From: Hyphomonadaceae bacterium
GTDB taxonomy: Bacteria; Pseudomonadota; Alphaproteobacteria; Caulobacterales; Aquidulcibacteraceae
Direction: 5' to 3'
Length of the DNA: 64,000 nt
NCBI GenBank assembly: GCA_009773395.1
Contig: WRPI01000002.1
Span: forward strand, 358,413 to 422,412
How positions within the stretch are numbered: the stretch's first letter is position 1; each line of letters begins with the position of its first letter. The notes under the pieces were generated by a model that searched no databases, was not told where the DNA came from, and saw nothing but the letters and a program-made list of their open reading frames with translations. Position numbers and translations under genes: made by a program. Shown here in pieces: positions 1 to 64,000 of the stretch.

Positions 1-158
1 TCAAGTATAATCCATAGTGCCGCGCGGTCTTTTACTGATTGACCAGGGTTCAAAAACTCACACTTGCCATAAATCTCACACCCCGTGGCCTCACTTGCGG
101 CGTTGAGGCGGAGGAGGGGCGTATTGCCGATTAGGTCGGTGATGGATTTGGCTGTCAT
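1..158 (-). CDS. cysK: Cysteine synthase A, N-terminal part (runs off left edge)
   Basis: The first 52 codons of a PLP-dependent O-acetylserine sulfhydrylase, which makes L-cysteine from O-acetylserine and sulfide. The reverse strand starts at an ATG and reads [15 protein letters not shown] near the N-terminus. It continues to [15 protein letters not shown], where the lysine of SVKDRA is the family's PLP-binding lysine. The frame is open to the window edge, so the gene is cut by the window and is not broken. The related beta-replacing enzyme cystathionine beta-synthase is less likely because the sequence is so close to CysK. Confidence 0.93.
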
Positions 159-296
159 TAGAGATATCTATCTCAAATTCCCTAAAGTTCAAGCCATGGT
201 TTGACAGCAAATAGCGTGGCACTTTGACAATCATGTATATGCATCTTACATAACGCGCGCGCATCAGGAAATATCGTTGTTAGAGGCCGTTAATCA

Positions 297-821
297 GTGC
301 AAAATCGACACTCAAATTTCGGTCTATTTGGCAAGAGCCTAGTTTGGTTGGTATATTTGGCATATATCGTCGCGTTTTTGACCATAAGTATCAATGTATT
401 TTCTGACCTTGCTGCATCAATGTATTGGGTATCTTTGATTGAACCGCTTTTTAAGCTGAGAGTTTCAAATTTGTTCAAACATGCATTTGAAACAACTATG
501 CTTCCGGGGCCCAATCTAATTTTAATGGCGGCATATCCCTTCAAGTCGTGGGTTCTGGGTTTATTATCCAACGCGCCAGCGCTTGTAGGAACGATTTCTG
601 TTGGCTTAATTTTTCGAAAAATTGTCAGAAAACTTTGCATCAAACAACTTGTATCTTTTATTGGTTCGTTGATTGTTTTCCAAATCACAATGCGCACTTG
701 GGGTCAAGTATTGCCTTTCCCTGCAATTCCAAATGGAATTATAATTTGCACGGTGACAGCCGGTTATGTCGGATTCTGGTCATGGTTCGCTTTTTGGCGC
801 AAGAACAAGAAATTAACTTAA
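297..821 (+). CDS. Hypothetical multi-pass membrane protein
   Basis: A 174-residue protein that I do not recognise. It has about four hydrophobic stretches, near residues 12-35, 75-105, 118-130 and 145-165, and a basic C-terminus ending WRKNKKLT. The start is a GTG with an AGAGG-like Shine-Dalgarno about 10 nt upstream. Its last four bases overlap the end of the convergent phosphofructokinase gene. The base composition is more AT-rich than its neighbours. It could be an inner-membrane protein of recent origin. Confidence 0.5.
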   Translation: MQNRHSNFGLFGKSLVWLVYLAYIVAFLTISINVFSDLAASMYWVSLIEPLFKLRVSNLFKHAFETTMLPGPNLILMAAYPFKSWVLGLLSNAPALVGTISVGLIFRKIVRKLCIKQLVSFIGSLIVFQITMRTWGQVLPFPAIPNGIIICTVTAGYVGFWSWFAFWRKNKKLT

Positions 822-2074
822 ACCTCAAACCTCTCCAATTTCTTTGCTATCAATTGGTTTTTCAAAGTCACATAGGCTGGCATCCCATCTTTATATGGTG
901 GGTAGTCTTCGCCTTGAATAAGGCCGGTTAGATATTCGCGGCAGGCGGGGGTTATGCCAAAGCCGTCTTCGGTGATAAAATCACGCGGCATGAATTTTTC
1001 TACATTGGCAACATCCGCCAAATTGGCCTTGCCAACTGACCATTTGTATGGCGTAGAGCTTTCACGGACAATTGTTGGCATAACTGCATTATCGCCAGCC
1101 GCAGCATATTCCACCGCAGCTTTGCCAAGCGCATAAGCCTGATCGACATCAGTTTTCGAAGCCAAATGCCGCGCGGCGCGCTGCAAATAATCGGCAACTG
1201 CCCAATGGAATTTATAGCCGAATTTTTGTTTGACCATATTGGCAACAACTGGCGCGGCACCGCCCAATTGCGCATGGCCGAATGCATCGCGCGTGCCTTG
1301 TTCGGCAATGAATTTGCCGTCCGCATAATGGCAACCTTCGGAAACCACGACCGAGCAATAACCGTGGGACTTAACTTTGGCATCAACTGCGGCGAGGAAT
1401 TTTTCTTCATCAAAGACAATTTCGGGGAATAAAATTACTACGGGAATATCATTGTCCGCATCCGCAGCCAAACCACCAGCGGCGGCAATCCAACCTGCAT
1501 GGCGGCCCATAACTTCAAGCACAAATACTTTGGTTGATGTAAGGCACATTGAGCGCACATCAAATGATGCTTCACGTGTCGAAACCGCAATATATTTGGC
1601 AACCGATCCAAAGCCAGGGCAGCAATCAGTAATTGGCAAATCATTATCAACAGTTTTGGGAACGTGAATTGCCTGCACGGGATAACCCATTTTCTCCGAT
1701 AATTGCGAGACTTTGTAACAAGTATCAGCGCTATCGCCGCCGCCATTATAAAAGAAATAGCCAATGTCATGCGCTTTGAAAACTTCAATCAAACGCTCAT
1801 ATTCGCGCTTATTTTGCTCTAAAGATTTGAGCTTAAAACGGCAGGAGCCAAATGCCCCCGAAGGCGTATAACGCAAAGCCGCAATATCGGCGTCGCTTTC
1901 AACGGAAACATCAATTAAGTCTTCGGTCAAAGCGCCAATAATGCCATTTTGCCCAGCATATATTTTACCAATTTTATCACTATGCGCGCGCGCAGTTTGA
2001 ATAACCCCACAGGCCGAAGCATTGATAACAGATGTAACACCGCCTGATTGCGCGTAAAAAGCATTTTTGACCAT
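818..2074 (-). CDS. pfp: Pyrophosphate-dependent 6-phosphofructokinase
   Basis: A 418-residue PfkA-superfamily enzyme that interconverts fructose 6-phosphate and fructose 1,6-bisphosphate in the cytoplasm. The phosphoryl-donor loop reads GGGDS (residues 111-115), with Asp where ATP-dependent enzymes have Gly104. The catalytic loop reads PKTVDND (139-145), with Lys where ATP enzymes have Gly124. In this family those two residues mark use of PPi in place of ATP, which makes the step reversible. The substrate segment MGRHAGW is present. It is divergent from the DAHP synthase gene across a gap of about 120 nt. The class II FBPase of the same metabolic node lies 6.5 kb away. Confidence 0.93.
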   Translation of the reverse strand: MVKNAFYAQSGGVTSVINASACGVIQTARAHSDKIGKIYAGQNGIIGALTEDLIDVSVESDADIAALRYTPSGAFGSCRFKLKSLEQNKREYERLIEVFKAHDIGYFFYNGGGDSADTCYKVSQLSEKMGYPVQAIHVPKTVDNDLPITDCCPGFGSVAKYIAVSTREASFDVRSMCLTSTKVFVLEVMGRHAGWIAAAGGLAADADNDIPVVILFPEIVFDEEKFLAAVDAKVKSHGYCSVVVSEGCHYADGKFIAEQGTRDAFGHAQLGGAAPVVANMVKQKFGYKFHWAVADYLQRAARHLASKTDVDQAYALGKAAVEYAAAGDNAVMPTIVRESSTPYKWSVGKANLADVANVEKFMPRDFITEDGFGITPACREYLTGLIQGEDYPPYKDGMPAYVTLKNQLIAKKLERFEV

Positions 2075-2194
2075 TTTATTTCCCCATGAATTGAAACTTC
2101 CATAAACAAAACCAGTCTCTGTTGAAAGTCAGGCAAGTGTCAAATTACACTTAAATATTTGCATTTTTATGCCATTTTGATTAGTGGCAGCAGC

Positions 2195-3589
2195 ATGATA
2201 CAACAAACAAAATGGTCACCCGCTTCTTGGCGCGAAAAAGTCGCAAAACACATCCCCAGTGATTACCCAGATTTGGAAGCACTTGGGGCGGTTGAACAGC
2301 GCCTTTACAAACGCCCGCCATTGGTGGTTGCCAGCGAAATTGAAAACCTTAAGGCCGAACTTGCCAAGGTCTCGCTTGGCGATGGATTTTTGTTGCAAGG
2401 CGGTGATTGCGCCGAAAGCTTCCACGAATTTGAAGCCGATAGAATAATCCGATATTTTAGGCTTTTCTTGCAAATGGCGGTGGTTTTCACTTTTGCGGGC
2501 GGTAAACATGTTGTGAAATTGGGGCGAGTTGCCGGGCAATTTGCCAAACCGCGTTCTGCGCCTTTGGAAACCATTGATGGCGTAACTCTGCCAAGCTATC
2601 GGGGTGATAATATCAACGGCATGGAGTTCACCGCATTGGCGCGGCTTCCCGACCCGAACCGCTTGCTGCAAGCCTATGATCAATCAGCATCAACCATGAA
2701 TTTGCTTCGCGCTTTAGCAACTGGCGGTTATGCCGATTTGGCCTATATCAATGATTGGAACCTTGATTTTGTCAAAAAACAAGGCGGCGCATCTAAAGAA
2801 TATTTGAAATTATGCCACCATATTGAAGAAAGCCTCGAGTTTATTCAAAGCCTCAGCAATGGTGCTGGCACAATTGACACCAAAACCGTAAGTTTTTTCA
2901 CGTCCCACGAAGCACTATTGCTTGGCTACGAACAGGCCCTTACCCGAAAAGATAGTTTGTTTGGTTCGGGTGGCTTTTATTCAACTTCTGCGCATATGTT
3001 GTGGATTGGTGACAGGACCCGCGGCCTTGATGATGCCCATATTGAATATTGCCGTGGCATTGCCAATCCAATCGGCCTCAAATGCGGCCCAACATTGGGC
3101 GCAGACGAACTTCTGGCTTTAATTGACAAGCTCAACCCATCGAATGAAGCTGGTAAATTGGTTTTAATCGCCCGTTTTGGCTCAGATAAAATCGCCGCGC
3201 ATTTGCCAGCAATGGTGCGCAAAGTGACCCAGGCAGGCCGCAATGTAGTGTGGTCATCGGATCCAATGCATGGCAATACGGTTTTGTCATCATCGGGCTA
3301 TAAAACCCGCCCATTTAGCCGCGTATTGTCAGAAGTTACGGACTTCATGGATATTGTTCGTGCCGAAGGCGCATACCCCGGGGGGATTCACCTGGAAATG
3401 ACAGGTGACAATGTAACCGAATGCACCGGCGGCGCGATTGATGTGACCGATGAAGGCCTCGGCGCAAATTACGCAACCCATTGCGACCCGCGCCTAAATG
3501 GCAGCCAATCACTTGAGCTTGCGTTCAAAATTGCCAAAAAAATGAAAGCCGGCCGCGACGAAATTAGGATGGCTGCCGCCGGCCTTTAA
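2195..3589 (+). CDS. Class II 3-deoxy-7-phosphoheptulonate (DAHP) synthase
   Basis: This enzyme catalyses the first step of the shikimate pathway: phosphoenolpyruvate plus erythrose 4-phosphate gives DAHP. The 464-residue protein has the plant-like class II signatures: WSPASWR at the N-terminus, QGGDCAE (68-74) with the metal-binding Cys, GRVAGQFAKPRS, YRGDNING and WIGDRTR. I place the start at the ATG at 2195, because the family begins just before WSPxSWR. The frame also has an upstream ATG at 2159 that would add 12 unlike residues. The stop is 1 nt from the end of the convergent PHA synthase gene, so no independent terminator fits between them. Confidence 0.95.
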   Translation: MIQQTKWSPASWREKVAKHIPSDYPDLEALGAVEQRLYKRPPLVVASEIENLKAELAKVSLGDGFLLQGGDCAESFHEFEADRIIRYFRLFLQMAVVFTFAGGKHVVKLGRVAGQFAKPRSAPLETIDGVTLPSYRGDNINGMEFTALARLPDPNRLLQAYDQSASTMNLLRALATGGYADLAYINDWNLDFVKKQGGASKEYLKLCHHIEESLEFIQSLSNGAGTIDTKTVSFFTSHEALLLGYEQALTRKDSLFGSGGFYSTSAHMLWIGDRTRGLDDAHIEYCRGIANPIGLKCGPTLGADELLALIDKLNPSNEAGKLVLIARFGSDKIAAHLPAMVRKVTQAGRNVVWSSDPMHGNTVLSSSGYKTRPFSRVLSEVTDFMDIVRAEGAYPGGIHLEMTGDNVTECTGGAIDVTDEGLGANYATHCDPRLNGSQSLELAFKIAKKMKAGRDEIRMAAAGL

Positions 3590-3590
3590 C

Positions 3591-5504
3591 TCATTTCACC
3601 AAAACATAAGTTCCCGGTGCATCACATATTGGCGGGTGCTTTGCCGAACCTGCTTCGCGCGCCGCAACCATTTCGCCCGAACGCGCTTTGAGCCATATCG
3701 CCCAATCGGGCCACCATGAGCCTTTATGTTCGCTCAAACTCGCCTGCCATTCTTCGGCGGTTTCAGGCAAAGGTGCACCGACTTCGGGCAGCCAATGTTG
3801 GTATTTATTGGCATCAGGGTGGTTGATAACGCCCGCTATATGGCCCGAGCCTGCCAAAATCATGCGAACGTCGCCGCCAAATAGTTTTGCACCACGAAAA
3901 ATGGACCGATATGGCGCGATATGGTCTTCCCTTGATGATTGCATGTAAATCGGGGTTTTCACGTCGTTCAATGACAGCAATTCACCCTTAATTTCCAATC
4001 TATTTTCAGCAAAATTATTTTTGCGATAATAATTGTCCAAATAAAATAAGTGCAGGTTTTTGGGCATTCGGGTCTGGTCAGAATTCCAAAACAACAAGTC
4101 AAATGGCTTGGGGTCATGGCCCAATAAATAATTATTGATAACAAAAGACCAAATCAAATCATTGGAGCGCAAAGAATTAAACGTATTGGCCATAACCGAA
4201 GCATCGAGCAAACCACCAGCTTCTTCGATTTCATTTTGGATAAATTGAAATGCGGCGTCATCGGTGAAAATTTTCAAATCGCCCGCTTCGATGAAATCCT
4301 GTTGTGAGGCAAAAAAAGTCGCGCTATTAACGCGGCTGTCGCCAGTTTTAGCCATATATGCCATAGTGGAGGCCAATAAAGTGCCGCCAATGCAATAGCC
4401 AACGCAGTTTATTTTATCGACACCGCAAATTTCCAATGTAACTTCAATGGCTTCATATATGCCTTTATCCATATAGTCTTCAAAGCCAAAATTGCTCAGC
4501 TCCAGGCTAGGATTAATCCACGAAACCACAAAAACACTGAAACCTTGGCTTACCGCCCATTTAATCATTGAATTATCGTCGCGCAAATCGAGAATATAGA
4601 ATTTATTTATCCAAGGCGGGAAAAATAAAAGTGGGATTTCATGGACTTGTTCGGTGGTAGGAGTGTATTGGATAAGTTCAAACAGGGTGCCTCGATGCAC
4701 CACTTTGCCGGGCGTAATCGCAACGTTTTTGCCAACTTCAAAGGCGCTTTCATCGGTTTGCGTTATCGCCAATTTGCCATTACCGCGCTCCAAATCGCGC
4801 GCCAAATTGCTCATGCCACGATTAAGGCTTTCACCCTTGGTAGCAATCATTTCGCGTAATGCGACAGGATTAGTAAGCAGAAAATTCGAAGGCGAAAACG
4901 CATTCACAATTTGCGAAGTCATAAAGCTAGTTTTGCGCTTGGCTAAATCATCAACGCCTTCAACATTTTCAACAAGATTATTTATCCAAGCGGCATTGTG
5001 CAAATAAGATTTTTTCATCAAATCAAAAAAAGCGTTTTCGCTCCATTCTTTATCGGCGAATCTTTTGTCGCGGGTGGCTTCGCTGGGGGCTTCATTGCCA
5101 AAGAATTTTTGCGCTGCTTCTTCCCAGATTTTGGCGTGGCCCGAAAAAAAATCTTGGGTCTGGCTCATAAATTTTTCAGGGTCATTGACCAATTTACCCA
5201 TTACTTCTTGGGCATAGGGTGCCATTCCAAGCGGGTCGAGTTCAATTTTTTCGCCGTGAGTTTTTTGGGCTAATGATTCCGTTATTTTGCTTGAGGCCAA
5301 TGCCAAATCGCGCAAATTTTCAGATAATTGCGCAATGTCTTGCTGGGTCTGCATGCCAAGCAAATCGCTTAGTGATAATTTCGGTTTTGGCGCACTGGCT
5401 TCGACTTTTTCCGCTTCGCCAGGCTCTGCATAATTGGCCTTCAGTTTTCGCGATTTGACTTTTTTCAAAGCATCTTTTTTACGATTTTTGTGTTTCTTGT
5501 CCAT
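3591..5504 (-). CDS. phaC: Class I poly(3-hydroxyalkanoate) synthase PhaC
   Basis: This enzyme polymerises 3-hydroxyacyl-CoA into polyhydroxyalkanoate on cytoplasmic granules. The 637-residue length fits class I. The lipase-like box is GYCIGG, with nucleophile Cys371. The catalytic Asp and His lie in SREDHIAPY and GSGHIAGV near the C-terminus, and the tryptophan-rich PhaC tail is present (WWPDWAIWL). A basic, lysine-rich N-terminal extension of about 45 residues precedes the PhaC N-terminal domain. No phaA, phaB or phaR lies beside it. A second synthase of a different class lies at 22292-23980. Confidence 0.94.
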   Translation of the reverse strand: MDKKHKNRKKDALKKVKSRKLKANYAEPGEAEKVEASAPKPKLSLSDLLGMQTQQDIAQLSENLRDLALASSKITESLAQKTHGEKIELDPLGMAPYAQEVMGKLVNDPEKFMSQTQDFFSGHAKIWEEAAQKFFGNEAPSEATRDKRFADKEWSENAFFDLMKKSYLHNAAWINNLVENVEGVDDLAKRKTSFMTSQIVNAFSPSNFLLTNPVALREMIATKGESLNRGMSNLARDLERGNGKLAITQTDESAFEVGKNVAITPGKVVHRGTLFELIQYTPTTEQVHEIPLLFFPPWINKFYILDLRDDNSMIKWAVSQGFSVFVVSWINPSLELSNFGFEDYMDKGIYEAIEVTLEICGVDKINCVGYCIGGTLLASTMAYMAKTGDSRVNSATFFASQQDFIEAGDLKIFTDDAAFQFIQNEIEEAGGLLDASVMANTFNSLRSNDLIWSFVINNYLLGHDPKPFDLLFWNSDQTRMPKNLHLFYLDNYYRKNNFAENRLEIKGELLSLNDVKTPIYMQSSREDHIAPYRSIFRGAKLFGGDVRMILAGSGHIAGVINHPDANKYQHWLPEVGAPLPETAEEWQASLSEHKGSWWPDWAIWLKARSGEMVAAREAGSAKHPPICDAPGTYVLVK

Positions 5505-5618
5505 TTTTGCTTCAAAACCCTATCTACCTTGCAGCATTTTACTAAAACACGGCTTGAACTTATCGCAATATCGCTTCAATAGGTAATTATCATTAATGTA
5601 AATAGAGTTCGCGTGGTA

Positions 5619-6023
5619 ATGGTTGCAAAACTGAATTTTTTTGGGAATAAAAAACCGAGCCTTGTGGTTTTGGCAATGGGGTTGGTTAGCGCTTTAGCGG
5701 CCTGTGCCACCAATTCAGCTTCGCGCGTGGCGGGCTATCCCAATTTGCGCGAAGTGCCGACCATGCCAGAGGGTGTAGTCACGCCCGCCGAGTGGCGCAC
5801 TGAATTGAGTCAATTAAAACAAACCAATCAAGAATTATTATCGCAATCAGCTTCGCGCCCACTAACCCCAAGCGAGGCAGATGTGAGTTGGGCCAACCAA
5901 ACTAGAGATGCGTTGGTCGCAGACCCCAAAAGTGCGCCCGCGCCTGCAACTGACGATGCCCTTGCTTGGGCCGAACAGACCCGCGCCCGCCTTGAAGCAG
6001 AACTAAAAACCACTCCTCATTGA
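5619..6023 (+). CDS. Small predicted lipoprotein, unknown function
   Basis: A 134-residue protein with a lipoprotein signal peptide and a lipobox ending LAAC near residue 30. The rest is polar and alanine-rich. It contains two similar segments, WANQTRDALVADPK and WAEQTRARLEAELK, which look like an internal duplication of a short helix. I use the ATG at 5619; a GTG two codons upstream is possible. It sits 25 nt before the aminotransferase gene and may be co-transcribed with it. I do not recognise a named family. Confidence 0.7.
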   Translation: MVAKLNFFGNKKPSLVVLAMGLVSALAACATNSASRVAGYPNLREVPTMPEGVVTPAEWRTELSQLKQTNQELLSQSASRPLTPSEADVSWANQTRDALVADPKSAPAPATDDALAWAEQTRARLEAELKTTPH

Positions 6024-6048
6024 ATAATTATTCGGAATCTATTCCAAA

Positions 6049-7227
6049 ATGCGTGAAGAATTTTACAAAATTAAGCGTTTGCCGCCTTATGTTTTTGAAG
6101 AAGTAAATAAGGTCAAAGCCAAAATGCGCGCCCAAGGTGCCGATATTATTGATTTTGGCATGGGTAATCCAGATTTGCCAGTTCCGCCGCATATTATTGA
6201 GAAATTGGTCGAAAATGCCCGTAAACCGCGCACAAATCGCTATTCTGCTTCCAAAGGCATAAGCGGGCTTCGTAAAGCCATGGCTGGTTATTATGACAGA
6301 AGGTTTGGGGTTGAACTAAATCCCGAAACCGAAGTTATTGCGACCTTGGGTTCAAAAGAGGGTTTTGCAAATATTGCGCAAGCCATTTGCGCACCGGGTG
6401 ACGTGGTAATTGCGCCAAATCCGTCATACCCAATTCATGCTTTTGGTTTCATTATGGCGGGCGGCGTTATTCGCCATGTCGAGGCCCATACGCCAGCGCA
6501 ATATTTGGCGGGGATAGAGCGCGCAGTGCGCCACTCCGTGCCGCCGCCAATTGCGATGATATTATGTTATCCGGGTAACCCAACAGCCCAAGTGGTTGAT
6601 TTGGACTTTTATGCCGAAGCCGTAAGAATTGCCAAAAAACACAATTTAATAATTATTTCCGACATGGCTTATTCGGAAATTTATTTTGATGACAACAAAC
6701 CAACCCCTTCAATATTGCAAATCGAAGGCGCAAAAGATTGCACAGTCGAAATAACAACCCTGTCAAAAACCTATTCTATGGCGGGTTTTAGGGTCGGTTT
6801 TGCGCTTGGCAATCCAGTTGTTTTGGCGGCTTTGGCGCGGGTGAAATCCTATCTTGATTATGGCGCTTATACCCCTATTCAAGTTGCCGCAACCGCAGCA
6901 CTTAATGGGCCGCAAGAATGCGTGGCCGAAATGCGCGCCACCTATAAAGCACGGCGCGATGTTTTGATTGATAGTTTCGCCAAAGCTGGGTGGGTAATTG
7001 ATAAGCCCGAAGCCTCAATGTTTGCTTGGACCAGAATCCCCGAAAAATTTGCGCATTTGGGGTCGGTTGAATTTGCAAAAACTCTGCTTGAAAAAGCGTC
7101 AATTGCGGTCGCGCCGGGTGCAGGTTTTGGCGAATATGGCGATGAACATGTGCGCATTGCCTTGGTTGAAAATGAGCAGCGCATAAAACAAGCCGCGCGC
7201 TCCATCAAAAAAATTATGAGTGAATAA
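6049..7227 (+). CDS. PLP-dependent aminotransferase, LL-DAP aminotransferase/AlaC type
   Basis: A class I/II fold-type I aminotransferase of 392 residues. Visible features are DFGMGNPDLPVPP near the N-terminus, NRYSASKGISGLRKA, the cofactor-contact segment PGNPTAQVV, and the PLP lysine in LSKTYSMAGFRVGF. Close relatives are annotated as LL-diaminopimelate aminotransferase or as alanine transaminase AlaC. Just upstream of hom in alphaproteobacteria, a general pyruvate/glutamate or aspartate-family role is most likely. Only 10 nt separate it from the start of hom, which indicates an operon with hom-glpX-recJ. Confidence 0.88.
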   Translation: MREEFYKIKRLPPYVFEEVNKVKAKMRAQGADIIDFGMGNPDLPVPPHIIEKLVENARKPRTNRYSASKGISGLRKAMAGYYDRRFGVELNPETEVIATLGSKEGFANIAQAICAPGDVVIAPNPSYPIHAFGFIMAGGVIRHVEAHTPAQYLAGIERAVRHSVPPPIAMILCYPGNPTAQVVDLDFYAEAVRIAKKHNLIIISDMAYSEIYFDDNKPTPSILQIEGAKDCTVEITTLSKTYSMAGFRVGFALGNPVVLAALARVKSYLDYGAYTPIQVAATAALNGPQECVAEMRATYKARRDVLIDSFAKAGWVIDKPEASMFAWTRIPEKFAHLGSVEFAKTLLEKASIAVAPGAGFGEYGDEHVRIALVENEQRIKQAARSIKKIMSE

Positions 7228-7237
7228 AGAGGTATTT

Positions 7238-8509
7238 ATGAAATCACTGCGTATCGGATTATTGGGGCTTGGCACAGTTGGTGCGGGTCTTGTGCAAATG
7301 GCGAGCGGCGACGGGCCATTGTCAACAATTATCGAAATTGTCGGCGTATCTGCGCGCAATCGAAATGCCGCACGTCCAGTTGATATTTCAAAATATGAAT
7401 GGTTTGACGATCCCTGCGCTTTAGCTGCAAATCCGAATATTGATGTATTGGTTGAACTTATTGGCGGCGCGAACGGCAAAGCCAAAGAGGCCGCCCTTAT
7501 CGCGCTTCAAAACAAAAAGCACGTTGTTACCGCGAACAAAGCAATGCTGGCCGAGCATGGCGTGGAATTGGCGCAAATAGCAGCACAAAATGGTGTAGAA
7601 ATTCGTTATGAAGCCGCAGTTGCTGGTGGTATCCCAATTGTCAAAGCATTGCGCGAAGGGCTTGCCGCCAATAAAATCAATTCAATCATGGGGGTTATGA
7701 ACGGCACTTCCAATTATATCCTAACTGAAATGCAAAAATCAGGGCGGGAATTTGCCAGCGTTTTGGCCGATGCACAGCGCCTTGGGTTGGCTGAAGCCGA
7801 CCCGACTTTGGACATTTCAGGCGGTGATGCTGGTCATAAATTGGCGATTTTGTCAGCATTGGCTTTTAGTGGCGCGCCCGATTATGCCGCCATTTCGCTT
7901 GAGGGCATCGAAGAAATCGAACCTGTAGATCTCGAAACTGCGCAATTCCTTGGTTACGCAATTAAGCTAATCGCATCGGCGCAAGCCCATGACGGTAAAT
8001 TACGGCAATCAGTTAGGCCGACATTGGTAAAACTAAATAACCCAATCGCCCAAGTCGATGGGGCAACTAATGCGGTATTGGTAAATGCAGACCCAGTTGG
8101 CACTTTGACTTTCATTGGTTCTGGTGCCGGTGCAGGGCCGACTGCATCCGCCGTCGCTGCAGACTTAATGGATTTGGCTCATGGTGACGCAAGGCCAGTA
8201 TTTTCTGGGCCCTGCATTGGGCGCGAAGTTTTTGAAACCGCCGACAAAAACTCACTCGCCGCAAAATTTTATGTGCGCTTTCGCGTCGCTGACAAACCGG
8301 GTGTTATCGCAAAAATATCCGACACTTTGGCAAGGCATCAAGTATCAATTGAAAGTTTCTTGCAAAAACCGCCGCCATCAACGCAAAATGTTGCCATTGT
8401 GCTTACTACACAAATTTGTAATGAAGATGTCTTGATTGACGCATTACACGAACTTTCGGGCCTTGATGAGTTTGTGGACAAACCACTTATTATGCCTTTG
8501 CATGATTGA
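7238..8509 (+). CDS. hom: Homoserine dehydrogenase
   Basis: This enzyme reduces aspartate 4-semialdehyde to homoserine with NAD(P)H, at the branch to threonine and methionine. The 423-residue protein has an N-terminal Rossmann motif (GLLGLGTVGAGL), the catalytic-domain segment VMNGTSNYILTEM, and the substrate segment GLAEADPTLDISGGDAGHK with the catalytic Lys. A C-terminal ACT domain (from about residue 350, FRVADKPGVIAKIS) suggests feedback control by an amino acid. The ATG at 7238 is preferred over an in-frame GTG at 7220 because an AAAGAGG Shine-Dalgarno lies between them. Confidence 0.95.
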   Translation: MKSLRIGLLGLGTVGAGLVQMASGDGPLSTIIEIVGVSARNRNAARPVDISKYEWFDDPCALAANPNIDVLVELIGGANGKAKEAALIALQNKKHVVTANKAMLAEHGVELAQIAAQNGVEIRYEAAVAGGIPIVKALREGLAANKINSIMGVMNGTSNYILTEMQKSGREFASVLADAQRLGLAEADPTLDISGGDAGHKLAILSALAFSGAPDYAAISLEGIEEIEPVDLETAQFLGYAIKLIASAQAHDGKLRQSVRPTLVKLNNPIAQVDGATNAVLVNADPVGTLTFIGSGAGAGPTASAVAADLMDLAHGDARPVFSGPCIGREVFETADKNSLAAKFYVRFRVADKPGVIAKISDTLARHQVSIESFLQKPPPSTQNVAIVLTTQICNEDVLIDALHELSGLDEFVDKPLIMPLHD

Positions 8510-8520
8510 ACAGGTTGAAT

Positions 8521-9477
8521 ATGACAAAACAATTATCATTTGAAATTGAAGCAGGCGCGATTTGCGCGGTCGAAGAAGCCGCAATTGGCGCATTCGCACA
8601 TGTTGGTTTGGGCGACGAAATGCAGGCCGATAGAGCCGCAATTGCGCACATGCACGCCGTATTGGCAGAACTTGCAATGTCGGGGCATGTCGTGTTTGGC
8701 GAAGGCGATGAATATGAATCTGCGCTTTTGTTTGACGGCGAAAAATTGGGCCAAGGTGGGCTTGAATGTGACATAGCGCTGGACGCACTCGAGGGGACGA
8801 CTTTGGCCGCCAAAGCCATGCAAAATGCGCTATCGGTCATCGCAATATCGCCAAAAGGCGGGCTTTTGCGGGTTCCCGATATTTATATGGACAAAATCGC
8901 AATTGGCCCAAATTTCCCGCAAGGCATAATTGATCTTGATAAAAGCACCAAAGAAAATATCGAAGCAGTTGCGAACTATAAAGGCGTTGCGCCAAATCGT
9001 ATCGGAGTCTGCGTGCTTGATAGGCCGCGCCACGCCGATTTGATTGCCGAATTGCGCGAAATTGGCGCAAGAGTTTACTTGATTCCCGATGGCGATGTCG
9101 CAGGCGTGATATTTACCACTGAACCTAGCGCAGACGTTGATTTATATATGGGCATTGGCGGCGCACCCGAAGGGGTTTTGGCGGCGGCGGCACTGGCTTG
9201 TGTCGGTGGGCAGTTCCAAGGCCGCATGGTGGTTAAAAGCGAAAGTGATAAAGCCAAATTACGCCAATCGGGCATAGAAGATTATGCCAAAAAATATGAT
9301 TTGCAGGATTTGATTTCGGGCGAAGTTATTTTTGCGGCATGTGGTGTAACCGATGGTTCGTTTGTAAAAGGGGTGCGCCATTATTACAACGGCACCGAAA
9401 CCCATGTATTGTTGCTAAGATCCAATCCCAAAATTCGGCGCGTGGTTAACACTATGCGCCTTAATGGTCATGAATAG
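8521..9477 (+). CDS. glpX: Class II fructose-1,6-bisphosphatase
   Basis: This enzyme hydrolyses fructose 1,6-bisphosphate to fructose 6-phosphate in gluconeogenesis. The 318-residue protein has GlpX hallmarks: FGEGDEYESALLFDGEKLG, the metal/phosphate segment DALEGTTLAAK, and DRPRHADLIAELREIGARV. The frame opens upstream at a TTG at 8506, but the ATG at 8521 gives the normal family N-terminus. It lies 11 nt after hom and its stop overlaps the recJ start by one base. A reversible PPi-PFK in the same genome makes the control of this node interesting. Confidence 0.95.
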   Translation: MTKQLSFEIEAGAICAVEEAAIGAFAHVGLGDEMQADRAAIAHMHAVLAELAMSGHVVFGEGDEYESALLFDGEKLGQGGLECDIALDALEGTTLAAKAMQNALSVIAISPKGGLLRVPDIYMDKIAIGPNFPQGIIDLDKSTKENIEAVANYKGVAPNRIGVCVLDRPRHADLIAELREIGARVYLIPDGDVAGVIFTTEPSADVDLYMGIGGAPEGVLAAAALACVGGQFQGRMVVKSESDKAKLRQSGIEDYAKKYDLQDLISGEVIFAACGVTDGSFVKGVRHYYNGTETHVLLLRSNPKIRRVVNTMRLNGHE

Positions 9478-11243
9478 TGAAAAACCTTGTTTTGTCTTTG
9501 CAAAATTCCTTGAAAGACAAAAAATGGATTTTGCCCGAAATAAGCCCACAGTTAATTCAAGATTTTGTCCGTTCTGGCCTTAGCGAATTAGAAGCGCGTT
9601 TGCTGATAAATCGAAATATCGAAGCTGCCCAAGCGGAAGATATTTTATCACCGAAACTATCCAAAATAATGCCAGATCCCTTTGTGCTTGTCGGCATGGA
9701 GGACGCGGTTAAAGCGATTATCGCCGCAATTGATTTGCAGCAAAAAATAACAATTTTTGCCGATTATGACGTCGATGGCGGCACTTCGGCGGCAATATTA
9801 ACCCAATGGTTTAATGCGATTGGTGTGCAAACCAATATTTTTGTGCCCGACCGCATCAAGCACGGCTATGGCCCATCGCCCGCCTTAATGCGCGGAATTA
9901 AGGACGCTGGCACTGATTTGCTAATAAGTGTTGATTGCGGCGCGGCGGCGCATGATGCACTGGTGGCGGCGCATGAAATTGGCCTTGATGTTGTGGTTTT
10001 TGATCACCATTTAATGATTGGCAATGCGCCAATTGCCAAGGCAATTGTGAACCCAAATCAAATTGGCGATAATTCGGGCCTTGGCAATTTAACTGCGGCG
10101 GGCGTGTGTTTTATGGCGGCGGTGGCTTTGAACCGTGCTTGGCGCGAATTGGGGCGCGACACTGGCGGTTTTGACGCGCTATCTTTGCTGGATTTGGCGG
10201 CGCTTGGCACAATTTGTGATGTTGCGCCTTTAACTGGCCTTAACCGCGTTTTGGTGGCGCAGGGGCAAAAAATCCTGGGCAAGCAGAGTCGCAAGGGCCT
10301 TGCGGCGCTGGCACAAGTTGCGGGGCTTAAACGCGCCGATAATGTTTACGCTGCGGCTTGGGTTTTGGGGCCACGCATCAATGCAGGCGGTCGGATTGGC
10401 GATAGCTCGCTCGCGGTGCGGCTTTTGACTACCGATGATGAAGCCGAAGCCAAAGTCCTTGCGCTTGAGCTTGAAGTCATAAATGCCGAACGCAAAACCA
10501 TTGAAGCCATGGTGCTCGAAGACGCAATCGCGCGCATTGAACGCGGTGAGGGCGGGGATTTGGCTGGTCCAATATTATTGATTGGCCGCGCGGGTTGGCA
10601 TCCGGGGGTTTTGGGCATTGTCGCTGGCCGCCTCAAGGAGCGCTATAATCGGCCCTGCATTGTCATTGGTTCGATTGATGAAGGCGACACCATTGCCAAA
10701 GGTTCGGGGCGCTCAATTGAAGGCGTGAACCTTGGATTGGTTGTCAAACAAGCAGTTGATGATGGCGTGATTATTAGCGGTGGTGGCCACGCAATGGCGG
10801 CGGGCCTTGCCATGGAATTTGGCAATTGGGAAGCGGTGTATAGGGCATTATGCGATGGAATTGGCAATCAAACCCAAGAGGCAATTCAAGGCCAATTTGA
10901 CAATATTGACGCCCTAATTGGCGCCGAAGCCATTGGCGTGCCATTGCTTGAAGCCGTGGAGCGGCTGGCCCCCTATGGCGCGGGCTGGCCTGAGCCAAAA
11001 TTTTGTGTCGCCGAAGCCAAAGTCATTTCAACGACCACAATGAAAAACGCACATTTGCGCGTAGTTTTCAAAGACCACAGCGAAGCCCAAATCCGCGCCG
11101 TTTGCTTTGGCGTAATAGGCACAAAACTCGGCGACGCCCTACAATCCAAAAGGCCACTTAATCTGGTGGTAAGGATAAAAAGAGACGAATGGCGCGGCGG
11201 CAATGCGGTGGACACTGAGATTATTGATGCTAGTTTTTGTTGA
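9477..11243 (+). CDS. recJ: Single-stranded-DNA-specific 5'-3' exonuclease RecJ
   Basis: RecJ degrades 5'-ended single-stranded DNA in recombination, mismatch and base-excision repair. The 588-residue protein has the DHH-family metal motifs: ADYDVDGGTSA (residues 95-105), SVDCG, and FDHHL near residue 176. The DHHA1 part contains SGGGHAMAAGLAMEFGNW, and a C-terminal OB-like region follows. Translation starts at a GTG whose G is the last base of the glpX stop codon, so the two genes are translationally coupled. It closes the operon that begins with the aminotransferase. Confidence 0.95.
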   Translation: MKNLVLSLQNSLKDKKWILPEISPQLIQDFVRSGLSELEARLLINRNIEAAQAEDILSPKLSKIMPDPFVLVGMEDAVKAIIAAIDLQQKITIFADYDVDGGTSAAILTQWFNAIGVQTNIFVPDRIKHGYGPSPALMRGIKDAGTDLLISVDCGAAAHDALVAAHEIGLDVVVFDHHLMIGNAPIAKAIVNPNQIGDNSGLGNLTAAGVCFMAAVALNRAWRELGRDTGGFDALSLLDLAALGTICDVAPLTGLNRVLVAQGQKILGKQSRKGLAALAQVAGLKRADNVYAAAWVLGPRINAGGRIGDSSLAVRLLTTDDEAEAKVLALELEVINAERKTIEAMVLEDAIARIERGEGGDLAGPILLIGRAGWHPGVLGIVAGRLKERYNRPCIVIGSIDEGDTIAKGSGRSIEGVNLGLVVKQAVDDGVIISGGGHAMAAGLAMEFGNWEAVYRALCDGIGNQTQEAIQGQFDNIDALIGAEAIGVPLLEAVERLAPYGAGWPEPKFCVAEAKVISTTTMKNAHLRVVFKDHSEAQIRAVCFGVIGTKLGDALQSKRPLNLVVRIKRDEWRGGNAVDTEIIDASFC

Positions 11244-11356
11244 GGAGGGAATGATTGCTGTGGGGTGATTGATGGGGTGGCGTGGGAATATAGTTTATGA
11301 AATTGATAAACTGTCGCCGAAATTAACTCAATTGCGCAATTTCACCGAAATAAATG

Positions 11357-11614
11357 TTATTCGTGTTTTTGTTCGTTCCTTGCTCTCGGATATCTAACAC
11401 CGTAATTAAATGGTGAAAATGGCCACCCCTCCTGTGTAACATTTTTAACAAATGTTCCAACAAGCTGGAAACCCTCGCAATCGATCGCTACTATCTTTTC
11501 GCCAGCCATAGTCGATTCCAAGTCTAAATTTGAATTGAGATCACTCCGAATCTCAGTGACCAAATGGTCATCGAATACCATAATTGAATTGAAATCCACC
11601 TGAAATTTCTTCAT
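11357..11614 (-). CDS. Small hypothetical protein (islet unit 1)
   Basis: An 85-residue acidic, soluble protein that I do not recognise. It begins MKKFQVDFNSIMVFDDH and ends in a polar, basic tail. An SD-like GGGGCAGG precedes the ATG at 11614. That ATG overlaps the TGA of a 43-codon leader ORF (11611-11742) in an ATGA arrangement, which supports translation of both. It is the most downstream gene of the minus-strand islet of small orphan genes. The size and the AT-rich context would fit an immunity or antitoxin protein, but nothing in the sequence proves that. Confidence 0.5.
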   Translation of the reverse strand: MKKFQVDFNSIMVFDDHLVTEIRSDLNSNLDLESTMAGEKIVAIDCEGFQLVGTFVKNVTQEGWPFSPFNYGVRYPRARNEQKHE

Positions 11615-11742
11615 AACCTGCCCCAAAATAAATTGTCAGAATTTGGGAATTTATTTGCGAATAGAGCACTCAACAAGGCTAAATTCGGTAAATTCGGGGG
11701 CTTGATGTGAATCAAATCGGGATCTTCATGTTCGCGCTTCAT
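11611..11742 (-). CDS. Leader mini-ORF 1 (MKREHE type)
   Basis: A 43-codon ORF starting MKREHEDPDLIHIKPPN and ending in an ATGA overlap with the next gene. The first six residues and the DNA around them are repeated in leader 2 (12210-12320, MKREQE). It lies just downstream of a shared promoter-like element. The overlap suggests it couples translation to the downstream gene. It could also be a copied remnant of a larger gene. Confidence 0.4.
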   Translation of the reverse strand: MKREHEDPDLIHIKPPNLPNLALLSALFANKFPNSDNLFWGRL

Positions 11743-11835
11743 TCGCCAAGGTTATCACGATTTAACGCTGCCGCAAACGCTAATAATTATCCCTAATTCG
11801 CATCATTTCCCCGAGTTTTGTCCCCGAATTCGAAT
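11690..11835 (-). repeat. Islet 5' module, copy 1
   Basis: About 140 bp of imperfect direct repeat shared with 12268-12410. On the minus strand it runs from the last codons of the preceding gene (GGGGACAAAA stretch) through a promoter-like TTGCGG, 14 nt, GATAAC (11776-11751) to an ATG that opens leader 1. Conserved runs include AACCTTGGCG and ATGAAGCGCGA. Confidence 0.75.
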
Positions 11836-12183
11836 GAGTGCAGCAAGCCTTACCGCGCAAAACACTACCAAAAATGGTGTTGAATAACCTACAAAGTGCC
11901 ACAAGTATTTGTAACTCTGGCGTGGAAGGGAATAAATGAATTTCCACAAGAAGATAAGTGAAATGAAGATTATAGTAGCAAGTATTATCAAATACAGTCG
12001 ACTAAATAATGTTTGAGGCTTAAAGAAACGAATTGTGAACATACAGATGTTTGCAAATAAAATTGTTAACGCAGAGATACCAAAAAATACAATTCCCCAA
12101 ATCGCATTGAACTCGCCTACATATATCTGCGAAATAAACCACAAGCAGGTCCAGGAATAGAGTAACCAATCTAATATCTTCAT
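11803..12183 (-). CDS. Hypothetical four-helix membrane protein (islet unit 2)
   Basis: A 126-residue protein with about four hydrophobic helices, near residues 5-20, 25-50, 63-85 and 95-115, and a basic tail RIRGQNSGK. It has no signal peptide and no recognised family. A GGGGGCC stretch lies upstream of the ATG at 12183. Its 3' end lies inside repeat copy 1, so the repeat spans the junction of two units. Leader 2 ends 26 nt upstream. Strong AT bias is consistent with foreign origin. Confidence 0.5.
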   Translation of the reverse strand: MKILDWLLYSWTCLWFISQIYVGEFNAIWGIVFFGISALTILFANICMFTIRFFKPQTLFSRLYLIILATIIFISLIFLWKFIYSLPRQSYKYLWHFVGYSTPFLVVFCAVRLAALIRIRGQNSGK

Positions 12184-12209
12184 CGTTGTCGGCCCCCGAT
12201 TATTGAGTT

Positions 12210-12320
12210 CTACAGCTTTTCCGTTGATTTGGTGGTGGTTTTGGTGGGTCTATGACGACAAAAACACCAATTCGGTAACATGATTTGAATTAGATTGGCT
12301 TTTTCTTGCTCGCGCTTCAT
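12210..12320 (-). CDS. Leader mini-ORF 2 (MKREQE type)
   Basis: A 36-codon ORF starting MKREQEKANLIQIMLPN, matching leader 1 in its first residues and in the surrounding DNA but diverging after about 17 codons. It ends 26 nt before the membrane-protein gene at 12183. It may be a real short peptide or only the coding shadow of the repeated module. Confidence 0.3.
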   Translation of the reverse strand: MKREQEKANLIQIMLPNWCFCRHRPTKTTTKSTEKL

Positions 12321-12410
12321 CCGCCAAGGCTATCACTATTTAACGCCGCTGCAAACGTCAGTAATTGTCCTTAATTCATTTTGTGTCCCCGTTTTTGTCC
12401 CGATTTTCAT
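12268..12410 (-). repeat. Islet 5' module, copy 2
   Basis: The partner of copy 1. It holds the same order of elements on the minus strand: a GGGACAAAAA stretch at the end of the preceding gene, TTGCAG, 14 nt, GATAGC (12354-12329), then AGCCTTGGCG and ATGAAGCGCGA opening leader 2. Many scattered substitutions separate the copies, so the duplication is old. Confidence 0.75.
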
Positions 12411-12745
12411 TCTGCTTTAATAATCTTGAAGGGACCGAGCGATTCAGGACCCCAAGTATTTTCAAATGTAACCAGCCCATGGCCACTGGGTCTAACAAAA
12501 ATAGTTACGGTTTTTTTACTAATTGCAACAACCATAATATCTATAATTTTGTGAAAAAACTGGTGAGAGTGATATAGATGTGACGCCACTGACTCAAAAT
12601 TTAATTTTTGGTTTTCAAGTGAATTAAAATGAAGTTCAAATTCTTTATGTGGCGGACTTTCAATTTTTAGAATTTCACAGGCAGGTTCAAGCGCCTCTTC
12701 AATCGCTTTTGCAAACAATTTCTTAAAACTCGAAAAATCCATCAA
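12407..12745 (-). CDS. Small hypothetical protein (islet unit 3)
   Basis: A 112-residue, soluble, mildly acidic protein starting MMDFSSFKKLFAKAIEEAL and containing HLYHSHQFFHKIIDIMVVAI. I do not recognise the family. Its 3' end lies in repeat copy 2, as the membrane-protein gene ends in copy 1. The preceding ORF ends about a dozen bases upstream. Size and context fit a toxin-immunity or stress protein, but there is no direct evidence for either. Confidence 0.5.
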   Translation of the reverse strand: MMDFSSFKKLFAKAIEEALEPACEILKIESPPHKEFELHFNSLENQKLNFESVASHLYHSHQFFHKIIDIMVVAISKKTVTIFVRPSGHGLVTFENTWGPESLGPFKIIKAE

Positions 12746-12757
12746 ATATTTTTCTAA

Positions 12758-13018
12758 TCATTTGGTATAAGAGTTATCGAACTCAGTGACATCATGTGAA
12801 TTAAATCGCTTGGTTGGCATTTTTACCTTCTGCCCATGCTTCACAGTTCGGTCTCTGAACGCAGTGAATTTGCCCAGCAAGGCAAAAAGCCAGAGCACCC
12901 ATCCTACAAAGCTATCACGATTTATGGGATTGGCAATGCGGAGTGGCTGATATGGTAACTCACATTGCGCCTCGAAAATAGCTACAGAAATAAAGTAAAA
13001 AACCCAAGAAAAAAACAC
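12758..13018 (-). CDS. Doubtful small ORF or leader 3
   Basis: An 86-codon frame starting with a hydrophobic segment (MFFSWVFYFISVAIF). Its last 28 codons, from a GTG at 12844, align with the leader mini-ORFs: VKHGQK corresponds to MKREQE, and a shared AATTCACATGATGT-like stretch follows. A promoter-like TTGCCA, 14 nt, GATAGC lies inside it at 12936-12911, with the same spacing as in the other two units. The functional element may therefore be only the promoter plus a 28-codon leader. Confidence 0.35.
   Translation of the reverse strand: MFFSWVFYFISVAIFEAQCELPYQPLRIANPINRDSFVGWVLWLFALLGKFTAFRDRTVKHGQKVKMPTKRFNSHDVTEFDNSYTK
12786..12850 (-). repeat. Islet 5' module, partial copy 3
   Basis: A degenerate match of about 60 bp to the leader part of copies 1 and 2. 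Its promoter-like part lies about 70 bp further upstream (12911-12936), not adjacent as in the other copies. Confidence 0.5.
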
Positions 13019-13210
13019 AGATTGCCTGCAACGCTAAATATTCGTAAATAATGCGAAGCATTAGCAATAGAAAATTATTGGCTAAATGCTATTGCAATAT
13101 TCAAACATTCCACTCGCAAAATTTTTTTCTCACAAATTCAAAAAAATACTTGCAAATTATTTATGCTCGTTTATTTGCTAATCCCCTAATAATAATAGGG
13201 AATCTAATTT

Positions 13211-14656
13211 ATGAATCAGAGAAATTTAGGAAGAAAATCTAAGCTCGTTTTGGGGATTTGTGCAAGTGCTTTGGCGTTCGCGCCACTATATTCCACATCG
13301 GCAATTGCCGCACCAGGCGACCCTGTGCCGTGCGTGGAAGGGCCAGATCCGACATCAATGGTCTGCGGTTGGAGCATTCCAGCACCCGGCACAGGCGCTA
13401 CTGCAATTGGTGATAGTTCGGATGCGTCGGGCGCGGGAAGCGTTTCATTGGGCAATCAGAGCGCGGCATCGGGCATTGAGGCGGTTGCCACTGGCTTTAT
13501 GAGTTCGGCAACTGGTGCTTACAGTGTTGCAACTGGTTCAAATAGCTTCGCGACTAACGTTGAGACCACTGCCACGGGCTTCAACAGCTCGGCTGCGGGT
13601 ATCAGAAGTTCGGCTTATGGCACCAACAGCGTTTCCTTGGGCACGGCTTCGAGCGCCTTTGGCCTTAATGCGTCGGCATCAGATAGTTATTCGACCGCAA
13701 TGGGCGCGAATAGTATTGCATCGGGCCAAGGCGCCACCGCAACTGGCGCTTATGCGCTCGCCCAAGGCCTAAATGGCTCTGCAACTGGCTATAATGCCCA
13801 TGCCAATGGCGTTCGCAGTGTTGCGACTGGCTGGAACAGTAATGCGGATGGCGAACGCTCAACAGCAGTTGGCCCTGCAAGCAGCGCTTCGGGCCAATAT
13901 AGCACGGCAATTGGCTATGGTTCGGTGGCCAGTGCGATAGACGCTTCAGCATTGGGACACGGCGCGACTGCTGATTTCCAAGGTTCCACCGCAATTGGCG
14001 CATTGGCAACAACCGACCGCGCCAATCAAGTGAAATTGGGTGCGACTGGTTCGTCTGTCACTATCGGTGACATTGCCGCCAGCACAGCCGCGCAAGTTGG
14101 CGCAACCGACGTTATGACCGTTGATGCTTCGGGGACTGTGGGTCGTGACACTACAATTAGGCCTGCAATTGCGGCTTTGCAGACTTTGACAAGCACTCAT
14201 ACTGGGCAAATTTCGACGTTGGAAGCGTTGGGAACTACGCACACGGGGCAAATTGGTGCCTTGCAGACGTTGACCACCACGCACACCGGGCAAATTGGCG
14301 CATTGCAGACTCTCACCAATACCCATACTGGGCAAATTTCCGCGCTACAGACTTTGACCAATACCCACACAAACCAAATCACAGATCTTTATTCGCAAAC
14401 TGCGCGTAACAGCAGCGATATAAGGAACACTGAAACTGGAGTTGCGATGGCTTTAGCAATGGAATCACCTGCGCTCCCAGCCGGCACAAATTTTGCGCTT
14501 TCGGGTGGGCTTGGATATTTTGAAAACCAATCGGCATTATCGGCTGCTTTCTCTTCGCGAATTGGCGATAACTCATCATTTTCGGCGGGTTTGGGCGTCG
14601 GGCTTTCGGGCGGTAACACAGTTGGCGCACGGGCTGGCTTCCAAAAGGCGTGGTAA
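13211..14656 (+). CDS. YadA-like trimeric autotransporter adhesin
   Basis: A 481-residue surface adhesin expected to trimerise in the outer membrane (type Vc secretion). It has a signal peptide (about residues 1-33, ending AIAA). A YadA head follows from about 64 to 270, built of roughly 14-residue repeats with SxAxG motifs such as SVATGSNSFA. A neck-like ANQVKLGATG comes next. Residues 318-400 form a stalk of 14-residue repeats of the TGQIGALQTLTNTH type. A C-terminal four-strand beta-barrel anchor (about 408-481) ends in Trp. The RBS is AGGGA at 13197. It adjoins the orphan-gene islet and overlaps the next exported protein. Confidence 0.88.
   Translation: MNQRNLGRKSKLVLGICASALAFAPLYSTSAIAAPGDPVPCVEGPDPTSMVCGWSIPAPGTGATAIGDSSDASGAGSVSLGNQSAASGIEAVATGFMSSATGAYSVATGSNSFATNVETTATGFNSSAAGIRSSAYGTNSVSLGTASSAFGLNASASDSYSTAMGANSIASGQGATATGAYALAQGLNGSATGYNAHANGVRSVATGWNSNADGERSTAVGPASSASGQYSTAIGYGSVASAIDASALGHGATADFQGSTAIGALATTDRANQVKLGATGSSVTIGDIAASTAAQVGATDVMTVDASGTVGRDTTIRPAIAALQTLTSTHTGQISTLEALGTTHTGQIGALQTLTTTHTGQIGALQTLTNTHTGQISALQTLTNTHTNQITDLYSQTARNSSDIRNTETGVAMALAMESPALPAGTNFALSGGLGYFENQSALSAAFSSRIGDNSSFSAGLGVGLSGGNTVGARAGFQKAW
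14162..14386 (+). repeat. 42-bp tandem repeats in the adhesin stalk
   Basis: Five consecutive 42-bp units, plus a decayed sixth, encode 14-residue repeats THTGQI(S/G)ALQTLT. Fourteen residues equal two heptads, so unit number can change stalk length without breaking frame or coiled-coil register. Confidence 0.85.
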
Positions 14657-15255
14657 ATCTGTTGCGCAATAAAGAAAATGTGAACAATAAAAGCAAGGGG
14701 CGGCGAGGAAATCTTGCTGCCCTGAACCTGTTTGGGATTTGCCTGTTTTTGGTGATGCCATGTCGAACCGCGTTCGCCCAATCCGCGCCAACCCCGCCGC
14801 CCACCACTGTGCAACGGCGCGCGCCCGCGCCCTTGCCGCAACCTTCTACAGTTTCGGCGGTGCCAATTCCTGATGGCCTTGAATTGGCAAAATTAGTTTG
14901 GTCAACTTTATTGGCGGTCGATAGTGCCAATAAATCGGGCAATTATTCAGTATTGCGGGATTTGGCTGCACCCGGTTTTCAGCAAGCCAATGATGCCGCA
15001 AGGCTAAGCGAAATTTTTGCGGGCCTTCGCAATAGCAGAATTGACTTATCCAATGTGTTGCTGCTGACGCCAACCTATAGCCAAACCCCACATTTTGTCG
15101 AAGGCAATTTATTGCGGGTTCAAGGAATGTTTGGCCTGCGGCCCACTGCAATCACTTTTGATTTGCATTTTCAATGGAACGCGGGGCGTTGGCAATTGTT
15201 TGGGGTTTCAATAAATCCGATGCAACTTCCAACTTCAACACCACAGAGAAATTAG
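14650..15255 (+). CDS. Exported hypothetical protein next to the adhesin
   Basis: A 201-codon frame from a GTG at 14650; a GTG at 14680 is an equally possible start. A signal peptide ends near AFAQS. A proline-rich linker (PTPPPTTVQRRAPAPLPQP) is followed by a compact domain of about 130 residues. That domain ends FDLHFQWNAGRWQLFGVSI, a pattern seen in NTF2-like or DUF4864-type periplasmic domains; this assignment is only by feel. It overlaps the adhesin gene end by 7 nt, so the two are probably co-expressed. A chaperone-like role in adhesin display is possible but unproven. Confidence 0.65.
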   Translation: MVNLLRNKENVNNKSKGRRGNLAALNLFGICLFLVMPCRTAFAQSAPTPPPTTVQRRAPAPLPQPSTVSAVPIPDGLELAKLVWSTLLAVDSANKSGNYSVLRDLAAPGFQQANDAARLSEIFAGLRNSRIDLSNVLLLTPTYSQTPHFVEGNLLRVQGMFGLRPTAITFDLHFQWNAGRWQLFGVSINPMQLPTSTPQRN

Positions 15256-15279
15256 CTGCACCACGTGCTGCAAAACCAC

Positions 15280-15308
15280 TTGCAACAAATTATGGCAATG
15301 GATATAGA
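15280..15308 (+). promoter_or_regulatory. Predicted sigma70-type promoter of tRNA-Glu
   Basis: TTGCAA at 15280-15285 and TATAGA at 15303-15308 are separated by exactly 17 nt. The expected start site is about 30 nt before the mature tRNA-Glu. Nothing else lies between them. Confidence 0.55.
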
Positions 15309-15347
15309 AGCCGCCTTGCGCAGCGAAACATATTTTGCTTTTGCTTT

Positions 15348-15422
15348 GGCTCCTTCGTCTATCGGTTAGGACGCCTGATTTTCAATCAGGAAAGACGGGT
15401 TCGACTCCCGTAGGGGCTGCCA
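15348..15422 (+). tRNA. tRNA-Glu (anticodon TTC)
   Basis: A 75-nt tRNA with encoded CCA. The acceptor stem GGCTCCT pairs with AGGGGCT, allowing G-U pairs. The anticodon stem CCTGA/TCAGG encloses loop TTTTCAA, giving anticodon TTC. The T loop TTCGACT is normal. Confidence 0.96.
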
Positions 15423-15590
15423 AATTTTCCCATTACAATCTGATTTATTGCCCGAGGCTTGGGAGCGGTCTTGGCGAGACTCTACGGCGAACCCAAAAAT
15501 TTTTGGCGTTTTTGATTAGGAGCCGAAGGGGCAAAAACTCAGCACATACCATTCCAAAGCCATTTAAGCTCAATTTGAACAAGAATTGCG

Positions 15591-15782
15591 CTAACCGACC
15601 ATCTCAACACTGCGCGCCAAGGTTTTGAAGCGGATCCCAGTGGCTTGAGTTACTGTAATGGTTATTTCGCCAGATTTACTGGTTTTGATATCGCTTATTG
15701 TGCCGGTTTTGCCTTTATGGGTTCCAGAAATCACTTTGCAATTTGCGCCGTCTGTAATCTGGATCAATGATTGCTCATGCAT
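15591..15782 (-). CDS. Small KOW-motif protein
   Basis: A 63-residue protein made of little more than a KOW motif: DGANCKVISGTHKGKTGTISD, then a second beta segment. KOW motifs occur in ribosomal protein L24, NusG and related RNA-binding proteins. This one lacks the rest of L24, so it may be a stand-alone RNA- or ribosome-binding protein. The start is the ATG at 15782 with an AAGGTAG Shine-Dalgarno. No neighbour suggests a pathway. Confidence 0.7.
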   Translation of the reverse strand: MHEQSLIQITDGANCKVISGTHKGKTGTISDIKTSKSGEITITVTQATGIRFKTLARSVEMVG

Positions 15783-15858
15783 GATAACTACCTTCGCTTT
15801 TTCAGCCCAATTTGCGCATGATTAGAACATATTTCATTGAAGCATAATTGGCAAACCG

Positions 15859-17103
15859 CTATAAATCATTCGTCAGTTCAATTTTCCAAAATTGCGTGGT
15901 TTTGCCTTCCACGCCAAAATCATTGTCGTTCACGACCAATAATGTATTTGGCGAAAGCAGCAAAACGCCCTCCAAATCGGCGTCAATTTGCGGGTAATCG
16001 TCGGTTGAGAAGACTAAGCTTTTTGGCACAGTTTCTATTTTTTGGGTTTTTAATTCACTTCTAATCAATTGCTCAATTGTTGGCGTGGTTGCGATGTTTA
16101 GGTGCTTTTCGTCAAGCTCATATTTTTTGCTAAGCGAAACCGTGTAAAATTTACTGGTTGCCGATCCACGTTCCAATACCAATAATCGGTCCTTTGAAAT
16201 TGTAACCAATTCGCTTATTTTAATATCCGAATTTTTGAATTTGCCGAGTTCATTGTCGCGAGCGAAACTTAAAGCTTTGTCCAATTTGTATAAATATTGG
16301 GCGGCGACTTCGCCTGTTTCAGTGTCGATTTTCCAAATCCGAACATATTTCGAGTTTTTATGCGCGGTTTCATTCGGATGAGCCAAAGGGCTTTGAAATG
16401 CGACATAAAGCCATTTTTCGTCAATTGAAGCCGTAATTGCCTCAAATCCACGGTTAAATTGTCGTTTTGAGCTGATTTGCGGCAGAACTTCTCTAATTTC
16501 ATAATTTACGCATTCAAACAAATGCCCCAGCCCAATTGGAATAAGCCTTTGAATAATATTGCCTTGGGCGTTGGTTTGAACCAATGAAGGGCAATATTCG
16601 TCGGCAATCCAAAACGTGCCATCATTCATGGCGGCAATACCCTCGCTGTCCATACCAGTTGCGAGTGTATCGATTGGATTTCCATCCATATCAACAGCGG
16701 TTTCACCCGAATTTTGGTTAGATGGCAAGCCAGAAATAGCCTCTCCATTCAAGTCTTTAATAGAAAAAGTTCGCACACAAGTAATTCTATTAGTTTCTAC
16801 AACAAATTCAGAAATCGCAGGGCCAATATGCGGGAAGGGCATTATTTTGACGCCTTCTGAACCAAGGAATTTCTTGAAATGACTAAGCCCTAAATTTTCA
16901 AATGCGAACGAGGGTTTGAAATTAGGCCCTCTGTCGCCAATTGACCAAAAGCGATTATTTTCACCATTTTGGCGTTTGCACAGGCCCGAACCAATTCCCC
17001 TGGTAATTTTCATTTCGCCATTCGGGAGCGGCATTCGAGCCAGTTCCTCGTCAACATAAATTAGTTTCGAGACGGTTTTGACTATGGATTTTGTTTTTTT
17101 CAT
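15859..17103 (-). CDS. Phytase-like/esterase-like beta-propeller protein
   Basis: A 414-residue protein matching the phytase-like family (PF13449, 'esterase-like activity of phytase'). Markers are SGLCKR...RFWSIGDRGPNF near residues 39-60, GMDSEGIAAMNDGTFWIADEYCPSL near the middle, and a final LLLSPNTLLVVNDNDFG. Family members are usually exported, but I see no signal peptide: the N-terminus is MKKTKSIVKTVSKLIYVDEE. It may be cytoplasmic or its N-terminus may be altered. The substrate is unknown and phytate hydrolysis should not be assumed. Confidence 0.75.
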   Translation of the reverse strand: MKKTKSIVKTVSKLIYVDEELARMPLPNGEMKITRGIGSGLCKRQNGENNRFWSIGDRGPNFKPSFAFENLGLSHFKKFLGSEGVKIMPFPHIGPAISEFVVETNRITCVRTFSIKDLNGEAISGLPSNQNSGETAVDMDGNPIDTLATGMDSEGIAAMNDGTFWIADEYCPSLVQTNAQGNIIQRLIPIGLGHLFECVNYEIREVLPQISSKRQFNRGFEAITASIDEKWLYVAFQSPLAHPNETAHKNSKYVRIWKIDTETGEVAAQYLYKLDKALSFARDNELGKFKNSDIKISELVTISKDRLLVLERGSATSKFYTVSLSKKYELDEKHLNIATTPTIEQLIRSELKTQKIETVPKSLVFSTDDYPQIDADLEGVLLLSPNTLLVVNDNDFGVEGKTTQFWKIELTNDL

Positions 17104-17332
17104 TTATATCCATTGTTGGGATATTGGGTAAGGCGCCGCGCCGCGAATAATTTTGCACATGTAATAAATAATGAACAATTTGAAGTTAGTCAAAACCCAT
17201 TGCAAAAACGACATGAGCGACGAAAAGTCGCCTTGGCAATCACATGAATTGTGCGTAAATGTAAAGCGAGTGTCACTTTAATGGGTTATTTAGGTGGTGG
17301 GTTGTTCTGGGTTTTATATAAATAGGGTGCGC

Positions 17333-18004
17333 ATGGGCAGTTTTCTTCCTTTTCAAACAGTCGGAAAAAGTCATTTTAGATTGCTTGGCGTTTTACTCGC
17401 GCTATTGATCGCCTTGTTTGCCACGCCTTCTATGGCAGATAGTTGTCGGTTAAACACAAAAGTTGCGGCGGGCGGCCTTGGTCATAATGCGGCATGCGTC
17501 GTTGGTCTGGACGGCAGATTGCAAACTTATGAATATGGCATTTATGATCCAAAGGATGTTAACCGAGATAGATCCGACGGGGCATTACGGGAAATTCGCG
17601 GCCAGCCGCCATTTGTGGATTTGGACGAAAATGGCGATTTAACAAAGGCCAGCATGGAAAAAATTGTCACCGCCTATGCCGATTATTATGGCGTCGATGA
17701 AGTGAATGTTTCCCATTTTCCCGAAGCCGATGATTTGGCAAATGCTGAAATTGTGGGAAGCCAAATAACCCAGGCGATTTCAAATGGCCAAAGATACCAC
17801 ATGTTCAAACGCAATTGCGATGATATTGCCTCGCAAATGATTGTCGCTGCTGGCGCTGAAAAAGTTAAAGACGGGCTTATCCCAAATGCTGTCTCCTTGG
17901 CCGAACGAAAAGGGCCCGCCGCCAATCGAATCGCTAGGGGAGACTGGTCTGGACAATGGCTTAGAAATGGTGACCGAACTTGGTCGTTTTCACCTGGCGA
18001 ATAG
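17333..18004 (+). CDS. Secreted protein with permuted NlpC/P60-like Cys-His pattern
   Basis: A 223-residue protein with an N-terminal signal peptide (hydrophobic LLGVLLALLIALFATPSMA, cleaved near MADS). The mature part has a histidine in GGLGHNAACVV, followed by GRLQTYEYG, and a later cysteine in the sequence HMFKRNCDDIASQM. That His-then-Asn-Cys order resembles permuted papain-like families such as LRAT, YiiX and DUF4105, so a peptidase, amidase or acyltransferase fold is possible. The ATG at 17333 is chosen because it directly precedes the signal peptide. The next gene, a lipoprotein, starts 2 nt after the stop. Confidence 0.6.
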   Translation: MGSFLPFQTVGKSHFRLLGVLLALLIALFATPSMADSCRLNTKVAAGGLGHNAACVVGLDGRLQTYEYGIYDPKDVNRDRSDGALREIRGQPPFVDLDENGDLTKASMEKIVTAYADYYGVDEVNVSHFPEADDLANAEIVGSQITQAISNGQRYHMFKRNCDDIASQMIVAAGAEKVKDGLIPNAVSLAERKGPAANRIARGDWSGQWLRNGDRTWSFSPGE

Positions 18005-18006
18005 AC

Positions 18007-18546
18007 ATGAAAAAATTTCTCCTCCCTCTCATTTTACTGATGAATTTGGCGCTAAGCGCCTGCGTTACGATTGCTATTCGGCCAAGCGTTGTCCCGCGTA
18101 GCGCAATATTTTCTGGCGGCATTAAGGGCGGCAGTTGGCTGGTTTGTTTGCCTAAATCCAATCAATATGAATGCGATGTTTATAGTTACAAAGGCGGACT
18201 ATATGAGCGCGGCCTCTTTGATTTTGAGAGCAGCTATAATGCTTGTTACCCCAGTTTTATTCTAACCGATTATCGCTATCGCCGTGGCTTTTTAGTTCCG
18301 AAATCAGTTTTGCAAGTCGGGCAGGGGGTTCATATAAACAGCAAAAACGAGGGCGAAAACCTCGATAACGCAATCAGCCGAGCCTATAGTCAATTGCACC
18401 AAGCGCAAATTGCCCAAATCACACTTCACTTAAGCGGCACGTGCAATAATGGCTATTTTGAAGCGACATTTGCCAATGGTGCGCCCATTGGGCGCGGGCG
18501 AATTTGGGCGGGCAAGTTTTTCCAAATTTGGCGCGTCAGCAATTAA
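18007..18546 (+). CDS. Predicted lipoprotein, unknown function
   Basis: A 179-residue protein starting MKKFLLPLILLMNLALSAC, a textbook lipoprotein signal with lipobox LSAC. The mature part is rich in Tyr, Gly and Cys (YECDVYSYKGGLYERGLFDF) and carries no domain I know. It starts 2 nt after the preceding secreted protein, so the two probably form an operon and may act together in the envelope. The DUF192 gene follows after about 57 nt. Confidence 0.7.
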   Translation: MKKFLLPLILLMNLALSACVTIAIRPSVVPRSAIFSGGIKGGSWLVCLPKSNQYECDVYSYKGGLYERGLFDFESSYNACYPSFILTDYRYRRGFLVPKSVLQVGQGVHINSKNEGENLDNAISRAYSQLHQAQIAQITLHLSGTCNNGYFEATFANGAPIGRGRIWAGKFFQIWRVSN

Positions 18547-18602
18547 AATCATTTAACCTGCACATTATTGCTTCAATCTTTGGTTTGGTTTATGGGGTCA
18601 AA

Positions 18603-19130
18603 ATGTCACGAATAATATCTTTATTTACTGCCGCCATTTTTGCCGCATTCTGTTTTGCCGTGGCAATGCCCGCATCAGCACAATTTGCCAATACCCAAGC
18701 CGGCCCACAAACTGGCCTTGCCAAAAGCCGCCTTACCATTGCTACGCCGAACGGTGTTCGCACTTTCACAGTGGAACTTGCCAATACCGCAAATTCGCGC
18801 GAAATTGGTATGATGTGGCGAGCTCATGTTGGGCGCGGTGAAGGAATGTTGTTTCAATTCCCCACGGCGCAACGGATGTCATTTTGGATGAAAAATACCA
18901 TGATACCGCTCGATATTATTTATATCCGCGCCAATGGCACCATTTCACAAATCAATCGCAATGCGGTGCCATTTTCTTTGACGCCAATTCCAGGGCGTGA
19001 ACCTTGCATTGCGGTTTTGGAAATTGGTGGCGGCGAGGCGGCTAGGCAAGGGCTTGCAGTTGGGCAAGTCATCCGCCACCCAATTTTTCGCAATGTTGCT
19101 CCCGCAGTTGTGCGCAAAAAGCGCAGGTAA
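18603..19130 (+). CDS. DUF192 family exported protein
   Basis: A 175-residue protein with a signal peptide (MPASAQFA) followed by a DUF192 domain. Visible motifs are [19 protein letters not shown] and [18 protein letters not shown], and the domain ends [16 protein letters not shown]192 proteins are widespread small periplasmic or secreted beta-barrels of unknown biochemical role. The start at 18603 removes a 33-residue upstream extension with no signal character. tRNA-Pro follows 75 nt after the stop. Confidence 0.88.
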
Positions 19131-19205
19131 AAAGAGCCTGCTGCAAACTTATCTGTCAAACAGGTTGAGTTATCGAACAAAAAAATATAGGAAGCTCGAA
19201 ATCGT

Positions 19206-19282
<77 letters not shown>

Positions 19283-19379
19283 CCTCTCAAGTCTCCACCC
19301 TCAGCGCTTCGCGCTTCACTCAGAGACTTGGACCAAGCGGACAATAAAAATAAAAAAGCGTCGTTTTTTATTTTTATTG
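19283..19379 (+). terminator. tRNA-trailing hairpin and terminator module (copy at tRNA-Pro)
   Basis: Directly after the tRNA CCA comes stem CAAGTCTC/GAGACTTG around an inner GC hairpin. An A/T-rich hairpin follows, AATAAAAATAAAAAA/TTTTTTATTTTTATT with loop GCGTCG, running into a T-rich end. The same module follows tRNA-Arg at 27714-27801, in inverse orientation, with compensatory changes in the first stem. It is likely the transcription terminator of the tRNA unit. Confidence 0.7.
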
Positions 19380-19394
19380 ACATTTTTCCTAGGC

Positions 19395-19490
19395 ATTGTC
19401 ATCCCCGAAAAATCGAAGATTTTGTCGGGGATCTTGTATTTATTTCTATGAGATCCCCGACATTTTCTGCGAAAATTCGGGGATGACATT
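19395..19490. repeat. 96-nt cloverleaf repeat, copy 1
   Basis: Bounded by a perfect 13-bp inverted repeat, TGTCATCCCCGAA and TTCGGGGATGACA. Inside are three hairpins: AAAATC/GATTTT, GTCGGGGATC/GATCCCCGAC and TTTTC/GAAAA. A second copy with about nine differences lies at 55569-55664. It has no coding capacity and resembles a REP- or MITE-like element. Confidence 0.8.
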
Positions 19491-19589
19491 GTTTGTCAGA
19501 TCTGTCGCGGAGGTCGCGTCCAAAAAGATAAGTTTTCCATACGCCAAATTCCATCAAAACAAAAAATTTGGCTTTCCTTGCAAACCGAT

Positions 19590-19609
19590 ATAGTTGCTAA
19601 TGTAACTAT
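19590..19609. promoter_or_regulatory. Possible operator upstream of the PLP sulfur enzyme gene
   Basis: A dyad ATAGTT-N8-AACTAT lies 20 nt before the ATG of the next gene and just upstream of its GAGGAA Shine-Dalgarno. It overlaps the region where a transcription start would be expected. No known regulator motif was recognised. Confidence 0.3.
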
Positions 19610-19629
19610 TAAATTGGAATGAGGAAATA

Positions 19630-20907
19630 ATGTCAAATTATCACAAGCGCACTATTGGCAATCATGAATTGTCGCCTGAAACACAAATGATGGGATATGG
19701 TTATGACCCCCATTTGTCCGAAGGCTCGCTGAAGCCACCGATTTTTCTAACTTCAACATTTGTTTTTCCCAATGCCCAAGCTGGCAAGGATTTTTTTGAT
19801 TATGTTTCGGGGCGCAAAGAGCCGCCAAAAGGCACGCAAAGTGGCCTCGTTTATTCGCGCTTTAATAATCCGAATTTGGAAGTGCTCGAAGATCGCTTGG
19901 CTTTGTGGGACAAAGTTGAAATGGCGGCAGTTTTTTCTTCGGGAATGTCGGCAATTGCCACCACGCTTTTGGCCTTTTTGCGCCCAGGTGATGTTTTATT
20001 GGCGTGTCAGCCGCTTTATGGCGGCACTGAAACTTTAATTGATAAAGTCATGGCGAATTATGGCATTGCTAATGTTCACTTCCATGATGGTTGCAATGAA
20101 GAAATTGCAAATGCCGCCGCCAATCAGGCGATGGAAAAAGGCCGTGTCGGCGCGATCATTGTCGAAACCCCGGGTAACCCGACTAATGCGCTTGTCGATT
20201 TGCAATTGATGGCCAAAATCGCGGACAAAATCGGCGCCAAGCAAGGCACGAGGCCGCCAATTATCTGTGACAACACGCTTTTGGGGCCAGTTTATCAGCA
20301 AGCAAACCTAAAAGGTGCGGATATTTCGGTCTATTCTTTGACCAAATACGTCGGTGGACATTCGGATTTGGTGGCGGGCGGTGCTACTGGAAATACTGAG
20401 TGGCTAAAGCCAGTGCGGGCGCTGCGCAGTGCGATTGGCACTCAATTGGATCCAAACACTGCGTGGATGATTATGCGCTCGATGGAGACAATGGCTTTGC
20501 GTATGGAACGCGCCAACCAAAACGCCGAAAAAATCGCAAATTTTTTAAAAACCCACCCAAAAGTCTTTGCGGTGCATTATTTAGGTTTTTTGCAATCAGG
20601 CGATATCAAGAAGGAAGTTTACGACAGGCAATGCCTTGCTGCGGGTTCGACTTTCGCATTTGAAGTTGTGGGCGGAGAAGCTGCGGCCTTTAAGGTTCTT
20701 GATAATTTGCAAGTAATGAAATTGGCAGTTTCGCTTGGCGGAACCGAAACCCTAATTTCGCACCCCGCGAGCATGACCCATTCGGGCGTGCCAAAAGCCA
20801 CCCGCGATTTATTGGGGATTTCCGAAAGCCTTATCAGGATTTCAGTGGGCATTGAAAACGCCGACGACCTAATTGCGGATTTAACATACGCCTTAAGTGA
20901 AATATAA
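19630..20907 (+). CDS. Cystathionine gamma-synthase/methionine gamma-lyase family PLP enzyme
   Basis: A 425-residue Cys/Met-metabolism PLP enzyme. It has the PLP-phosphate segment VFSSGMSAIATTLLAFLRPGD, the substrate segment YSRFNNPNLEVLEDRLA, and the Schiff-base lysine in YSLTKYVGGHSDLVAGG. The C-terminal SLGGTETLISHPASMTHSGV is typical. The family includes gamma-synthases, gamma-lyases and sulfhydrylases. The residues visible here do not settle which reaction is used, though the sequence is closest in feel to proteins annotated as methionine gamma-lyase or the CGS family. A strong GAGGAA Shine-Dalgarno supports the start. Confidence 0.88.
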   Translation: MSNYHKRTIGNHELSPETQMMGYGYDPHLSEGSLKPPIFLTSTFVFPNAQAGKDFFDYVSGRKEPPKGTQSGLVYSRFNNPNLEVLEDRLALWDKVEMAAVFSSGMSAIATTLLAFLRPGDVLLACQPLYGGTETLIDKVMANYGIANVHFHDGCNEEIANAAANQAMEKGRVGAIIVETPGNPTNALVDLQLMAKIADKIGAKQGTRPPIICDNTLLGPVYQQANLKGADISVYSLTKYVGGHSDLVAGGATGNTEWLKPVRALRSAIGTQLDPNTAWMIMRSMETMALRMERANQNAEKIANFLKTHPKVFAVHYLGFLQSGDIKKEVYDRQCLAAGSTFAFEVVGGEAAAFKVLDNLQVMKLAVSLGGTETLISHPASMTHSGVPKATRDLLGISESLIRISVGIENADDLIADLTYALSEI

Positions 20908-20958
20908 TTTCGAGTTAGAATGCTTTTTCTAATTTCCTTATTTATAGTCATTTCCACT

Positions 20959-21003
20959 GGGGTCGCGCTCCCACTTCCTCCCCTTAAGCGACCCCATATT
21001 TTT
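20959..21003 (+). promoter_or_regulatory. Hairpin with T-tract just before the phasin RBS
   Basis: GGGGTCGC and GCGACCCC form a perfect 8-bp stem around a 21-nt pyrimidine-rich loop containing TTCCTCCCC, followed by ATATTTTT. It may be the terminator of the upstream gene. The phasin Shine-Dalgarno GGAG begins at 21004, and the loop CTCC could pair with it, so a leader role is also possible. Confidence 0.45.
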
Positions 21004-21013
21004 GGAGATTATT

Positions 21014-21556
21014 ATGACTAAAGAAAATATTGAAAAAACTGCTGCTGAAATCGCTGATAAGGCAACTGAAACTGTAACTGAAGCTGCTCATCAAGGCATG
21101 GACGTTGCGCGCAAAATCTGGCTTGCTGGCGTTGGCGCTTATGGCAAAATGTTTGAACAAGCTCAAGATCAATTTGAAAAAGTTTCGGACGCCGCCCAAG
21201 AAGTGTTTGAACAATTGGTTGAGCAAGGCGAAAAAGTCGAAGAATTGGTGAAAACCAAACTTGCACAGAGCCCAACAGCAATGAACGCAACCGCAAAAGC
21301 CAGCAAATTCATGCATGATGCAACTGACCAAGTGAAAGAATATCGTGAAACTCGTTTGAGCAACATCGAAACTCGTCTTGAGCATTTGCGTGATACAATT
21401 GTTGAAAAAGTTCAACCTTTCAACATTTTTGCTTTGGGTCAAAAAATTGAAGAATTGACTGCGACTGTGGCTAAATTGAAAGCTGATGTAAAAGCTCTTA
21501 AAGGCACTGCTCCTGCAAAAGAAGCTGCTGCACCAAAAGCTAAAAAAGCTGCTTAA
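21014..21556 (+). CDS. Phasin family PHA-granule protein
   Basis: A 180-residue granule-associated protein that coats and organises polyhydroxyalkanoate inclusions. It is highly charged and helical: AADKATETVTEAAHQGMDVARKIWLAGVGAYGKMFEQA is typical of the PhaF/PhaI granule-protein family. A C-terminal Ala/Lys/Pro tail (APAKEAAAPKAKKAA) resembles a short version of the histone-like PhaF tail, which can bind DNA in Pseudomonas. It heads the pha cluster and converges on the TetR gene with a 4-nt overlap. The codons look well adapted, which suits an abundant protein. Confidence 0.88.
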   Translation: MTKENIEKTAAEIADKATETVTEAAHQGMDVARKIWLAGVGAYGKMFEQAQDQFEKVSDAAQEVFEQLVEQGEKVEELVKTKLAQSPTAMNATAKASKFMHDATDQVKEYRETRLSNIETRLEHLRDTIVEKVQPFNIFALGQKIEELTATVAKLKADVKALKGTAPAKEAAAPKAKKAA

Positions 21557-22152
21557 TTAGCAAAGCCGCTGAGTGGCAACATGACAATTGCCGCCGCGCG
21601 TTCGACAAGGGCGCGCGGCGTCGTGTTATGTGGCACAAGGTTTTCAAGTCGCATATGCTGAAACTCAATGCCAAGCGCCAATTGTGCGACCAGGCCATCG
21701 ATAATTTCTGGTTCGGCGAAAATTGCACCCGATTTAAGTAAAGCCGCGATTATGTCTATGCAAAAATTGTCAATCAAAGTGCCAGCATGGCTTATTTGCG
21801 CCCGAAATCTTGGTTCTGAGCGTGCCAAAAAGCTAGCTTCACGATAAGCAAAACGCATATCATAAACTTCTTCAATCAGTATATGGACCTGCGTCCACGC
21901 ATTTTCAATTGTCGCGTTTTCGCCTTCGCATTGGCGAATGCCATTTTCGCAAATAGAGGCAATTTCAATCAAATGTTCTTCAATCAAAACATGCGCAATA
22001 TCGGCTTTGCCTTTGAAATGATAATATAAATGGCCAGGGCTTATTCCCAAATAAACCGCCAAATCCACTGCCGATTGCGCGGCATAGCCTTCCAAATTGA
22101 AAAGCTCGCGCCCCGCAGTCAAGATTCGTGATTTTGTGGCGCTGGCACTCAT
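21553..22152 (-). CDS. TetR-family regulator, PhaD-like by position
   Basis: A 199-residue TetR/AcrR regulator. The N-terminal helix-turn-helix is clear: ILTAGRELFNLEGYAAQSAVDLAVYLGISPGHLYYHFKGKADI. The C-terminal ligand and dimer domain is divergent, as usual. In Pseudomonas the TetR protein PhaD sits beside phaC-phaZ-phaC and activates pha genes in response to acyl-CoA-derived ligands. Here the gene lies between the phasin and the class II synthase, divergent from the synthase. Control of one or both is the natural inference. Confidence 0.85.
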   Translation of the reverse strand: MSASATKSRILTAGRELFNLEGYAAQSAVDLAVYLGISPGHLYYHFKGKADIAHVLIEEHLIEIASICENGIRQCEGENATIENAWTQVHILIEEVYDMRFAYREASFLARSEPRFRAQISHAGTLIDNFCIDIIAALLKSGAIFAEPEIIDGLVAQLALGIEFQHMRLENLVPHNTTPRALVERAAAIVMLPLSGFAN

Positions 22153-22179
22153 AATTTTCCCGTAAAAGCAGAATATTTA

Positions 22180-22216
22180 GTGAAATGGTTCGCGCAAACA
22201 GAAAAAACCACTTCAC
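22180..22216. promoter_or_regulatory. Candidate TetR operator between regulator and phaC
   Basis: GTGAAATGGTT and AACCACTTCAC form an inverted repeat (10 of 11 pairs) with a 15-nt spacer. It lies in the divergent intergenic region, 28 nt upstream of the TetR start and about 75 nt upstream of phaC. Divergent TetR genes commonly bind such dyads. Confidence 0.4.
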
Positions 22217-22291
22217 GAAAGCTAGTTTTAGATTTAACAATATTTGGCGCAATAACTAAGCCACAATGAAGATAAAGCGCGGGAGAGCAAA

Positions 22292-23980
22292 ATGTCAAAG
22301 AAAAAAATCGACCTTGGAAGCGAAGCCGCGGAAAATACTACCGCAGTCAATCCGATTGTGGGCCTTGCGCGCGAAGATTTAATGGGCTCGGTGGCTTTGA
22401 TGATGCGCGAAGTGGTTGGCAAGCCTGATACCACAATGAAGCATCTAAAGGCATTTGGCACTGAAGTTGTCAAAATTGTAAAAAACGAAAGCCAATTTGC
22501 GCCCGACCCGAAAGACAAGAGATTCAGCGACATCACATTCAAATATAACCCACTTTACCGCATGGGAATGCAATATTATTTCGCGGCGCAAAGTGGAGTG
22601 CAGAATTGGGTGAAAGATCTTGAGCTTGACGAATTGGAACGCTCGCGCGCCAATTTTGTTTCGCAAATGATTATGGACAGCGTTTCGCCAACCAACACCC
22701 TTGTTGGCAATCCCGCCGCGATGAAACGCGCCTATGAAAGCGGTGGAATGTCACTCGTTGCCGGCCTTAAAAACGCCTATCAGGATATGGTGCATAATAA
22801 GGGCCATGTCAGCCAAGTTAATAAAAAGCCATTCAAAGTTGGTGAAAATCTCGCGACCAGTATTGGCGCAATTGTCCATAAAACTGAAATGATGGAACTT
22901 ATTCAATATGCGCCAACTTCGCCCGATGTTCACGCCATTCCGATTTTGATAATTCCACCGCAAATCAACAAAGCCTATATTAACGACCTTTCACCCGAAA
23001 AAAGCATTGTTAGGTTTTTAACTTCAATTGGCCTGCAAGTATTTTTGGTTTCGTGGCGCAACCCCACCAAAGAACACCGCGATTGGGGTTTGGCGGATTA
23101 TGTTGACGAATTAATTGTCGCAACCGATGCGATTTTGGAAATTACTAAATCCAAAAAACTCAATGTTTCGGGGGCTTGTTCTGGTGGCATAACAACCGCG
23201 ACTTTGGCTTCAAAATTGGCATCAATGGGCGATAAGCGTATCAATGCAATTTCATTGATGGTGGCGATTTTAGATCCGCAACGCACCGATAATGAAGTTG
23301 GCGCGTTAGTGTCCGACAATGGCGTCGAACTTGCGCGGCAAAGATCCCAAAAAGAGGGGATTTTGGCAGGCGATAGTTTGGCACGAATGTTTGCTTGGCT
23401 GCGCCCCAATGATTTGATTTGGAATTATGTGGTCAATAATTATTTGATGGGCCAAGATCCGCCAGCATTTGATATTTTATTTTGGAATGATGACACCACA
23501 AATTTGCCCGCCAAATTCCACTCAGATTTGCTCGATATGTATGTGAATCAACCTTTCACTAACCCTGGTGAAGTTGAATTTGCAGGCCATAAAATTGATG
23601 TCAAAAAAGTAACCAATGATTTGTTTATTGTCGCGGGCGTTACAGACCACATAACTCCGTGGAAAGCCTGTTATCGCACTTCGCAATTGATGGGTTCAAA
23701 AAATATTGAGTTTGTGCTTTCACATTCTGGGCATATTCAAGCGATGCTTAATCCACCCGGAAACCCAAAGTCCAAATATTATGTCAATACCAAGGGTCTG
23801 CCTAAAACCCCCGAAAAATGGGAAGCCAGCGCCGAACAAATTGATGGTTCTTGGTGGCCTCGCTGGGCCGAATGGTTGGTGGCGCATTCGGGCGAAAAAG
23901 CGGCAGCGCCAAAGGATACAGGCTCGGCCGCCCACCCTAATCAATATGCGGCACCGGGGCGTTATTGCTTTAATGATTAG
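22292..23980 (+). CDS. phaC: Class II-like (medium-chain) PHA synthase
   Basis: A 562-residue PHA synthase resembling Pseudomonas PhaC1/PhaC2, which polymerise C6-C14 3-hydroxyacyl-CoAs. The lipase-like box is GACSGG with Cys296, compared with GACAGG in Pseudomonas class II enzymes and GYCIGG in the class I paralogue at 3591-5504. The catalytic Asp-His pair is in GVTDHITPW and the general-base His in SHSGHIQAML. The length, about 560, also fits class II. A GGGAGAG Shine-Dalgarno precedes the ATG. PhaZ follows after 58 nt. Confidence 0.92.
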   Translation: MSKKKIDLGSEAAENTTAVNPIVGLAREDLMGSVALMMREVVGKPDTTMKHLKAFGTEVVKIVKNESQFAPDPKDKRFSDITFKYNPLYRMGMQYYFAAQSGVQNWVKDLELDELERSRANFVSQMIMDSVSPTNTLVGNPAAMKRAYESGGMSLVAGLKNAYQDMVHNKGHVSQVNKKPFKVGENLATSIGAIVHKTEMMELIQYAPTSPDVHAIPILIIPPQINKAYINDLSPEKSIVRFLTSIGLQVFLVSWRNPTKEHRDWGLADYVDELIVATDAILEITKSKKLNVSGACSGGITTATLASKLASMGDKRINAISLMVAILDPQRTDNEVGALVSDNGVELARQRSQKEGILAGDSLARMFAWLRPNDLIWNYVVNNYLMGQDPPAFDILFWNDDTTNLPAKFHSDLLDMYVNQPFTNPGEVEFAGHKIDVKKVTNDLFIVAGVTDHITPWKACYRTSQLMGSKNIEFVLSHSGHIQAMLNPPGNPKSKYYVNTKGLPKTPEKWEASAEQIDGSWWPRWAEWLVAHSGEKAAAPKDTGSAAHPNQYAAPGRYCFND

Positions 23981-24038
23981 TCGCGATTTGCCAAATTAAA
24001 AAAATCAATGCAAGAATTGCCAAAATGAAAGCCAAAAC

Positions 24039-24926
24039 ATGAATAATGCAGCGAATAGCGATACTGAACACCATCATCAAGCAACAATGGAATTATTGCG
24101 AATTGGTGGCCGCACAATGCGAGTGGCAACATGGCGCACCAATAGCCCAAATCCGAAACGGCCGATTTTGTTTTTCAATGGCATTGGCGCCAATATTGAA
24201 TTGATGGAACCTTTGGCCGAATGGTTCAAAGATCGCGACATTATTACTTTTGATATGCCGGGGGTTGGGCGCTCACCAACGCCAATTTTCCCTTATCGCC
24301 CGTGGATGATTTCGCGCTATGCCTGCAAGTTGCTGGATCATCACAAGCTCGAAGTTGTTGATGTTATGGGGGTTTCATGGGGTGGTGCAATGGCGCAACA
24401 ATTCGCGTTTCAACACCCAAGGCGCACTGGTAAATTGATATTGGCGGCAACTTCGGCAGGCATGTTAATGGTGCCGGGGGATCCCGAAGTCTTATCCAAA
24501 ATGGCGTCACCCAAGCGTTATATGGACCCCAATTATATGATTGAAAATTTTCGCACACTTTATGGCGGCGAATCAACTGGTTCTGTTGATCATGCATCGC
24601 GGCTTTTGCCGCCATCAATCCCTGGATATTTGCATCAATTGGGCTGTATGTTGGGTTGGACTAGTGCTTGGTTTTTGCCATTCATGCGCGCCAAAACCCT
24701 GATTTTGATGGGCAATAAAGACAAAATCGTGCCAGTAATAAACGGTAAAATCCTCGCCAGCCTTGCGCCAAACGCAAAATTGAAAGTGGTCGAAGGCGGA
24801 CATTTGTTCTTGGTCTCTCGCGCCCATGAAGTTGCGCCAATCATGCGAGAGTTTTTGGACGAACCCGAACCTGCGCTACGCACCGCAAGTGAAAGACCAA
24901 GGCGCCCAATCGCCAAAGCTGCTTAA
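24039..24926 (+). CDS. phaZ: Intracellular poly(3-hydroxyalkanoate) depolymerase
   Basis: An alpha/beta hydrolase that mobilises stored medium-chain PHA. The 295-residue protein has lipase box GVSWGG with Ser113, FNGIGANIELMEPLAEW near residue 47, and catalytic His in VEGGHLFLVSRA. The wording of these motifs matches Pseudomonas PhaZ, and its position after a class II phaC reproduces the Pseudomonas order. An internal ATG at 24087 (MELLRIGG) is an alternative start. Esterase activity on other substrates cannot be excluded. Confidence 0.9.
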   Translation: MNNAANSDTEHHHQATMELLRIGGRTMRVATWRTNSPNPKRPILFFNGIGANIELMEPLAEWFKDRDIITFDMPGVGRSPTPIFPYRPWMISRYACKLLDHHKLEVVDVMGVSWGGAMAQQFAFQHPRRTGKLILAATSAGMLMVPGDPEVLSKMASPKRYMDPNYMIENFRTLYGGESTGSVDHASRLLPPSIPGYLHQLGCMLGWTSAWFLPFMRAKTLILMGNKDKIVPVINGKILASLAPNAKLKVVEGGHLFLVSRAHEVAPIMREFLDEPEPALRTASERPRRPIAKAA

Positions 24927-24927
24927 T

Positions 24928-25386
24928 ATGGATAAAAAGCAAGCGTATAAAGACCTAGCCCGTGATTATGCGGCGGTGGTGGCAGGCGAAACCAACCAAA
25001 TTGCGCGCATGGCAACGCTTGTTTCGATGTTAGTAACAACATTTGGAGCGCGGTTTTTTTGGTGTGGCTACTATTTGGTGGATGAAAATAAGCAAGATGA
25101 GCTGGTAATTGGCCCATATCAAGGCAGTTTGGGCTGCCTGCGAATCCCATTTTCGCGCGGTGTTTGTGGCAAAGCGGCACGGACGAAACAAACCCAAATT
25201 GTCGAAGATGTTCATGCATTTGCAGGCCATATTGCTTGTGATAGCCGTTCGAATAGCGAAATTGTCGTGCCGGTTTTTGATGGCACGGGGCGATTATTGG
25301 CGGTTTTGGATGTCGATTCAACTGATTTCGCCGCATTTGATGCGGTTGATGCGCTCGGGTTGGAGGCGCTTTGCGCTCTGATTTGA
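24928..25386 (+). CDS. msrC: Free methionine-(R)-sulfoxide reductase (GAF domain)
   Basis: This enzyme repairs free L-methionine-(R)-sulfoxide. The 152-residue protein is a single GAF domain with family landmarks FFWCGYYL, QGSLGCLRIPFSRGVCGKAA and GHIACDSRSNSEIVVPV, ending LDVDS. Cys70, Cys80 and Cys104 are the expected redox cysteines. The ATG at 24928 starts 2 nt after the phaZ stop. The longer open frame begins inside phaZ. Coupling with the PHA genes is probably only positional. Confidence 0.93.
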   Translation: MDKKQAYKDLARDYAAVVAGETNQIARMATLVSMLVTTFGARFFWCGYYLVDENKQDELVIGPYQGSLGCLRIPFSRGVCGKAARTKQTQIVEDVHAFAGHIACDSRSNSEIVVPVFDGTGRLLAVLDVDSTDFAAFDAVDALGLEALCALI

Positions 25387-25472
25387 TTTTTGCCAATTCA
25401 ACAAGTTTTTCAGAATTTCATTGACATTCCTCCATTTCGGCATAGATTCCCATTTGCGAAAGGAGAATAGTT

Positions 25473-26030
25473 ATGAAAATGACTTTTGCAAAAATATGTG
25501 CCGTTGGTTTGATTGTTGGCGTTGGCAGCCCAGCATCAGCAGCATCAACAATAATCGGCAATGGACTTGCCGAAACCTGCTCTATCACCGCACGGCTCGG
25601 CAATAGAGATAGAAGCGCCGAAAATGTCTGCACCCAAGCATTGGAAGCACGTGATTTAATTCAACGAGATCAGGCGGCCACTCTGGTTAATCGCGGCATT
25701 ATTCGGCTTCGCAATGGTGACTATTCATTGGCGACTGCTGATTTTAATAGCGCAATTCAAATTGTTCCGGGTCTAGGTGAAGCCTATGTCAATCGCGGCG
25801 CGGTTCTAATCAAATTGGGGCAATATGAAGCGAGCCTTGTGGATTTGAACAAAGGGATTGAACTCGGCGTCGAAGAACCCGCTAAAGCCTATTTTAACCG
25901 CGCTTTGGCCTATGAAGGCCTCGATAATTTGCGAGCAGCATATTTTGACTACCGCCGTGCCAGCGAAATCAACCCTGAATGGCAAGAACCAAAAACCCAA
26001 TTGGTGCGCTTCACGGTTTCGGGATTGTAA
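25473..26030 (+). CDS. Exported TPR-repeat protein
   Basis: A 185-residue protein with a signal peptide (cleavage near ASAAST) and about three tetratricopeptide repeats from residue 70. Examples are LVNRGIIRLRNGDYSLATADFNSAIQI, then VNRGAVLIKLGQYEASL and YFNRALAYEGLDNLRAAYFDY. TPRs mediate protein-protein contacts, here in the periplasm. A strong GAAAGGAG Shine-Dalgarno precedes the ATG. It is convergent with the fusion gene and the two stop codons are adjacent. Confidence 0.82.
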   Translation: MKMTFAKICAVGLIVGVGSPASAASTIIGNGLAETCSITARLGNRDRSAENVCTQALEARDLIQRDQAATLVNRGIIRLRNGDYSLATADFNSAIQIVPGLGEAYVNRGAVLIKLGQYEASLVDLNKGIELGVEEPAKAYFNRALAYEGLDNLRAAYFDYRRASEINPEWQEPKTQLVRFTVSGL

Positions 26031-27488
26031 TTAGTTGCCGCCTGCCGAATAAATGCTTTCAAACAAGGCATGAAGCTCTGCGTCTCGCGTCTCTAACCCA
26101 TCGACCCATCGCGGTGGGATTGCTCGTGTGCCCCAAATTGCGCCTGCTAATTGACCAGTTATTGCGCCAATTGTGTCCGCGTCTCCGCCAAGATTAACCG
26201 CTAATATCAGCGCTTCTTCAAAGCTGTCTGAATTTGCCACGCACCAAATGGCGGCTTCAATGCTGTCAATAACATAGCCAGTGGATTTGATATCATTGCG
26301 GGTTTTGGCGTGCCAACCGCCGCTTGCAATCTCGGTAATGGCTGGTTCACCGTGCCATATTATGGGCGCAAGCACATCTTCTTTGGTCTCGCCATTTATT
26401 GCTTTGACCAATAATGACGCAAAATATTCGCAGGCGTCGAGACATTCGGGCGCGCCATGGGTTGTGGCAGATTGCCGCCGCGCCATTTCCATCGCTATTT
26501 CAATATCGCCATGCCAACGCACTGCAACTGGCGATAAGCGCATGAGCGAGCCATTGCCAGCGCTTGAAGGACTTGTGCTACCCGCGATTGGATTGCCAGT
26601 CTTTTCAAAACGAGCCAGCGCATCACGCGTGGTTATGCCAATATCAAAACACCCAAGTCCAGATGAATAAGCGCCATTTCTCCACCAATTTACAAAACAC
26701 CCCATCAAGTGCTGCTCGTCTAGTTCGCCCTTTGTAGCTATGCTGCCCGCCAAAGCAAGGGCCATCGCGGTATCATCAGTATATGCGCCCTTGGGCAAGC
26801 TAAAAGGGCCACCACCAATGATCTCAGTGTGATGCGGATTTGCGTCCCGCGCGCTAAATTCAAGGGTCGTGCCAAGGGCATCACCAATCATCAAGCCAAG
26901 CATTGCGCCCCGAGCGCGGTCTTTCTTTGGCGGGTTATGAAACAGCTTATTTTTTATGACGAAATCCTCTTGGCCTTTAGTTTCGATTGCCCCATGGCGG
27001 GCCTTACGCACCAACTCTATGGCTTTCTCACCTTCAAAGCCGCGTTCAGTCAAGATTTTTGCAGCAATAGCCCCAGCGCGCCCCAAACCACCTTTGCAAT
27101 GAACCAGTAATTTATCACCACTATCAAGAACTTCATGGATGTGGCTGTGCCATGAGTTTTGCCAATTGGTATTCCATTGTTCATCGGGAATTGAATAATC
27201 GTCAATTGGCATATGCAGCCAATCTAAACCATTTGCCAAAGCAACGGTTTCGATTTCTTCAACGCCCAATATTGCCATTTCATCTTGGGTAATGAGTGTA
27301 ATAACTAGAGTAGCGCCCCATTCTTTGACGGCTTTCATATCAATGTCCAAGTCTCTATTCCACGCACCTGTCATCGCATTTGCTTGTTTCTTGCCAGGGC
27401 AAAAAGTAATTCCAATTGCGCCACTAGCGGGGGATTTCACTTCGGCTATTTGAAGTGGGTGGGTATGGCTTGTTCTTATTTCACTCAT
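26031..27488 (-). CDS. Tyrosine/dual-specificity phosphatase fused to ADP-ribosylglycohydrolase
   Basis: A 485-residue two-domain protein. Residues about 1-180 form a cysteine-based phosphatase (CDKN3-like) with P-loop HCKGGLGRAG (Cys131, Arg137) and an upstream general-acid region PIDDYSIPD. Residues about 190-480 form a DraG/ARH domain with GAMLGLMIGDALGTTLEF, metal-binding TDDT (237-240) and GGDADTIGAITGQLAGA. The first domain should remove phosphate and the second ADP-ribose. Targets are unknown. Both sets of catalytic motifs look intact. Overlapping with no operon partner, it appears to be transcribed alone. Confidence 0.88.
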   Translation of the reverse strand: MSEIRTSHTHPLQIAEVKSPASGAIGITFCPGKKQANAMTGAWNRDLDIDMKAVKEWGATLVITLITQDEMAILGVEEIETVALANGLDWLHMPIDDYSIPDEQWNTNWQNSWHSHIHEVLDSGDKLLVHCKGGLGRAGAIAAKILTERGFEGEKAIELVRKARHGAIETKGQEDFVIKNKLFHNPPKKDRARGAMLGLMIGDALGTTLEFSARDANPHHTEIIGGGPFSLPKGAYTDDTAMALALAGSIATKGELDEQHLMGCFVNWWRNGAYSSGLGCFDIGITTRDALARFEKTGNPIAGSTSPSSAGNGSLMRLSPVAVRWHGDIEIAMEMARRQSATTHGAPECLDACEYFASLLVKAINGETKEDVLAPIIWHGEPAITEIASGGWHAKTRNDIKSTGYVIDSIEAAIWCVANSDSFEEALILAVNLGGDADTIGAITGQLAGAIWGTRAIPPRWVDGLETRDAELHALFESIYSAGGN

Positions 27489-27713
27489 TAATTTAGTATT
27501 TTTCCTTCAATATTTTGGTGTTAATCTTACAACTCAAATGTTGGGTTCACTTAGTTACACAAACATTACGTCAATATCGGACGGATAGGCGATATAATCC
27601 GCGGCTTTAACTTAAGAACATGGTTTGGAATGGAGCTGAGCCTCAATCAGAAAGCAAAAAGGAAGTGAACTTTGTGTTTCCGAGCCAAAAAAATATGTCA
27701 ACAGAAATAAAAA

Positions 27714-27801
27714 ACGACGCTTTTTTATTTTTGTTGTCTGCTTGGTTCCAAATCCTTGAGTGAGGAGCGAAGCGACGAGGGTGAGGATTTGAGTGGCAAT
27801 A
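27714..27801 (-). terminator. tRNA-trailing hairpin and terminator module (copy at tRNA-Arg)
   Basis: On the minus strand it follows the tRNA-Arg CCA. Stem CAAATCCT/AGGATTTG differs from the tRNA-Pro copy at three pairs, each with a compensating change. The A/T hairpin with loop GCGTCG is almost identical in both copies. The 27489-27713 stretch beyond it holds nothing I can support. Confidence 0.7.
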
Positions 27802-27878
27802 TGGCGACTCCGACAGGATTCGAACCTGTGACCGTCCGCTTAGAAGGCGGATGCTCTATCCAGCTGAGCTACGGAGCC
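27802..27878 (-). tRNA. tRNA-Arg (anticodon TCT)
   Basis: A 77-nt tRNA with encoded CCA. Acceptor GGCTCCG pairs with CGGAGTC, with one G-U pair. Anticodon stem CCGCC/AGCGG-type arms enclose CTTCTAA, giving TCT. The T loop is TTCGAAT. Confidence 0.96.
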
Positions 27879-27934
27879 GCAATGTAGTTGCTAATGCCCT
27901 AAATTGTTCAAATACCCAATAGGAGGTTGTGCAA

Positions 27935-28240
27935 TTAATGCGACCAAGGCTCGCGGCGGGTGTAAGTGAAATTGTCAGAATATGCCCGAATTATGCGTTT
28001 TGGCGTTTTCGGCTCTTGAACAACATATTCAAGACCATTTTTTTCGGCATAGGCAATTGCGGCTTCTTTGTCATCAAATGTCAGTTTAATTTGCGAACTT
28101 GTATCTGTGCTTGATGTCCACCCCATCAATGGTTCGGTTGATTTCGCGCCAGCGCTATCAAATTCAAGCACCCAGCGCCCAAGTTTGCCACGGCCAGATT
28201 GCAGCGGATTTTTGGAAGGACTGTAAATTCTAACACCCAT
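27935..28240 (-). CDS. Complex I NDUFS4-like subunit (ETC complex I subunit family)
   Basis: A 101-residue homologue of the mitochondrial 18-kDa AQDQ subunit NDUFS4 (PF04800), an accessory subunit of NADH:ubiquinone oxidoreductase found in alphaproteobacteria. Markers are RIYSPSKNPLQSGRGKLGRWVLEF, GWTSSTDTSSQIKLTFDDKEAAIAYAEKNG and a final FTYTRREPWSH. The family is a good indicator of alphaproteobacterial origin. An AGGAG Shine-Dalgarno precedes the ATG. It lies 57 nt from the tRNA-Arg gene and is away from any nuo operon here. Confidence 0.93.
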   Translation of the reverse strand: MGVRIYSPSKNPLQSGRGKLGRWVLEFDSAGAKSTEPLMGWTSSTDTSSQIKLTFDDKEAAIAYAEKNGLEYVVQEPKTPKRIIRAYSDNFTYTRREPWSH

Positions 28241-28452
28241 ACGACTCTCCTAATTTGCTTACTTTAAACAGATTAGTTGTTTGTGCCAAGCGCCCGCTCG
28301 CGTGGTTTACAAGCTAATTTGCAGCTAGGCGCACGAAGTCAACGCGAGTCAAATAATATATTGGGCTTCGGTTTGCGGGTTGGGTAATTATCAAGCGATG
28401 CGGAATTCCCAAAGCAGCGGATTAACAAGTCAACGCATTAATATTTTTTCTA

Positions 28453-29130
28453 TTAAGAATAATATTGGCCTTCTCCGCCAGCATTCACTTCTAAAGCGGC
28501 ATCAAGAAATCTAATCTGCTCGATAGTAATTGTCCGGTAATCAAGTGGCGGTGGTGCGGTAAAGGTAACGGTATTGTTTAAACCAAAAAATGCACGAGCT
28601 GCATCAAGAATCCGCTTGCTCACTTTAATTTCGATGGCAGCGGCAAATAGGCCGGGTTTGTATTGAACAAGTGGCCCAATTTTGCGAATTGGCCAGGTTT
28701 GTTGTTTAGCCAAATCAATAAAAGGCTTTCTAGCTACTGCAACTAAGCGCTTGATGCCCTTTGTCATCGCCCATTCAAGCACGCCTACAGTAACATAAGC
28801 GTTTGACTTTTCTAAACTTGCGGTTTCGGCAGTCGCGTCTGAAACGAATTTCGTATGTTCCCAAAGCTCGGGGCCAAATTCAACTTCTTCGGCAATAAAA
28901 TTTGCCAAGCCCTTGCTAACACATTTGGTGTTTTGGGTAGGCGTAAATCGAGATATTTCTAATAATTGGCCATTTTTCGAAAAAACCAGTAGAAATTCAA
29001 CGCCCTCTATGAAATCTAAACTATCGTCAATTTCGTCGAAAATAGAATGTCTGCGAATCTTCACCATTTCTTGCAAATAGTTCGCATAAAGCGAGCTGTT
29101 CGAAGAATTTACCACATGCACCAACATCAT
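28453..29130 (-). CDS. Divergent LuxI-like (acyl-homoserine lactone synthase family) protein
   Basis: A 225-residue protein with the LuxI-family layout: MVHVVNSSNSSLYANYLQEMVKIRRHSIF at the N-terminus, ISRFTPTQNT in the position of the usual RLLPT, ELWEHTKFVSD in the position of WExSRFxVD, and a GNAT-like second half VGVLEWAMTKGIKRLVAVARKPF. Several residues usual in active LuxI enzymes appear changed: the WE..SR arginine is Lys, and the conserved Trp and the ExDxYD region are weak. No luxR is adjacent. It may make an unusual signal or have lost synthase function. Confidence 0.65.
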   Translation of the reverse strand: MMLVHVVNSSNSSLYANYLQEMVKIRRHSIFDEIDDSLDFIEGVEFLLVFSKNGQLLEISRFTPTQNTKCVSKGLANFIAEEVEFGPELWEHTKFVSDATAETASLEKSNAYVTVGVLEWAMTKGIKRLVAVARKPFIDLAKQQTWPIRKIGPLVQYKPGLFAAAIEIKVSKRILDAARAFFGLNNTVTFTAPPPLDYRTITIEQIRFLDAALEVNAGGEGQYYS

Positions 29131-29360
29131 TGCCCCGCTAAGTCGCTGTTTTTATTTGATATACATGCTATTGTGCCTAATTTGCAATTCCCATAAAAGC
29201 AATATTAAAATTATAACACAATGTTACAATTTGTTTCAACAAGACTTCGGCAGTCCTAAAATGATAAGCCAAGCGACTTTTCTGATATGGCCAAAAGCAA
29301 CGAAAATGGGGATGCGAGGGCGCAAGCTTAGTGCTACAAAACAATAAACTAGCGCGGTTT

Positions 29361-29744
29361 TCAAGTTCCACTTGAAGAGCGATCGTGCTGGTCATTTCTT
29401 TGATCTGTGGCAAGAACTTGCCATTCAGTAACGCATTGGTCTTTCACTTTGGCTTTCCACTTGGCTGCCCCGGCTAACCGCGCATCGGCACAAATTGAGC
29501 GCCCGTGTATAACGAAATAATCGCCATCAAAGGAAATTTCGTCAAACTGGTTTTGATAATCTGGAAAAAGTTCGAAAAACTGCTGCCAAGCCTGCAAACA
29601 TTGGCGCTTTCCTGAAATTACATTGCCAACTGCGTCAATAAATTGATGGTCATCGCTTAACAACTCGGCCATAACATGCAAGTTCTTGGTTGTTATACAA
29701 TTGTTGAACTCAATTATGATTGATGTGGCTTCTTCGAGGTTCAT
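29361..29744 (-). CDS. SnoaL-like/NTF2-like protein
   Basis: A 127-residue protein with the NTF2-like cone pattern: MNLEEATSIIIEFNNCITTKNLHVMAELLSDDHQFID, then GKRQCLQAWQQFFELFPDYQNQFDEISFDGDYFVIHG. SnoaL-type proteins include small hydrolases, isomerases and ligand binders, and no specific reaction can be named. The ATG at 29744 is preferred over one four codons upstream. The C-terminus is very polar (ATDQRNDQHDRSSSGT) and looks unlike the fold, so the last 15 residues may be disordered. Confidence 0.7.
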   Translation of the reverse strand: MNLEEATSIIIEFNNCITTKNLHVMAELLSDDHQFIDAVGNVISGKRQCLQAWQQFFELFPDYQNQFDEISFDGDYFVIHGRSICADARLAGAAKWKAKVKDQCVTEWQVLATDQRNDQHDRSSSGT

Positions 29745-29940
29745 GAAAATATCCAAAAAATGAAGGTGGCAATTTGAATTCGGTGGTGGTCATTAGGAGA
29801 AGACCTTGCAGCAAATCGGGCGCGAAGCCAAGGCGGCGATTTGAATGAAAAGCCCATGCTTCGCCGAACGGCTACGCAGGGCACGACCGCTCTAATCAAT
29901 TTCCGCGTGGCCTGCCACGCGTAGCTCGAAGAGCGTAGAG

Positions 29941-30017
29941 TGGTGGGTCCTGTAGGACTCGAACCTACGACCAGACCGTTATGAGCGGCCGGCTCTAACC
30001 AACTGAGCTAAGGACCC
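29941..30017 (-). tRNA. tRNA with CAT anticodon (Ile2 or elongator Met)
   Basis: A 77-nt tRNA with encoded CCA. Acceptor GGGTCCT pairs perfectly with AGGACCC and the discriminator is A. Anticodon stem GGCCG/CGGTC encloses CTCATAA, giving CAT. Sequence alone does not separate lysidine-modified tRNA-Ile2 from elongator tRNA-Met. Three G-C pairs do not follow the first position as in initiator tRNA, so fMet is unlikely. Confidence 0.93.
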
Positions 30018-30162
30018 ATTCTCGCGGGGCGAAAAAGTGAATAGTGCGTTTAGCAGATTTCTTGCCTTATGAAAGCCTAAATCACCGCGCATTGTCCGCC
30101 AATTGCATTTGGCTTGTGTTCATCTAAGCTAAATATAATATGACCTAATTTAGGAGTTTTAA

Positions 30163-30912
30163 ATGACCAAAAACTATAGAATCGCCGCCATTTTGGGCGC
30201 ATCTTTGATTTCTGCGGCTTTAGTTTCACCCACAATGGCGCAAAGCGCGCAAACTTGTTGTGCCCAGCCAAGCCCCAGCATTTTGAACATCAATACAACG
30301 GCCGACCTTAAACAAGCCCCAGATATTGCTATGGTTTCTGCTGGAGTGGTTACCCAACACCGCAGCGCACGAAATGCGATGGCCGATAATGCAACTAAAA
30401 TGAGTGCAGCATTTGCGGCTTTGCGTGCCGCTGGCATTGCCGAGCGTGATCTGCAAACTGCGGGCATCAATCTTTCGCCGCAATACGTTTATGAAGAAAA
30501 CAAGCCGCCGCGCTTAACTGGCTATCAAGTTACCAACACAGTAAATGTGAAAATCCGTGATATGACAAAAATCGGGCCAGTATTGGACGCTTTGGTCGCC
30601 CAAGGTATCAATCAAATTTCTGGCCCTAATTTTCAAATTGAAGATTCTGATGCGGCGCTAGACCGTGCGCGTGAAGAAGCAATGCGCAAAGCAATGCGCC
30701 GTGGTGAGCTTTATGCCCGTGGCGCGGGAATGCGGATAAAGCGCGTGGTTAGCATCAATGAATCGGGCGGCTACCAACCGCAACCCCAACCAATGGTGAT
30801 GATGTCACGAATGGCTGCTGATGTTGCGCAACAAACTCCAGTGGCCTCTGGCGAAGTTACCATGTCAATCCAACTTAGTGTGCAGTTTGAATTGGAAAAA
30901 ATCGCGCCATAG
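30163..30912 (+). CDS. SIMPL-domain (DUF541) periplasmic protein
   Basis: A 249-residue protein with a signal peptide (cleaved near TMAQS) and a SIMPL/DUF541 domain like the Brucella 26-kDa periplasmic immunogenic protein. Visible features are TTADLKQAPDIAMVSAGVVTQ, AGIAERDLQTAGINLSPQYVYEE and LTGYQVTNTVNVKIRDMTKIGPVLDALVAQGIN. Family members form periplasmic oligomers linked to oxidative-stress or envelope functions. A TAGGAG Shine-Dalgarno precedes the ATG, and TATAAT at 30134-30139 is a plausible -10 element. Confidence 0.9.
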   Translation: MTKNYRIAAILGASLISAALVSPTMAQSAQTCCAQPSPSILNINTTADLKQAPDIAMVSAGVVTQHRSARNAMADNATKMSAAFAALRAAGIAERDLQTAGINLSPQYVYEENKPPRLTGYQVTNTVNVKIRDMTKIGPVLDALVAQGINQISGPNFQIEDSDAALDRAREEAMRKAMRRGELYARGAGMRIKRVVSINESGGYQPQPQPMVMMSRMAADVAQQTPVASGEVTMSIQLSVQFELEKIAP

Positions 30913-31175
30913 AGCGTCGGATGTCCAAGTTGCACCGTTTTGCCGCGCCCTTTTGCACCATTTCTGGCAACAAATATTTGGCTAATACTCCAGTATTAAC
31001 CGCATATTACAAAATTGCTGCGGCAAATTCGATTCAACTTAAACATTCGACGCTCTTGAAAAGAATTGCAGGGAATTAATGACCAAGCCCTTGAAAATAG
31101 TGCAATAGACTATTTGATATAGCCTATGTGTTTTGGGGCATTACAGAAATGGCGAATGGCGGTGGAGCAAAATCG

Positions 31176-32627
31176 ATGATAACAAAATTGCTTATTGCAA
31201 TGGGAATTGGCGCTGCCGCAGTTGCTGCCGTGCCGCAAATATCTAATTTGGTGCAAAATGACGCCAGCCAAGGCGCACAAGTAACTGCGCCTTTGGCAAC
31301 GCCTGCAATTACCACACCCGAAACCCCGCGCATTGTGCCACTTACAAAAGGCGATGCAATTGCGTCATATGCACCCGTAGTGCGCTCAGCGTCGGGCGCA
31401 GTTGTCAATGTTTATGCACGGTCAGTTCAGCGCGGACGGGTCGCGGTTGATCCATTTTGGGGTGCCATGCGCCTTCCAGATAGAGCCAGCCTATCCCAAG
31501 GCTCGGGCGTTATTGTTCGCGATGATGGCATAATTGTTACCAATAACCATGTTGTGCAAGGCGCGACTGAAATGGTGGTGGTATTGGGCGACAGGCGCGA
31601 ATTTCCCGCAAGCGTTGTGCTTACTGACCCGCGCACCGATTTGGCAGTATTGCGCATCAATACTGGCGGTCAAAGGCTGAACGCATTGTCGTTTGCTGAC
31701 ACCACGAATGCCCAAGTTGGCGATCAAGTCCTGGCAATTGGCAACCCATTTGGAGTTGGGCAGACGGTTACTTCAGGGATTATTTCGGCATTGGCACGCA
31801 CAGATGTTGGCATAACTGATTATTCGTTTTTCATTCAAACTGACGCTTCGATTAACCCCGGTAATTCGGGCGGAGCATTGGTGGATATGAGTGGTAAATT
31901 GGTGGGCATCAATACTGCGATATTTTCGGGTTCTGGCTCATCGGCTGGCGTTGGCTTCGCCATACCTGCTGAAATGGTGCGACGGGTGGTCGAAGGCGCG
32001 GTTTCAGTGGGCCGTGTTGTGCGCACATGGTCGGGCATTCGTGGGCAAACCGTGGACAGCGAAATGGCCGCAACCATGAATTTAGCGCGCCCAGGCGGGG
32101 TTTTGGTCACTGAAGTTTATCCAAATTCGGCGGCGGCACAGGCAGGCTTACGGCGCGGCGATGTTATCGTCAGCCTTGGCGGTAGTGAAGTGAATGACGA
32201 AAGCGGATTGCGCTATTTGGCGGCAACCAAAGCACCAAATGAAGCCGTAGTTTTTGAATTTTATCGCGGTGGTCGCAAACTAGATGGACGCGGCATATTA
32301 AGCGTACCGCCCGGGCGCGGCGGCGCCGATAGCCGTGTTATTGAAGGCAAAAATAGCTTTGGCGGTTTGTCGGTCGCGACATTAAACCCAGCCTTGGCCG
32401 ACGAAAAAGGCCTCGACCCATTCTCACATGGCGTGGTTGTAACGGCGGTAGCGCCTAATTCCGCCGCACAACAAAGTGGTTTTCAAATTGGTGATTTGAT
32501 TGTGGAAATCAATGGCGATGCAATTGAGAATATTGAGGCGCTGAATACGAAATTGGCGCGCGAGGAACGTGGTCAAGTGACGATTAAGCGCGGCGATCGC
32601 CCCATTACCGCGGTTTTGGATTTGTGA
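31176..32627 (+). CDS. degP: Do-family periplasmic serine protease DegP/HtrA
   Basis: A periplasmic chaperone-protease that degrades misfolded envelope proteins. From the ATG at 31176 the protein has 483 residues: an N-terminal signal or anchor, then a trypsin-like domain with His125 (TNNHVV), Asp155 (DLAVL) and Ser231 (GNSGGAL). Two PDZ domains follow, about 275-365 and 385-480. The Shine-Dalgarno GGTGGAG at 31161 favours this start over the ATG at 31149. A CTTGAAA at 31090, like a heat-shock -35 box, lies upstream, but no matching -10 is clear. The stop overlaps the rarA start. Confidence 0.95.
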   Translation: MITKLLIAMGIGAAAVAAVPQISNLVQNDASQGAQVTAPLATPAITTPETPRIVPLTKGDAIASYAPVVRSASGAVVNVYARSVQRGRVAVDPFWGAMRLPDRASLSQGSGVIVRDDGIIVTNNHVVQGATEMVVVLGDRREFPASVVLTDPRTDLAVLRINTGGQRLNALSFADTTNAQVGDQVLAIGNPFGVGQTVTSGIISALARTDVGITDYSFFIQTDASINPGNSGGALVDMSGKLVGINTAIFSGSGSSAGVGFAIPAEMVRRVVEGAVSVGRVVRTWSGIRGQTVDSEMAATMNLARPGGVLVTEVYPNSAAAQAGLRRGDVIVSLGGSEVNDESGLRYLAATKAPNEAVVFEFYRGGRKLDGRGILSVPPGRGGADSRVIEGKNSFGGLSVATLNPALADEKGLDPFSHGVVVTAVAPNSAAQQSGFQIGDLIVEINGDAIENIEALNTKLAREERGQVTIKRGDRPITAVLDL

Positions 32628-33949
32628 GTGATTTGTTCGGCATAACGCCCGAAAAAGGTGAAAATAGTCACCAAAACGAAGATTCGCGTCCATTATCAGA
32701 AATCTTGCGTCCCAAAAACCTTGGCGAAGTAATTGGGCAAGACCATCTTTTGGGTGAAAACGCCCCAATTGGGCAAATGCTTGCCAAAAAACGCCTAAGT
32801 TCAATGATTTTATGGGGCCCGCCTGGAGTTGGCAAAACCACCATTGCGCGGCTTTTGGCGCAAGAAACTGGCCATGAGTTTCAACAAATATCTGCGGTGT
32901 TCTCTGGCGTAGCTGATTTGAAAAAAGCGTTTGAGCGCGCGCAAACTTATAAAAAAATGGGCAAAAATACGCTATTGTTCATTGACGAAATCCACCGCTT
33001 TAACCGCGCCCAACAAGACGGCTTTTTGCCCTATGTAGAAAGCGGAGTGGTGACGCTGGTTGGCGCAACCACCGAAAATCCATCGTTTGAGTTGAACGGT
33101 GCATTATTATCACGAGCGCGGGTGTTTGTTCTTAATGCATTAGACGAAAGCGCCCTCAATTCGCTGATTGACCGCGCTGAAGCCCATTTTGGCCGCGAAA
33201 ACGCCTTGGGCGATGACGCGCGCAAAGCCATTGTTAAATTATGTGATGGCGATGGTCGCTATTTATTGAATTTATTGGGTGAAATATTTGCAATTAAGAA
33301 TGACAACGAACCTATTGATGCCAAAGCGATAATGTCATTCGCCCAACGCAAAGCGCCCGCCTATGACAAGAATAAAGAAGAGCATTATAATTTAATTTCG
33401 GCTTTGCATAAATCGGTGCGGGCGTCTGATCCTGATGCCGCGCTTTATTGGCTAGCGCGTATGTTGCATGGCGGCGAAGACCCAATGTTTATCGCACGAA
33501 GGCTAATCCGGATGGCCAGTGAGGATATTGGCCTTGCCGAGCCTAATGCACTGGCAGTTACCATTGCCGCGCGTGATGCGTTTCAAATGTTGGGCGCGCC
33601 GGAGGGCGAATTGGCTTTGGCGCAAGCAGTTGTGCATTTGTCATGCTGCCCAAAATCCAATGCGACTTACACGGCATTCGGTGCGGCGCAAGAACTGGCG
33701 CGGACAACCCAAGACAGGCCGCCACCCAAACATTTCCTAAATGCGCCAACCGATTTGATGAAAACCTTGGGCTATGGCGATAATTATCAATATGACCCCG
33801 ATGTAGCCGGCGGCGTATCAGGCCAATCAGGCTTCCCCGATGGTATGGCGCAGGCAAGGCTTTATGAGCCGAAAGATAGCGGTGCAGAGGCGCGAATAGT
33901 TGAAAAACTGGCGGTGTGGCGGGGGTTGAGGGGGGAGAAAGGCAAGTAA
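32624..33949 (+). CDS. rarA: Replication-associated recombination protein RarA (MgsA)
   Basis: A AAA+ ATPase acting at stalled replication forks. The 441-residue protein has Walker A GPPGVGKTT (near residue 67), Walker B LLFIDEIHRFNRAQQD, sensor ATTENPSFELN and the C-terminal RarA tetramerisation region (ALYWLARMLHGGEDPMFIARRL). It starts at a GTG in a GTGA overlap with the degP stop. The degP-rarA pair is a common alphaproteobacterial arrangement. Confidence 0.95.
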   Translation: MSDLFGITPEKGENSHQNEDSRPLSEILRPKNLGEVIGQDHLLGENAPIGQMLAKKRLSSMILWGPPGVGKTTIARLLAQETGHEFQQISAVFSGVADLKKAFERAQTYKKMGKNTLLFIDEIHRFNRAQQDGFLPYVESGVVTLVGATTENPSFELNGALLSRARVFVLNALDESALNSLIDRAEAHFGRENALGDDARKAIVKLCDGDGRYLLNLLGEIFAIKNDNEPIDAKAIMSFAQRKAPAYDKNKEEHYNLISALHKSVRASDPDAALYWLARMLHGGEDPMFIARRLIRMASEDIGLAEPNALAVTIAARDAFQMLGAPEGELALAQAVVHLSCCPKSNATYTAFGAAQELARTTQDRPPPKHFLNAPTDLMKTLGYGDNYQYDPDVAGGVSGQSGFPDGMAQARLYEPKDSGAEARIVEKLAVWRGLRGEKGK

Positions 33950-33963
33950 CTGTAGATTCCCCG

Positions 33964-34080
33964 CCCCTTGTGGGAGGGGTTAGGGGTGGGGTAAAACAAA
34001 TAATGTTGTGGGGTTAAAATAACCCCACCCCGAATTCTTCGCGGCTTTGCCCCTCAGAATCTCGGCCCTCCCACAAGGGG
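33964..34080. repeat. Nested palindromic intergenic element
   Basis: CCCCTTGTGGGAGGG (33964-33978) pairs with CCCTCCCACAAGGGG (34066-34080). Inside them GTGGGGTTA-AAA-TAACCCCAC (34008-34028) is a perfect 9-bp hairpin. The 33950-34186 gap between rarA and recG holds only this and a second, weaker GGGTTTTGGTTGGGG-type stretch. Confidence 0.65.
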
Positions 34081-34186
34081 AGGGCTAGAAGCCTGTAGAT
34101 TCTTCGCCCTATGTGGACGGGGTTTTGGTTGGGGTTAAAGGAAGCGGCTATTCTATATTCCCCAAAAATGTGTTCTAATCCCCGCC

Positions 34187-36259
34187 ATGCGTCCAACTTC
34201 ACTTAATCCTTGGTTTCAGTCTATTTCCAATTTGCAAGGAATTGGCCCCAAAACGCATGATTTGTTTGTGCGGGCGGTGGGTGGTGAGTTGGTTCGTGAT
34301 GCGGCGTTGCATTTGCCTTCAAACCTTATTGATAGGCGCGGTTTTGCAACCATTATGGAGGCGCAAGAAGGCGTAACCACCAATTTCAAAGTTATGGTTG
34401 AAAGCCACCAACCGGCCTTTGGCAATCGGCCTTACCGCGTGCAAGTAAGCGATGAAAGCGGGTTTATGACGCTGGCATTTTTTCACCCAAACCCGAAATA
34501 TCTCAAAGCAAAATTGCCAATTGGCGCGCCCCGTGTGGTGTCGGGCATTGTGCATGAGCGATTTGGCGAACGGCAAATGATTCACCCTTCGCGCATTTTG
34601 AGCCCTGATGACGAGGAATTGAAAATTGAGTTTGAAGCCATTTATCCCAATGTAGGGGGGCTTGCACAAAAAACTTTGGGTAAAGCCTGTAAACAAGCCG
34701 CAGTTTTGGCATCTGGCATCAAAGACTGGATTGATGAGCCATTACGCAAACGCGAAAATTGGCCGAGTTTTTATGATGCGTTGATAGCGGCGCATAACCC
34801 AAAAGCAATAGACGACATTTCGCCATTATCAAAATCGCGCCAACGCCTCGCATATGATGAATTATTCGCGCGCCAATTGGCGCTAATCCTAAGCAATGCT
34901 GCGAGGATATTGGCGCCCGCAAAAGCGCTAACCGGGGAAGGCGCATTAACCCAAAAATTACTAGCAAAATTGCCGTTCAAGCCAACAGGAGCGCAAATCC
35001 ATGCTTTCGGTGAAATCGGCAATGATATGGAAAAAACCCGCGCCATGATGCGGCTTTTGCAAGGCGATGTTGGATCTGGCAAAACTTTGGTCGCGGCATG
35101 GGGAGTTGCGAAGGCGGTGGAGGCAGGGGTGCAATGCGCTTTTATGGCCCCGACCGAGATTTTAGCGCGCCAGCATTTTGCCAATTTGCAACCGCTTTTG
35201 GCGTCAATTGATGTTAAAATGGAAATATTGACGGGTCGTGATAAAGGCAAAATCCGCGCCCAAAAACTCGAAAGCCTCAAAACTGGCGATACAAAAGTCT
35301 TGGTCGGCACCCACGCAGTCTTCCAAGATGGCGTAGAGTTTAATGAACTGGGGTTTGTAGTGATTGATGAACAGCACCGCTTTGGCGTTGCAGCCCGTAA
35401 ACGGCTGTTTGATAAAGGTAACATGCCGCATGTGCTTACAATGTCGGCAACGCCCATTCCGCGCACTTTGTCGATGGCGATTTATGGCGATATGGACATG
35501 TCAATTTTAGACGAAAAACCAATGGGCCGAAAACCCATTGAAACCCGCACATTTGATATAGGAAGATTGCAAGAAATCGAAGACGCCGTCGCCCGTGCGA
35601 TAAAGCAAAACAGCCAAATATATTGGGTCTGCCCATTGGTCGAAGAAATTGAAACCAATGAAAAATCTGCGGCAGTCGAGAGATTTGAGCAATTGCGCAT
35701 AAGATTCGGCGATAAAGTCGCGCTGGTGCATGGCAAAATGAAGGCCGCAGATAAAGATGAAGCCATGGAAAAATTCATCACCGGTCAGGCGAAAATATTA
35801 GTGGCAACCACGGTCATTGAAGTTGGCGTCGATGTAAAAACCGCAAATATTATGGTGATTGAACACGCCGAACAATTTGGTTTGGCACAATTACATCAAT
35901 TGCGTGGGCGCGTTGGGCGTGGCGAGACGCAATCCCATTGCTTATTGCTGTATCAGTCACCTTTAAGCGAAAATGGCCGCAAACGGATTGAGGCATTGCG
36001 CGAAACGGATGATGGCTTCAAAATCGCTGAAATTGACTATGAATTGCGTGGCGGCGGCGATTTATTGGGTTTGCGGCAATCAGGCATTCCAAATCTGAAA
36101 ATTGCTGACATCAACGCGCATAAGGATTTGCTGCCAATCGCCCGCAAAGACGCGCGGCTTTTGATTGAAACCGATCCAAATCTAACCAGCGAACGCGGCC
36201 AAAATGTGCGCCAAGCACTTTATATTTTTGATGCGAATTTGGGGTTGTCGGGGGATTAG
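34187..36259 (+). CDS. recG: ATP-dependent DNA helicase RecG
   Basis: This helicase remodels stalled forks and Holliday junctions by branch migration. The 690-residue protein has an N-terminal wedge/OB domain (IGPKTHDLFVRAVGGELVRDAALHLPSNLIDRR), Walker A GDVGSGKTLVA, DEAH-like motif VIDEQHRFG, SATPIPRTLSMAIYGD, and motif VI HQLRGRVGRG. The C-terminal TRG-like region includes LRGGGDLLGLRQSG. Length and motifs are normal for the family. Confidence 0.96.
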   Translation: MRPTSLNPWFQSISNLQGIGPKTHDLFVRAVGGELVRDAALHLPSNLIDRRGFATIMEAQEGVTTNFKVMVESHQPAFGNRPYRVQVSDESGFMTLAFFHPNPKYLKAKLPIGAPRVVSGIVHERFGERQMIHPSRILSPDDEELKIEFEAIYPNVGGLAQKTLGKACKQAAVLASGIKDWIDEPLRKRENWPSFYDALIAAHNPKAIDDISPLSKSRQRLAYDELFARQLALILSNAARILAPAKALTGEGALTQKLLAKLPFKPTGAQIHAFGEIGNDMEKTRAMMRLLQGDVGSGKTLVAAWGVAKAVEAGVQCAFMAPTEILARQHFANLQPLLASIDVKMEILTGRDKGKIRAQKLESLKTGDTKVLVGTHAVFQDGVEFNELGFVVIDEQHRFGVAARKRLFDKGNMPHVLTMSATPIPRTLSMAIYGDMDMSILDEKPMGRKPIETRTFDIGRLQEIEDAVARAIKQNSQIYWVCPLVEEIETNEKSAAVERFEQLRIRFGDKVALVHGKMKAADKDEAMEKFITGQAKILVATTVIEVGVDVKTANIMVIEHAEQFGLAQLHQLRGRVGRGETQSHCLLLYQSPLSENGRKRIEALRETDDGFKIAEIDYELRGGGDLLGLRQSGIPNLKIADINAHKDLLPIARKDARLLIETDPNLTSERGQNVRQALYIFDANLGLSGD

Positions 36260-36345
36260 ACTAATTATTAGCATTGACATTGCAAATATTATGCTTCGAT
36301 ATCGAGCATAATAGAATGCAAACAATAAGGAGCTTTGGTATTGTA

Positions 36346-37248
36346 ATGACAGATTTATCGCAAACCATTTTTCCAAAAATCCTACTGGCAATTGCTTTGC
36401 TTTTGGCAATTACATTTTTCTTGGTTTCGTGCAATCGATCCGATGAAACACCCAAATCCTCCGTTAATTTAGCCTCCGCAAAATGGGGCATCACCGCCGA
36501 GGATTGGCAAAATCAGAGCCCGACCCACATATTATCCAAGGCCAATGCCGAAACAAAATTTCAAGATATTTTGCAAGCCGCGCAAAATCAGAATGTTGAG
36601 GCAATGCTCTTATGCGGCCTCGCTTATGAATGGGGCATTGGCGTTGCAAAAAACGAAGCGGACGCCGCGCATTGGTATCGCGCCGCTGCCGCTGCGGGCA
36701 ATCCCATTGCAATGCTAAACCTTGGCACAATGCACGCCGAAGGTAGGGGGTTTCCAAAAAACGCCGCCACCGCTACGAAGTGGTTTCTTGATGCAGCGAA
36801 TGCGGGCAATGCGCAGGGCATGGTATTTTATGGTGCTATGTTGGCAAATGGCGAAGGTGCTGCCAAGGACGAAGCGACGGCGGCGACTTGGTTTCAAAAA
36901 GCTGCAGAAGCTGGCAATCCAAGTGGCATGGTGATATTTGGTAATGCACTTGCAAAAGGAAGCGGTATTGCCAAAGACGAGCGTGAAGCTGCCGATTGGT
37001 ATCGTAAAGCCGCCGAGGCGGGTGATGCTTTTGGCAAGTTCCAGCTTGGCAATCTTTATGCCAGCAACGCCAGCATTGCGCGCAATCTAATCGAGGCAAA
37101 CGAAAATTGGCAAAACCGCGAAGCGCAAAAATTATGGCGCGAAGTTGCAGCTTCGGGTGGCAATGCGGCAAAAGATGCTGTGGACGCTTTGAAGCGGGTT
37201 TATGGCATTGATTGCGTGAAAGTTGGCGAAAATTATCGTTGCGATTGA
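36346..37248 (+). CDS. SEL1-repeat lipoprotein
   Basis: A 300-residue protein with a lipoprotein signal (lipobox LVSC near residue 31) and about five SEL1 (TPR-like) repeats. Examples are AMLLCGLAYEWGIGVAKNEADAAHWYRAAA, AMLNLGTMHAEGRGFPKNAATA and GMVIFGNALAKGSGIAKDEREAADWYRKAAEAG. SEL1 solenoids act as protein-binding scaffolds, here likely at the periplasmic face of a membrane. I choose the ATG at 36346 after the AAGGAG at 36327. An upstream ATG at 36316 is possible. A C-terminal CVKVGENYRCD may hold a disulfide. Confidence 0.85.
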   Translation: MTDLSQTIFPKILLAIALLLAITFFLVSCNRSDETPKSSVNLASAKWGITAEDWQNQSPTHILSKANAETKFQDILQAAQNQNVEAMLLCGLAYEWGIGVAKNEADAAHWYRAAAAAGNPIAMLNLGTMHAEGRGFPKNAATATKWFLDAANAGNAQGMVFYGAMLANGEGAAKDEATAATWFQKAAEAGNPSGMVIFGNALAKGSGIAKDEREAADWYRKAAEAGDAFGKFQLGNLYASNASIARNLIEANENWQNREAQKLWREVAASGGNAAKDAVDALKRVYGIDCVKVGENYRCD

Positions 37249-37249
37249 A

Positions 37250-37954
37250 TTATATTTGCAATGCAGCCAAAATCCGTTCTACCGCCAATAAATCCGCCAA
37301 TTTCTCCTGCGCTTTGTCCAAGTCTTCATAATCATGGCCCCAAATTTCGGCATTGTGGTTTTCTTCGATTCTTATGGCTTCAAAGACTTGATTGGCCGAT
37401 AATTGATGGCGCAACATCGCAAAACCTAAAATCGCCGAACCACATAGCGGGACAAGAAACGCCAATAAAGTCAAGGTCAAATCATCAAGTTGCACCGCCA
37501 AAGCTTCAACTTCATTCAAGGTCTTCTCACTTTGAACCAATGCCAAACTATCAATGGACATTGCCATGTCCAAACCCAAATCCTGCTTTGCCCACAACAA
37601 AATCGGATTCCAAATTTCAACTTGTTTTTGCGCCAGTTTTTGCGGTGCGCTTGTGCGGTAGCAAAGCAAATCTGTGCTCGCATATTTTCGAATTTCTTGC
37701 GCCATTTCGGCACGCGCATTTGGGGTTCTATCAATTGCGACATTGACGAGGCGGGTTATTGGCATAGTGGTAGTGTTTATGGTTTCACTTTGTGCTTCCC
37801 ATTCGGCGGCAATCAGTTGCGCCGTCGCCAAATTTGCAACAATTAGTGGTTTTTTGGCAGGCGTGACTAATTTGCGGCCGTCAAGAAACACCCCAAAGCC
37901 TTCGACCAAAACATCGGCGGTAACGGTTTTGTAAAATCTTTGTTTAGTGGTCAT
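37250..37954 (-). CDS. ATP12-family F1-ATPase assembly chaperone
   Basis: A 234-residue homologue of mitochondrial ATP12/ATPAF2, which binds the F1 alpha subunit during ATP synthase assembly. Markers are FYKTVTADVLVEGFGVFLDGRKLVTPAKKPL, AEWEAQSETINTTTMPITRLVNVAID and YASTDLLCYR. The protein occurs in alphaproteobacteria and mitochondria and supports the taxonomic call. It ends the minus-strand run rluA-crcB-rluA-ATP12, a neighbourhood common in this class. Confidence 0.93.
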   Translation of the reverse strand: MTTKQRFYKTVTADVLVEGFGVFLDGRKLVTPAKKPLIVANLATAQLIAAEWEAQSETINTTTMPITRLVNVAIDRTPNARAEMAQEIRKYASTDLLCYRTSAPQKLAQKQVEIWNPILLWAKQDLGLDMAMSIDSLALVQSEKTLNEVEALAVQLDDLTLTLLAFLVPLCGSAILGFAMLRHQLSANQVFEAIRIEENHNAEIWGHDYEDLDKAQEKLADLLAVERILAALQI

Positions 37955-37970
37955 TTTGCTTTTTTACAGC

Positions 37971-38969
37971 CTAGCTAAACGGCGCAAATGGGTCTTTTGC
38001 TTCATGGACTGCAAAACCAAACATATCAAAAGCCTTTTTCATATGTGGCGGCAATTCGGCTTCAAGCCGTATCATGCCAGATTTGGGATGCGGGATTAAT
38101 AATGCCCGTGCGTGCAAATGCAATTGATCCGAGAGGCCACCAATATCGGGCCTATCGCAGCGATATTTTGGGTCGCCCGCAATGGCGCAGCCAGTTTCGG
38201 CCATGTGGAAGCGCAATTGATGGGTGCGGCCCGTGACTGGCTTCAACGCCACCCATGACGCGCGAGTTCCAGCATTGGAAATAACTTCATAGTCAGTTAT
38301 TGCAAATTGTGCTTGAAACTCTCCATGAGCAGCGCGGCGCACCAATTCGCGTTCAGGCTCAACTTTGCTGCCTTGTTTTTTAAGCCAGCCGCGTATTTCA
38401 CCACGAAATGGATGCGGCGTTCCAAGGCAAATTGCCCAATAGATTTTGGTTGTCGCGCGGCTGGCGAAAGATTTTGACAATTTGGCGGCGGCATTGGGGT
38501 TGCGCGCAAATACAATCACGCCCGAAGTATCTTTGTCCAAACGATGCACTAATTTGGGCCGCCCATGCTCAGGGTGCGCGAAAACTTCCATCAAAGCATC
38601 AAGGTGGCGCACGGTTTTCGAGCCGCCTTGCACCGCAAGCCCTGGTGGTTTGTTCAATGCAATTACATCGTCGTCCTGAAAAATTATGAGCGAGCGTAAA
38701 AATTCTTCGTCTTGCTTGGAAATATTGGCACTGTGAGTTTTGGCTTCGCGCACAGCCTCAAAAACGTCACCGGGAATTTGAAGGTCTTGTCCAGCATTTA
38801 AGCGATCCGACGCTTTTTTTGCGCGCACGCCATCGACCTTAATCAAGCCTTTGCGAATGAATTGTTCAATACGGCCTTGGGTTAAGCCTTCGAATTTGCG
38901 GCGCAGAAACCTGTCAAGGCGCACTTCGCCATCGGTTTCACGCACTGGAATTGTAATAGGGGAAGTCAT
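37971..38969 (-). CDS. RluA-family 23S rRNA pseudouridine synthase (RluC/D-like, with S4 domain)
   Basis: A 332-residue pseudouridine synthase. An N-terminal S4 RNA-binding domain (RLDRFLRRKFEGLTQGRIEQFIRKGLIKVDG) is followed by the catalytic domain with HRLDKDTSGVIVFARN, whose Asp is the catalytic residue. GRTHQLRFHMAETGCAIAGDPKYR follows. RluC-like enzymes modify 23S rRNA; the exact sites cannot be read from sequence. It lies 10 nt from crcB and 16 nt from the ATP12 gene. Confidence 0.92.
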   Translation of the reverse strand: MTSPITIPVRETDGEVRLDRFLRRKFEGLTQGRIEQFIRKGLIKVDGVRAKKASDRLNAGQDLQIPGDVFEAVREAKTHSANISKQDEEFLRSLIIFQDDDVIALNKPPGLAVQGGSKTVRHLDALMEVFAHPEHGRPKLVHRLDKDTSGVIVFARNPNAAAKLSKSFASRATTKIYWAICLGTPHPFRGEIRGWLKKQGSKVEPERELVRRAAHGEFQAQFAITDYEVISNAGTRASWVALKPVTGRTHQLRFHMAETGCAIAGDPKYRCDRPDIGGLSDQLHLHARALLIPHPKSGMIRLEAELPPHMKKAFDMFGFAVHEAKDPFAPFS

Positions 38970-38979
38970 TGCGGAGCTG

Positions 38980-39354
38980 TTAAACGATTTTGTGCATTAA
39001 AGCCATGCCAAGCAACACTGCGCCAATCGAAAGCACAACTGACGCACCGACATAAAGCGCGGCTATGGTCATTTGCCCGCTTTGTGCGAGCTTTACAACA
39101 TCAAGACTGAAGGCCGAAAAAGTGGTGAAACCGCCCAAAATACCGACCATGACAAAATAATGGATAAAGCCCGAATTATCGGCGTTTTTTGCCAATATTG
39201 CCGCCGCAATGCCCATGCAAAAACCGCCAATCACATTCACGCCTAATGTGCCGTAAGGAAAGGCCGCGCCCAAAATTTGCGTGGCGGCTTTGCCAAACAA
39301 AAACCGCGAAACCCCACCAATTCCCGCGCCTAAGAAAACCAAAACCAGCTGCAT
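38980..39354 (-). CDS. crcB: Fluoride channel CrcB/Fluc
   Basis: A 124-residue membrane protein with four transmembrane helices that forms a dual-topology dimeric fluoride channel. It contains GAGIGGVSRFLFGKA, GTLGVNVIGGFCMGI with the conserved Asn, and GILGGFTTFSAFSLD, the phenylalanine-lined pore segment. Its start abuts the stop of the upstream pseudouridine synthase gene, so there is no room for its own fluoride riboswitch. Confidence 0.94.
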   Translation of the reverse strand: MQLVLVFLGAGIGGVSRFLFGKAATQILGAAFPYGTLGVNVIGGFCMGIAAAILAKNADNSGFIHYFVMVGILGGFTTFSAFSLDVVKLAQSGQMTIAALYVGASVVLSIGAVLLGMALMHKIV

Positions 39355-40182
39355 TTAATCAAGCCCCAATGCTTTTGCCAAATTCCACATATCATCGGGA
39401 ATGGGCGCTTCGAAGTTTTTATAGCCGCCACCCGGATGTGCGATATTCAAAACATGGGCATGGAGCATAAGGCGCGGCACTTTCACAGCGCCCACAGCCA
39501 GCAGCCCGCCATATTTGGTGTCACCCAAAATCGGCAAGCCTATGCCCGATAAATGGCAACGCAATTGATGCATGCGGCCTGTTTTGGGGGCGAGTTCCAA
39601 AAGGCTTGCGCTGCCATTGGTCTTTATCAATCGCCATTCAGTTAGTGCTTCATCGCCAGTGCCGTCTTCAGCGCGCAATGCCACGTCAATGCCATTTTGC
39701 TTGCCGCGCTTTATCGGGAAGTTAATTTCGCCTTCGGTGGTTTCGGGTTTGCCAGCGACAATTGCATAATAAGTTTTGTGGGCGCGGCGGGCGGCAAATT
39801 CCGCGCCATAAAACGCTGTAGCGGCGAGGGTTTTGCCAGCCAAAACTACGCCCGATGTTTCACGGTCCAAGCGGTGCACCAATTTTGGCTTTTTGCCTTT
39901 GGGATTTGTGAATGCTTGCAGCAAGAAATCCAAATCGCCAACAACGCCAGAACCGCCTTGCGACGCTACCCCGCTCGGTTTGTTCAAAACCATGGAAGCG
40001 TGGTCTTCATAAATTATCATCGCCTTTATATTGGCAATATCTTCGGCATTGGGTAAATTGGCGAGCACTTCTTGCGCTTGTTTCGGGCGCTTAATATAGC
40101 TCGGTTTTTTGCCTTTGCCCGAGCCAAAGCCAACATTCCTGCCGCCAATTTTTGGGCGCTTATTTTGAGTTTCACTATTCAC
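39355..40182 (-). CDS. RluA-family pseudouridine synthase (no S4 domain)
   Basis: A 275-residue second pseudouridine synthase. The catalytic domain is clear, with ALVHRLDRETSG-type motif LVHRLDRETSGVVLAG and GRMHQLRCHLSGIGLPILGDTKYGG. The N-terminus is a short basic tail (NKRPKIGGRNVGFGSGKGKKPSYIKRP) and not an S4 domain. The GTG at 40182 lies in a GTGAATAG overlap with the nadC stop. A TTG two codons upstream is also open. It is probably translated with nadC and crcB. Confidence 0.9.
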   Translation of the reverse strand: MNSETQNKRPKIGGRNVGFGSGKGKKPSYIKRPKQAQEVLANLPNAEDIANIKAMIIYEDHASMVLNKPSGVASQGGSGVVGDLDFLLQAFTNPKGKKPKLVHRLDRETSGVVLAGKTLAATAFYGAEFAARRAHKTYYAIVAGKPETTEGEINFPIKRGKQNGIDVALRAEDGTGDEALTEWRLIKTNGSASLLELAPKTGRMHQLRCHLSGIGLPILGDTKYGGLLAVGAVKVPRLMLHAHVLNIAHPGGGYKNFEAPIPDDMWNLAKALGLD

Positions 40183-41026
40183 TATCAAGGCCTATATCAA
40201 AATTTGGTGCCGAATGGGTGAGTGCGCCAACCGAAATTACATCGACCCCAGTTTGCGCAATGGCGCGAACAGTTTCAAGATTAACGCCGCCCGATGCTTC
40301 AAGCACTATTTTATTTCCCGCAAATTCACGGGTTTTTTTGACAGCGATTGCAAGGTTTTCAAGCGAAAAATTATCAAGCATTATGCATTTTGGATAGAAG
40401 GGCAAAGCCAATAGCAATTGCGCAATGCTATCAACTTCGACTTCAATTGGCACCAAATGGCCGACATTGGCTTTCGCGGCTTTTAGGGCATTTTCAATGC
40501 CGCCTGCCGCCGCAATATGATTATCCTTTATCAAAATCGCGTCATCAAGACCAAAGCGGTGGTTAGTGCCGCCACCATGTTTAACCGCCTGCTTTTCAAA
40601 GGCGCGTAACCCGGGGGTGGTCTTTCGAGTGTCAGTTATTTTGGCATTTGTGCCTGCAATTGCGGCCACAAATTGCGAGGTCAAAGTGGCAATGCCCGAC
40701 ATTCGCCCGATAAAATTCAACATTGTGCGCTCTGCCATCAACAGCGATCGCGCACTGCCTTGCACTTTGGCGATTATGTCGCCTTTTTGCGCTTTTTCGC
40801 CATCTCCCAATAGGATTTCAAGTTTGGCGCTTTTATCAATTAGTTTGAGCGCCAATTTCGCCGCGTCAAAACCCGATATTACCCCATTTTGCCGCAATCG
40901 CATTACCCAATTGGCAGTGGCGCCAAGGGGAATTGTCGCATTGGTGGTTATATCGCCAGCACGGCCAAAATCCTCGGCCAAGGCGATTCTTACAATTGGT
41001 TCAATCAGGGTTTGCGGAAGGCTCAT
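40175..41026 (-). CDS. nadC: Nicotinate-nucleotide diphosphorylase (carboxylating)
   Basis: This enzyme converts quinolinate and PRPP to nicotinate mononucleotide in de novo NAD synthesis. The 283-residue protein has typical NadC segments: EDFGRAGDITTNATIP, ERTMLNFIGRMSGIAT, TRKTTPGLRAFEKQAVKHGGGTNHRFGLDDAILIKDNHI, and EASGGVNLETVRAIAQTGVDVISVGALTHS. It overlaps nadB by an ATGA, so nadB-nadC are coupled. Confidence 0.97.
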   Translation of the reverse strand: MSLPQTLIEPIVRIALAEDFGRAGDITTNATIPLGATANWVMRLRQNGVISGFDAAKLALKLIDKSAKLEILLGDGEKAQKGDIIAKVQGSARSLLMAERTMLNFIGRMSGIATLTSQFVAAIAGTNAKITDTRKTTPGLRAFEKQAVKHGGGTNHRFGLDDAILIKDNHIAAAGGIENALKAAKANVGHLVPIEVEVDSIAQLLLALPFYPKCIMLDNFSLENLAIAVKKTREFAGNKIVLEASGGVNLETVRAIAQTGVDVISVGALTHSAPNFDIGLDSE

Positions 41027-42534
41027 AAAATCTCAATATCGCCATTTTTGCCAATTGCCAAATGGCTGTGCTTTGGCGGCTCTGACAAATGTTGAAAATC
41101 CTCGCGCCAATGCCCACCACGGCTCTCTTGGCGGTGAAGCGCGGCGGTCGCAACCAATTTGGCGGTTACTAACTCATTTGGTGAAGCTTCAACTGGATAA
41201 GTTGTTAAATTATCAATGACTTGCAGCAATGCTTTAAGGCCATTTTCGCCGCGAACAACTCCCGCATTTTCACTCATGGCGCGGCGTAAAATTTGCAATT
41301 TGTCGGTTTTTAGCTGCGCTGGCATTTGAAATTCGCAATTTTGAGGTCCTTCCAAATGCGCGCCATTTAAGGCAATTGCCACGCGGTTTGCCATAACTAC
41401 CGCTTCCAAAAGCGAATTACTGGCAAGCCGATTAGCCCCGTGCAAGCCCGTTGACGCACATTCGCCAATCGCGGACAGGCCTTGCAAGGAAGTTTTGCCC
41501 CATAAATCGGTGGCAATGCCGCCCATATGATAATGCTCGGCTGGGGCGACTGGAATCATTTGCGTGCGCGGATCAATATTGGCACTCATGCATGAAGCAA
41601 AAACCGTGGGGAAGGTTTCGGGGAAATGAGCGCCAATTGCACTAGTTGCGTCCAAAAATGCTCCGCGCCCCGATTGGTTTTCAATTGCCACCGCGCGCGC
41701 CACAATATCACGCGGTGCAAGGTCTGTGTCAGCATGATATTTCGCCATAAATGCCGTGCCGTCGGCATTGCGCAATATTGCGCCATCACCGCGTAAGGCT
41801 TCGGAGGCAAGCGGAGCGGGGTCACGGCCGATATTGATGCTGGTGGGGTGGAATTGCACAAATTCGGGGTCGCAAATCAACGCACCGCAACGCGCCGCCA
41901 TGCCAAGCCCTTGCCCACGCGCTTCAATTGGATTGGTAGTAACCGCATAAAGCCCGCCAATACCGCCAGTCGCCAGCACCGTGTGTGCCGTTTCAATGCG
42001 TAATTGCCCGCCTTTATGGCCCGCAATAACGCCGCCAATCGCGCCATTTGGGTTTTGCAACAGTGCCAAAGCCCAATGGTTTTCCAAAATTCTTATATGG
42101 CTTGCGGCCTGCGCTTTGGCGATAAGGCTTTTCATAATTTCGCGCCCAGCCAAATCTCCCGCGACCCGCGCGACACGGGCTTTAGAATGGGCGGCTTCAA
42201 GGCCAAGTTCGAGTGCGCCCTTATCGTCAGTGTCAAATGGCACGCCCAATTCGAGCAAATCTTGGATACGTTTTGGTCCGTCCTTGGCAACCATAAGCGC
42301 GACCACTTCATCAACCAAGCCTGCGCCAGCCGCAACAGTGTCCCTCGCATGAAGTTCAGGGCTGTCACCCACAGCCAAAGCAGCCGCCATGCCACCTTGC
42401 GCCCAAGCAGATGACGCGCCAGTGCCGATGGGAGATTGTGACAAAACAATGCAAGGCCGCGGGGCAAGTTTGAGCGCGAGAAACAGCCCAGCGAGGCCAG
42501 CGCCGACAATTAGGATTTTATCATCATTTGCCAT
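41023..42534 (-). CDS. nadB: L-aspartate oxidase
   Basis: A flavoenzyme oxidising L-aspartate to iminoaspartate, the substrate of NadA. The 503-residue protein has the FAD-binding GAGLAGLFLALKLAP, SSAWAQGGMAAAL, the substrate segment HMGGIATDLWGKTSLQGLSAIGECASTGLHGANRLASNSLLEA and a C-terminal helical domain ending in RQESRGGHWREDF. The start overlaps the VOC-family gene upstream. nadA lies 2 kb upstream on the same strand, separated by four small genes. Confidence 0.97.
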   Translation of the reverse strand: MANDDKILIVGAGLAGLFLALKLAPRPCIVLSQSPIGTGASSAWAQGGMAAALAVGDSPELHARDTVAAGAGLVDEVVALMVAKDGPKRIQDLLELGVPFDTDDKGALELGLEAAHSKARVARVAGDLAGREIMKSLIAKAQAASHIRILENHWALALLQNPNGAIGGVIAGHKGGQLRIETAHTVLATGGIGGLYAVTTNPIEARGQGLGMAARCGALICDPEFVQFHPTSINIGRDPAPLASEALRGDGAILRNADGTAFMAKYHADTDLAPRDIVARAVAIENQSGRGAFLDATSAIGAHFPETFPTVFASCMSANIDPRTQMIPVAPAEHYHMGGIATDLWGKTSLQGLSAIGECASTGLHGANRLASNSLLEAVVMANRVAIALNGAHLEGPQNCEFQMPAQLKTDKLQILRRAMSENAGVVRGENGLKALLQVIDNLTTYPVEASPNELVTAKLVATAALHRQESRGGHWREDFQHLSEPPKHSHLAIGKNGDIEIL

Positions 42535-42893
42535 CAAATCGGCTTACCAACCCGAATTAAATTGCCATTGCTATCAACAAAAGCAAATTCGCGCATTGCC
42601 CATGGCTTATCCTCAATTTTTTCAAGTCGCGGAATACCATGGCCTTGAATCCGCGCGAATTGCCAAAGTTTGTGAATGGCATCTACTTCATCGGTGCGGA
42701 TATAGCACATGGAATTGTTTTGGGTCGGATCCAAATTATCACAAAACGAAAAATGCAATTCAATGCCGTCAAGATTCGCAATTAAATAACCACTGGCAAC
42801 ATGTTTGCGATCAACAGAAAACCCAAGTTTTTCATATTCCTGCGCCGTGGCTTCAAGATTTCTCGACAAAAGGATGGGTATGGTTTGGTGCAT
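42534..42893 (-). CDS. VOC-superfamily (glyoxalase/bleomycin-resistance-like) protein
   Basis: A 119-residue single VOC domain: IPILLSRNLEATAQEYEKLGFSV, then DGIELHFSFC, and the final WAMREFAFVDSNGNLIRVGKPI. The order of elements resembles bleomycin-binding proteins more than metal-dependent glyoxalase I. The substrate is unknown. Its last base is shared with the first base of the nadB start codon. Confidence 0.82.
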   Translation of the reverse strand: MHQTIPILLSRNLEATAQEYEKLGFSVDRKHVASGYLIANLDGIELHFSFCDNLDPTQNNSMCYIRTDEVDAIHKLWQFARIQGHGIPRLEKIEDKPWAMREFAFVDSNGNLIRVGKPI

Positions 42894-42904
42894 TATGCTT
42901 TCAA

Positions 42905-43495
42905 CTAATTTGAATTCCTACTGGTTGCTCTGGCGCGCGATACATTAAGCCTTTTTTCTTGAAAGGCAGTTTCCGACGACGGAGTTAGATTTGGTCTTGC
43001 TATCAACAATCCCAAGCTGATGGACTGGATTACATAATAGGTTTCACCTGGCTCAATTTCCATTCGCAAAGTATCGCGCGCTTCAGAGGCAATATTATAT
43101 TCTTTTGTGCCTGGCTCGCTGGCATGGACAAAATAGGTCCCATTGGTAAGTTTGCCAATCCCAGTATCGCCTTCACGAACCGAAAAGCTAACAGCCATTC
43201 CTGTCATTCTTGATGGGCGAAAAAATACCACTTGCCCCATACCTTCTGCGGGCGCGGCAATTTCATTTAGCCTTACAATATTTGGGATTACTGGCGCAGG
43301 AGGGGCGACTGGTGCTTCAGGCGCAGAAGGAGGCGGAGAGGGTTCGCTTGGTGGGCTTGGTGGAACTGGTGGCACTTGCGCTGTTGGCGGGTCGCTGGCA
43401 ACCACTGGTTGGGCATAAATGCTTGGTGCGCTAAATGCGAAGTGACCAAGTGCCAACACTAACGCCAACGACAATTTCGAACCTAATTTTTTCAT
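42905..43495 (-). CDS. Exported DUF2846-like protein with proline-rich linker
   Basis: A 196-residue protein with a signal peptide (cleavage near IYAQP). A linker of about 45 residues made largely of Pro, Ala, Ser and Val follows. Then comes a DUF2846-like domain: GMGQVVFFRPSRMTGMAVSFSVREGDTGIGKLTNGTYFVH and MEIEPGETYYVIQS. DUF2846 proteins are envelope proteins of unknown function. The proline-rich linker could span peptidoglycan. It follows the next upstream exported gene by about 22 nt, so the two are likely partners. Confidence 0.78.
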   Translation of the reverse strand: MKKLGSKLSLALVLALGHFAFSAPSIYAQPVVASDPPTAQVPPVPPSPPSEPSPPPSAPEAPVAPPAPVIPNIVRLNEIAAPAEGMGQVVFFRPSRMTGMAVSFSVREGDTGIGKLTNGTYFVHASEPGTKEYNIASEARDTLRMEIEPGETYYVIQSISLGLLIARPNLTPSSETAFQEKRLNVSRARATSRNSN

Positions 43496-43517
43496 TTCTT
43501 CCTCCTATATAATAATT

Positions 43518-44108
43518 TCAGTTGCTTGGTTGCACCAAACTCGGGCCAGCAGTTGCTGCTGGCACAAAATTTACCCCTATTCTTGCGCGCGCCCGTGTGC
43601 CGGGTTGAACTTCCATGTGGCCACCAGTTACGATTAGGCCGACGACGCCACCAGCGACGCCGCCTGCCGCTGTCAAAAATACGGCTGGCCCGGAATTGTC
43701 GCGCGCACTCATATCCATATTAAGGCCTCTAATTGGGATCTGCCGGCCTTCAAATTCCAAATATCGTGCCGCTAAGACAAGTTTTCCTGGCTTGCCGCCC
43801 ATTCCGGGCAAGCCTGCGTCAACAATTTGGCCCTTACCTATAGTGCCTTCGGGTATGACAATGACGTCGTTTAATAAAATGGGTGCAACAAGTCTGAGGT
43901 TGAACATATCATCGCGTTTTGCTGTTCTCGTTGAAATCAAATCCGTTATTTCAACCAATATTGGGGTGCCGCTTGGCACGCCAATTGTAACGCTGGCGGC
44001 TGAGGGGGTAATTGGAGGGTTGACAGGAACTTGCGCTACAGCAGGCGAGAGTAATCCTAAGAAAACACAAAGGGTTGCGGCTGACAATAATATTTCGCGT
44101 GTAACCAA
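43518..44108 (-). CDS. Exported conserved hypothetical protein
   Basis: A 196-residue protein with a signal peptide (ending near AVAQVP). The mature part contains GTPILVEITDLISTRTAKRDDMFNLRLVAPI and VIPEGTIGKGQIVDAGLPGMGGKPGKLVLAARYLEFEG, followed by a glycine-rich hydrophobic segment (AAGGVAGGVVGLIVTGG). The first part resembles the beta-barrel of VirB10/TrbI-like proteins, but only loosely. Translation starts at a TTG, supported by a strong GGAGGT 6 nt upstream. It is probably co-expressed with the DUF2846 gene. Confidence 0.7.
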   Translation of the reverse strand: MVTREILLSAATLCVFLGLLSPAVAQVPVNPPITPSAASVTIGVPSGTPILVEITDLISTRTAKRDDMFNLRLVAPILLNDVIVIPEGTIGKGQIVDAGLPGMGGKPGKLVLAARYLEFEGRQIPIRGLNMDMSARDNSGPAVFLTAAGGVAGGVVGLIVTGGHMEVQPGTRARARIGVNFVPAATAGPSLVQPSN

Positions 44109-44221
44109 AATCTGACCTCCAAAATATTATTACCCTGCTATCCAACTTTGAAATTGGATATGATACTATCAGCGCCAATGGCAAATACAACCCACCTTCA
44201 GTTCTTTTACAATCTGCTTAA

Positions 44222-44545
44222 TTATTCACCGTCCTCAATCAATTTGAACAAAGGCAAAACAAAAGTGGCGTGGTTGGATATTTTCTTTAATTGAGGTCGC
44301 GATATTTTGCCTGCTTTATAATCACCCCAATATTTTGCCAAATGCGCAAAAGTTGCCGGAACCAGCGTTCGCGTTGGCCTGCCTTCAGTTGCAACAAGCT
44401 CAATTTTGAATTCATTGACTTTGATAAGTTCAAATTCGGTATCGAGCCAGCCGCTTGAAAGCGACCAAGTTTTGAATTTGGTTTGGCGCTCAAGCAGGGC
44501 CAGAACTTTGTCCCAAATATTATTGGGGCTGATTTTGCTTTTCAT
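44222..44545 (-). CDS. Hypothetical protein downstream of nadA
   Basis: A 107-residue soluble protein starting MKSKISPNNIWDKVLALLERQTKFKTWSLSSGW. It ends FVLPLFKLIEDGE. The central segment TLVPATFAHLAKYWGDYKAGKISR suggests a small all-alpha domain. I know no family for it. Its start overlaps the nadA stop in an ATGA, so it is translated with nadA. The 44109-44221 gap after it contains a dyad ATCCAA-N8-TTGGAT (44140-44159) upstream of the next gene. Confidence 0.65.
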   Translation of the reverse strand: MKSKISPNNIWDKVLALLERQTKFKTWSLSSGWLDTEFELIKVNEFKIELVATEGRPTRTLVPATFAHLAKYWGDYKAGKISRPQLKKISNHATFVLPLFKLIEDGE

Positions 44546-45660
44546 GAAACCAACTCAAAATCCGCAGGGATTTTATTGCTTACTTTGTAAATATTGGCTG
44601 GCATTTTTGGCAAATTAAGCATGGCATCGACCGATTTTCGAGCCTTTTTAATCATTTCGGGTGGCAGCACAATTTCATGTTTCAAATCGCGCAAACATTC
44701 GTAAATCGCTTTCAAACTGATTTGCTTCATATGGGGGCAGAGGTTGCAGGGGCGAATAAACTCGACATCAGGATTTTGAATTGCGACATTATCCGACATT
44801 GAACATTCGGTGATAAGCACGACTTTTTTTGGCTTTTTGTTTTTCACATAATCAATCATCGCGCCGGTCGAGCCAGTAAAATCACTCGCCCTCACTACAT
44901 CATTCGGGCATTCGGGGTGCGCGAGAACCACCACGCCCGGATATGCTTCGCGGATTTCATCAATATCCTTGCTTTCAAAGCGTTCATGCACTTCGCACGC
45001 ACCTTTCCAGGCAATGATTTTGATATTGGTTTGTGCCGCGACATTGCGCGCCAAATATTCATCGGGGATCATAATAACGCTTTTTACGCCCCATTCTTTG
45101 GCAATATGTTCGACCACTTGCATGGCGTTGGACGAAGTGCAGCAAATGTCACTTTCTGCCTTAACATCGGCGGTGGTGTTGACATAAGTCACTACGGGAA
45201 GCCCGGGGTATTTTTGTTTTATCAGCGCGACATCAGCGCCAGTGATGGACGCGGCGAGCGAGCAACCCGCCTCCAAACTTGGAATAAGCACTGTTTTTTC
45301 GGGGCAGAGGATTTTGGAAGTTTCAGCCATAAAATTCACGCCGCATTGAACAATCACTTGTTGCGGCACTTTTTGTGCCTCGCGAGCCAAAGCCAAACTA
45401 TCGCCGCGAAAATCGGCAATGCAGTTAAAAATATCGGCTGTCATATAATTATGCGCCAAAATCACTGCGTCTTTTTCATGCTTCATGCGGTTTATCGCGG
45501 CAATATATGGCGCATGCGCCACCCATTCATCATAAGGGATAATGTGTTTGACGGCTTCATAAAGCGCATCAGTTTCGGCCTTGACGCCAGCATCCATCAG
45601 CAAAAGCCCCGCGTCAATTTTGCTTTTTGAAGTGTCAATTTCACAAGTTTCGAATTTCAT
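44542..45660 (-). CDS. nadA: Quinolinate synthase
   Basis: A [4Fe-4S] enzyme condensing iminoaspartate and dihydroxyacetone phosphate to quinolinate. The 372-residue protein has MKHEKDAVILAHNYMTADIFNCIADFRGDSLALAREA, VNFMAETSKILCPEKTVLIPSLEAGCSLA and VLAHPECPNDVVRASDFTGSTGAMIDYV, and CNLCPHMKQ near the C-terminus. Cluster cysteines are visible in CPEK, HPECP and NLCPHM. The start overlaps a 49-codon mini-ORF. With nadB and nadC downstream it supplies NAD de novo. Confidence 0.97.
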   Translation of the reverse strand: MKFETCEIDTSKSKIDAGLLLMDAGVKAETDALYEAVKHIIPYDEWVAHAPYIAAINRMKHEKDAVILAHNYMTADIFNCIADFRGDSLALAREAQKVPQQVIVQCGVNFMAETSKILCPEKTVLIPSLEAGCSLAASITGADVALIKQKYPGLPVVTYVNTTADVKAESDICCTSSNAMQVVEHIAKEWGVKSVIMIPDEYLARNVAAQTNIKIIAWKGACEVHERFESKDIDEIREAYPGVVVLAHPECPNDVVRASDFTGSTGAMIDYVKNKKPKKVVLITECSMSDNVAIQNPDVEFIRPCNLCPHMKQISLKAIYECLRDLKHEIVLPPEMIKKARKSVDAMLNLPKMPANIYKVSNKIPADFELVS

Positions 45661-45806
45661 TTTATTTCCTTTTGGAGAGGTCTTGGCTTTTTCGGTATCT
45701 TAACCGCAACGCCTTGAAAAGCCAATTGTTCGGGTGCTGGAAGAAAATCATTTACAATTTCAACTGTGCCAATTGGCTCGCCGCTATATTTTATTTTCCG
45801 TTTCAT
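45657..45806 (-). CDS. Mini-protein resembling the N-terminus of a CopG-type antitoxin
   Basis: A 49-residue ORF, too short for many gene callers, that reads MKRKIKYSGEPIGTVEIVND and then FLPAPEQLAFQGVAVKIPKK. The first 30 residues resemble, from memory, small CopG-family antitoxins that start MKxxIxYxDEPxGxxxxVxDFLPxPExLxF. The ribbon-helix-helix part expected after that is missing. A GGAGAG Shine-Dalgarno precedes the ATG, and its TGA overlaps the nadA ATG, so it is probably translated and coupled to nadA. It could be a decayed antitoxin or a short protein in its own right. Confidence 0.55.
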   Translation of the reverse strand: MKRKIKYSGEPIGTVEIVNDFLPAPEQLAFQGVAVKIPKKPRPLQKEIK

Positions 45807-45822
45807 AATTTTCTCTCCGTTT

Positions 45823-46398
45823 TCAACCTTTCACAACCCCATCATACTCTCTCAACAACCCGTCAAACCTCTCCACCATCTCAACTTGTGCCAAATTTGG
45901 TGGCAAAGGGGCGATTTCAATTTCCAACCCCTCTGGCGGTTTTACAAACAGCGCATTGGCTTCGGTGACGCTAAAACCCGCTATTTGCGTGGCTTCAAAC
46001 CATGCGCAAATTCTGTCGGCTTTTTTAATTAGCTTTTTTAAGGGCGCTGGGGTTTTGGCGGGCAGGCCGAAACGAATATGAATTGCGCGTTCCAATTTAT
46101 CCTCAAAAACCCGATAATCAACGCCCAAAGCATTTTTGAACGGGCTAATCATATCGCCAATCACAAATTCAGGCGCATCATGCAAAAGCGCCATCATGCG
46201 TTCTTGGGCGCTTAAATTGGGTTTCAAAAACCCACAAATTTGTTCGACAACCAAACTATGCTGCGCCACCGAAAACGCAAAATCGCCCGTTGTCTGGCCA
46301 TTCCAACGCGCCACGCGGGCAAGGCCATGGGCTATGTCTTCAATTTCAATATCCAAAGGCGAGGGGTCAATCAAATCGAGCCGCCGCCCCGATAGCAT
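45823..46398 (-). CDS. HD-domain hydrolase (YfbR-like phosphohydrolase)
   Basis: A 191-residue HD-domain protein of the type that removes phosphate from deoxynucleoside monophosphates. Metal-binding HD elements are visible: AFSVAQHSLVVEQICGF and MALLHDAPEFVIGDMISPFK, and ADRICAWFEATQ later. The frame is open far upstream, but the ATG at 46398 gives the usual family N-terminus (LDLIDPSPLDIEIEDIAHGLARVARWNGQT). It is divergent from the UspA gene across about 200 nt, which must hold both promoters. Confidence 0.85.
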   Translation of the reverse strand: MLSGRRLDLIDPSPLDIEIEDIAHGLARVARWNGQTTGDFAFSVAQHSLVVEQICGFLKPNLSAQERMMALLHDAPEFVIGDMISPFKNALGVDYRVFEDKLERAIHIRFGLPAKTPAPLKKLIKKADRICAWFEATQIAGFSVTEANALFVKPPEGLEIEIAPLPPNLAQVEMVERFDGLLREYDGVVKG

Positions 46399-46595
46399 TC
46401 TTTGCCACGCCCGATTTTGGCCGTTTGTTTTACTATTTTTAAGAACGGCCCTTGCCAAATTATCACTCCAAACTGCCTGTGCGACCAATTGTCCGCCGAG
46501 CGAATGCTCACTTGTATTACTCTTATTATGCGCCCAAATATAATAAAGCAACGAGCGCACAGGTTCGGTTTGTGGATGATTTGTTGGAGGTTCAT

Positions 46596-47423
46596 ATGGC
46601 ATATAGCGAACTTTTAGTCCCGATAAGCGGTGGCTCTGATGATGCCAATATTTTGGCACGCGCCAAAAAGCTTTTCGACCATTACAAAATCCCAACCACT
46701 TTGGTGTATTTTGAGCCTGACCCCAAGGATATGATGCTTTGGCCCGCCGATGGTATGGCGTCCGCCATGAGTTCGACTTTGGTAGATACGCTCATTTCCA
46801 CTTCCGCCGAAATATGGGAAAAAATAAGTGCAGAATCCAAAGCTTTGCCCGAATTTGCCCTTGAAAAAATCATTGGCGCGGCGGATTTATTGCTCGAAGA
46901 ACGCGCCAATTTATGTGATTTAATCGTGGTAAGCGATGTGGCAGCAGCCGGCAAAAGCACAGTTTCATCGGCATTTGAAGAAGCCTTAATGCACGGTCAT
47001 GTCCCCGCGCTTGTGCTGCACGATAGGGCAAGTTTCGTGATGGATAATATAATAATTGCTTGGGACGGTTCGGCCCAAGCTGCGCGCGCACTCAAAGCCG
47101 CAAATTATTTCATTGAAAAAGCAAAATCAGTCACGATTTTGCAAATCCAAGAAAAAGATATTGCTTCAAGCAATTTAATGCATGATTCCCAAAAATTGGC
47201 GGCTTGGCTTGGCAAAAAAGGCGTAAGGGCAAAAGTGCAAATTGAAGCTTGCAAAGACAAATCGGTGGGCGCGACTATAATTGAAGTTGCAACCTTGGCC
47301 AATGCTGATTTATTGGTCGCTGGGGCGTATGGTCATTCCCGCGCGCGCGAATTTGTTTTTGGCGGGGTCACAAAAAACTATCTGAAAAATGCGCAAGGGC
47401 CGCACTTGCTAATTTCCCACTGA
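46596..47423 (+). CDS. Universal stress protein, tandem UspA type
   Basis: A 275-residue cytoplasmic stress protein with two Usp-like halves. The second is clearer: DNIIIAWDGSAQAARALKAANYFI and LLVAGAYGHSRAREFVFGGVTKNYL. That last segment is the ATP-binding G2xG9xGS-type loop of the family, here with a divergent end. The first half (LLVPISGGSDDANILARAKKLFDHY) lacks the loop. A GGAGG Shine-Dalgarno fixes the ATG at 46596; the frame is open 48 codons further upstream without support. Confidence 0.88.
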   Translation: MAYSELLVPISGGSDDANILARAKKLFDHYKIPTTLVYFEPDPKDMMLWPADGMASAMSSTLVDTLISTSAEIWEKISAESKALPEFALEKIIGAADLLLEERANLCDLIVVSDVAAAGKSTVSSAFEEALMHGHVPALVLHDRASFVMDNIIIAWDGSAQAARALKAANYFIEKAKSVTILQIQEKDIASSNLMHDSQKLAAWLGKKGVRAKVQIEACKDKSVGATIIEVATLANADLLVAGAYGHSRAREFVFGGVTKNYLKNAQGPHLLISH

Positions 47424-47458
47424 AACTATAGAAATCAACAATAACTGAAAGGTCAATA

Positions 47459-47824
47459 ATGTCTGCTTTAACACGCGTTGTGCTTCAACTTAGCCGTAAC
47501 CCTGGTTTCCCCGACGGTGATATGTACCAAGGATATGTTATTACTGCGCCGCTTGGCGCGGACGGCAAGCTAAATGTTGATTTGTGGAAAAATCATAAAA
47601 AACAATGCATTGTTGTGCGATATGGCAATCACGATGAAGATAAAGCTGACGGCATTTTGGACCACCGCGGCGATAAATGGTTTTTCACTTATGATGAAGT
47701 CCGCGAAGGCCCCGATGAAGACGTGTATCACCTTGGTGACCACCGGCTGTGGGTTGGCGATTATGTGACAATTGCCGATAGAGACGGTGAGTCTTTGATT
47801 TATGTAGTGTCGGAAACGAATTAG
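47459..47824 (+). CDS. Conserved hypothetical protein
   Basis: A 121-residue acidic, soluble protein: VVLQLSRNPGFPDGDMYQGYVITAPLGADGKLNVDLW, then WFFTYDEVREGPDEDVYHLGDHRLWVGDYVTIADRDGE. The pattern is that of small conserved alphaproteobacterial proteins with no assigned function. It starts 35 nt after the UspA gene and is probably in the same transcript. A palindromic element follows its stop. Confidence 0.72.
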   Translation: MSALTRVVLQLSRNPGFPDGDMYQGYVITAPLGADGKLNVDLWKNHKKQCIVVRYGNHDEDKADGILDHRGDKWFFTYDEVREGPDEDVYHLGDHRLWVGDYVTIADRDGESLIYVVSETN

Positions 47825-47866
47825 GTTTTTTGTGTCCTTCCCTTGGGGTGGCACTTAAGTTATGTC

Positions 47867-48008
47867 CTTCCCTTGAGGGAAGGTGGGTTTTTTGCAACGC
47901 AAAAAAGTCGGAAGGGTGGACGGTGCCGCGATAACTGAGATTGCCGCTCGCCCAACCGTTTTCACCCTTCAGACGCGCATTCGCGCGCCAGCTTCCCTCG
48001 AGGGAAGC
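47867..48008. repeat. Palindromic element flanked by CTTCCCT-AGGGAAG arms
   Basis: CTTCCCTTGAGGGAAG (47867-47882) and GCTTCCCTCGAGGGAAGC (47991-48008) are near-identical palindromes at the ends. GGAAGGGTG and CACCCTTC form an inner stem. It fills the gap between the hypothetical gene and the flavoprotein gene and would fold into a long hairpin. Confidence 0.65.
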
Positions 48009-48019
48009 ACTTTCAGCAA

Positions 48020-49219
48020 CTAAACGGCCTGCGCACATGCATATCCGCTGGCCCAGGCCCAGGCGAAATTATAGCCGCCGAGCCAGCCAGTAACGTCAAC
48101 TGCCTCGCCAATGAAATAAAGGCCGCTTACCGCTTTGCACTCCAAAGTTTTTTGGTTCAGTGCATTGGTATCAATGCCGCCTTTGGTGACTTCGGCTTTG
48201 AAATAGCCTTCATCGCCAGCGGGGGTTATGGCATAATTGTTCAATAGTTTGGCGAATTTGATAAGGTCGGCATTTTTTATGCTTTGCAAAGGCAAATCTA
48301 AATTATGTGATACCGCAAGAGTTTTGGCGAGTTTTTGCGGTAAAATTCGCGCCAATGCTTGTGATAAAATTTGATTTGGCCGCATGGCTTTCGTTTTTAG
48401 CAAATCTTCTTCGAAATTCTTACCCGCGCCAAAATCAATGATTATTTCTTGCCCCGGTTCGTAATAATTTGAAATTTGTAAAATCGCGGGGCCAGAGAGC
48501 CCTTTGTGGGTGAATAAAAGTGCCTCGTGGAATGCGCGGTTCTTATAGCTTAAAACTACATCCACCGCCGTGCCCGCCAGTGATTTCATCCAATCATATT
48601 TTGTGCCAGTGAAAATGAACGGAACTAAGCCTGCGCTGGTGGCAGTAACAGGCACATTAAATTGCTTGGCCACTTCATACGCAAAGCCCGTCGCCCCCAT
48701 TTTGGGAATGCTTTTGCCGCCCGTGGCAACCACAAGTTTTGGTGCGTGATAAGTCAAATTGCCGGCATCAACTTCAAAACCATCATTTTGCCTTATGGCA
48801 ATAACTTCAGTTTCGGTGCGGATATTTACTTTGCCTTTAGCGCAAATATCCAAAAGCATATCGAGAATTAGTTTTGCCCCGCCAGTCTGGTCAACGAATA
48901 ATTGACCTAGCGTTTTCTCAATGAAGGGAATCCCATAGCTCTCCACCAATTTAATGAATTCGCTGGTGGGATATTGGCTAAGCGCCGAGCGGGCGAAATG
49001 TGGGTTTTGCGATACGAAATTTTCCGCCGACACTTTCAAATTCGTGAAATTGCAACGCCCACCGCCCGAAATCAAAATTTTCGCGCCGACTTTGGTATTG
49101 TGTTCTAGCAGCAGAACTTTCTTTCCACGCAATCCCGCTTGGCCCGCGCAAAATAGGCCTGCCGCGCCGCCACCGATAATTATGACATCATACTTGGTCT
49201 GGATTGATAAAATCGACAT
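48020..49219 (-). CDS. BaiN/HI0933-like flavoprotein
   Basis: A 399-residue NAD(P)/FAD-dependent oxidoreductase of the HI0933 family. The dinucleotide-binding motif is DVIIIGGGAAGLFCAGQAGLRGKKVLLLEHN. The family signature KILISGGGRCNFTN follows, and the C-terminus has GLYFIGEAVDVTGWLGGYNFAWAWASGYACA. One gut member, BaiN, reduces bile acids, but most members have unknown substrates. The start at 49219 is preferred; an in-frame start 13 codons upstream adds polar residues. Confidence 0.9.
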   Translation of the reverse strand: MSILSIQTKYDVIIIGGGAAGLFCAGQAGLRGKKVLLLEHNTKVGAKILISGGGRCNFTNLKVSAENFVSQNPHFARSALSQYPTSEFIKLVESYGIPFIEKTLGQLFVDQTGGAKLILDMLLDICAKGKVNIRTETEVIAIRQNDGFEVDAGNLTYHAPKLVVATGGKSIPKMGATGFAYEVAKQFNVPVTATSAGLVPFIFTGTKYDWMKSLAGTAVDVVLSYKNRAFHEALLFTHKGLSGPAILQISNYYEPGQEIIIDFGAGKNFEEDLLKTKAMRPNQILSQALARILPQKLAKTLAVSHNLDLPLQSIKNADLIKFAKLLNNYAITPAGDEGYFKAEVTKGGIDTNALNQKTLECKAVSGLYFIGEAVDVTGWLGGYNFAWAWASGYACAQAV

Positions 49220-49312
49220 GCGCTTCCTGTTGCTACGATTTGTCGCGGAAATAGACATCTAGATTTGGTCTTTATGCGGTATAAATATAGGTCAAACAAC
49301 GATATTTTAGGG

Positions 49313-50470
49313 ATGAATATATTGAAAAAACCGATAACGACCAAGGCAAGAATTAAGACAACCAACAAAAACAAATTAACATTAGTGCCAAAAATTGCCG
49401 CGTTTGCGCCTTTTGTGCCAGAAGCGCAGACCAAACAAGTCAAAGACGCAGTTGAAACTTCATCGGTTATGCAAAGTGTGGAAGCCGCGCGTGATGCGCA
49501 AAATGCAGCAGCGCAAGATATTTTGGAGCATACTGAGCCTGAACCAAAAACCCCCACTGAAGCGTTGGTCGCAATTGAGGCAATATTGGCAGGTGCATCG
49601 CCCGATGATGCTGCGGCTTTGCGCTCAAGCCTTTTGAAATGGCACAAAATTGGTGGCGCATTGCCAAAATCCCAAGATGATGAATTGGTCGATGATTGGC
49701 GCAATGCGGTTTACCCCTATAAAAATCGCATGTTGCGCAAAAATTACGAAAAGCAAAAATATGAATTGCAAGTCGAGCTTTTGAAATTACAGGCCTGGGT
49801 TAAAGAAAGCGGACAACGGGTTGTAATTGTGTTTGAAGGTCGCGATGCTGCGGGTAAAGGCGGCGCGATAAAGCGCTTCATGGAGCATCTTAATCCACGT
49901 GGCGCAAGGGTAATTGCGCTGGAAAAACCTTCAGTGCAGGAAAAAGGCCAATGGTATTTCCAACGCTATATCAGCCACTTACCAACCGAAGGTGAAATCG
50001 TGCTAATGGATCGCTCGTGGTATAATCGGGCAGGGGTCGAGCGGGTAATGGGTTTTTGCAATGAAGCCGAATATCGTGAATTTATGCGCCAAGCCCCGGA
50101 AATGGAACGCCAATTGGTGCATTCTGGCATTCATATATTCAAATTTTGGTTTTCGGTCAGCCGTGGAGAGCAAAAACGCCGCTTTAAGGAACGTGAACTG
50201 CACCCACTTAAACAATGGAAACTAAGCCCAATTGATTTGGCTTCATTAGAAAAATGGGAAGAATATTCCAAAGCCAAGGAATCGATGTTTTACCATACAG
50301 ATACGTCTGAATGCCCTTGGGTGGTAATAAAATCCGATTGCAAAAAACGCGCGCGCCTTAATGCCATGCGTTATGTTTTGAACAAATTGGATTACACAGG
50401 CAAAGAAATATCAAATATTGGATTTGTGGATCCACTGATAGTGGGCCGAGCGAGCGTGAATTTTGGGTAG
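49313..50470 (+). CDS. ppk2: Polyphosphate kinase 2
   Basis: This enzyme transfers phosphate between polyphosphate and nucleotides. The 385-residue protein has the PPK2 Walker A GRDAAGKGG (176-184), Walker B LMDRSWYNRAGVERVMGF, the lid segment FSVSRGEQKRRFKERELHPLKQWKLSPID, and DTSECPWVVIKSDCKKRARLNAMRYVL. The core is preceded by an alanine- and charge-rich extension of about 125 residues, so it is longer than a minimal class I PPK2. The ATG at 49313 with AGGG just upstream is chosen over 49265. Confidence 0.94.
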   Translation: MNILKKPITTKARIKTTNKNKLTLVPKIAAFAPFVPEAQTKQVKDAVETSSVMQSVEAARDAQNAAAQDILEHTEPEPKTPTEALVAIEAILAGASPDDAAALRSSLLKWHKIGGALPKSQDDELVDDWRNAVYPYKNRMLRKNYEKQKYELQVELLKLQAWVKESGQRVVIVFEGRDAAGKGGAIKRFMEHLNPRGARVIALEKPSVQEKGQWYFQRYISHLPTEGEIVLMDRSWYNRAGVERVMGFCNEAEYREFMRQAPEMERQLVHSGIHIFKFWFSVSRGEQKRRFKERELHPLKQWKLSPIDLASLEKWEEYSKAKESMFYHTDTSECPWVVIKSDCKKRARLNAMRYVLNKLDYTGKEISNIGFVDPLIVGRASVNFG

Positions 50471-50514
50471 CTATCAAAAATTTGACAATTGAAAACTAGC
50501 CAATCGGGTTTTCC

Positions 50515-50543
50515 TTGACGGCAATAAAATAAACTCTTAGGCT
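50515..50543 (+). promoter_or_regulatory. Predicted promoter of the 514-residue lipoprotein gene
   Basis: TTGACG (50515-50520) and TAGGCT (50538-50543) have an exact 17-nt spacer. The ATG of the lipoprotein gene follows 45 nt later. Confidence 0.5.
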
Positions 50544-50588
50544 TTGGGCTTACTCAAAATCGGTGGCACTGCGCCTATTAGTTGGACA

Positions 50589-52133
50589 ATGAAAAAACTA
50601 GCTCATATCATTCTGTTAGCAACAGGAATCCTCGCGCTATTATCCTGCGGTGGTATCGCCAATGAAAAGGATTCCGCTAGATCCCCAGTAGTCGAGGCCA
50701 GTGGTTCACCGCAATATCTAGTATTCCAGATATTTACGGCGGGCGCAGGTTTCAGCGACGTGCCGGATCGCAACATACTAACCAATCCGCCGACTTACAG
50801 AAAAATCGCGCAAGATGTGCAGGGCATAATAGATGCTGTTGGCGAAAGGGGCGACGCGAACCACGTCCTCGGATTTGCAATCGGGCCACTTGCGCTCGAC
50901 TATACGAGAAACCAGAATGGTGACAATACAGAGCACAAATTACGCAGCCTAATCCAAGACTCATTCGATGTTGCAATCGCAAAGAACGTAGCTGTTGTAT
51001 TTCATATTGACGACTCGAAATTCTGGCGAACCCGTGACGATATTTGGAGCGATAGGAACAACATTGAGTGGACCGACCCAGATGGCACTGCCAATACTGG
51101 TCAGTACCTAAATTGGGGAAGCCCTTGGAAACTGGCGCCGCAAGCCTGTTTCAACAGTCCTGCTGTGGTAGCCGAGGCTAGGCGAGTTGCTACTGACGTC
51201 ATCGGCAAAGAAATCCGTCTCGGTATAGACAAACTGCGTGCAGGGAACCGTGAACATCTTTTCGGTGGTGTCATCATTGGCTGGGAAACAGCGATTGGCA
51301 AAGATTACGAAACCCGCAAGCCACTCGGCTATTGCGCTTTAAGCAACTTAGGTGAAGAATTCAGCAATTCCAATTCACCGCGTGACCAAGCCGAGAAAGA
51401 TAGGAAGCTTGAGCAAGTCGTGGCTAACTGGATTACCACATGGTCGGAAGCAATCGTGGCATCAGGAGTGCCGCGCACTAAGATTTATTCCCATATCGCA
51501 TTTTCCCCGCGAGTGGTATTCGACGCCGAAGCTGCTTCATTCGCCGAAAAAGCACCTAGCTACTCCGAGCATGTTTTATGGACACCGCCGTCGGTAGCTT
51601 TCGGCGACGGCCATTATCCGGGGTTTACTACTTACCCTGATGACGGGATTTTGGGCCAGATTTATGCCGAGCTTAGCGCGCGCGGGAATCCACCATGGGC
51701 CTCATCGGAAGGCGCCAATGTGCGCATACACGATGGCCCGCCGCAAAAATCTGCGCAGTCAATGGAGACTTATCTTGCGCGCTTGTTCAACCATGGTGCT
51801 GTAATTACTAATTTATTTGGCTGGGGGATCGGCGATCCTAATAACCCTTTTCGCGGCTCCACAGAGGATGCTGCATCCATTCGGGCATATCGCAAATTCC
51901 TGCGCGGCGAACCGCTCATTGAACAAGCGGTTTCCGAAAGCACAGACCGCAGCAGGCAGGCTCTGCGCCAACGCATCCAAGCGCTTCCAGCCAAGATTCG
52001 AGTCTATGCTCAAGCTGGTGGTGACATGCAAAGGGTCGAACCTAAGATAAAAGAAATGGAGAGGTTCCTCGACAATGGCGATTTGGTGAATGTCGAGCGC
52101 GTGCTGAACGAAATTTTGGCAATCGTTGAATAG
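50589..52133 (+). CDS. Large predicted lipoprotein, unknown function, atypical composition
   Basis: A 514-residue protein with lipobox LLSC near residue 20. It contains repeated aromatic and acidic motifs (FHIDDSKFWRTRDDIWSDRNNIEWTDPDG, FGGVIIGWETAIGKDYETR, EHVLWTPPSVAFGDGHYPGF). These, with its size, suggest a TIM-barrel-like glycoside hydrolase fold, but I cannot name a family or the catalytic residues. The last 70 residues are helical and charged. It has more varied codons and more C/G-ending codons than its neighbours, which suggests transfer. It appears to have its own promoter. Confidence 0.65.
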   Translation: MKKLAHIILLATGILALLSCGGIANEKDSARSPVVEASGSPQYLVFQIFTAGAGFSDVPDRNILTNPPTYRKIAQDVQGIIDAVGERGDANHVLGFAIGPLALDYTRNQNGDNTEHKLRSLIQDSFDVAIAKNVAVVFHIDDSKFWRTRDDIWSDRNNIEWTDPDGTANTGQYLNWGSPWKLAPQACFNSPAVVAEARRVATDVIGKEIRLGIDKLRAGNREHLFGGVIIGWETAIGKDYETRKPLGYCALSNLGEEFSNSNSPRDQAEKDRKLEQVVANWITTWSEAIVASGVPRTKIYSHIAFSPRVVFDAEAASFAEKAPSYSEHVLWTPPSVAFGDGHYPGFTTYPDDGILGQIYAELSARGNPPWASSEGANVRIHDGPPQKSAQSMETYLARLFNHGAVITNLFGWGIGDPNNPFRGSTEDAASIRAYRKFLRGEPLIEQAVSESTDRSRQALRQRIQALPAKIRVYAQAGGDMQRVEPKIKEMERFLDNGDLVNVERVLNEILAIVE

Positions 52134-52199
52134 ATGCCCGCGCCAGTGCGGACATTTGGCTAGTTTTCACTTGGGTCAAATTGTGATAGAATCACGCCC

Positions 52200-52361
52200 A
52201 TGGAGCAAGCAATGAAACGAAATCCAATTGCAAAAGCCTTGGCGAATTCGAATTTGAAACCGCAAATTATTCCCAATAAAAAGGCCTATAAGCGTAAACC
52301 GAAGCACGTCAAACAAGAAGCTGTTTCGGCAAGCGCAGAGACCATAAAGGAAGGCAATTGA
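52200..52361 (+). CDS. Small basic protein, possibly ArfA-like
   Basis: A 53-codon ORF with internal start at 52212 giving MKRNPIAKALANSNLKPQII and then PNKKAYKRKPKHVKQE. It is strongly basic. The order NPIAKAL...PNKKAYKRKPKH loosely resembles the active core of ribosome-rescue factor ArfA and small basic proteins of other proteobacteria. That is recognition from memory only. Its TGA overlaps the TTG start of the next gene, so the pair is translationally coupled. Confidence 0.5.
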   Translation: MEQAMKRNPIAKALANSNLKPQIIPNKKAYKRKPKHVKQEAVSASAETIKEGN

Positions 52362-53116
52362 GGCTTTTAGTTTTATGGATTGGAATATTGGCTCTTGTCG
52401 CTTGCTCGCAAAGTGCCGAAAAATCAACTAGGCAAAAAAACTGCGAACGCATAAATTTTGAAAGCAACTCTTATGTTGTTTGTCATTTCGCCCGCGCAAG
52501 CAATAATTTAGGACTTTTCCTGAAACACCCCGATGGAAAGCCCTTTGGTGATTTCGCACGTCTCAAAACTGAATTGGAAAAATCCGGTAAGTCCTTGAAA
52601 TTCGCCATGAATGCGGGAATGTATCATGAAGACAGGCGGCCAGTTGGGCTTTATGTCGAAAATGGTGTCAAAACTGGCAGGTTGCAAAAACGGGCTTCTG
52701 CCGACAATTTCGGCCTATTGCCCAATGGTGTGTTTTGGTTTGATGGCACGCAAGCGGCGGTAATGAGAACCCTTGAGTTTGAGAAAAATTTCCGCACTCG
52801 CGCATTGCCAAAATACGCTACCCAATCTGGGCCTATGTTGGTAATTGACGGCGCTCTGCACCCTTCATTCAAAGCAAATAGCAATAGTCTCAATATCAGA
52901 AATGGCGTTGGAATAAGCGCCGATAAATCGCAAGTGATTTTCGCAATAAGTGACGGACGGGTAAGTTTCCACACCTTCGCGCGGGTTTTTCGTGACGAAC
53001 TAAAAACCCCAAACGCATTATATCTTGATGGCAGCGTTTCAAAAATATTTTCCACGGAACTGGGTCGCGAAGACACGGGTGAAGAAATGGGGCCAATTAT
53101 CGCGGTTGTTGAGTAA
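52358..53116 (+). CDS. Phosphodiester glycosidase family (DUF2233) lipoprotein
   Basis: A 252-residue protein with lipobox LVAC near residue 16 and a NAGPA/DUF2233 domain. That family includes the enzyme that uncovers mannose 6-phosphate by removing N-acetylglucosamine, and bacterial exopolysaccharide proteins. The motif FAMNAGMYHEDRRPVGLYVENG, the segment TQSGPMLVIDGALHP and the final NALYLDGSVSKIF are typical. It starts at a TTG within a TTGA overlap with the small basic ORF. It is likely attached to the envelope and acts on a glycan. Confidence 0.87.
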   Translation: MRLLVLWIGILALVACSQSAEKSTRQKNCERINFESNSYVVCHFARASNNLGLFLKHPDGKPFGDFARLKTELEKSGKSLKFAMNAGMYHEDRRPVGLYVENGVKTGRLQKRASADNFGLLPNGVFWFDGTQAAVMRTLEFEKNFRTRALPKYATQSGPMLVIDGALHPSFKANSNSLNIRNGVGISADKSQVIFAISDGRVSFHTFARVFRDELKTPNALYLDGSVSKIFSTELGREDTGEEMGPIIAVVE

Positions 53117-53197
53117 AATGGGAATCCGCTTGCCACAACCAAAATAATTCCATAATTTGACAATCATAATGGCTGCGAAAATCAGGGAAATAATTAG

Positions 53198-54118
53198 ATG
53201 AAAATATCAACAAAAATAATGACTTGTTTAACGGCGCTGTCGCTAGTTCTCGCAGGTTGCGCCGCGCAAACAGCCACCCAAAGCCCGACCCAGCCAAAAA
53301 TCGAAACCGCCGAGCGGGTCTTTATGTCTGACCGAATAAATATCCGTGTCATTGGTTCGGGCCCTGATGTTGTGCTTATACCGGGGCTTGGTAGCCCGCC
53401 AGCGGTTTATGATGAATTGGTGGCAAAACTTTCACCCAATTATCGGCTTCACTTGGTGCATGTTGCGGGGTTTGCGGGGCTAAATACGAATTTTGAAGGG
53501 CCAATGTTTGATGATGTCACTTCGGAAATTGAGCGTTATTTGACTGGCGAACATCTTGAAGAAGCGAAAATAATTGGCCATTCAATGGGCGGCGAAATGG
53601 CAATGGCTTTGTCGACGCGCAAACATGTTGCCCAAGAAATAATGGTTGTCGATGCAATGCCGTTTTACCCTCTCTATTTTGGCAAACAATATGCCGATGC
53701 AATGTCAACCCAAACTGCCACTATTTTCTCCAACATAATTAAATCGCAAAATGATGAAGCTTACCGCGCGTCACAAGTGCTTTCGATTGCCAAATTGGTG
53801 AAATCACCGCAACATCGGCAGCAAGTTTTGGATTGGTCAGTCGGCTCAAACCGCGCCGCGATCGCCCAAGGGTTGTATGATCTGATGACAATTGATTTGC
53901 GCCCGCAGCTTGCGCAAAACCACGCCAAAATCACGCTCCTTTATGCCTATGATGCGCAAATGGGTATGAGCCAAGAAATCGTCGATGCCCTGTATGAAAC
54001 TGGCTACGCCAATATCCCCAATGTCACAAAAACCCGCATTGATGGCTCATTGCACTTCATAATGTTTGATAGGCCGCAAGAATTTGAAGCGGCAGTAAGG
54101 CAATTTTTAGAGCATTGA
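53198..54118 (+). CDS. Alpha/beta hydrolase lipoprotein
   Basis: A 306-residue alpha/beta hydrolase with a lipoprotein signal (lipobox LAGC near residue 21). The core has VVLIPGLGSPPAVYDELVAKL, nucleophile elbow GHSMGG with Ser, and a C-terminal DGSLHFIMFDRPQEFEAAV with the catalytic His. An Asp in LLYAYDAQMG is a plausible third member. The substrate is unknown. The gene stands between the DUF2233 lipoprotein and sdaA on the same strand and may share transcription with the former. Confidence 0.87.
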   Translation: MKISTKIMTCLTALSLVLAGCAAQTATQSPTQPKIETAERVFMSDRINIRVIGSGPDVVLIPGLGSPPAVYDELVAKLSPNYRLHLVHVAGFAGLNTNFEGPMFDDVTSEIERYLTGEHLEEAKIIGHSMGGEMAMALSTRKHVAQEIMVVDAMPFYPLYFGKQYADAMSTQTATIFSNIIKSQNDEAYRASQVLSIAKLVKSPQHRQQVLDWSVGSNRAAIAQGLYDLMTIDLRPQLAQNHAKITLLYAYDAQMGMSQEIVDALYETGYANIPNVTKTRIDGSLHFIMFDRPQEFEAAVRQFLEH

Positions 54119-54148
54119 CATTTCACGGTTTTAGCCGCCAATTGAGCC

Positions 54149-55543
54149 ATGTTTAGCGTATTCGATATTTTCAAAATCGGCCTTGGGCCATCAAGTTCCC
54201 ATACTACGGGGCCAATGCGGATCGCCAAAAGAACCTTGTTGGAGGCGCAAAATTTGGGGCTTTTGGCAAAAACCGCGCGGGTATTGGTAGAATTGCAAGG
54301 CTCATTGGCACTTACAGGAATTGGCCATGGCTCGGACCGCGCAGCGATTTTGGGGTTATTGGGCCATGAGCCTGAAACCGTGGAAAAATCGCAAGCCGAT
54401 TTGGATATTGAAAAGGCCTTTGAAACCAAACGGCTTCTGCTTCTCGGGCAATATGAAATCGCATTTGATGCCAAAAATGATATAGATTTTCGCGGCGATA
54501 TTATTCCAAAACTTCACCCCAATGGCATGAAGATCTATTTGTTTGATAAGAATGCAGAGCAAATTTTTACTCGCATTTTCTATTCAACTGGCGGTGGATT
54601 TATTGCCTCGGAAGAACAATTATTGCGCCCCACCACCAATGACATTGTAAAGCGCGGGAAAAAAGCGCAATTGCCGTTCACTTCCGCCGCCGAATTGCTT
54701 GCACATTGCGCAAAAACTAACGGCAATATTGATGATGTGGTGCGCATAAATGAAGATAGCTTGCGCCCACGCGCGCAAACCGATGCGGGGCTACTTGCGG
54801 TGTGGCAAGCCATGAATTCATCAATTGAACGCGGACTTGACGCTGTTGGCATATTACCAGGTGGCCTAAAAGTGCGCAGGCGTGCGTCCAGCCTTTATCA
54901 AAAGATGCGCGAAAACCCTTTGTCGCAGGATTTGGAACGACTGTTTGACTGGCTCAATATTTACGCCATGGCAGTGAATGAAGAAAATGCCAATGGTGGC
55001 CGCGTGGTTACCGCCCCCACCAATGGCGCGGCCGGGCTTATACCCGCGCTTATTCGCTATTATTGCGCGGGGGAGGGCTGGAATGCGGGTGATTGCGCTG
55101 CGACCGGCAAAATTGGGCGGTTTTTATTGGTCGCGGCTGGCATTGGCATGATTTACAAACAACGCGCATCTTTGTCGGGTGCCGAAATGGGCTGCCAAGG
55201 CGAAGTCGGCGTGGCTTGCTCCATGGGTGCGGCGGGCCTGTGCGCGATTTGGGGCGGCACACCCGCGCAAATTGAACACGCCGCCGAAATAGCGATGGAG
55301 CACAATCTCGGCCTAACCTGTGACCCCGTCGGCGGCCTCGTGCAAATCCCATGCATTGAGCGCAACGCAATCGGCGCAGTAAAAGCCGCCAATGCCGCAA
55401 GGCTCGCGATGATTGATGTCGGCGATCACAAAGTAACCCTAGACCAAGTAATAGAAACCATGCGCCAAACAGGATTGGACATGAGCAGCAAATACAAAGA
55501 AACCAGCCAAGGGGGGTTGGCGGTTAATGTGGTGGAGTGTTGA
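54149..55543 (+). CDS. sdaA: L-serine ammonia-lyase (iron-sulfur, single chain)
   Basis: This enzyme deaminates L-serine to pyruvate with a [4Fe-4S] cluster. The 464-residue protein has [26 protein letters not shown] at the N-terminus and, in the alpha domain, [41 protein letters not shown] and [19 protein letters not shown]. The cluster cysteines are visible in the last two. Length fits the fused alpha-beta form. No regulator or transporter lies beside it. A cloverleaf repeat follows. Confidence 0.96.
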
Positions 55544-55568
55544 ATCGGCTTCGAGAGCCGTAGAGTTT

Positions 55569-55664
55569 ATTGTCATCCCCGAAAAATCGTAGATTTTGTC
55601 GGGGATCTCGCATTTATTTCACTGAGATCCCCGATATTTTCTACGAAAATTCGGGGATGACAAC
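55569..55664. repeat. 96-nt cloverleaf repeat, copy 2
   Basis: Matches 19395-19490 with about nine substitutions in the same orientation. The outer 13-bp inverted repeat is unchanged. The middle hairpin is longer here (GTCGGGGATCTC/GAGATCCCCGAT). It fills most of the gap between sdaA and the convergent serine hydrolase gene. Confidence 0.8.
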
Positions 55665-55724
55665 GCTTTTCATGGCTTTCGCAGAAGTCTCAAAATTTTG
55701 GAGAGACGGCCAAGCGCCTTTCCC

Positions 55725-56912
55725 TCACTTCTCCCCATCAATCACCGCCTGCACTTGCCGATAAAAAACATCCCTAGCTTCGCCTTGGGGGCCGATGTTG
55801 GCGCGGGGCCAGTTGGAGTTTGAGGCTATGACTAAATTGCGTTTTTTGTCGATGAAAATGCCTTGGCCGAAAATGCCTTGGGCGGCGACGCTGCCGTCAT
55901 CATATGTCCACCATTGGAAGCCGTAGCCTTGGCCGGGGGTGCCAATGTCTTGTTGTTTGGTGGTTGCCTCAGCGAACCAATCGGCGGGGACGACTTGCTT
56001 GCCTTGGGCCACGCCATTTGCCAAAACAAACATGCCATAACGCGCATAATCGCGGATTTTCATTTGCAAGCAACAACCGCCAACTTCATGGTCGGTTTCG
56101 CCCAATAGCCAGGTCGCGTCGCCTTCCATGCCAAATGGTTGCCAGATTTTTTCGTGCAAATATTGTGACAGTGTTTTGTGGGTCGCCGAGGAAACCAAAA
56201 CCCCAATTAAATTAGTTTCGCCTGTATTATAGTGCCATTTTGTGCCAGGGGGGTGGGCGCGTTTTAGCTTGCGCATATAGCTTATTGTGGCGTCCATTCC
56301 GGGGGTTGGTGTGGCGTGAATGAACTTTGCAACATCGGCTTCGGGGTCTTCATAATCTTCGTTCCAATCTGCGCCCGAAGTCATGGTTAGAACTTGCCGA
56401 ACTGTCACGCCATCATAAGCTGAGCCTTTTAAGTCTGGCAGATAAATCGTAATATCATCTTCAAGGCTTTTGATGAAACCATCTTGAATCGCCGCACCAA
56501 CAAGCGAAGATGTGAAGGATTTGGCGACCGAAAAACTAGTCCAACGCCCATCGCCATCAAAGCCAAGGCCATATTTTTCAAAACGAATTTTGCCGTCTTG
56601 AATAATTACAATGCCGGCGCTTCTTTGGCTTGCCATATATTCATCAATATTCGGGATATTAAGCGGCGTGCCTTGTGGCAGTGCAAGTGGCGTGGTTGAT
56701 GCCGCAATTGGCGATGAACCAGCAATCAAAGTTAAGCGATCAAAACCGCGAAATGATGCATCGCGTTGTGGAATTGTCCATTCCAACACATCACGGCTGG
56801 TTGGCAATGTCATCAAGACACCGCGCAATTCCTTATCAAGGCTCGACCACCAAAGGCCAGCACCTGCCAAAGTTAGACCCAATGCGCCAAGTGCAATATA
56901 TCGTTTTTTCAT
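55725..56912 (-). CDS. Serine hydrolase, class C beta-lactamase family
   Basis: A 395-residue membrane-anchored or secreted protein (hydrophobic N-terminus ALGALGLTLAGAGLWW). The beta-lactamase/esterase domain has the SxxK motif in FSVAKSF, the Tyr motif in HYNTGETN, and ends GQGIFIDKKRNLVIASNSNWP. Such proteins include esterases, DD-peptidases and 6-aminohexanoate-dimer hydrolases; the segment GADWNEDYEDPEADVAKF is typical of the last type. Antibiotic resistance should not be assumed. Confidence 0.88.
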   Translation of the reverse strand: MKKRYIALGALGLTLAGAGLWWSSLDKELRGVLMTLPTSRDVLEWTIPQRDASFRGFDRLTLIAGSSPIAASTTPLALPQGTPLNIPNIDEYMASQRSAGIVIIQDGKIRFEKYGLGFDGDGRWTSFSVAKSFTSSLVGAAIQDGFIKSLEDDITIYLPDLKGSAYDGVTVRQVLTMTSGADWNEDYEDPEADVAKFIHATPTPGMDATISYMRKLKRAHPPGTKWHYNTGETNLIGVLVSSATHKTLSQYLHEKIWQPFGMEGDATWLLGETDHEVGGCCLQMKIRDYARYGMFVLANGVAQGKQVVPADWFAEATTKQQDIGTPGQGYGFQWWTYDDGSVAAQGIFGQGIFIDKKRNLVIASNSNWPRANIGPQGEARDVFYRQVQAVIDGEK

Positions 56913-57155
56913 TTTGTCCCTAACTTCGTTGTTTTGTTTGTAATTTTATGCGGCAAATATGTGCGTGCCAATTTTCACCATTTATGGCGATAAATCAATG
57001 GCTAAATCACCTCCATCCGCATTTCGTTTTTGCGCAATTTTCAGTAATTTAATTCTGTTATTTGCCAAAAAAGCAGCGGGAAATTTTTGAATTAGTATAT
57101 TCGCACTTTCCAAAATAGAATTATTTTCTATATCGTCTGGAAGAGGCGTAATAAT

Positions 57156-57578
57156 ATGGATAGTGAATTACAACAAGCATTGATATTTGCGGCGATTGGT
57201 GGCGTTTTCATTGGCGCGGCATCGGGTGCTTTCTATCTTTTCCAAGGCAAAATCGCGGGCATAAGCGGGATTTTGTTTGATACAGCCACCCAACCGAAAA
57301 CATGGCGGTTTGCGTTTCTATTGGGCCTAGTGCTGGCAGGCGTAATTTTTGCGGCGGCTTTCCCTAATCAAATTGCGGAATTGAAAATTTCTAACTTTGA
57401 AATATTGGTATCGGGCCTCTTGATTGGGGTCGGAACCCGCCTCGCCAATGGCTGCACTTCGGGCCATGGCATAAGTGGTTTGGCGCGTTTTGCGCCGCGT
57501 TCAATTGCTGCGGTTGGGGTATTTATGCTTGCCGCCATTATTACCGTTTTTATTAAATTGCATGGATTTGCGGCATGA
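57156..57578 (+). CDS. YeeE/YedE family sulfur-transport protein, first half
   Basis: A 140-residue membrane protein with four helices. It has the family motif SGAFYLFQGKIAGISGILFD and the cysteine-bearing NGCTSGHGISGLARFAPRS. Larger YeeE proteins carry two such halves and take up thiosulfate or related sulfur compounds through conserved cysteines. Here the second half is a separate gene overlapping by ATGA, as in the PmpA/PmpB-like arrangement. Together they should form one transporter. Confidence 0.9.
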   Translation: MDSELQQALIFAAIGGVFIGAASGAFYLFQGKIAGISGILFDTATQPKTWRFAFLLGLVLAGVIFAAAFPNQIAELKISNFEILVSGLLIGVGTRLANGCTSGHGISGLARFAPRSIAAVGVFMLAAIITVFIKLHGFAA

Positions 57579-58030
57579 AAAATCAAACAATATTTAGCTT
57601 TATTATCGCACTAATTTTCGGTCTCGGCCTTGCATTATCGGGCATGACAAATCGTGAAAATGTAATTGGATTTTTGGATTTTTTCGGCAATTGGAAGCCC
57701 GCTTTGGCATTGGTAATGGGTTTTGGCATTTTGGCGGCAGCAGGATTTTTCCATTATTCCAAGCAATTGATGAAGCCGATAAATGGCAGTGACTTCCCGA
57801 TACTACCTACCAAAATTGACGCAAAATTGATTGTCGGCGCAGCCATTTTTGGCATCGGCTGGGGCATTGGCGGCATTTGCCCAGGGCCCGCAATTGTGCT
57901 GCTAGCAATCGCGCCAAGCAAAATAGTTTTGTTCATTGTTGCCATGGCAATTGGCGGTTTATTGACCGACTTCGTGACCAAATTAAACCTTGCGCGCGCA
58001 AAACCAATCAATGCATTGAATAATATTTAA
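57575..58030 (+). CDS. YeeE/YedE family sulfur-transport protein, second half
   Basis: A 151-residue membrane protein with about four helices. It has FGLGLALSGMTNRENVIGFLDFFGNWKPALALVMGFG and the conserved-cysteine motif GIGWGIGGICPGPAIVLLA. It is coupled to the preceding half by a 4-nt overlap. Its last 23 bases overlap the end of the convergent M20 peptidase gene. Unlike some homologues, no rhodanese or TusA gene is adjacent. Confidence 0.9.
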   Translation: MKNQTIFSFIIALIFGLGLALSGMTNRENVIGFLDFFGNWKPALALVMGFGILAAAGFFHYSKQLMKPINGSDFPILPTKIDAKLIVGAAIFGIGWGIGGICPGPAIVLLAIAPSKIVLFIVAMAIGGLLTDFVTKLNLARAKPINALNNI

Positions 58031-59438
58031 TCAAATCATATTGGAATTTGCGGCCTTCCATCAGTGATTTGACCAAAATGCGTTCATTAAGGCCGTGCGC
58101 ATTATTCATGCCGTCACTGAACATCGCGGAAAAACCAAAAGTTGGAATTCCTACCGCAGAAATATAAGTGGCATCGGTCGCGCCAGTTGCCATTGACGGA
58201 ATAATCGGAATATTGGGGTAATGCCGCGCCGCAATTATTTCAATTGGCCCTAAAACTTGCGCGGTAAGGGCAGGGGTAGGTGTCGCTGGGCGATTGGGCA
58301 CAACCAAAGTCACACTAACATTTGGGTTGGCAATCACGCTAACCAGCGCATTTTGCACTTCATCATTGCTAACGCCCGGGAAAACGCGGCAATTGACATT
58401 GGCCTTTACCCGTTGCGGCAGCGCATTTTTGGCGTGTCCACCTTCAATCATTGTCGCAACACATGTCGTGCGTAACATCGAGTTCCACGCGCGATTACGC
58501 GAAAGAACCGTATCAGCTTGCGTATCTTGCGGGTTCGCCACAATTGCCCGCATTGCCGCCGCAATTTCAGCGCTCTCAAGCGCCGCGCTTCTGCTGAAAT
58601 ATTCGCGCGTAACTGGGTTTAATTGTGTCGGGAATTTGTGGCGCGAAATATTGGTGAGCGCCGCTGAAATTTCATAAATCGCATTTTGTGGCACAGGCTG
58701 CGACGAATGGCCACCGGGGTTAGTGACTTCCAAAATGAAGTTGCGGTTTACTTTTTCGCCAGCCTGAATATGGAGCGCGACTTTGTTGCCATTTGCGTCT
58801 AATTGCCCGCCCGCGCCTTCATTTATGGCAAATTCGGCATCAATCCAATCGCGGTGGTTGGCGGCAAGCCACTGCGCGCCATTGGTCCAAGTGCTGGTTT
58901 CTTCGCCGCAAGTCAGTGCAAGTTTTATGGCGCGTTGCGGCACAAAACCTTCGCGTTTATAATTTATCAAAATGTCGGTAAAATAGGCCGCCATTGCCTT
59001 GTCATCAGCCGAACCGCGCGCGTAAAAATATCCGCCTTCTTCAATTAAAGTGAAGGGGTCGCGCACCCAATCCTCACGCCGCGCTTCGACCACATCAATA
59101 TGCGCCAATAGCAAGATTGCTTTTTTGCTGGGGTCGCTGCCAGCTAAAGTCGCCACTAATCCGCCAGCTTTTGGATATTCATCGGGCGCAAAAAGCCGTA
59201 AATCAGCATCGGCAAAACCTGCCGCGCGCATTCTTGCCGCCATGCGCTCAGCCGCCAATGTGCATGATCCCACAGATTGCGCAGTATGGGTTTCGACCAA
59301 TTCTTTGTAAAGCTCACGAAATTGCGGCTCGGTCGCGTCCAAATCGGTGCTGGTAGCAGGCGGCGGACGGCGCGCACTTACGTTTGAAAAAACAGATGCG
59401 GCAACAAGAACGGCGGCAATGGCGCGGTTAAATTTCAT
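58008..59438 (-). CDS. M20-family metallopeptidase, downstream tandem copy
   Basis: A 476-residue exported zinc peptidase (signal peptide FNRAIAAVLVAASVFSNVSA). Zinc and catalytic residues are visible in LLLAHIDVVEA, GSADDKAMAAYF and TCGEETS, and in NNAHGLNERI near the C-terminus. The dimerisation domain contains NPGGHSSQPVPQNA. M20 enzymes cleave short peptides or acylated amino acids; the substrate is unknown. It is about 80% alike by eye to the gene 14 nt upstream, so the pair is a tandem duplication, probably co-transcribed. Confidence 0.92.
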   Translation of the reverse strand: MKFNRAIAAVLVAASVFSNVSARRPPPATSTDLDATEPQFRELYKELVETHTAQSVGSCTLAAERMAARMRAAGFADADLRLFAPDEYPKAGGLVATLAGSDPSKKAILLLAHIDVVEARREDWVRDPFTLIEEGGYFYARGSADDKAMAAYFTDILINYKREGFVPQRAIKLALTCGEETSTWTNGAQWLAANHRDWIDAEFAINEGAGGQLDANGNKVALHIQAGEKVNRNFILEVTNPGGHSSQPVPQNAIYEISAALTNISRHKFPTQLNPVTREYFSRSAALESAEIAAAMRAIVANPQDTQADTVLSRNRAWNSMLRTTCVATMIEGGHAKNALPQRVKANVNCRVFPGVSNDEVQNALVSVIANPNVSVTLVVPNRPATPTPALTAQVLGPIEIIAARHYPNIPIIPSMATGATDATYISAVGIPTFGFSAMFSDGMNNAHGLNERILVKSLMEGRKFQYDLIKYYSMH

Positions 59439-59452
59439 GGTATGTTTGCTTT

Positions 59453-60886
59453 CTAATGATCTGCATAATATTTGATAAGTTCATATTGGAATTTACGCGC
59501 GTCCATAATTGATTTAACCCGAATGCGTTCATTTAGGCCATGAATACCGCCCAAATCGGCGTCCATAAATATCGCCGAAAAACCGTAAGTCGGGATTCCC
59601 GCCGCCGATGTATAAATCGCATCGGTAGCGCCCGTTGTCATAACTGGAATAATCGGTGTGCCGGGGAAATGCCTTGCCGCAATGGCTTCAATCGGTGCCA
59701 AAATATTCGCACCCAAACTTGGTGTCGGGGTCGCGGGGCTTCTTGGCCCACTTAAACTTATTGAGACTTTGTCGTTATTTATAGCGCTCGCGAGTGCCGC
59801 CTGCACAGCATCAACCGACACCCCTGGGAAAATGCGGCAATTTACATTAGTGCGCACTCGTTGTGGGAGCGCATTTTTGGCGTGACCGCCTTCAATCATT
59901 GTGCCAACGCAAGTGGTGCGTAGCATTGAGTGCCATTGCTTATTGCGGGACAATATCGCATCAGCCGCAGCGTCATTAGGGTTGGCCACAATTGCCCGCA
60001 TTGCCGCAGCAATTTCAGGCGTTTGGGTGGGTGCAAGCCGCGTGAAATATTCGCGCGTAGCATCATTTAATTGGGCCGGAAATTCGTGCGCCGCAACAGC
60101 AGAAATTGCGCGCGCCATGTCATAAAGCGCATTTTGTGGCACTGGTTGCGAGGAATGTCCGCCAGGGTTTGTGGTTTCCAAAGTAAAATCTTGATAGACT
60201 TTTTCGCCCGCCTGTATGTTAAGCGCGACACGATTGCCATTTGCGTCCAATGCCCCACCAGCGCCCTCATTGATGGCAAATTCGGCATCAATCCAATCAC
60301 GGTGATTTTCTGAAAGCCATTTTGCGCCGTTAAATGCACCAGATGATTCTTCGCCGCAGGTCAGTGCCATTTTCAAAGTGCGTTTGGGAACATAGCCTTC
60401 GCGTTTGTAATTTATCAAAATATCGGTGAAATATGCTGCCATCGCCTTGTCGTCAACTACGCCGCGCGCATAAAAATAGCCATTTTCTTCAATAAAAGTG
60501 AAAGGGTCGCGCGTCCAATCCTCGCGCTTGGCTTCGACGACATCAATATGCGCCAAAAGCAAAATCGCTTTTTTGGTGGTGTCGCTGCCATGAAAAGTGG
60601 CAACAAGGCCGCCTTCCTTTGGGTGTTCAGGGACCGAAAAAACCCGCAAATCACTATCAGCAAAGCCGGCCGCGCGCATTCTGGCCGCCATGCGTTCAGC
60701 CGCCAAAGTGCAATCCCCGACTGAAAGCGAAGTATTGGTTTCGACCAATTCTTTGTAAAGTTCACGAAATTGCGGCTCGGTGGCATTGAGGTCGGTATTG
60801 GTGGCGGGCGGCGCGCGGCGCGCACTTACGTTTGAAAAAACAGATGCGGCAACCAAAACGGCAGCGACTGCGCGATTAAATTTCAT
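59453..60886 (-). CDS. M20-family metallopeptidase, upstream tandem copy
   Basis: A 477-residue paralogue of the downstream peptidase with the same signal peptide and motifs (LLLAHIDVVEA, GVVDDKAMAAYF, TCGEESSG, GIHGLNERI). The two differ mainly in loops such as CGEESSGAFNGAKW against CGEETSTWTNGAQW, which could alter specificity. The ATG at 60886 follows a GGGAGAT Shine-Dalgarno. The open frame continues about 160 codons upstream but without a signal peptide there. It is the first gene of the pair. Confidence 0.92.
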   Translation of the reverse strand: MKFNRAVAAVLVAASVFSNVSARRAPPATNTDLNATEPQFRELYKELVETNTSLSVGDCTLAAERMAARMRAAGFADSDLRVFSVPEHPKEGGLVATFHGSDTTKKAILLLAHIDVVEAKREDWTRDPFTFIEENGYFYARGVVDDKAMAAYFTDILINYKREGYVPKRTLKMALTCGEESSGAFNGAKWLSENHRDWIDAEFAINEGAGGALDANGNRVALNIQAGEKVYQDFTLETTNPGGHSSQPVPQNALYDMARAISAVAAHEFPAQLNDATREYFTRLAPTQTPEIAAAMRAIVANPNDAAADAILSRNKQWHSMLRTTCVGTMIEGGHAKNALPQRVRTNVNCRIFPGVSVDAVQAALASAINNDKVSISLSGPRSPATPTPSLGANILAPIEAIAARHFPGTPIIPVMTTGATDAIYTSAAGIPTYGFSAIFMDADLGGIHGLNERIRVKSIMDARKFQYELIKYYADH

Positions 60887-60980
60887 TTGATATCTCCCAT
60901 CCATGCAACCTATCGGAGTTTGAAAAATGCGCAACATTATTTTTTTGCGTTCAGATGCTTCGCATCTTGGCGCCACATTT

Positions 60981-61021
60981 GAGCATTCCGAAAAGTTGTA
61001 GACTTTTCGGGAAAAATGCTC
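60981..61021. repeat. Perfect two-step palindrome upstream of dusA
   Basis: GAGCATT/AATGCTC encloses CCGAAAAGT/ACTTTTCGG with loop TGTAG and a short GAAA bulge. It lies in the 60887-61111 divergent gap between the M20 pair and dusA, and could be a regulatory hairpin or a repeat. Confidence 0.5.
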
Positions 61022-61111
61022 AGTGGCATTTTTGGGCTGCGCTCCCGCTTGGTCGCTAAATCGCTTCGCTCCTTTGCAAAAATAATCAAAACTTGTTATG
61101 GCACGCGCCGC

Positions 61112-62107
61112 ATGAACACCAAAGCTCAAACTTATCACCGCTTCAGCGTCGCGCCCATGATGGAATGGACCGATAGGCATTGCCGCGTGTTGCACCGAAT
61201 ATTCACCAAAAAGTCGCTGCTTTATACTGAAATGGTGGTATCCAAAGCGATTATTCGCGGGCTTCGTGGCAAGCTTTTGGGCTTTAATCAACAAGAACAC
61301 CCAGTTTGTTTGCAAATTGGCGGCTCCGAACCCGATGAATTGGCTCAGGCCGCAAAAATTGCGCAAGAATATGGCTATGATGAATTAAACCTCAATGTTG
61401 GTTGCCCGTCAAAGCGCGTGCGATCTGGTGCTTTTGGCGCTTGTTTAATGCTTGAGCCCGAATTGGTTGGGGATTGTTTGCAGGCAATGCGTGAGGCGGT
61501 GACAATACCTGTCACAATAAAACACCGCATTGGCGTTGATGGCCAAAACCCGCGTGAAACCTTATTGCCATTTGTGGAATATCTGGCAGGTAGGGGAACC
61601 GACACTTTCATTATTCACGCCCGCAAAGCAATTTTGAAAGGCCTTACACCCAAGGAAAACCGCGATATTCCGCCGCTCGATTACCCCTTGGTTCACGCAA
61701 TTAAAGCCGAATTTCCACATTTGAATATTATTCTTAATGGTGGCATTCATTCGCTTGAACAGGGCAGGCGCGAAATGAGGGATTTGGACGGAATTATGTT
61801 GGGCCGCGCCGCTTATCGTTATCCCGATATTTTAGGGCAAGTCGATAATATGTTTTTTGGCGACAGCCACATTGTAACGCCCTTCGAAGCCTTTGCCGCC
61901 TATCGCCCCTATGTTGTCGAACAATTAGCCAAAAAAGTCCCCCTCCACGCCATGACCAAACACATGCTCGGAATGTTCAAAGGCCACAAAGGCGCAAGCG
62001 CCTTTCGCCGCATTTTGGGTGAACAAACCGTCCCGCGCGAAACTGGGATTGAGGTTTATGATAGGGCGATGGAAGCGATTGAGGCGGAGATGGGTGTGGG
62101 GGTTTAG
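61112..62107 (+). CDS. dusA: tRNA-dihydrouridine(20/20a) synthase DusA
   Basis: A FMN enzyme that reduces uridine to dihydrouridine in the tRNA D-loop. The 331-residue protein has RFSVAPMMEWTDRHCRVLHRIF, the catalytic-Cys segment NLNVGCPSKRVRSGAFGACLM, TIKHRIGVDGQNPRETL and HARKAILKGLTPKENRDIPPL, all typical of DusA. The ATG at 61112 gives the usual N-terminus. The last residues are GVGV and the stop TAG lies within the left inverted repeat of the DUF559 element. Confidence 0.95.
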   Translation: MNTKAQTYHRFSVAPMMEWTDRHCRVLHRIFTKKSLLYTEMVVSKAIIRGLRGKLLGFNQQEHPVCLQIGGSEPDELAQAAKIAQEYGYDELNLNVGCPSKRVRSGAFGACLMLEPELVGDCLQAMREAVTIPVTIKHRIGVDGQNPRETLLPFVEYLAGRGTDTFIIHARKAILKGLTPKENRDIPPLDYPLVHAIKAEFPHLNIILNGGIHSLEQGRREMRDLDGIMLGRAAYRYPDILGQVDNMFFGDSHIVTPFEAFAAYRPYVVEQLAKKVPLHAMTKHMLGMFKGHKGASAFRRILGEQTVPRETGIEVYDRAMEAIEAEMGVGV

Positions 62108-62168
62108 GAGTCTACCCCCCAGTCTCGCTTTGCTCGACAGCCCCCCTATAAATAGGGAGGCGGCTTGG
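62103..62168 (+). repeat. Left inverted repeat of the DUF559 element
   Basis: About 65 nt, starting TTTAGGAGTCTACCCCCCAG, match the reverse complement of 62556-62619 with few changes. A small internal hairpin CCCTAT/ATAGGG is included. It begins inside the dusA stop codon. Confidence 0.85.
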
Positions 62169-62189
62169 CAGTGGTCGCGTATCGTTGGT

Positions 62190-62570
62190 ATGGGCTTTAT
62201 GCATCGAAACTACCTTTATCCCGTTGCTCGTAAACTCAGGAAGACTATGACGCTTCCAGAAAGACTGCTTTGGAATTTGCTTAAGCAGCGCGGTGAAGGC
62301 GGAATTGTATTTCGGCGGCAATATCCGTTCGAAAATTATATTTTTGATTTCTATTGTGCCAAAGCCAAACTTATTATTGAAATTGATGGCCTTGTTCACT
62401 CAATCGGAAATAATCCGCAAAGGGACGCGGCACGCGATGAATATCTGACATCATTGGGGTTTAAAGTTTGGCGAATTGAAGCGAAAGAAGTACTCAAGAA
62501 TCCAATAGAAATAGCAAGCAACATTAGGTATTTTTGCTATCAAATCGTGTGGGCAAAGCCGCCCCCCTAA
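62190..62570 (+). CDS. DUF559 (Vsr/endonuclease-like) protein
   Basis: A 126-residue protein of the DUF559 family, which has a PD-(D/E)XK or very-short-patch-repair nuclease-like fold. Markers are ARKLRKTMTLPERLLWNLLKQRGEGG, FRRQYPFENYIFDFYCAKAKLIIEIDGLVHS and YLTSLGFKVWRIEAKEV; the Asp/Glu in the middle segment and QxP are likely active-site parts. The start may be 62190 or 62199. The stop TAA lies within the right inverted repeat. The gene lies wholly between the two repeats, like cargo. Confidence 0.85.
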   Translation: MGFMHRNYLYPVARKLRKTMTLPERLLWNLLKQRGEGGIVFRRQYPFENYIFDFYCAKAKLIIEIDGLVHSIGNNPQRDAARDEYLTSLGFKVWRIEAKEVLKNPIEIASNIRYFCYQIVWAKPPP

Positions 62571-62619
62571 TTTTAGGGGGCAGTCGAGCGACGCGAGACT
62601 GGGGGGTAGACTCCCTAAA
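62556..62619 (-). repeat. Right inverted repeat of the DUF559 element
   Basis: The reverse complement of the left repeat, ending ...GGGGGGTAGACTCCCTAAA. It contains the internal hairpin CCCCCTAATTTTAGGGGG, the stop codon of the DUF559 gene and the stop codon of the convergent carbonic anhydrase gene. Confidence 0.85.
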
Positions 62620-63250
62620 CCCCCAAAAACTCGCCGCTAGTTTCATTAAGAACCGAGAGTTGCCCGTGTTCAATGTCAAAAATCGCGCCATGGAGGCGCA
62701 ATTTGCCGCGTTTTTCTAAGAGGCGCACAAATGGAAAGGTGCGTAGGTTTTTTATCGAGTGTTTTATGCCTTCAAGCCCTAATTCATGGCATTGGTGGTC
62801 GTGGGTTTGTGCAGTGTTTTCCATGATTTTGGCTTTTGGCTCATCGAGAATGGACATCCATTTGGAAATGAAATTGGCTTCGGTTTGAATGGCGTTGTCA
62901 CTATCCAAAGCCACACTTATTCCGCCGCAACCGGAATGGCCAAGGATAATGAGGTGGTTGATTTGCAAGTTCAAAACCGCAAATTCAATTGCCGCCGAAA
63001 CTCCATGATAGCTGCCTTGGGTTTCATAGGGCGGCACGAGATTGGCGACATTGCGCACAACGAATAAATCGCCGGGGCGGGCGCTGAAAATGGTTTCGGG
63101 GTCAACGCGGCTATCGCAGCACGAAATAATCATGATTTCGGGGCTTTGGCCGCCAATTGCGAGGCCCGAATAATGTTCTGAATGGCGTTCAAACACCGAT
63201 GATTTGAAATTGCGATAGCGTTCAATCAATTGGTTTGGAAAACCACCCAT
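62615..63250 (-). CDS. can: Beta-class carbonic anhydrase
   Basis: A zinc enzyme interconverting CO2 and bicarbonate. The 211-residue protein has IISCCDSRVDPETIF (zinc Cys44, the Asp46/Arg48 dyad) and ILGHSGCGGI (zinc His105 and Cys108), with NVANLVPPYE between them. The ATG at 63250 overlaps the stop of the folate-binding protein gene upstream. The last residues, EFLGV, and the TAG come from the right inverted repeat of the DUF559 element. Confidence 0.95.
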   Translation of the reverse strand: MGGFPNQLIERYRNFKSSVFERHSEHYSGLAIGGQSPEIMIISCCDSRVDPETIFSARPGDLFVVRNVANLVPPYETQGSYHGVSAAIEFAVLNLQINHLIILGHSGCGGISVALDSDNAIQTEANFISKWMSILDEPKAKIMENTAQTHDHQCHELGLEGIKHSIKNLRTFPFVRLLEKRGKLRLHGAIFDIEHGQLSVLNETSGEFLGV

Positions 63251-64000
63251 TATGCATTTGCCCCACTTAGCCACTCGGGAGGGTCTATAATTATCTCCAC
63301 GCCATTTGCCAAGAGGTTTTGCTTGGCGTCCATGGCATGTTGCCATCGGTCAAAGCGGATTAATGCCATGCCGAGAGTGCTGTTGTTGGAGCGAATGCGG
63401 CCAATTTCGGTTTCGCCGGCCATAATTGGTGTGTCAAATGGGATTTGAGAACTGGCGATTTTAATGCGGCACAGCTTTTGTTTTAAGGTGCCACGGCGTT
63501 TCATGCGGCTGGTCATTTCTTGGCCGACATAGCAACCTTTGTGGAAGTCTATGGCGTGAAGTTCGTCCATGAGACCCTCGAGCGCAAAGTCTTTGTCGCG
63601 GATTAAATCTTGGGCGAGATCAGGAATGCCGAGTTGTAATCTGTGGCTTTCATATCGCGAAAAACTGGCGGTTTCGGGCGTGTTTTGCGGCGCGAAAATT
63701 CGCAAACCCATGGCGCTATCCCTAGGGTCGGTGAATGAGATATAGTCATTTGCGGCATAAGATCCCGCATCGAGTGCGGGATGACAGGGGGCGGGGAAAG
63801 CAGCAAAAACTGCCAAATCATGGCGGGGCATTATTTCGATTGCCGCGCGCATTTTATAGATTTTTAGTTTTTGCACCAATTCTTCGGAATGATTGCTATC
63901 AAGGAGGAAGGTTTTATCGTCATGTCGATATGCAAAAATATCAAATAAATATTTGCCTTGCGGCGTCAAAAGCCCGCAAAACCGCGCAGTTTTATTGGCC
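63250..64000 (-). CDS. ygfZ: YgfZ/CAF17-like folate-binding protein, C-terminal part (runs off right edge)
   Basis: A GcvT-like protein that aids assembly of iron-sulfur enzymes with folate. The signature KGCYVGQEMTSRMKRRG is complete. The frame is open to the window edge and begins NKTARFCGLLTPQGKYLFD, so the N-terminus lies outside. A segment FPAPCHPALDAGSYAANDY is not typical of the family and coincides with a GTCATCCCGC-type palindrome in the DNA, an apparent in-frame insertion. It overlaps the carbonic anhydrase start. Confidence 0.92.
   Translation of the reverse strand, partial: ANKTARFCGLLTPQGKYLFDIFAYRHDDKTFLLDSNHSEELVQKLKIYKMRAAIEIMPRHDLAVFAAFPAPCHPALDAGSYAANDYISFTDPRDSAMGLRIFAPQNTPETASFSRYESHRLQLGIPDLAQDLIRDKDFALEGLMDELHAIDFHKGCYVGQEMTSRMKRRGTLKQKLCRIKIASSQIPFDTPIMAGETEIGRIRSNNSTLGMALIRFDRWQHAMDAKQNLLANGVEIIIDPPEWLSGANA
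63760..63787. repeat. Palindromic repeat inside the ygfZ coding region
   Basis: GATCCCGCA-TCGAG-TGCGGGAT followed by GACA forms a perfect hairpin. Read on the minus strand it starts TGTCATCCCGCA, sharing the TGTCATCCC edge of the 96-nt cloverleaf repeat. It is translated in frame as part of CHPALDAGSYA. Confidence 0.65.

Follow-up and report, generated by a model that had tools for sequence, protein, structure and literature searches.

A DUF559 nuclease gene between inverted palindromic repeats forms a small mobile unit of a widespread kind

Few repeats are as common in bacterial genomes as short palindromes. In the systems of REP/REPIN sequences and RAYT enzymes (TnpA-REP, REPtrons), such palindromes are intergenic and occur as singles and as inverted pairs; in the open-access literature searched, a dedicated enzyme was found only for the GTAG class of short palindromes. 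CGTC-tagged REPs were described without a dedicated transposase (Di Nocera et al. 2013, PMC3733652). The Caulobacter protein VsrA, which carries a DUF559 domain, was proposed to be a mismatch-repair enzyme and is genetically tied to DNA damage in cells without a cytosine methyltransferase (PMC12907096), and one DUF559 gene was assigned to the EDxHD family (PMC9403480). No paper tying DUF559 to inverted repeats or REPs was found in the open-access literature searched.

The window, i.e. the whole 64-kb stretch of DNA analysed, is part of a 2.63 Mb genome with 99.9% completeness. Within it, a dusA-type tRNA dihydrouridine synthase gene (Dus, PF01207; 61112–62107, + strand) and the beta-carbonic anhydrase gene can (Pro_CA, PF00484; 62615–63253, − strand) were convergent and flanked, from outside, a unit consisting of a 126-codon DUF559 gene (62190–62570, + strand; PF04480, E 8e-30) and two inverted repeats. 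The gene, encoding a 126-aa nuclease of the PD-(D/E)XK, Vsr/EDxHD-like type, was the sole gene between the arms, and no DDE, Y1 or serine transposase was encoded in the unit, in line with the initial annotation, which had noted the lack of a transposase. The same annotation had placed the unit at 62095–62620, within a few bases of the gapped arms determined here (62097–62170 and 62551–62625). The ungapped core arms (62098–62145 and 62576–62623) comprised 48 nt with 88% complementarity. Since the local-alignment score of the arms was 99, whereas none of 605 control placements in the 64-kb window scored above 36, the arms are not a product of chance, and the earlier description of a gene inside near-identical inverted repeats, each with a small hairpin, held.

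Each arm contained a C-rich/G-rich hairpin (CCCCCCTA...TAGGGGGG) and a smaller hairpin (CTCGC..GCGAG). Starting from the main hairpin, the order was AAGCCGCC-CCCCTATTTATAGGGG-GGC, the small hairpin CGAGC-GAA-GCGAG and a third block, GGGGGGTAG. In the left palindromic repeat (62112–62170, + strand), the third block (CCCCCC) and the small hairpin preceded the main hairpin, CCCCCCTATAAATAGGG(A)GG, which was closest to the gene. The right palindromic repeat (62551–62609, − strand) was inverted relative to the left one and, as annotated before, contained the stop codon of the DUF559 gene (TAA, 62568–62570), which fell within the hairpin of that arm. The main hairpin of the window arms had no flanking GTAG or CGTC tag. 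On one strand, the far end of the third block read GGGGGGTAG, a displaced GTAG that was present in six of the seven copies of the window family and that most repeats in other genomes did not show at their ends. Single-arm folding energy was dropped as evidence, with z-scores of −1.5 to +0.2 relative to shuffled sequences; the energies were unremarkable because base composition alone yields similar values. The evidence for the arms is their repetition, not their folding energy.

The stops of dusA and can both fell in the outer portion of the arms. The outer extension of the left arm (TGGGGGTTTAGGAGT; 62097–62111, + strand) included the dusA stop (62105–62107), and that of the right arm (ACTCCCTAAACCCCCA; 62610–62625, − strand) overlapped the 3' end of can (stop at 62615–62617). 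These outermost 12–17 bp (TGGGGGTTTAGG..AGTC) were inverted copies of each other, and none of the five solo copies had them. On the can side the sequence looks native, since a relative ends in FLTV*; target DNA may therefore be present as an inverted copy on the dusA side.

The AlphaFold2 model of the window protein had a mean pLDDT of 87. The best-matching solved folds were NGO0050 of Neisseria gonorrhoeae (3hrl) and the catalytic domain of I-Bth0305I (3r3p), with TM-scores by target length of 0.83 and 0.77, respectively; Vsr (1vsr, 1cw0) scored lower. Residues E25, D54, D67 and H71, plus E65, were invariant, and the first four form the predicted active site (numbering from a modelled stretch of 127 residues, starting one codon before the ATG at 62190). 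The modelled protein thus has the EDxHD/Vsr catalytic fold and its residues. The invariant residues match those proposed for Caulobacter VsrA and for Vsr (PMC12907096). The Vsr domain PF03852 was not matched at E 0.001; PF04480 and, weakly, PF18741 were matched instead.

The genome of the window contained seven close copies of the repeat: the window pair and five more at other places that have no DUF559. These seven served to build a covariance model, which gave 26 matches in the same genome, including seven gene-less inverted pairs (e.g. C15:90490–90656, C8:433601–433748 and C6:185414–185591). Copies with or without the gene were also sought in relatives, as had been proposed earlier. Among the five genomes of the genus compared, strong copies (>50 bits) occurred only alongside a window-type DUF559 gene, in G000, G003 and G004, and not in G001 and G002. 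In G003, a related DUF559 gene was located between two repeats of the window family in the opposite orientation. Proteins related to the window DUF559 (L022/L057) were encoded between repeats of the same family, in the orientation opposite to that in the window.

At dusA/can, the proteins of the nearest relatives were approximately 60% identical and the gene content was different, with a membrane-protein gene in some; no clean dusA–can empty site was found among these relatives. DUF559 is therefore not constant at this locus. A second DUF559 gene in the genome of the window (L001, C11:41390–44689) was embedded in a long array of another palindrome type (CTTCCCTCGAGGGAAG...GACGGAAGGGTG) with alternating orientation. 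Additionally, three DUF559 genes in the genus (L004, L015 and L025) had no detectable flanking repeats. Since L015 and L025, from two species, had neighbouring sequence in common, they may represent a fixed, non-mobile version.

DUF559 units were duplicated as wholes. Genome G002 contained three copies of another DUF559 unit in three places, with 87–92% identity over approximately 535 bp, and the DNA outside TTGTCCTCCCC...GGGGAGGA was unrelated between the places. No target-site duplication was seen at the three copies. Paralogous units were also found in G231 (86% identical) and G083 (67%), and their similarity started and stopped where the inverted repeats do, to within approximately 20 bases. 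Near one of the G002 units, a 109-bp tandem duplication with 92% identity was observed (L020:2900–3116).

Units also came and went at orthologous sites. The junction between dnaN and recF, where a DUF559 unit was found in G233, was compared in 108 species of one genus, probably Bradyrhizobium: 45 had a DUF559 unit and 63 did not. The junctions without DUF559 comprised 27 with a GIY-YIG gene, 11 with a short spacer (66–123 bp) containing neither gene and 25 others. Species with 97–99% identical flanking genes differed at this site, e.g. L259 without and L326 with the unit, and presence of DUF559 required at least 37 changes on a tree of the short flanks, a count that may include local recombination. 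Neither a base-exact empty site nor a target duplication was found at dnaN–recF, since the spacer outside the units also differs between species, over its whole length even between 97–99% identical flanks. Of the 45 DUF559 open reading frames at this junction, 36 were intact, and the genes were under purifying selection (median dN/dS 0.12). The palindromes bracketing the GIY-YIG gene at the junction were unlike those of the DUF559 units. The junction (in G094, G170, G208, G233, G244 and G307–G418) was a single intergenic site that repeatedly hosted differing repeat-bracketed nuclease genes, and the turnover of its DUF559 and GIY-YIG occupants between species was very fast.

The arrangement in the window was widespread. 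In a broad sample of 80 DUF559 loci from public genomes, 76 loci, from 12 phyla (including Pseudomonadota, Bacteroidota, Bacillota, Chloroflexota, Cyanobacteriota, Planctomycetota, Acidobacteriota and Verrucomicrobiota), were scorable, and inverted repeats with a score of at least 36 flanked 53 of them, compared to 28 of 5280 placements of the same size in the same contigs. In a second, independent sample, drawn from 249 Pseudomonadota genomes, inverted repeats flanked 64 of the 93 DUF559 genes, compared to 22 of 2927 control placements. The control rate of bracketing was thus 0.5–0.8%. No flanking repeats were detected at approximately 30% of the DUF559 loci. Presence of inverted repeats required 40 changes on the DUF559 tree (null mean 47.5, minimum 39); since this clustering is weak, we do not claim a clear repeat-less DUF559 subfamily. 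About 40% of the sampled Pseudomonadota genomes contained DUF559, which was patchy in its distribution and reached up to 10 copies per genome. True Vsr genes, members of a related nuclease family, were flanked by inverted repeats in 0 of 30 cases.

The repeats followed a common plan across phyla: a pyrimidine/purine hairpin and, after it, a block of purines in mirror image of the 3' stem. A hairpin with a C-rich 5' stem and a G-rich 3' stem was present in 223 of 234 arms, and most arms had the extra purine block beside it. Where its form could be distinguished, this third block mirrored the 3' stem in 112 arms and repeated it directly in 21, with 38 ties; no p-value is attached to these counts, since neither the arms within a locus nor related loci are independent. 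Examples of mirror blocks are GGGGAGAGGG-TT-GGGAGAGGGG and GGGGGAGG...GGAGGGGG. A mirror image is not predicted by Watson–Crick pairing and is predicted by a purine-motif triplex; some forms of the third block also fitted a G-quadruplex pattern. Judged from these patterns, the repeat strand, when single, could form an intramolecular purine triplex or a G-quadruplex. The side of the third block, toward or away from the gene, changed 12 times on the DUF559 tree, compared to a mean of 21 and a minimum of 15 after shuffling, so repeat orientation is clustered on the tree. In G431, the genome of locus L084, CCCTCTCC palindromes formed arrays with a regular spacing of 99–102 bp (C86:31142–31556 and C110:88455–88779).

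The number of repeats in a genome followed the presence of DUF559. The hairpin CCTCCCC-loop-GGGGAGG, a pattern picked after seeing the G002 unit and not from genome counts, was counted in the 249 Pseudomonadota genomes with subtraction of a reversed-polarity control. Among the 71 genomes with a strong match to DUF559, 38 had an excess of at least 10 hairpins, as did 2 of the 178 genomes that had no such match (odds ratio 101, p 9e-23), and the Spearman correlation for this link within the class was 0.82. The remaining 33 of the 71 DUF559-positive genomes had no excess of this hairpin, the only type counted. Since shared ancestry inflates the p-value, more weight is given to the contrast within families, seen in most families with both kinds of genomes, and to the Vsr control, which had no genome-level link with these hairpins (odds ratio 1.7, p 0.17; 249 genomes). 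Vsr as an alternative driver of the repeats was rejected on this result together with the lack of bracketing. In 32 genomes, all reached via DUF559 loci, hence DUF559-positive, and mostly outside Pseudomonadota, the pattern CCCTCTCC-loop-GGAGAGGG occurred 791 times, compared to twice in the reversed form. The repeats are thus genome-wide but not unrelated to DUF559, which they track. With the paralogs ending at the repeat ends, the presence or absence at an orthologous site and the bracketing of DUF559 genes in general, this link supported the mobile unit that the initial annotation had suspected.

A second nuclease gene was associated with palindromes of another kind. GIY-YIG genes at dnaN–recF (L269, L275, L279, L280, L284, L287 and L288) were bracketed by TGTCATTGCCGGG...CCCGGCAATCCA, which by its sequence fits the CGTC-tagged REPs. 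Solitary GIY-YIG loci (L289–L318) were bracketed by inverted repeats in 19 of 30 cases, most of them of the CGTC/TGTC...CCA type. Genomes rich in repeats of the CGTC type comprised 28 of 65 with and 14 of 184 without GIY-YIG, and among DUF559-negative genomes 10 of 26 with and 8 of 152 without GIY-YIG; at the cut-off applied, GIY-YIG was not matched in 14 of the 42 CGTC-rich genomes. Among GIY-YIG-positive genomes, CGTC-type repeats were not associated with DUF559 (p 0.61). The CCTCCCC hairpins were found in 29 of 39 DUF559-positive and 0 of 26 DUF559-negative genomes among those with GIY-YIG, so that the DUF559–hairpin link is independent of GIY-YIG and, in DUF559-negative genomes, the hairpins are not linked to GIY-YIG. 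Since they also followed GIY-YIG among DUF559-positive genomes (29/39 with and 9/32 without GIY-YIG), the dissociation is strong one way and partial the other way. Genome co-occurrence supports a pairing of GIY-YIG with CGTC-tagged REPs, parallel to that of DUF559 with its repeats.

The unit in the window is one member of a widespread set of small mobile units, in which two inverted palindromic repeats surround a DUF559 gene. The gene is linked to the repeats, the units are mobile, and genomes with units also have the repeats scattered as single copies and as inverted pairs without a gene, i.e. as non-autonomous, REPIN-like derivatives. The best explanation, to which we assign a probability of roughly two-thirds, is a system like REP/RAYT, a comparison already drawn in the initial annotation, with a Vsr-fold nuclease in place of a tyrosine transposase as the mobiliser of the repeats. 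The same gene-in-repeats unit in more than ten phyla, with a matching load of scattered repeats, suggests that the DUF559 family spreads a large repeat class without a known mobiliser. We infer that DUF559 cuts the repeats. The protein, a hydrolytic nuclease, would recognise repeats of its own type when these are folded, either single-stranded or as a cruciform, and would nick or break DNA at or near them. Host repair would then fill the break with a copied repeat pair, either including the gene or lacking it, so that gene-less pairs and single repeats arise as by-products. A hydrolytic nuclease on its own does not explain integration; strands are joined by a tyrosine transposase but not by this enzyme, so that the units would spread by cut-and-repair copying in place of transposition chemistry and would depend on host repair.

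The main rival holds that the repeats spread by other means and that DUF559 is a free-standing EDxHD-type homing endonuclease that cuts gene-less pairs and is copied into them via the repeat arms. Among the closest solved folds is the homing endonuclease I-Bth0305I, gene-less inverted pairs of the same repeat occur in the genome of the window, and the opposite orientations of related proteins within one repeat family (the window and L022/L057) would be expected if any pair could be entered. We nevertheless consider homing unlikely, since paralogous units bring their repeats along and hairpin-rich genomes without DUF559, of which homing predicts many unless the gene is often lost later, were nearly absent (2/178). 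The reading of DUF559 as a Vsr-like host repair nuclease in repeat-rich intergenic sites, with repeats that hitchhike or mark insertion-tolerant sites, draws on the mismatch-repair role proposed for the DUF559-domain VsrA of Caulobacter (PMC12907096) and on the purifying selection on the protein. It is very improbable and already disfavoured: true Vsr genes had neither flanking repeats (0/30) nor a genome-level association, control positions in the same contigs were rarely bracketed, and DUF559 was patchy, present in up to 10 copies per genome and duplicated together with its repeats.

MITE-like elements are commonly mobilised in trans, and the unit encodes no strand-joining enzyme, so a RAYT or other transposase encoded elsewhere could move the repeats with DUF559 as cargo. 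This is very improbable, since it leaves unexplained why DUF559, of all genes, rides across at least 10 phyla and why the number of repeats depends on it; the target-site duplication was also not seen at the G002 copies or at dnaN–recF. Returning to mobilisation by the nuclease itself, a broader proposal, for which we see even odds, is that solitary hydrolytic nucleases are dedicated mobilisers of major superfamilies of bacterial palindromes, DUF559 of pyrimidine/purine hairpins with a mirror block and GIY-YIG of CGTC-tagged REPs. They would form a transposase-free class that spreads by cut-and-repair copying and recognises a folded strand capable of triplex or quadruplex formation. Should DUF559 move its repeats, a role would be found for a domain of unknown function, and a large part of the intergenic repeats would have a mobiliser that works by a new chemistry.

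The DUF559 units resemble several described systems in part. Terminal inverted repeats and gene-less derivatives are shared with MITEs and transposons with terminal inverted repeats; unlike these, the DUF559 unit has no DDE, Y1 or serine recombinase and no target-site duplication was seen. The nuclease of the units has its fold and its active-site residues (E, D, D/H, H) in common with Vsr and with the DUF559 protein VsrA of Caulobacter, whereas Vsr genes are not bracketed by repeats (0/30). EDxHD homing endonucleases such as I-Bth0305I share the catalytic fold and the self-spreading nuclease gene, but the DUF559 unit lacks an intron, an intein and a long DNA-binding extension, and its gene sits in dispersed palindromic repeats. 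CGTC-tagged REPs (PMC3733652) are likewise intergenic palindromes of alphaproteobacteria and other phyla, mostly inverted dimers without a transposase; they belong to another sequence family, found here around a GIY-YIG nuclease. In REPtrons, too, an enzyme gene in one or a few copies stands between palindromes of a kind that is also dispersed in the genome, inverted pairs without a gene occur at other places, and the presence of the enzyme goes with the number of repeats. In contrast to REPtrons, which are defined by a Y1 HUH tyrosine transposase, DUF559 units encode a hydrolytic nuclease with a Vsr fold and so fall outside that family; in the window family, GTAG does not occupy the described place and is seen only displaced, and the repeats of the units carry a mirror-image purine third block and extend over many phyla.
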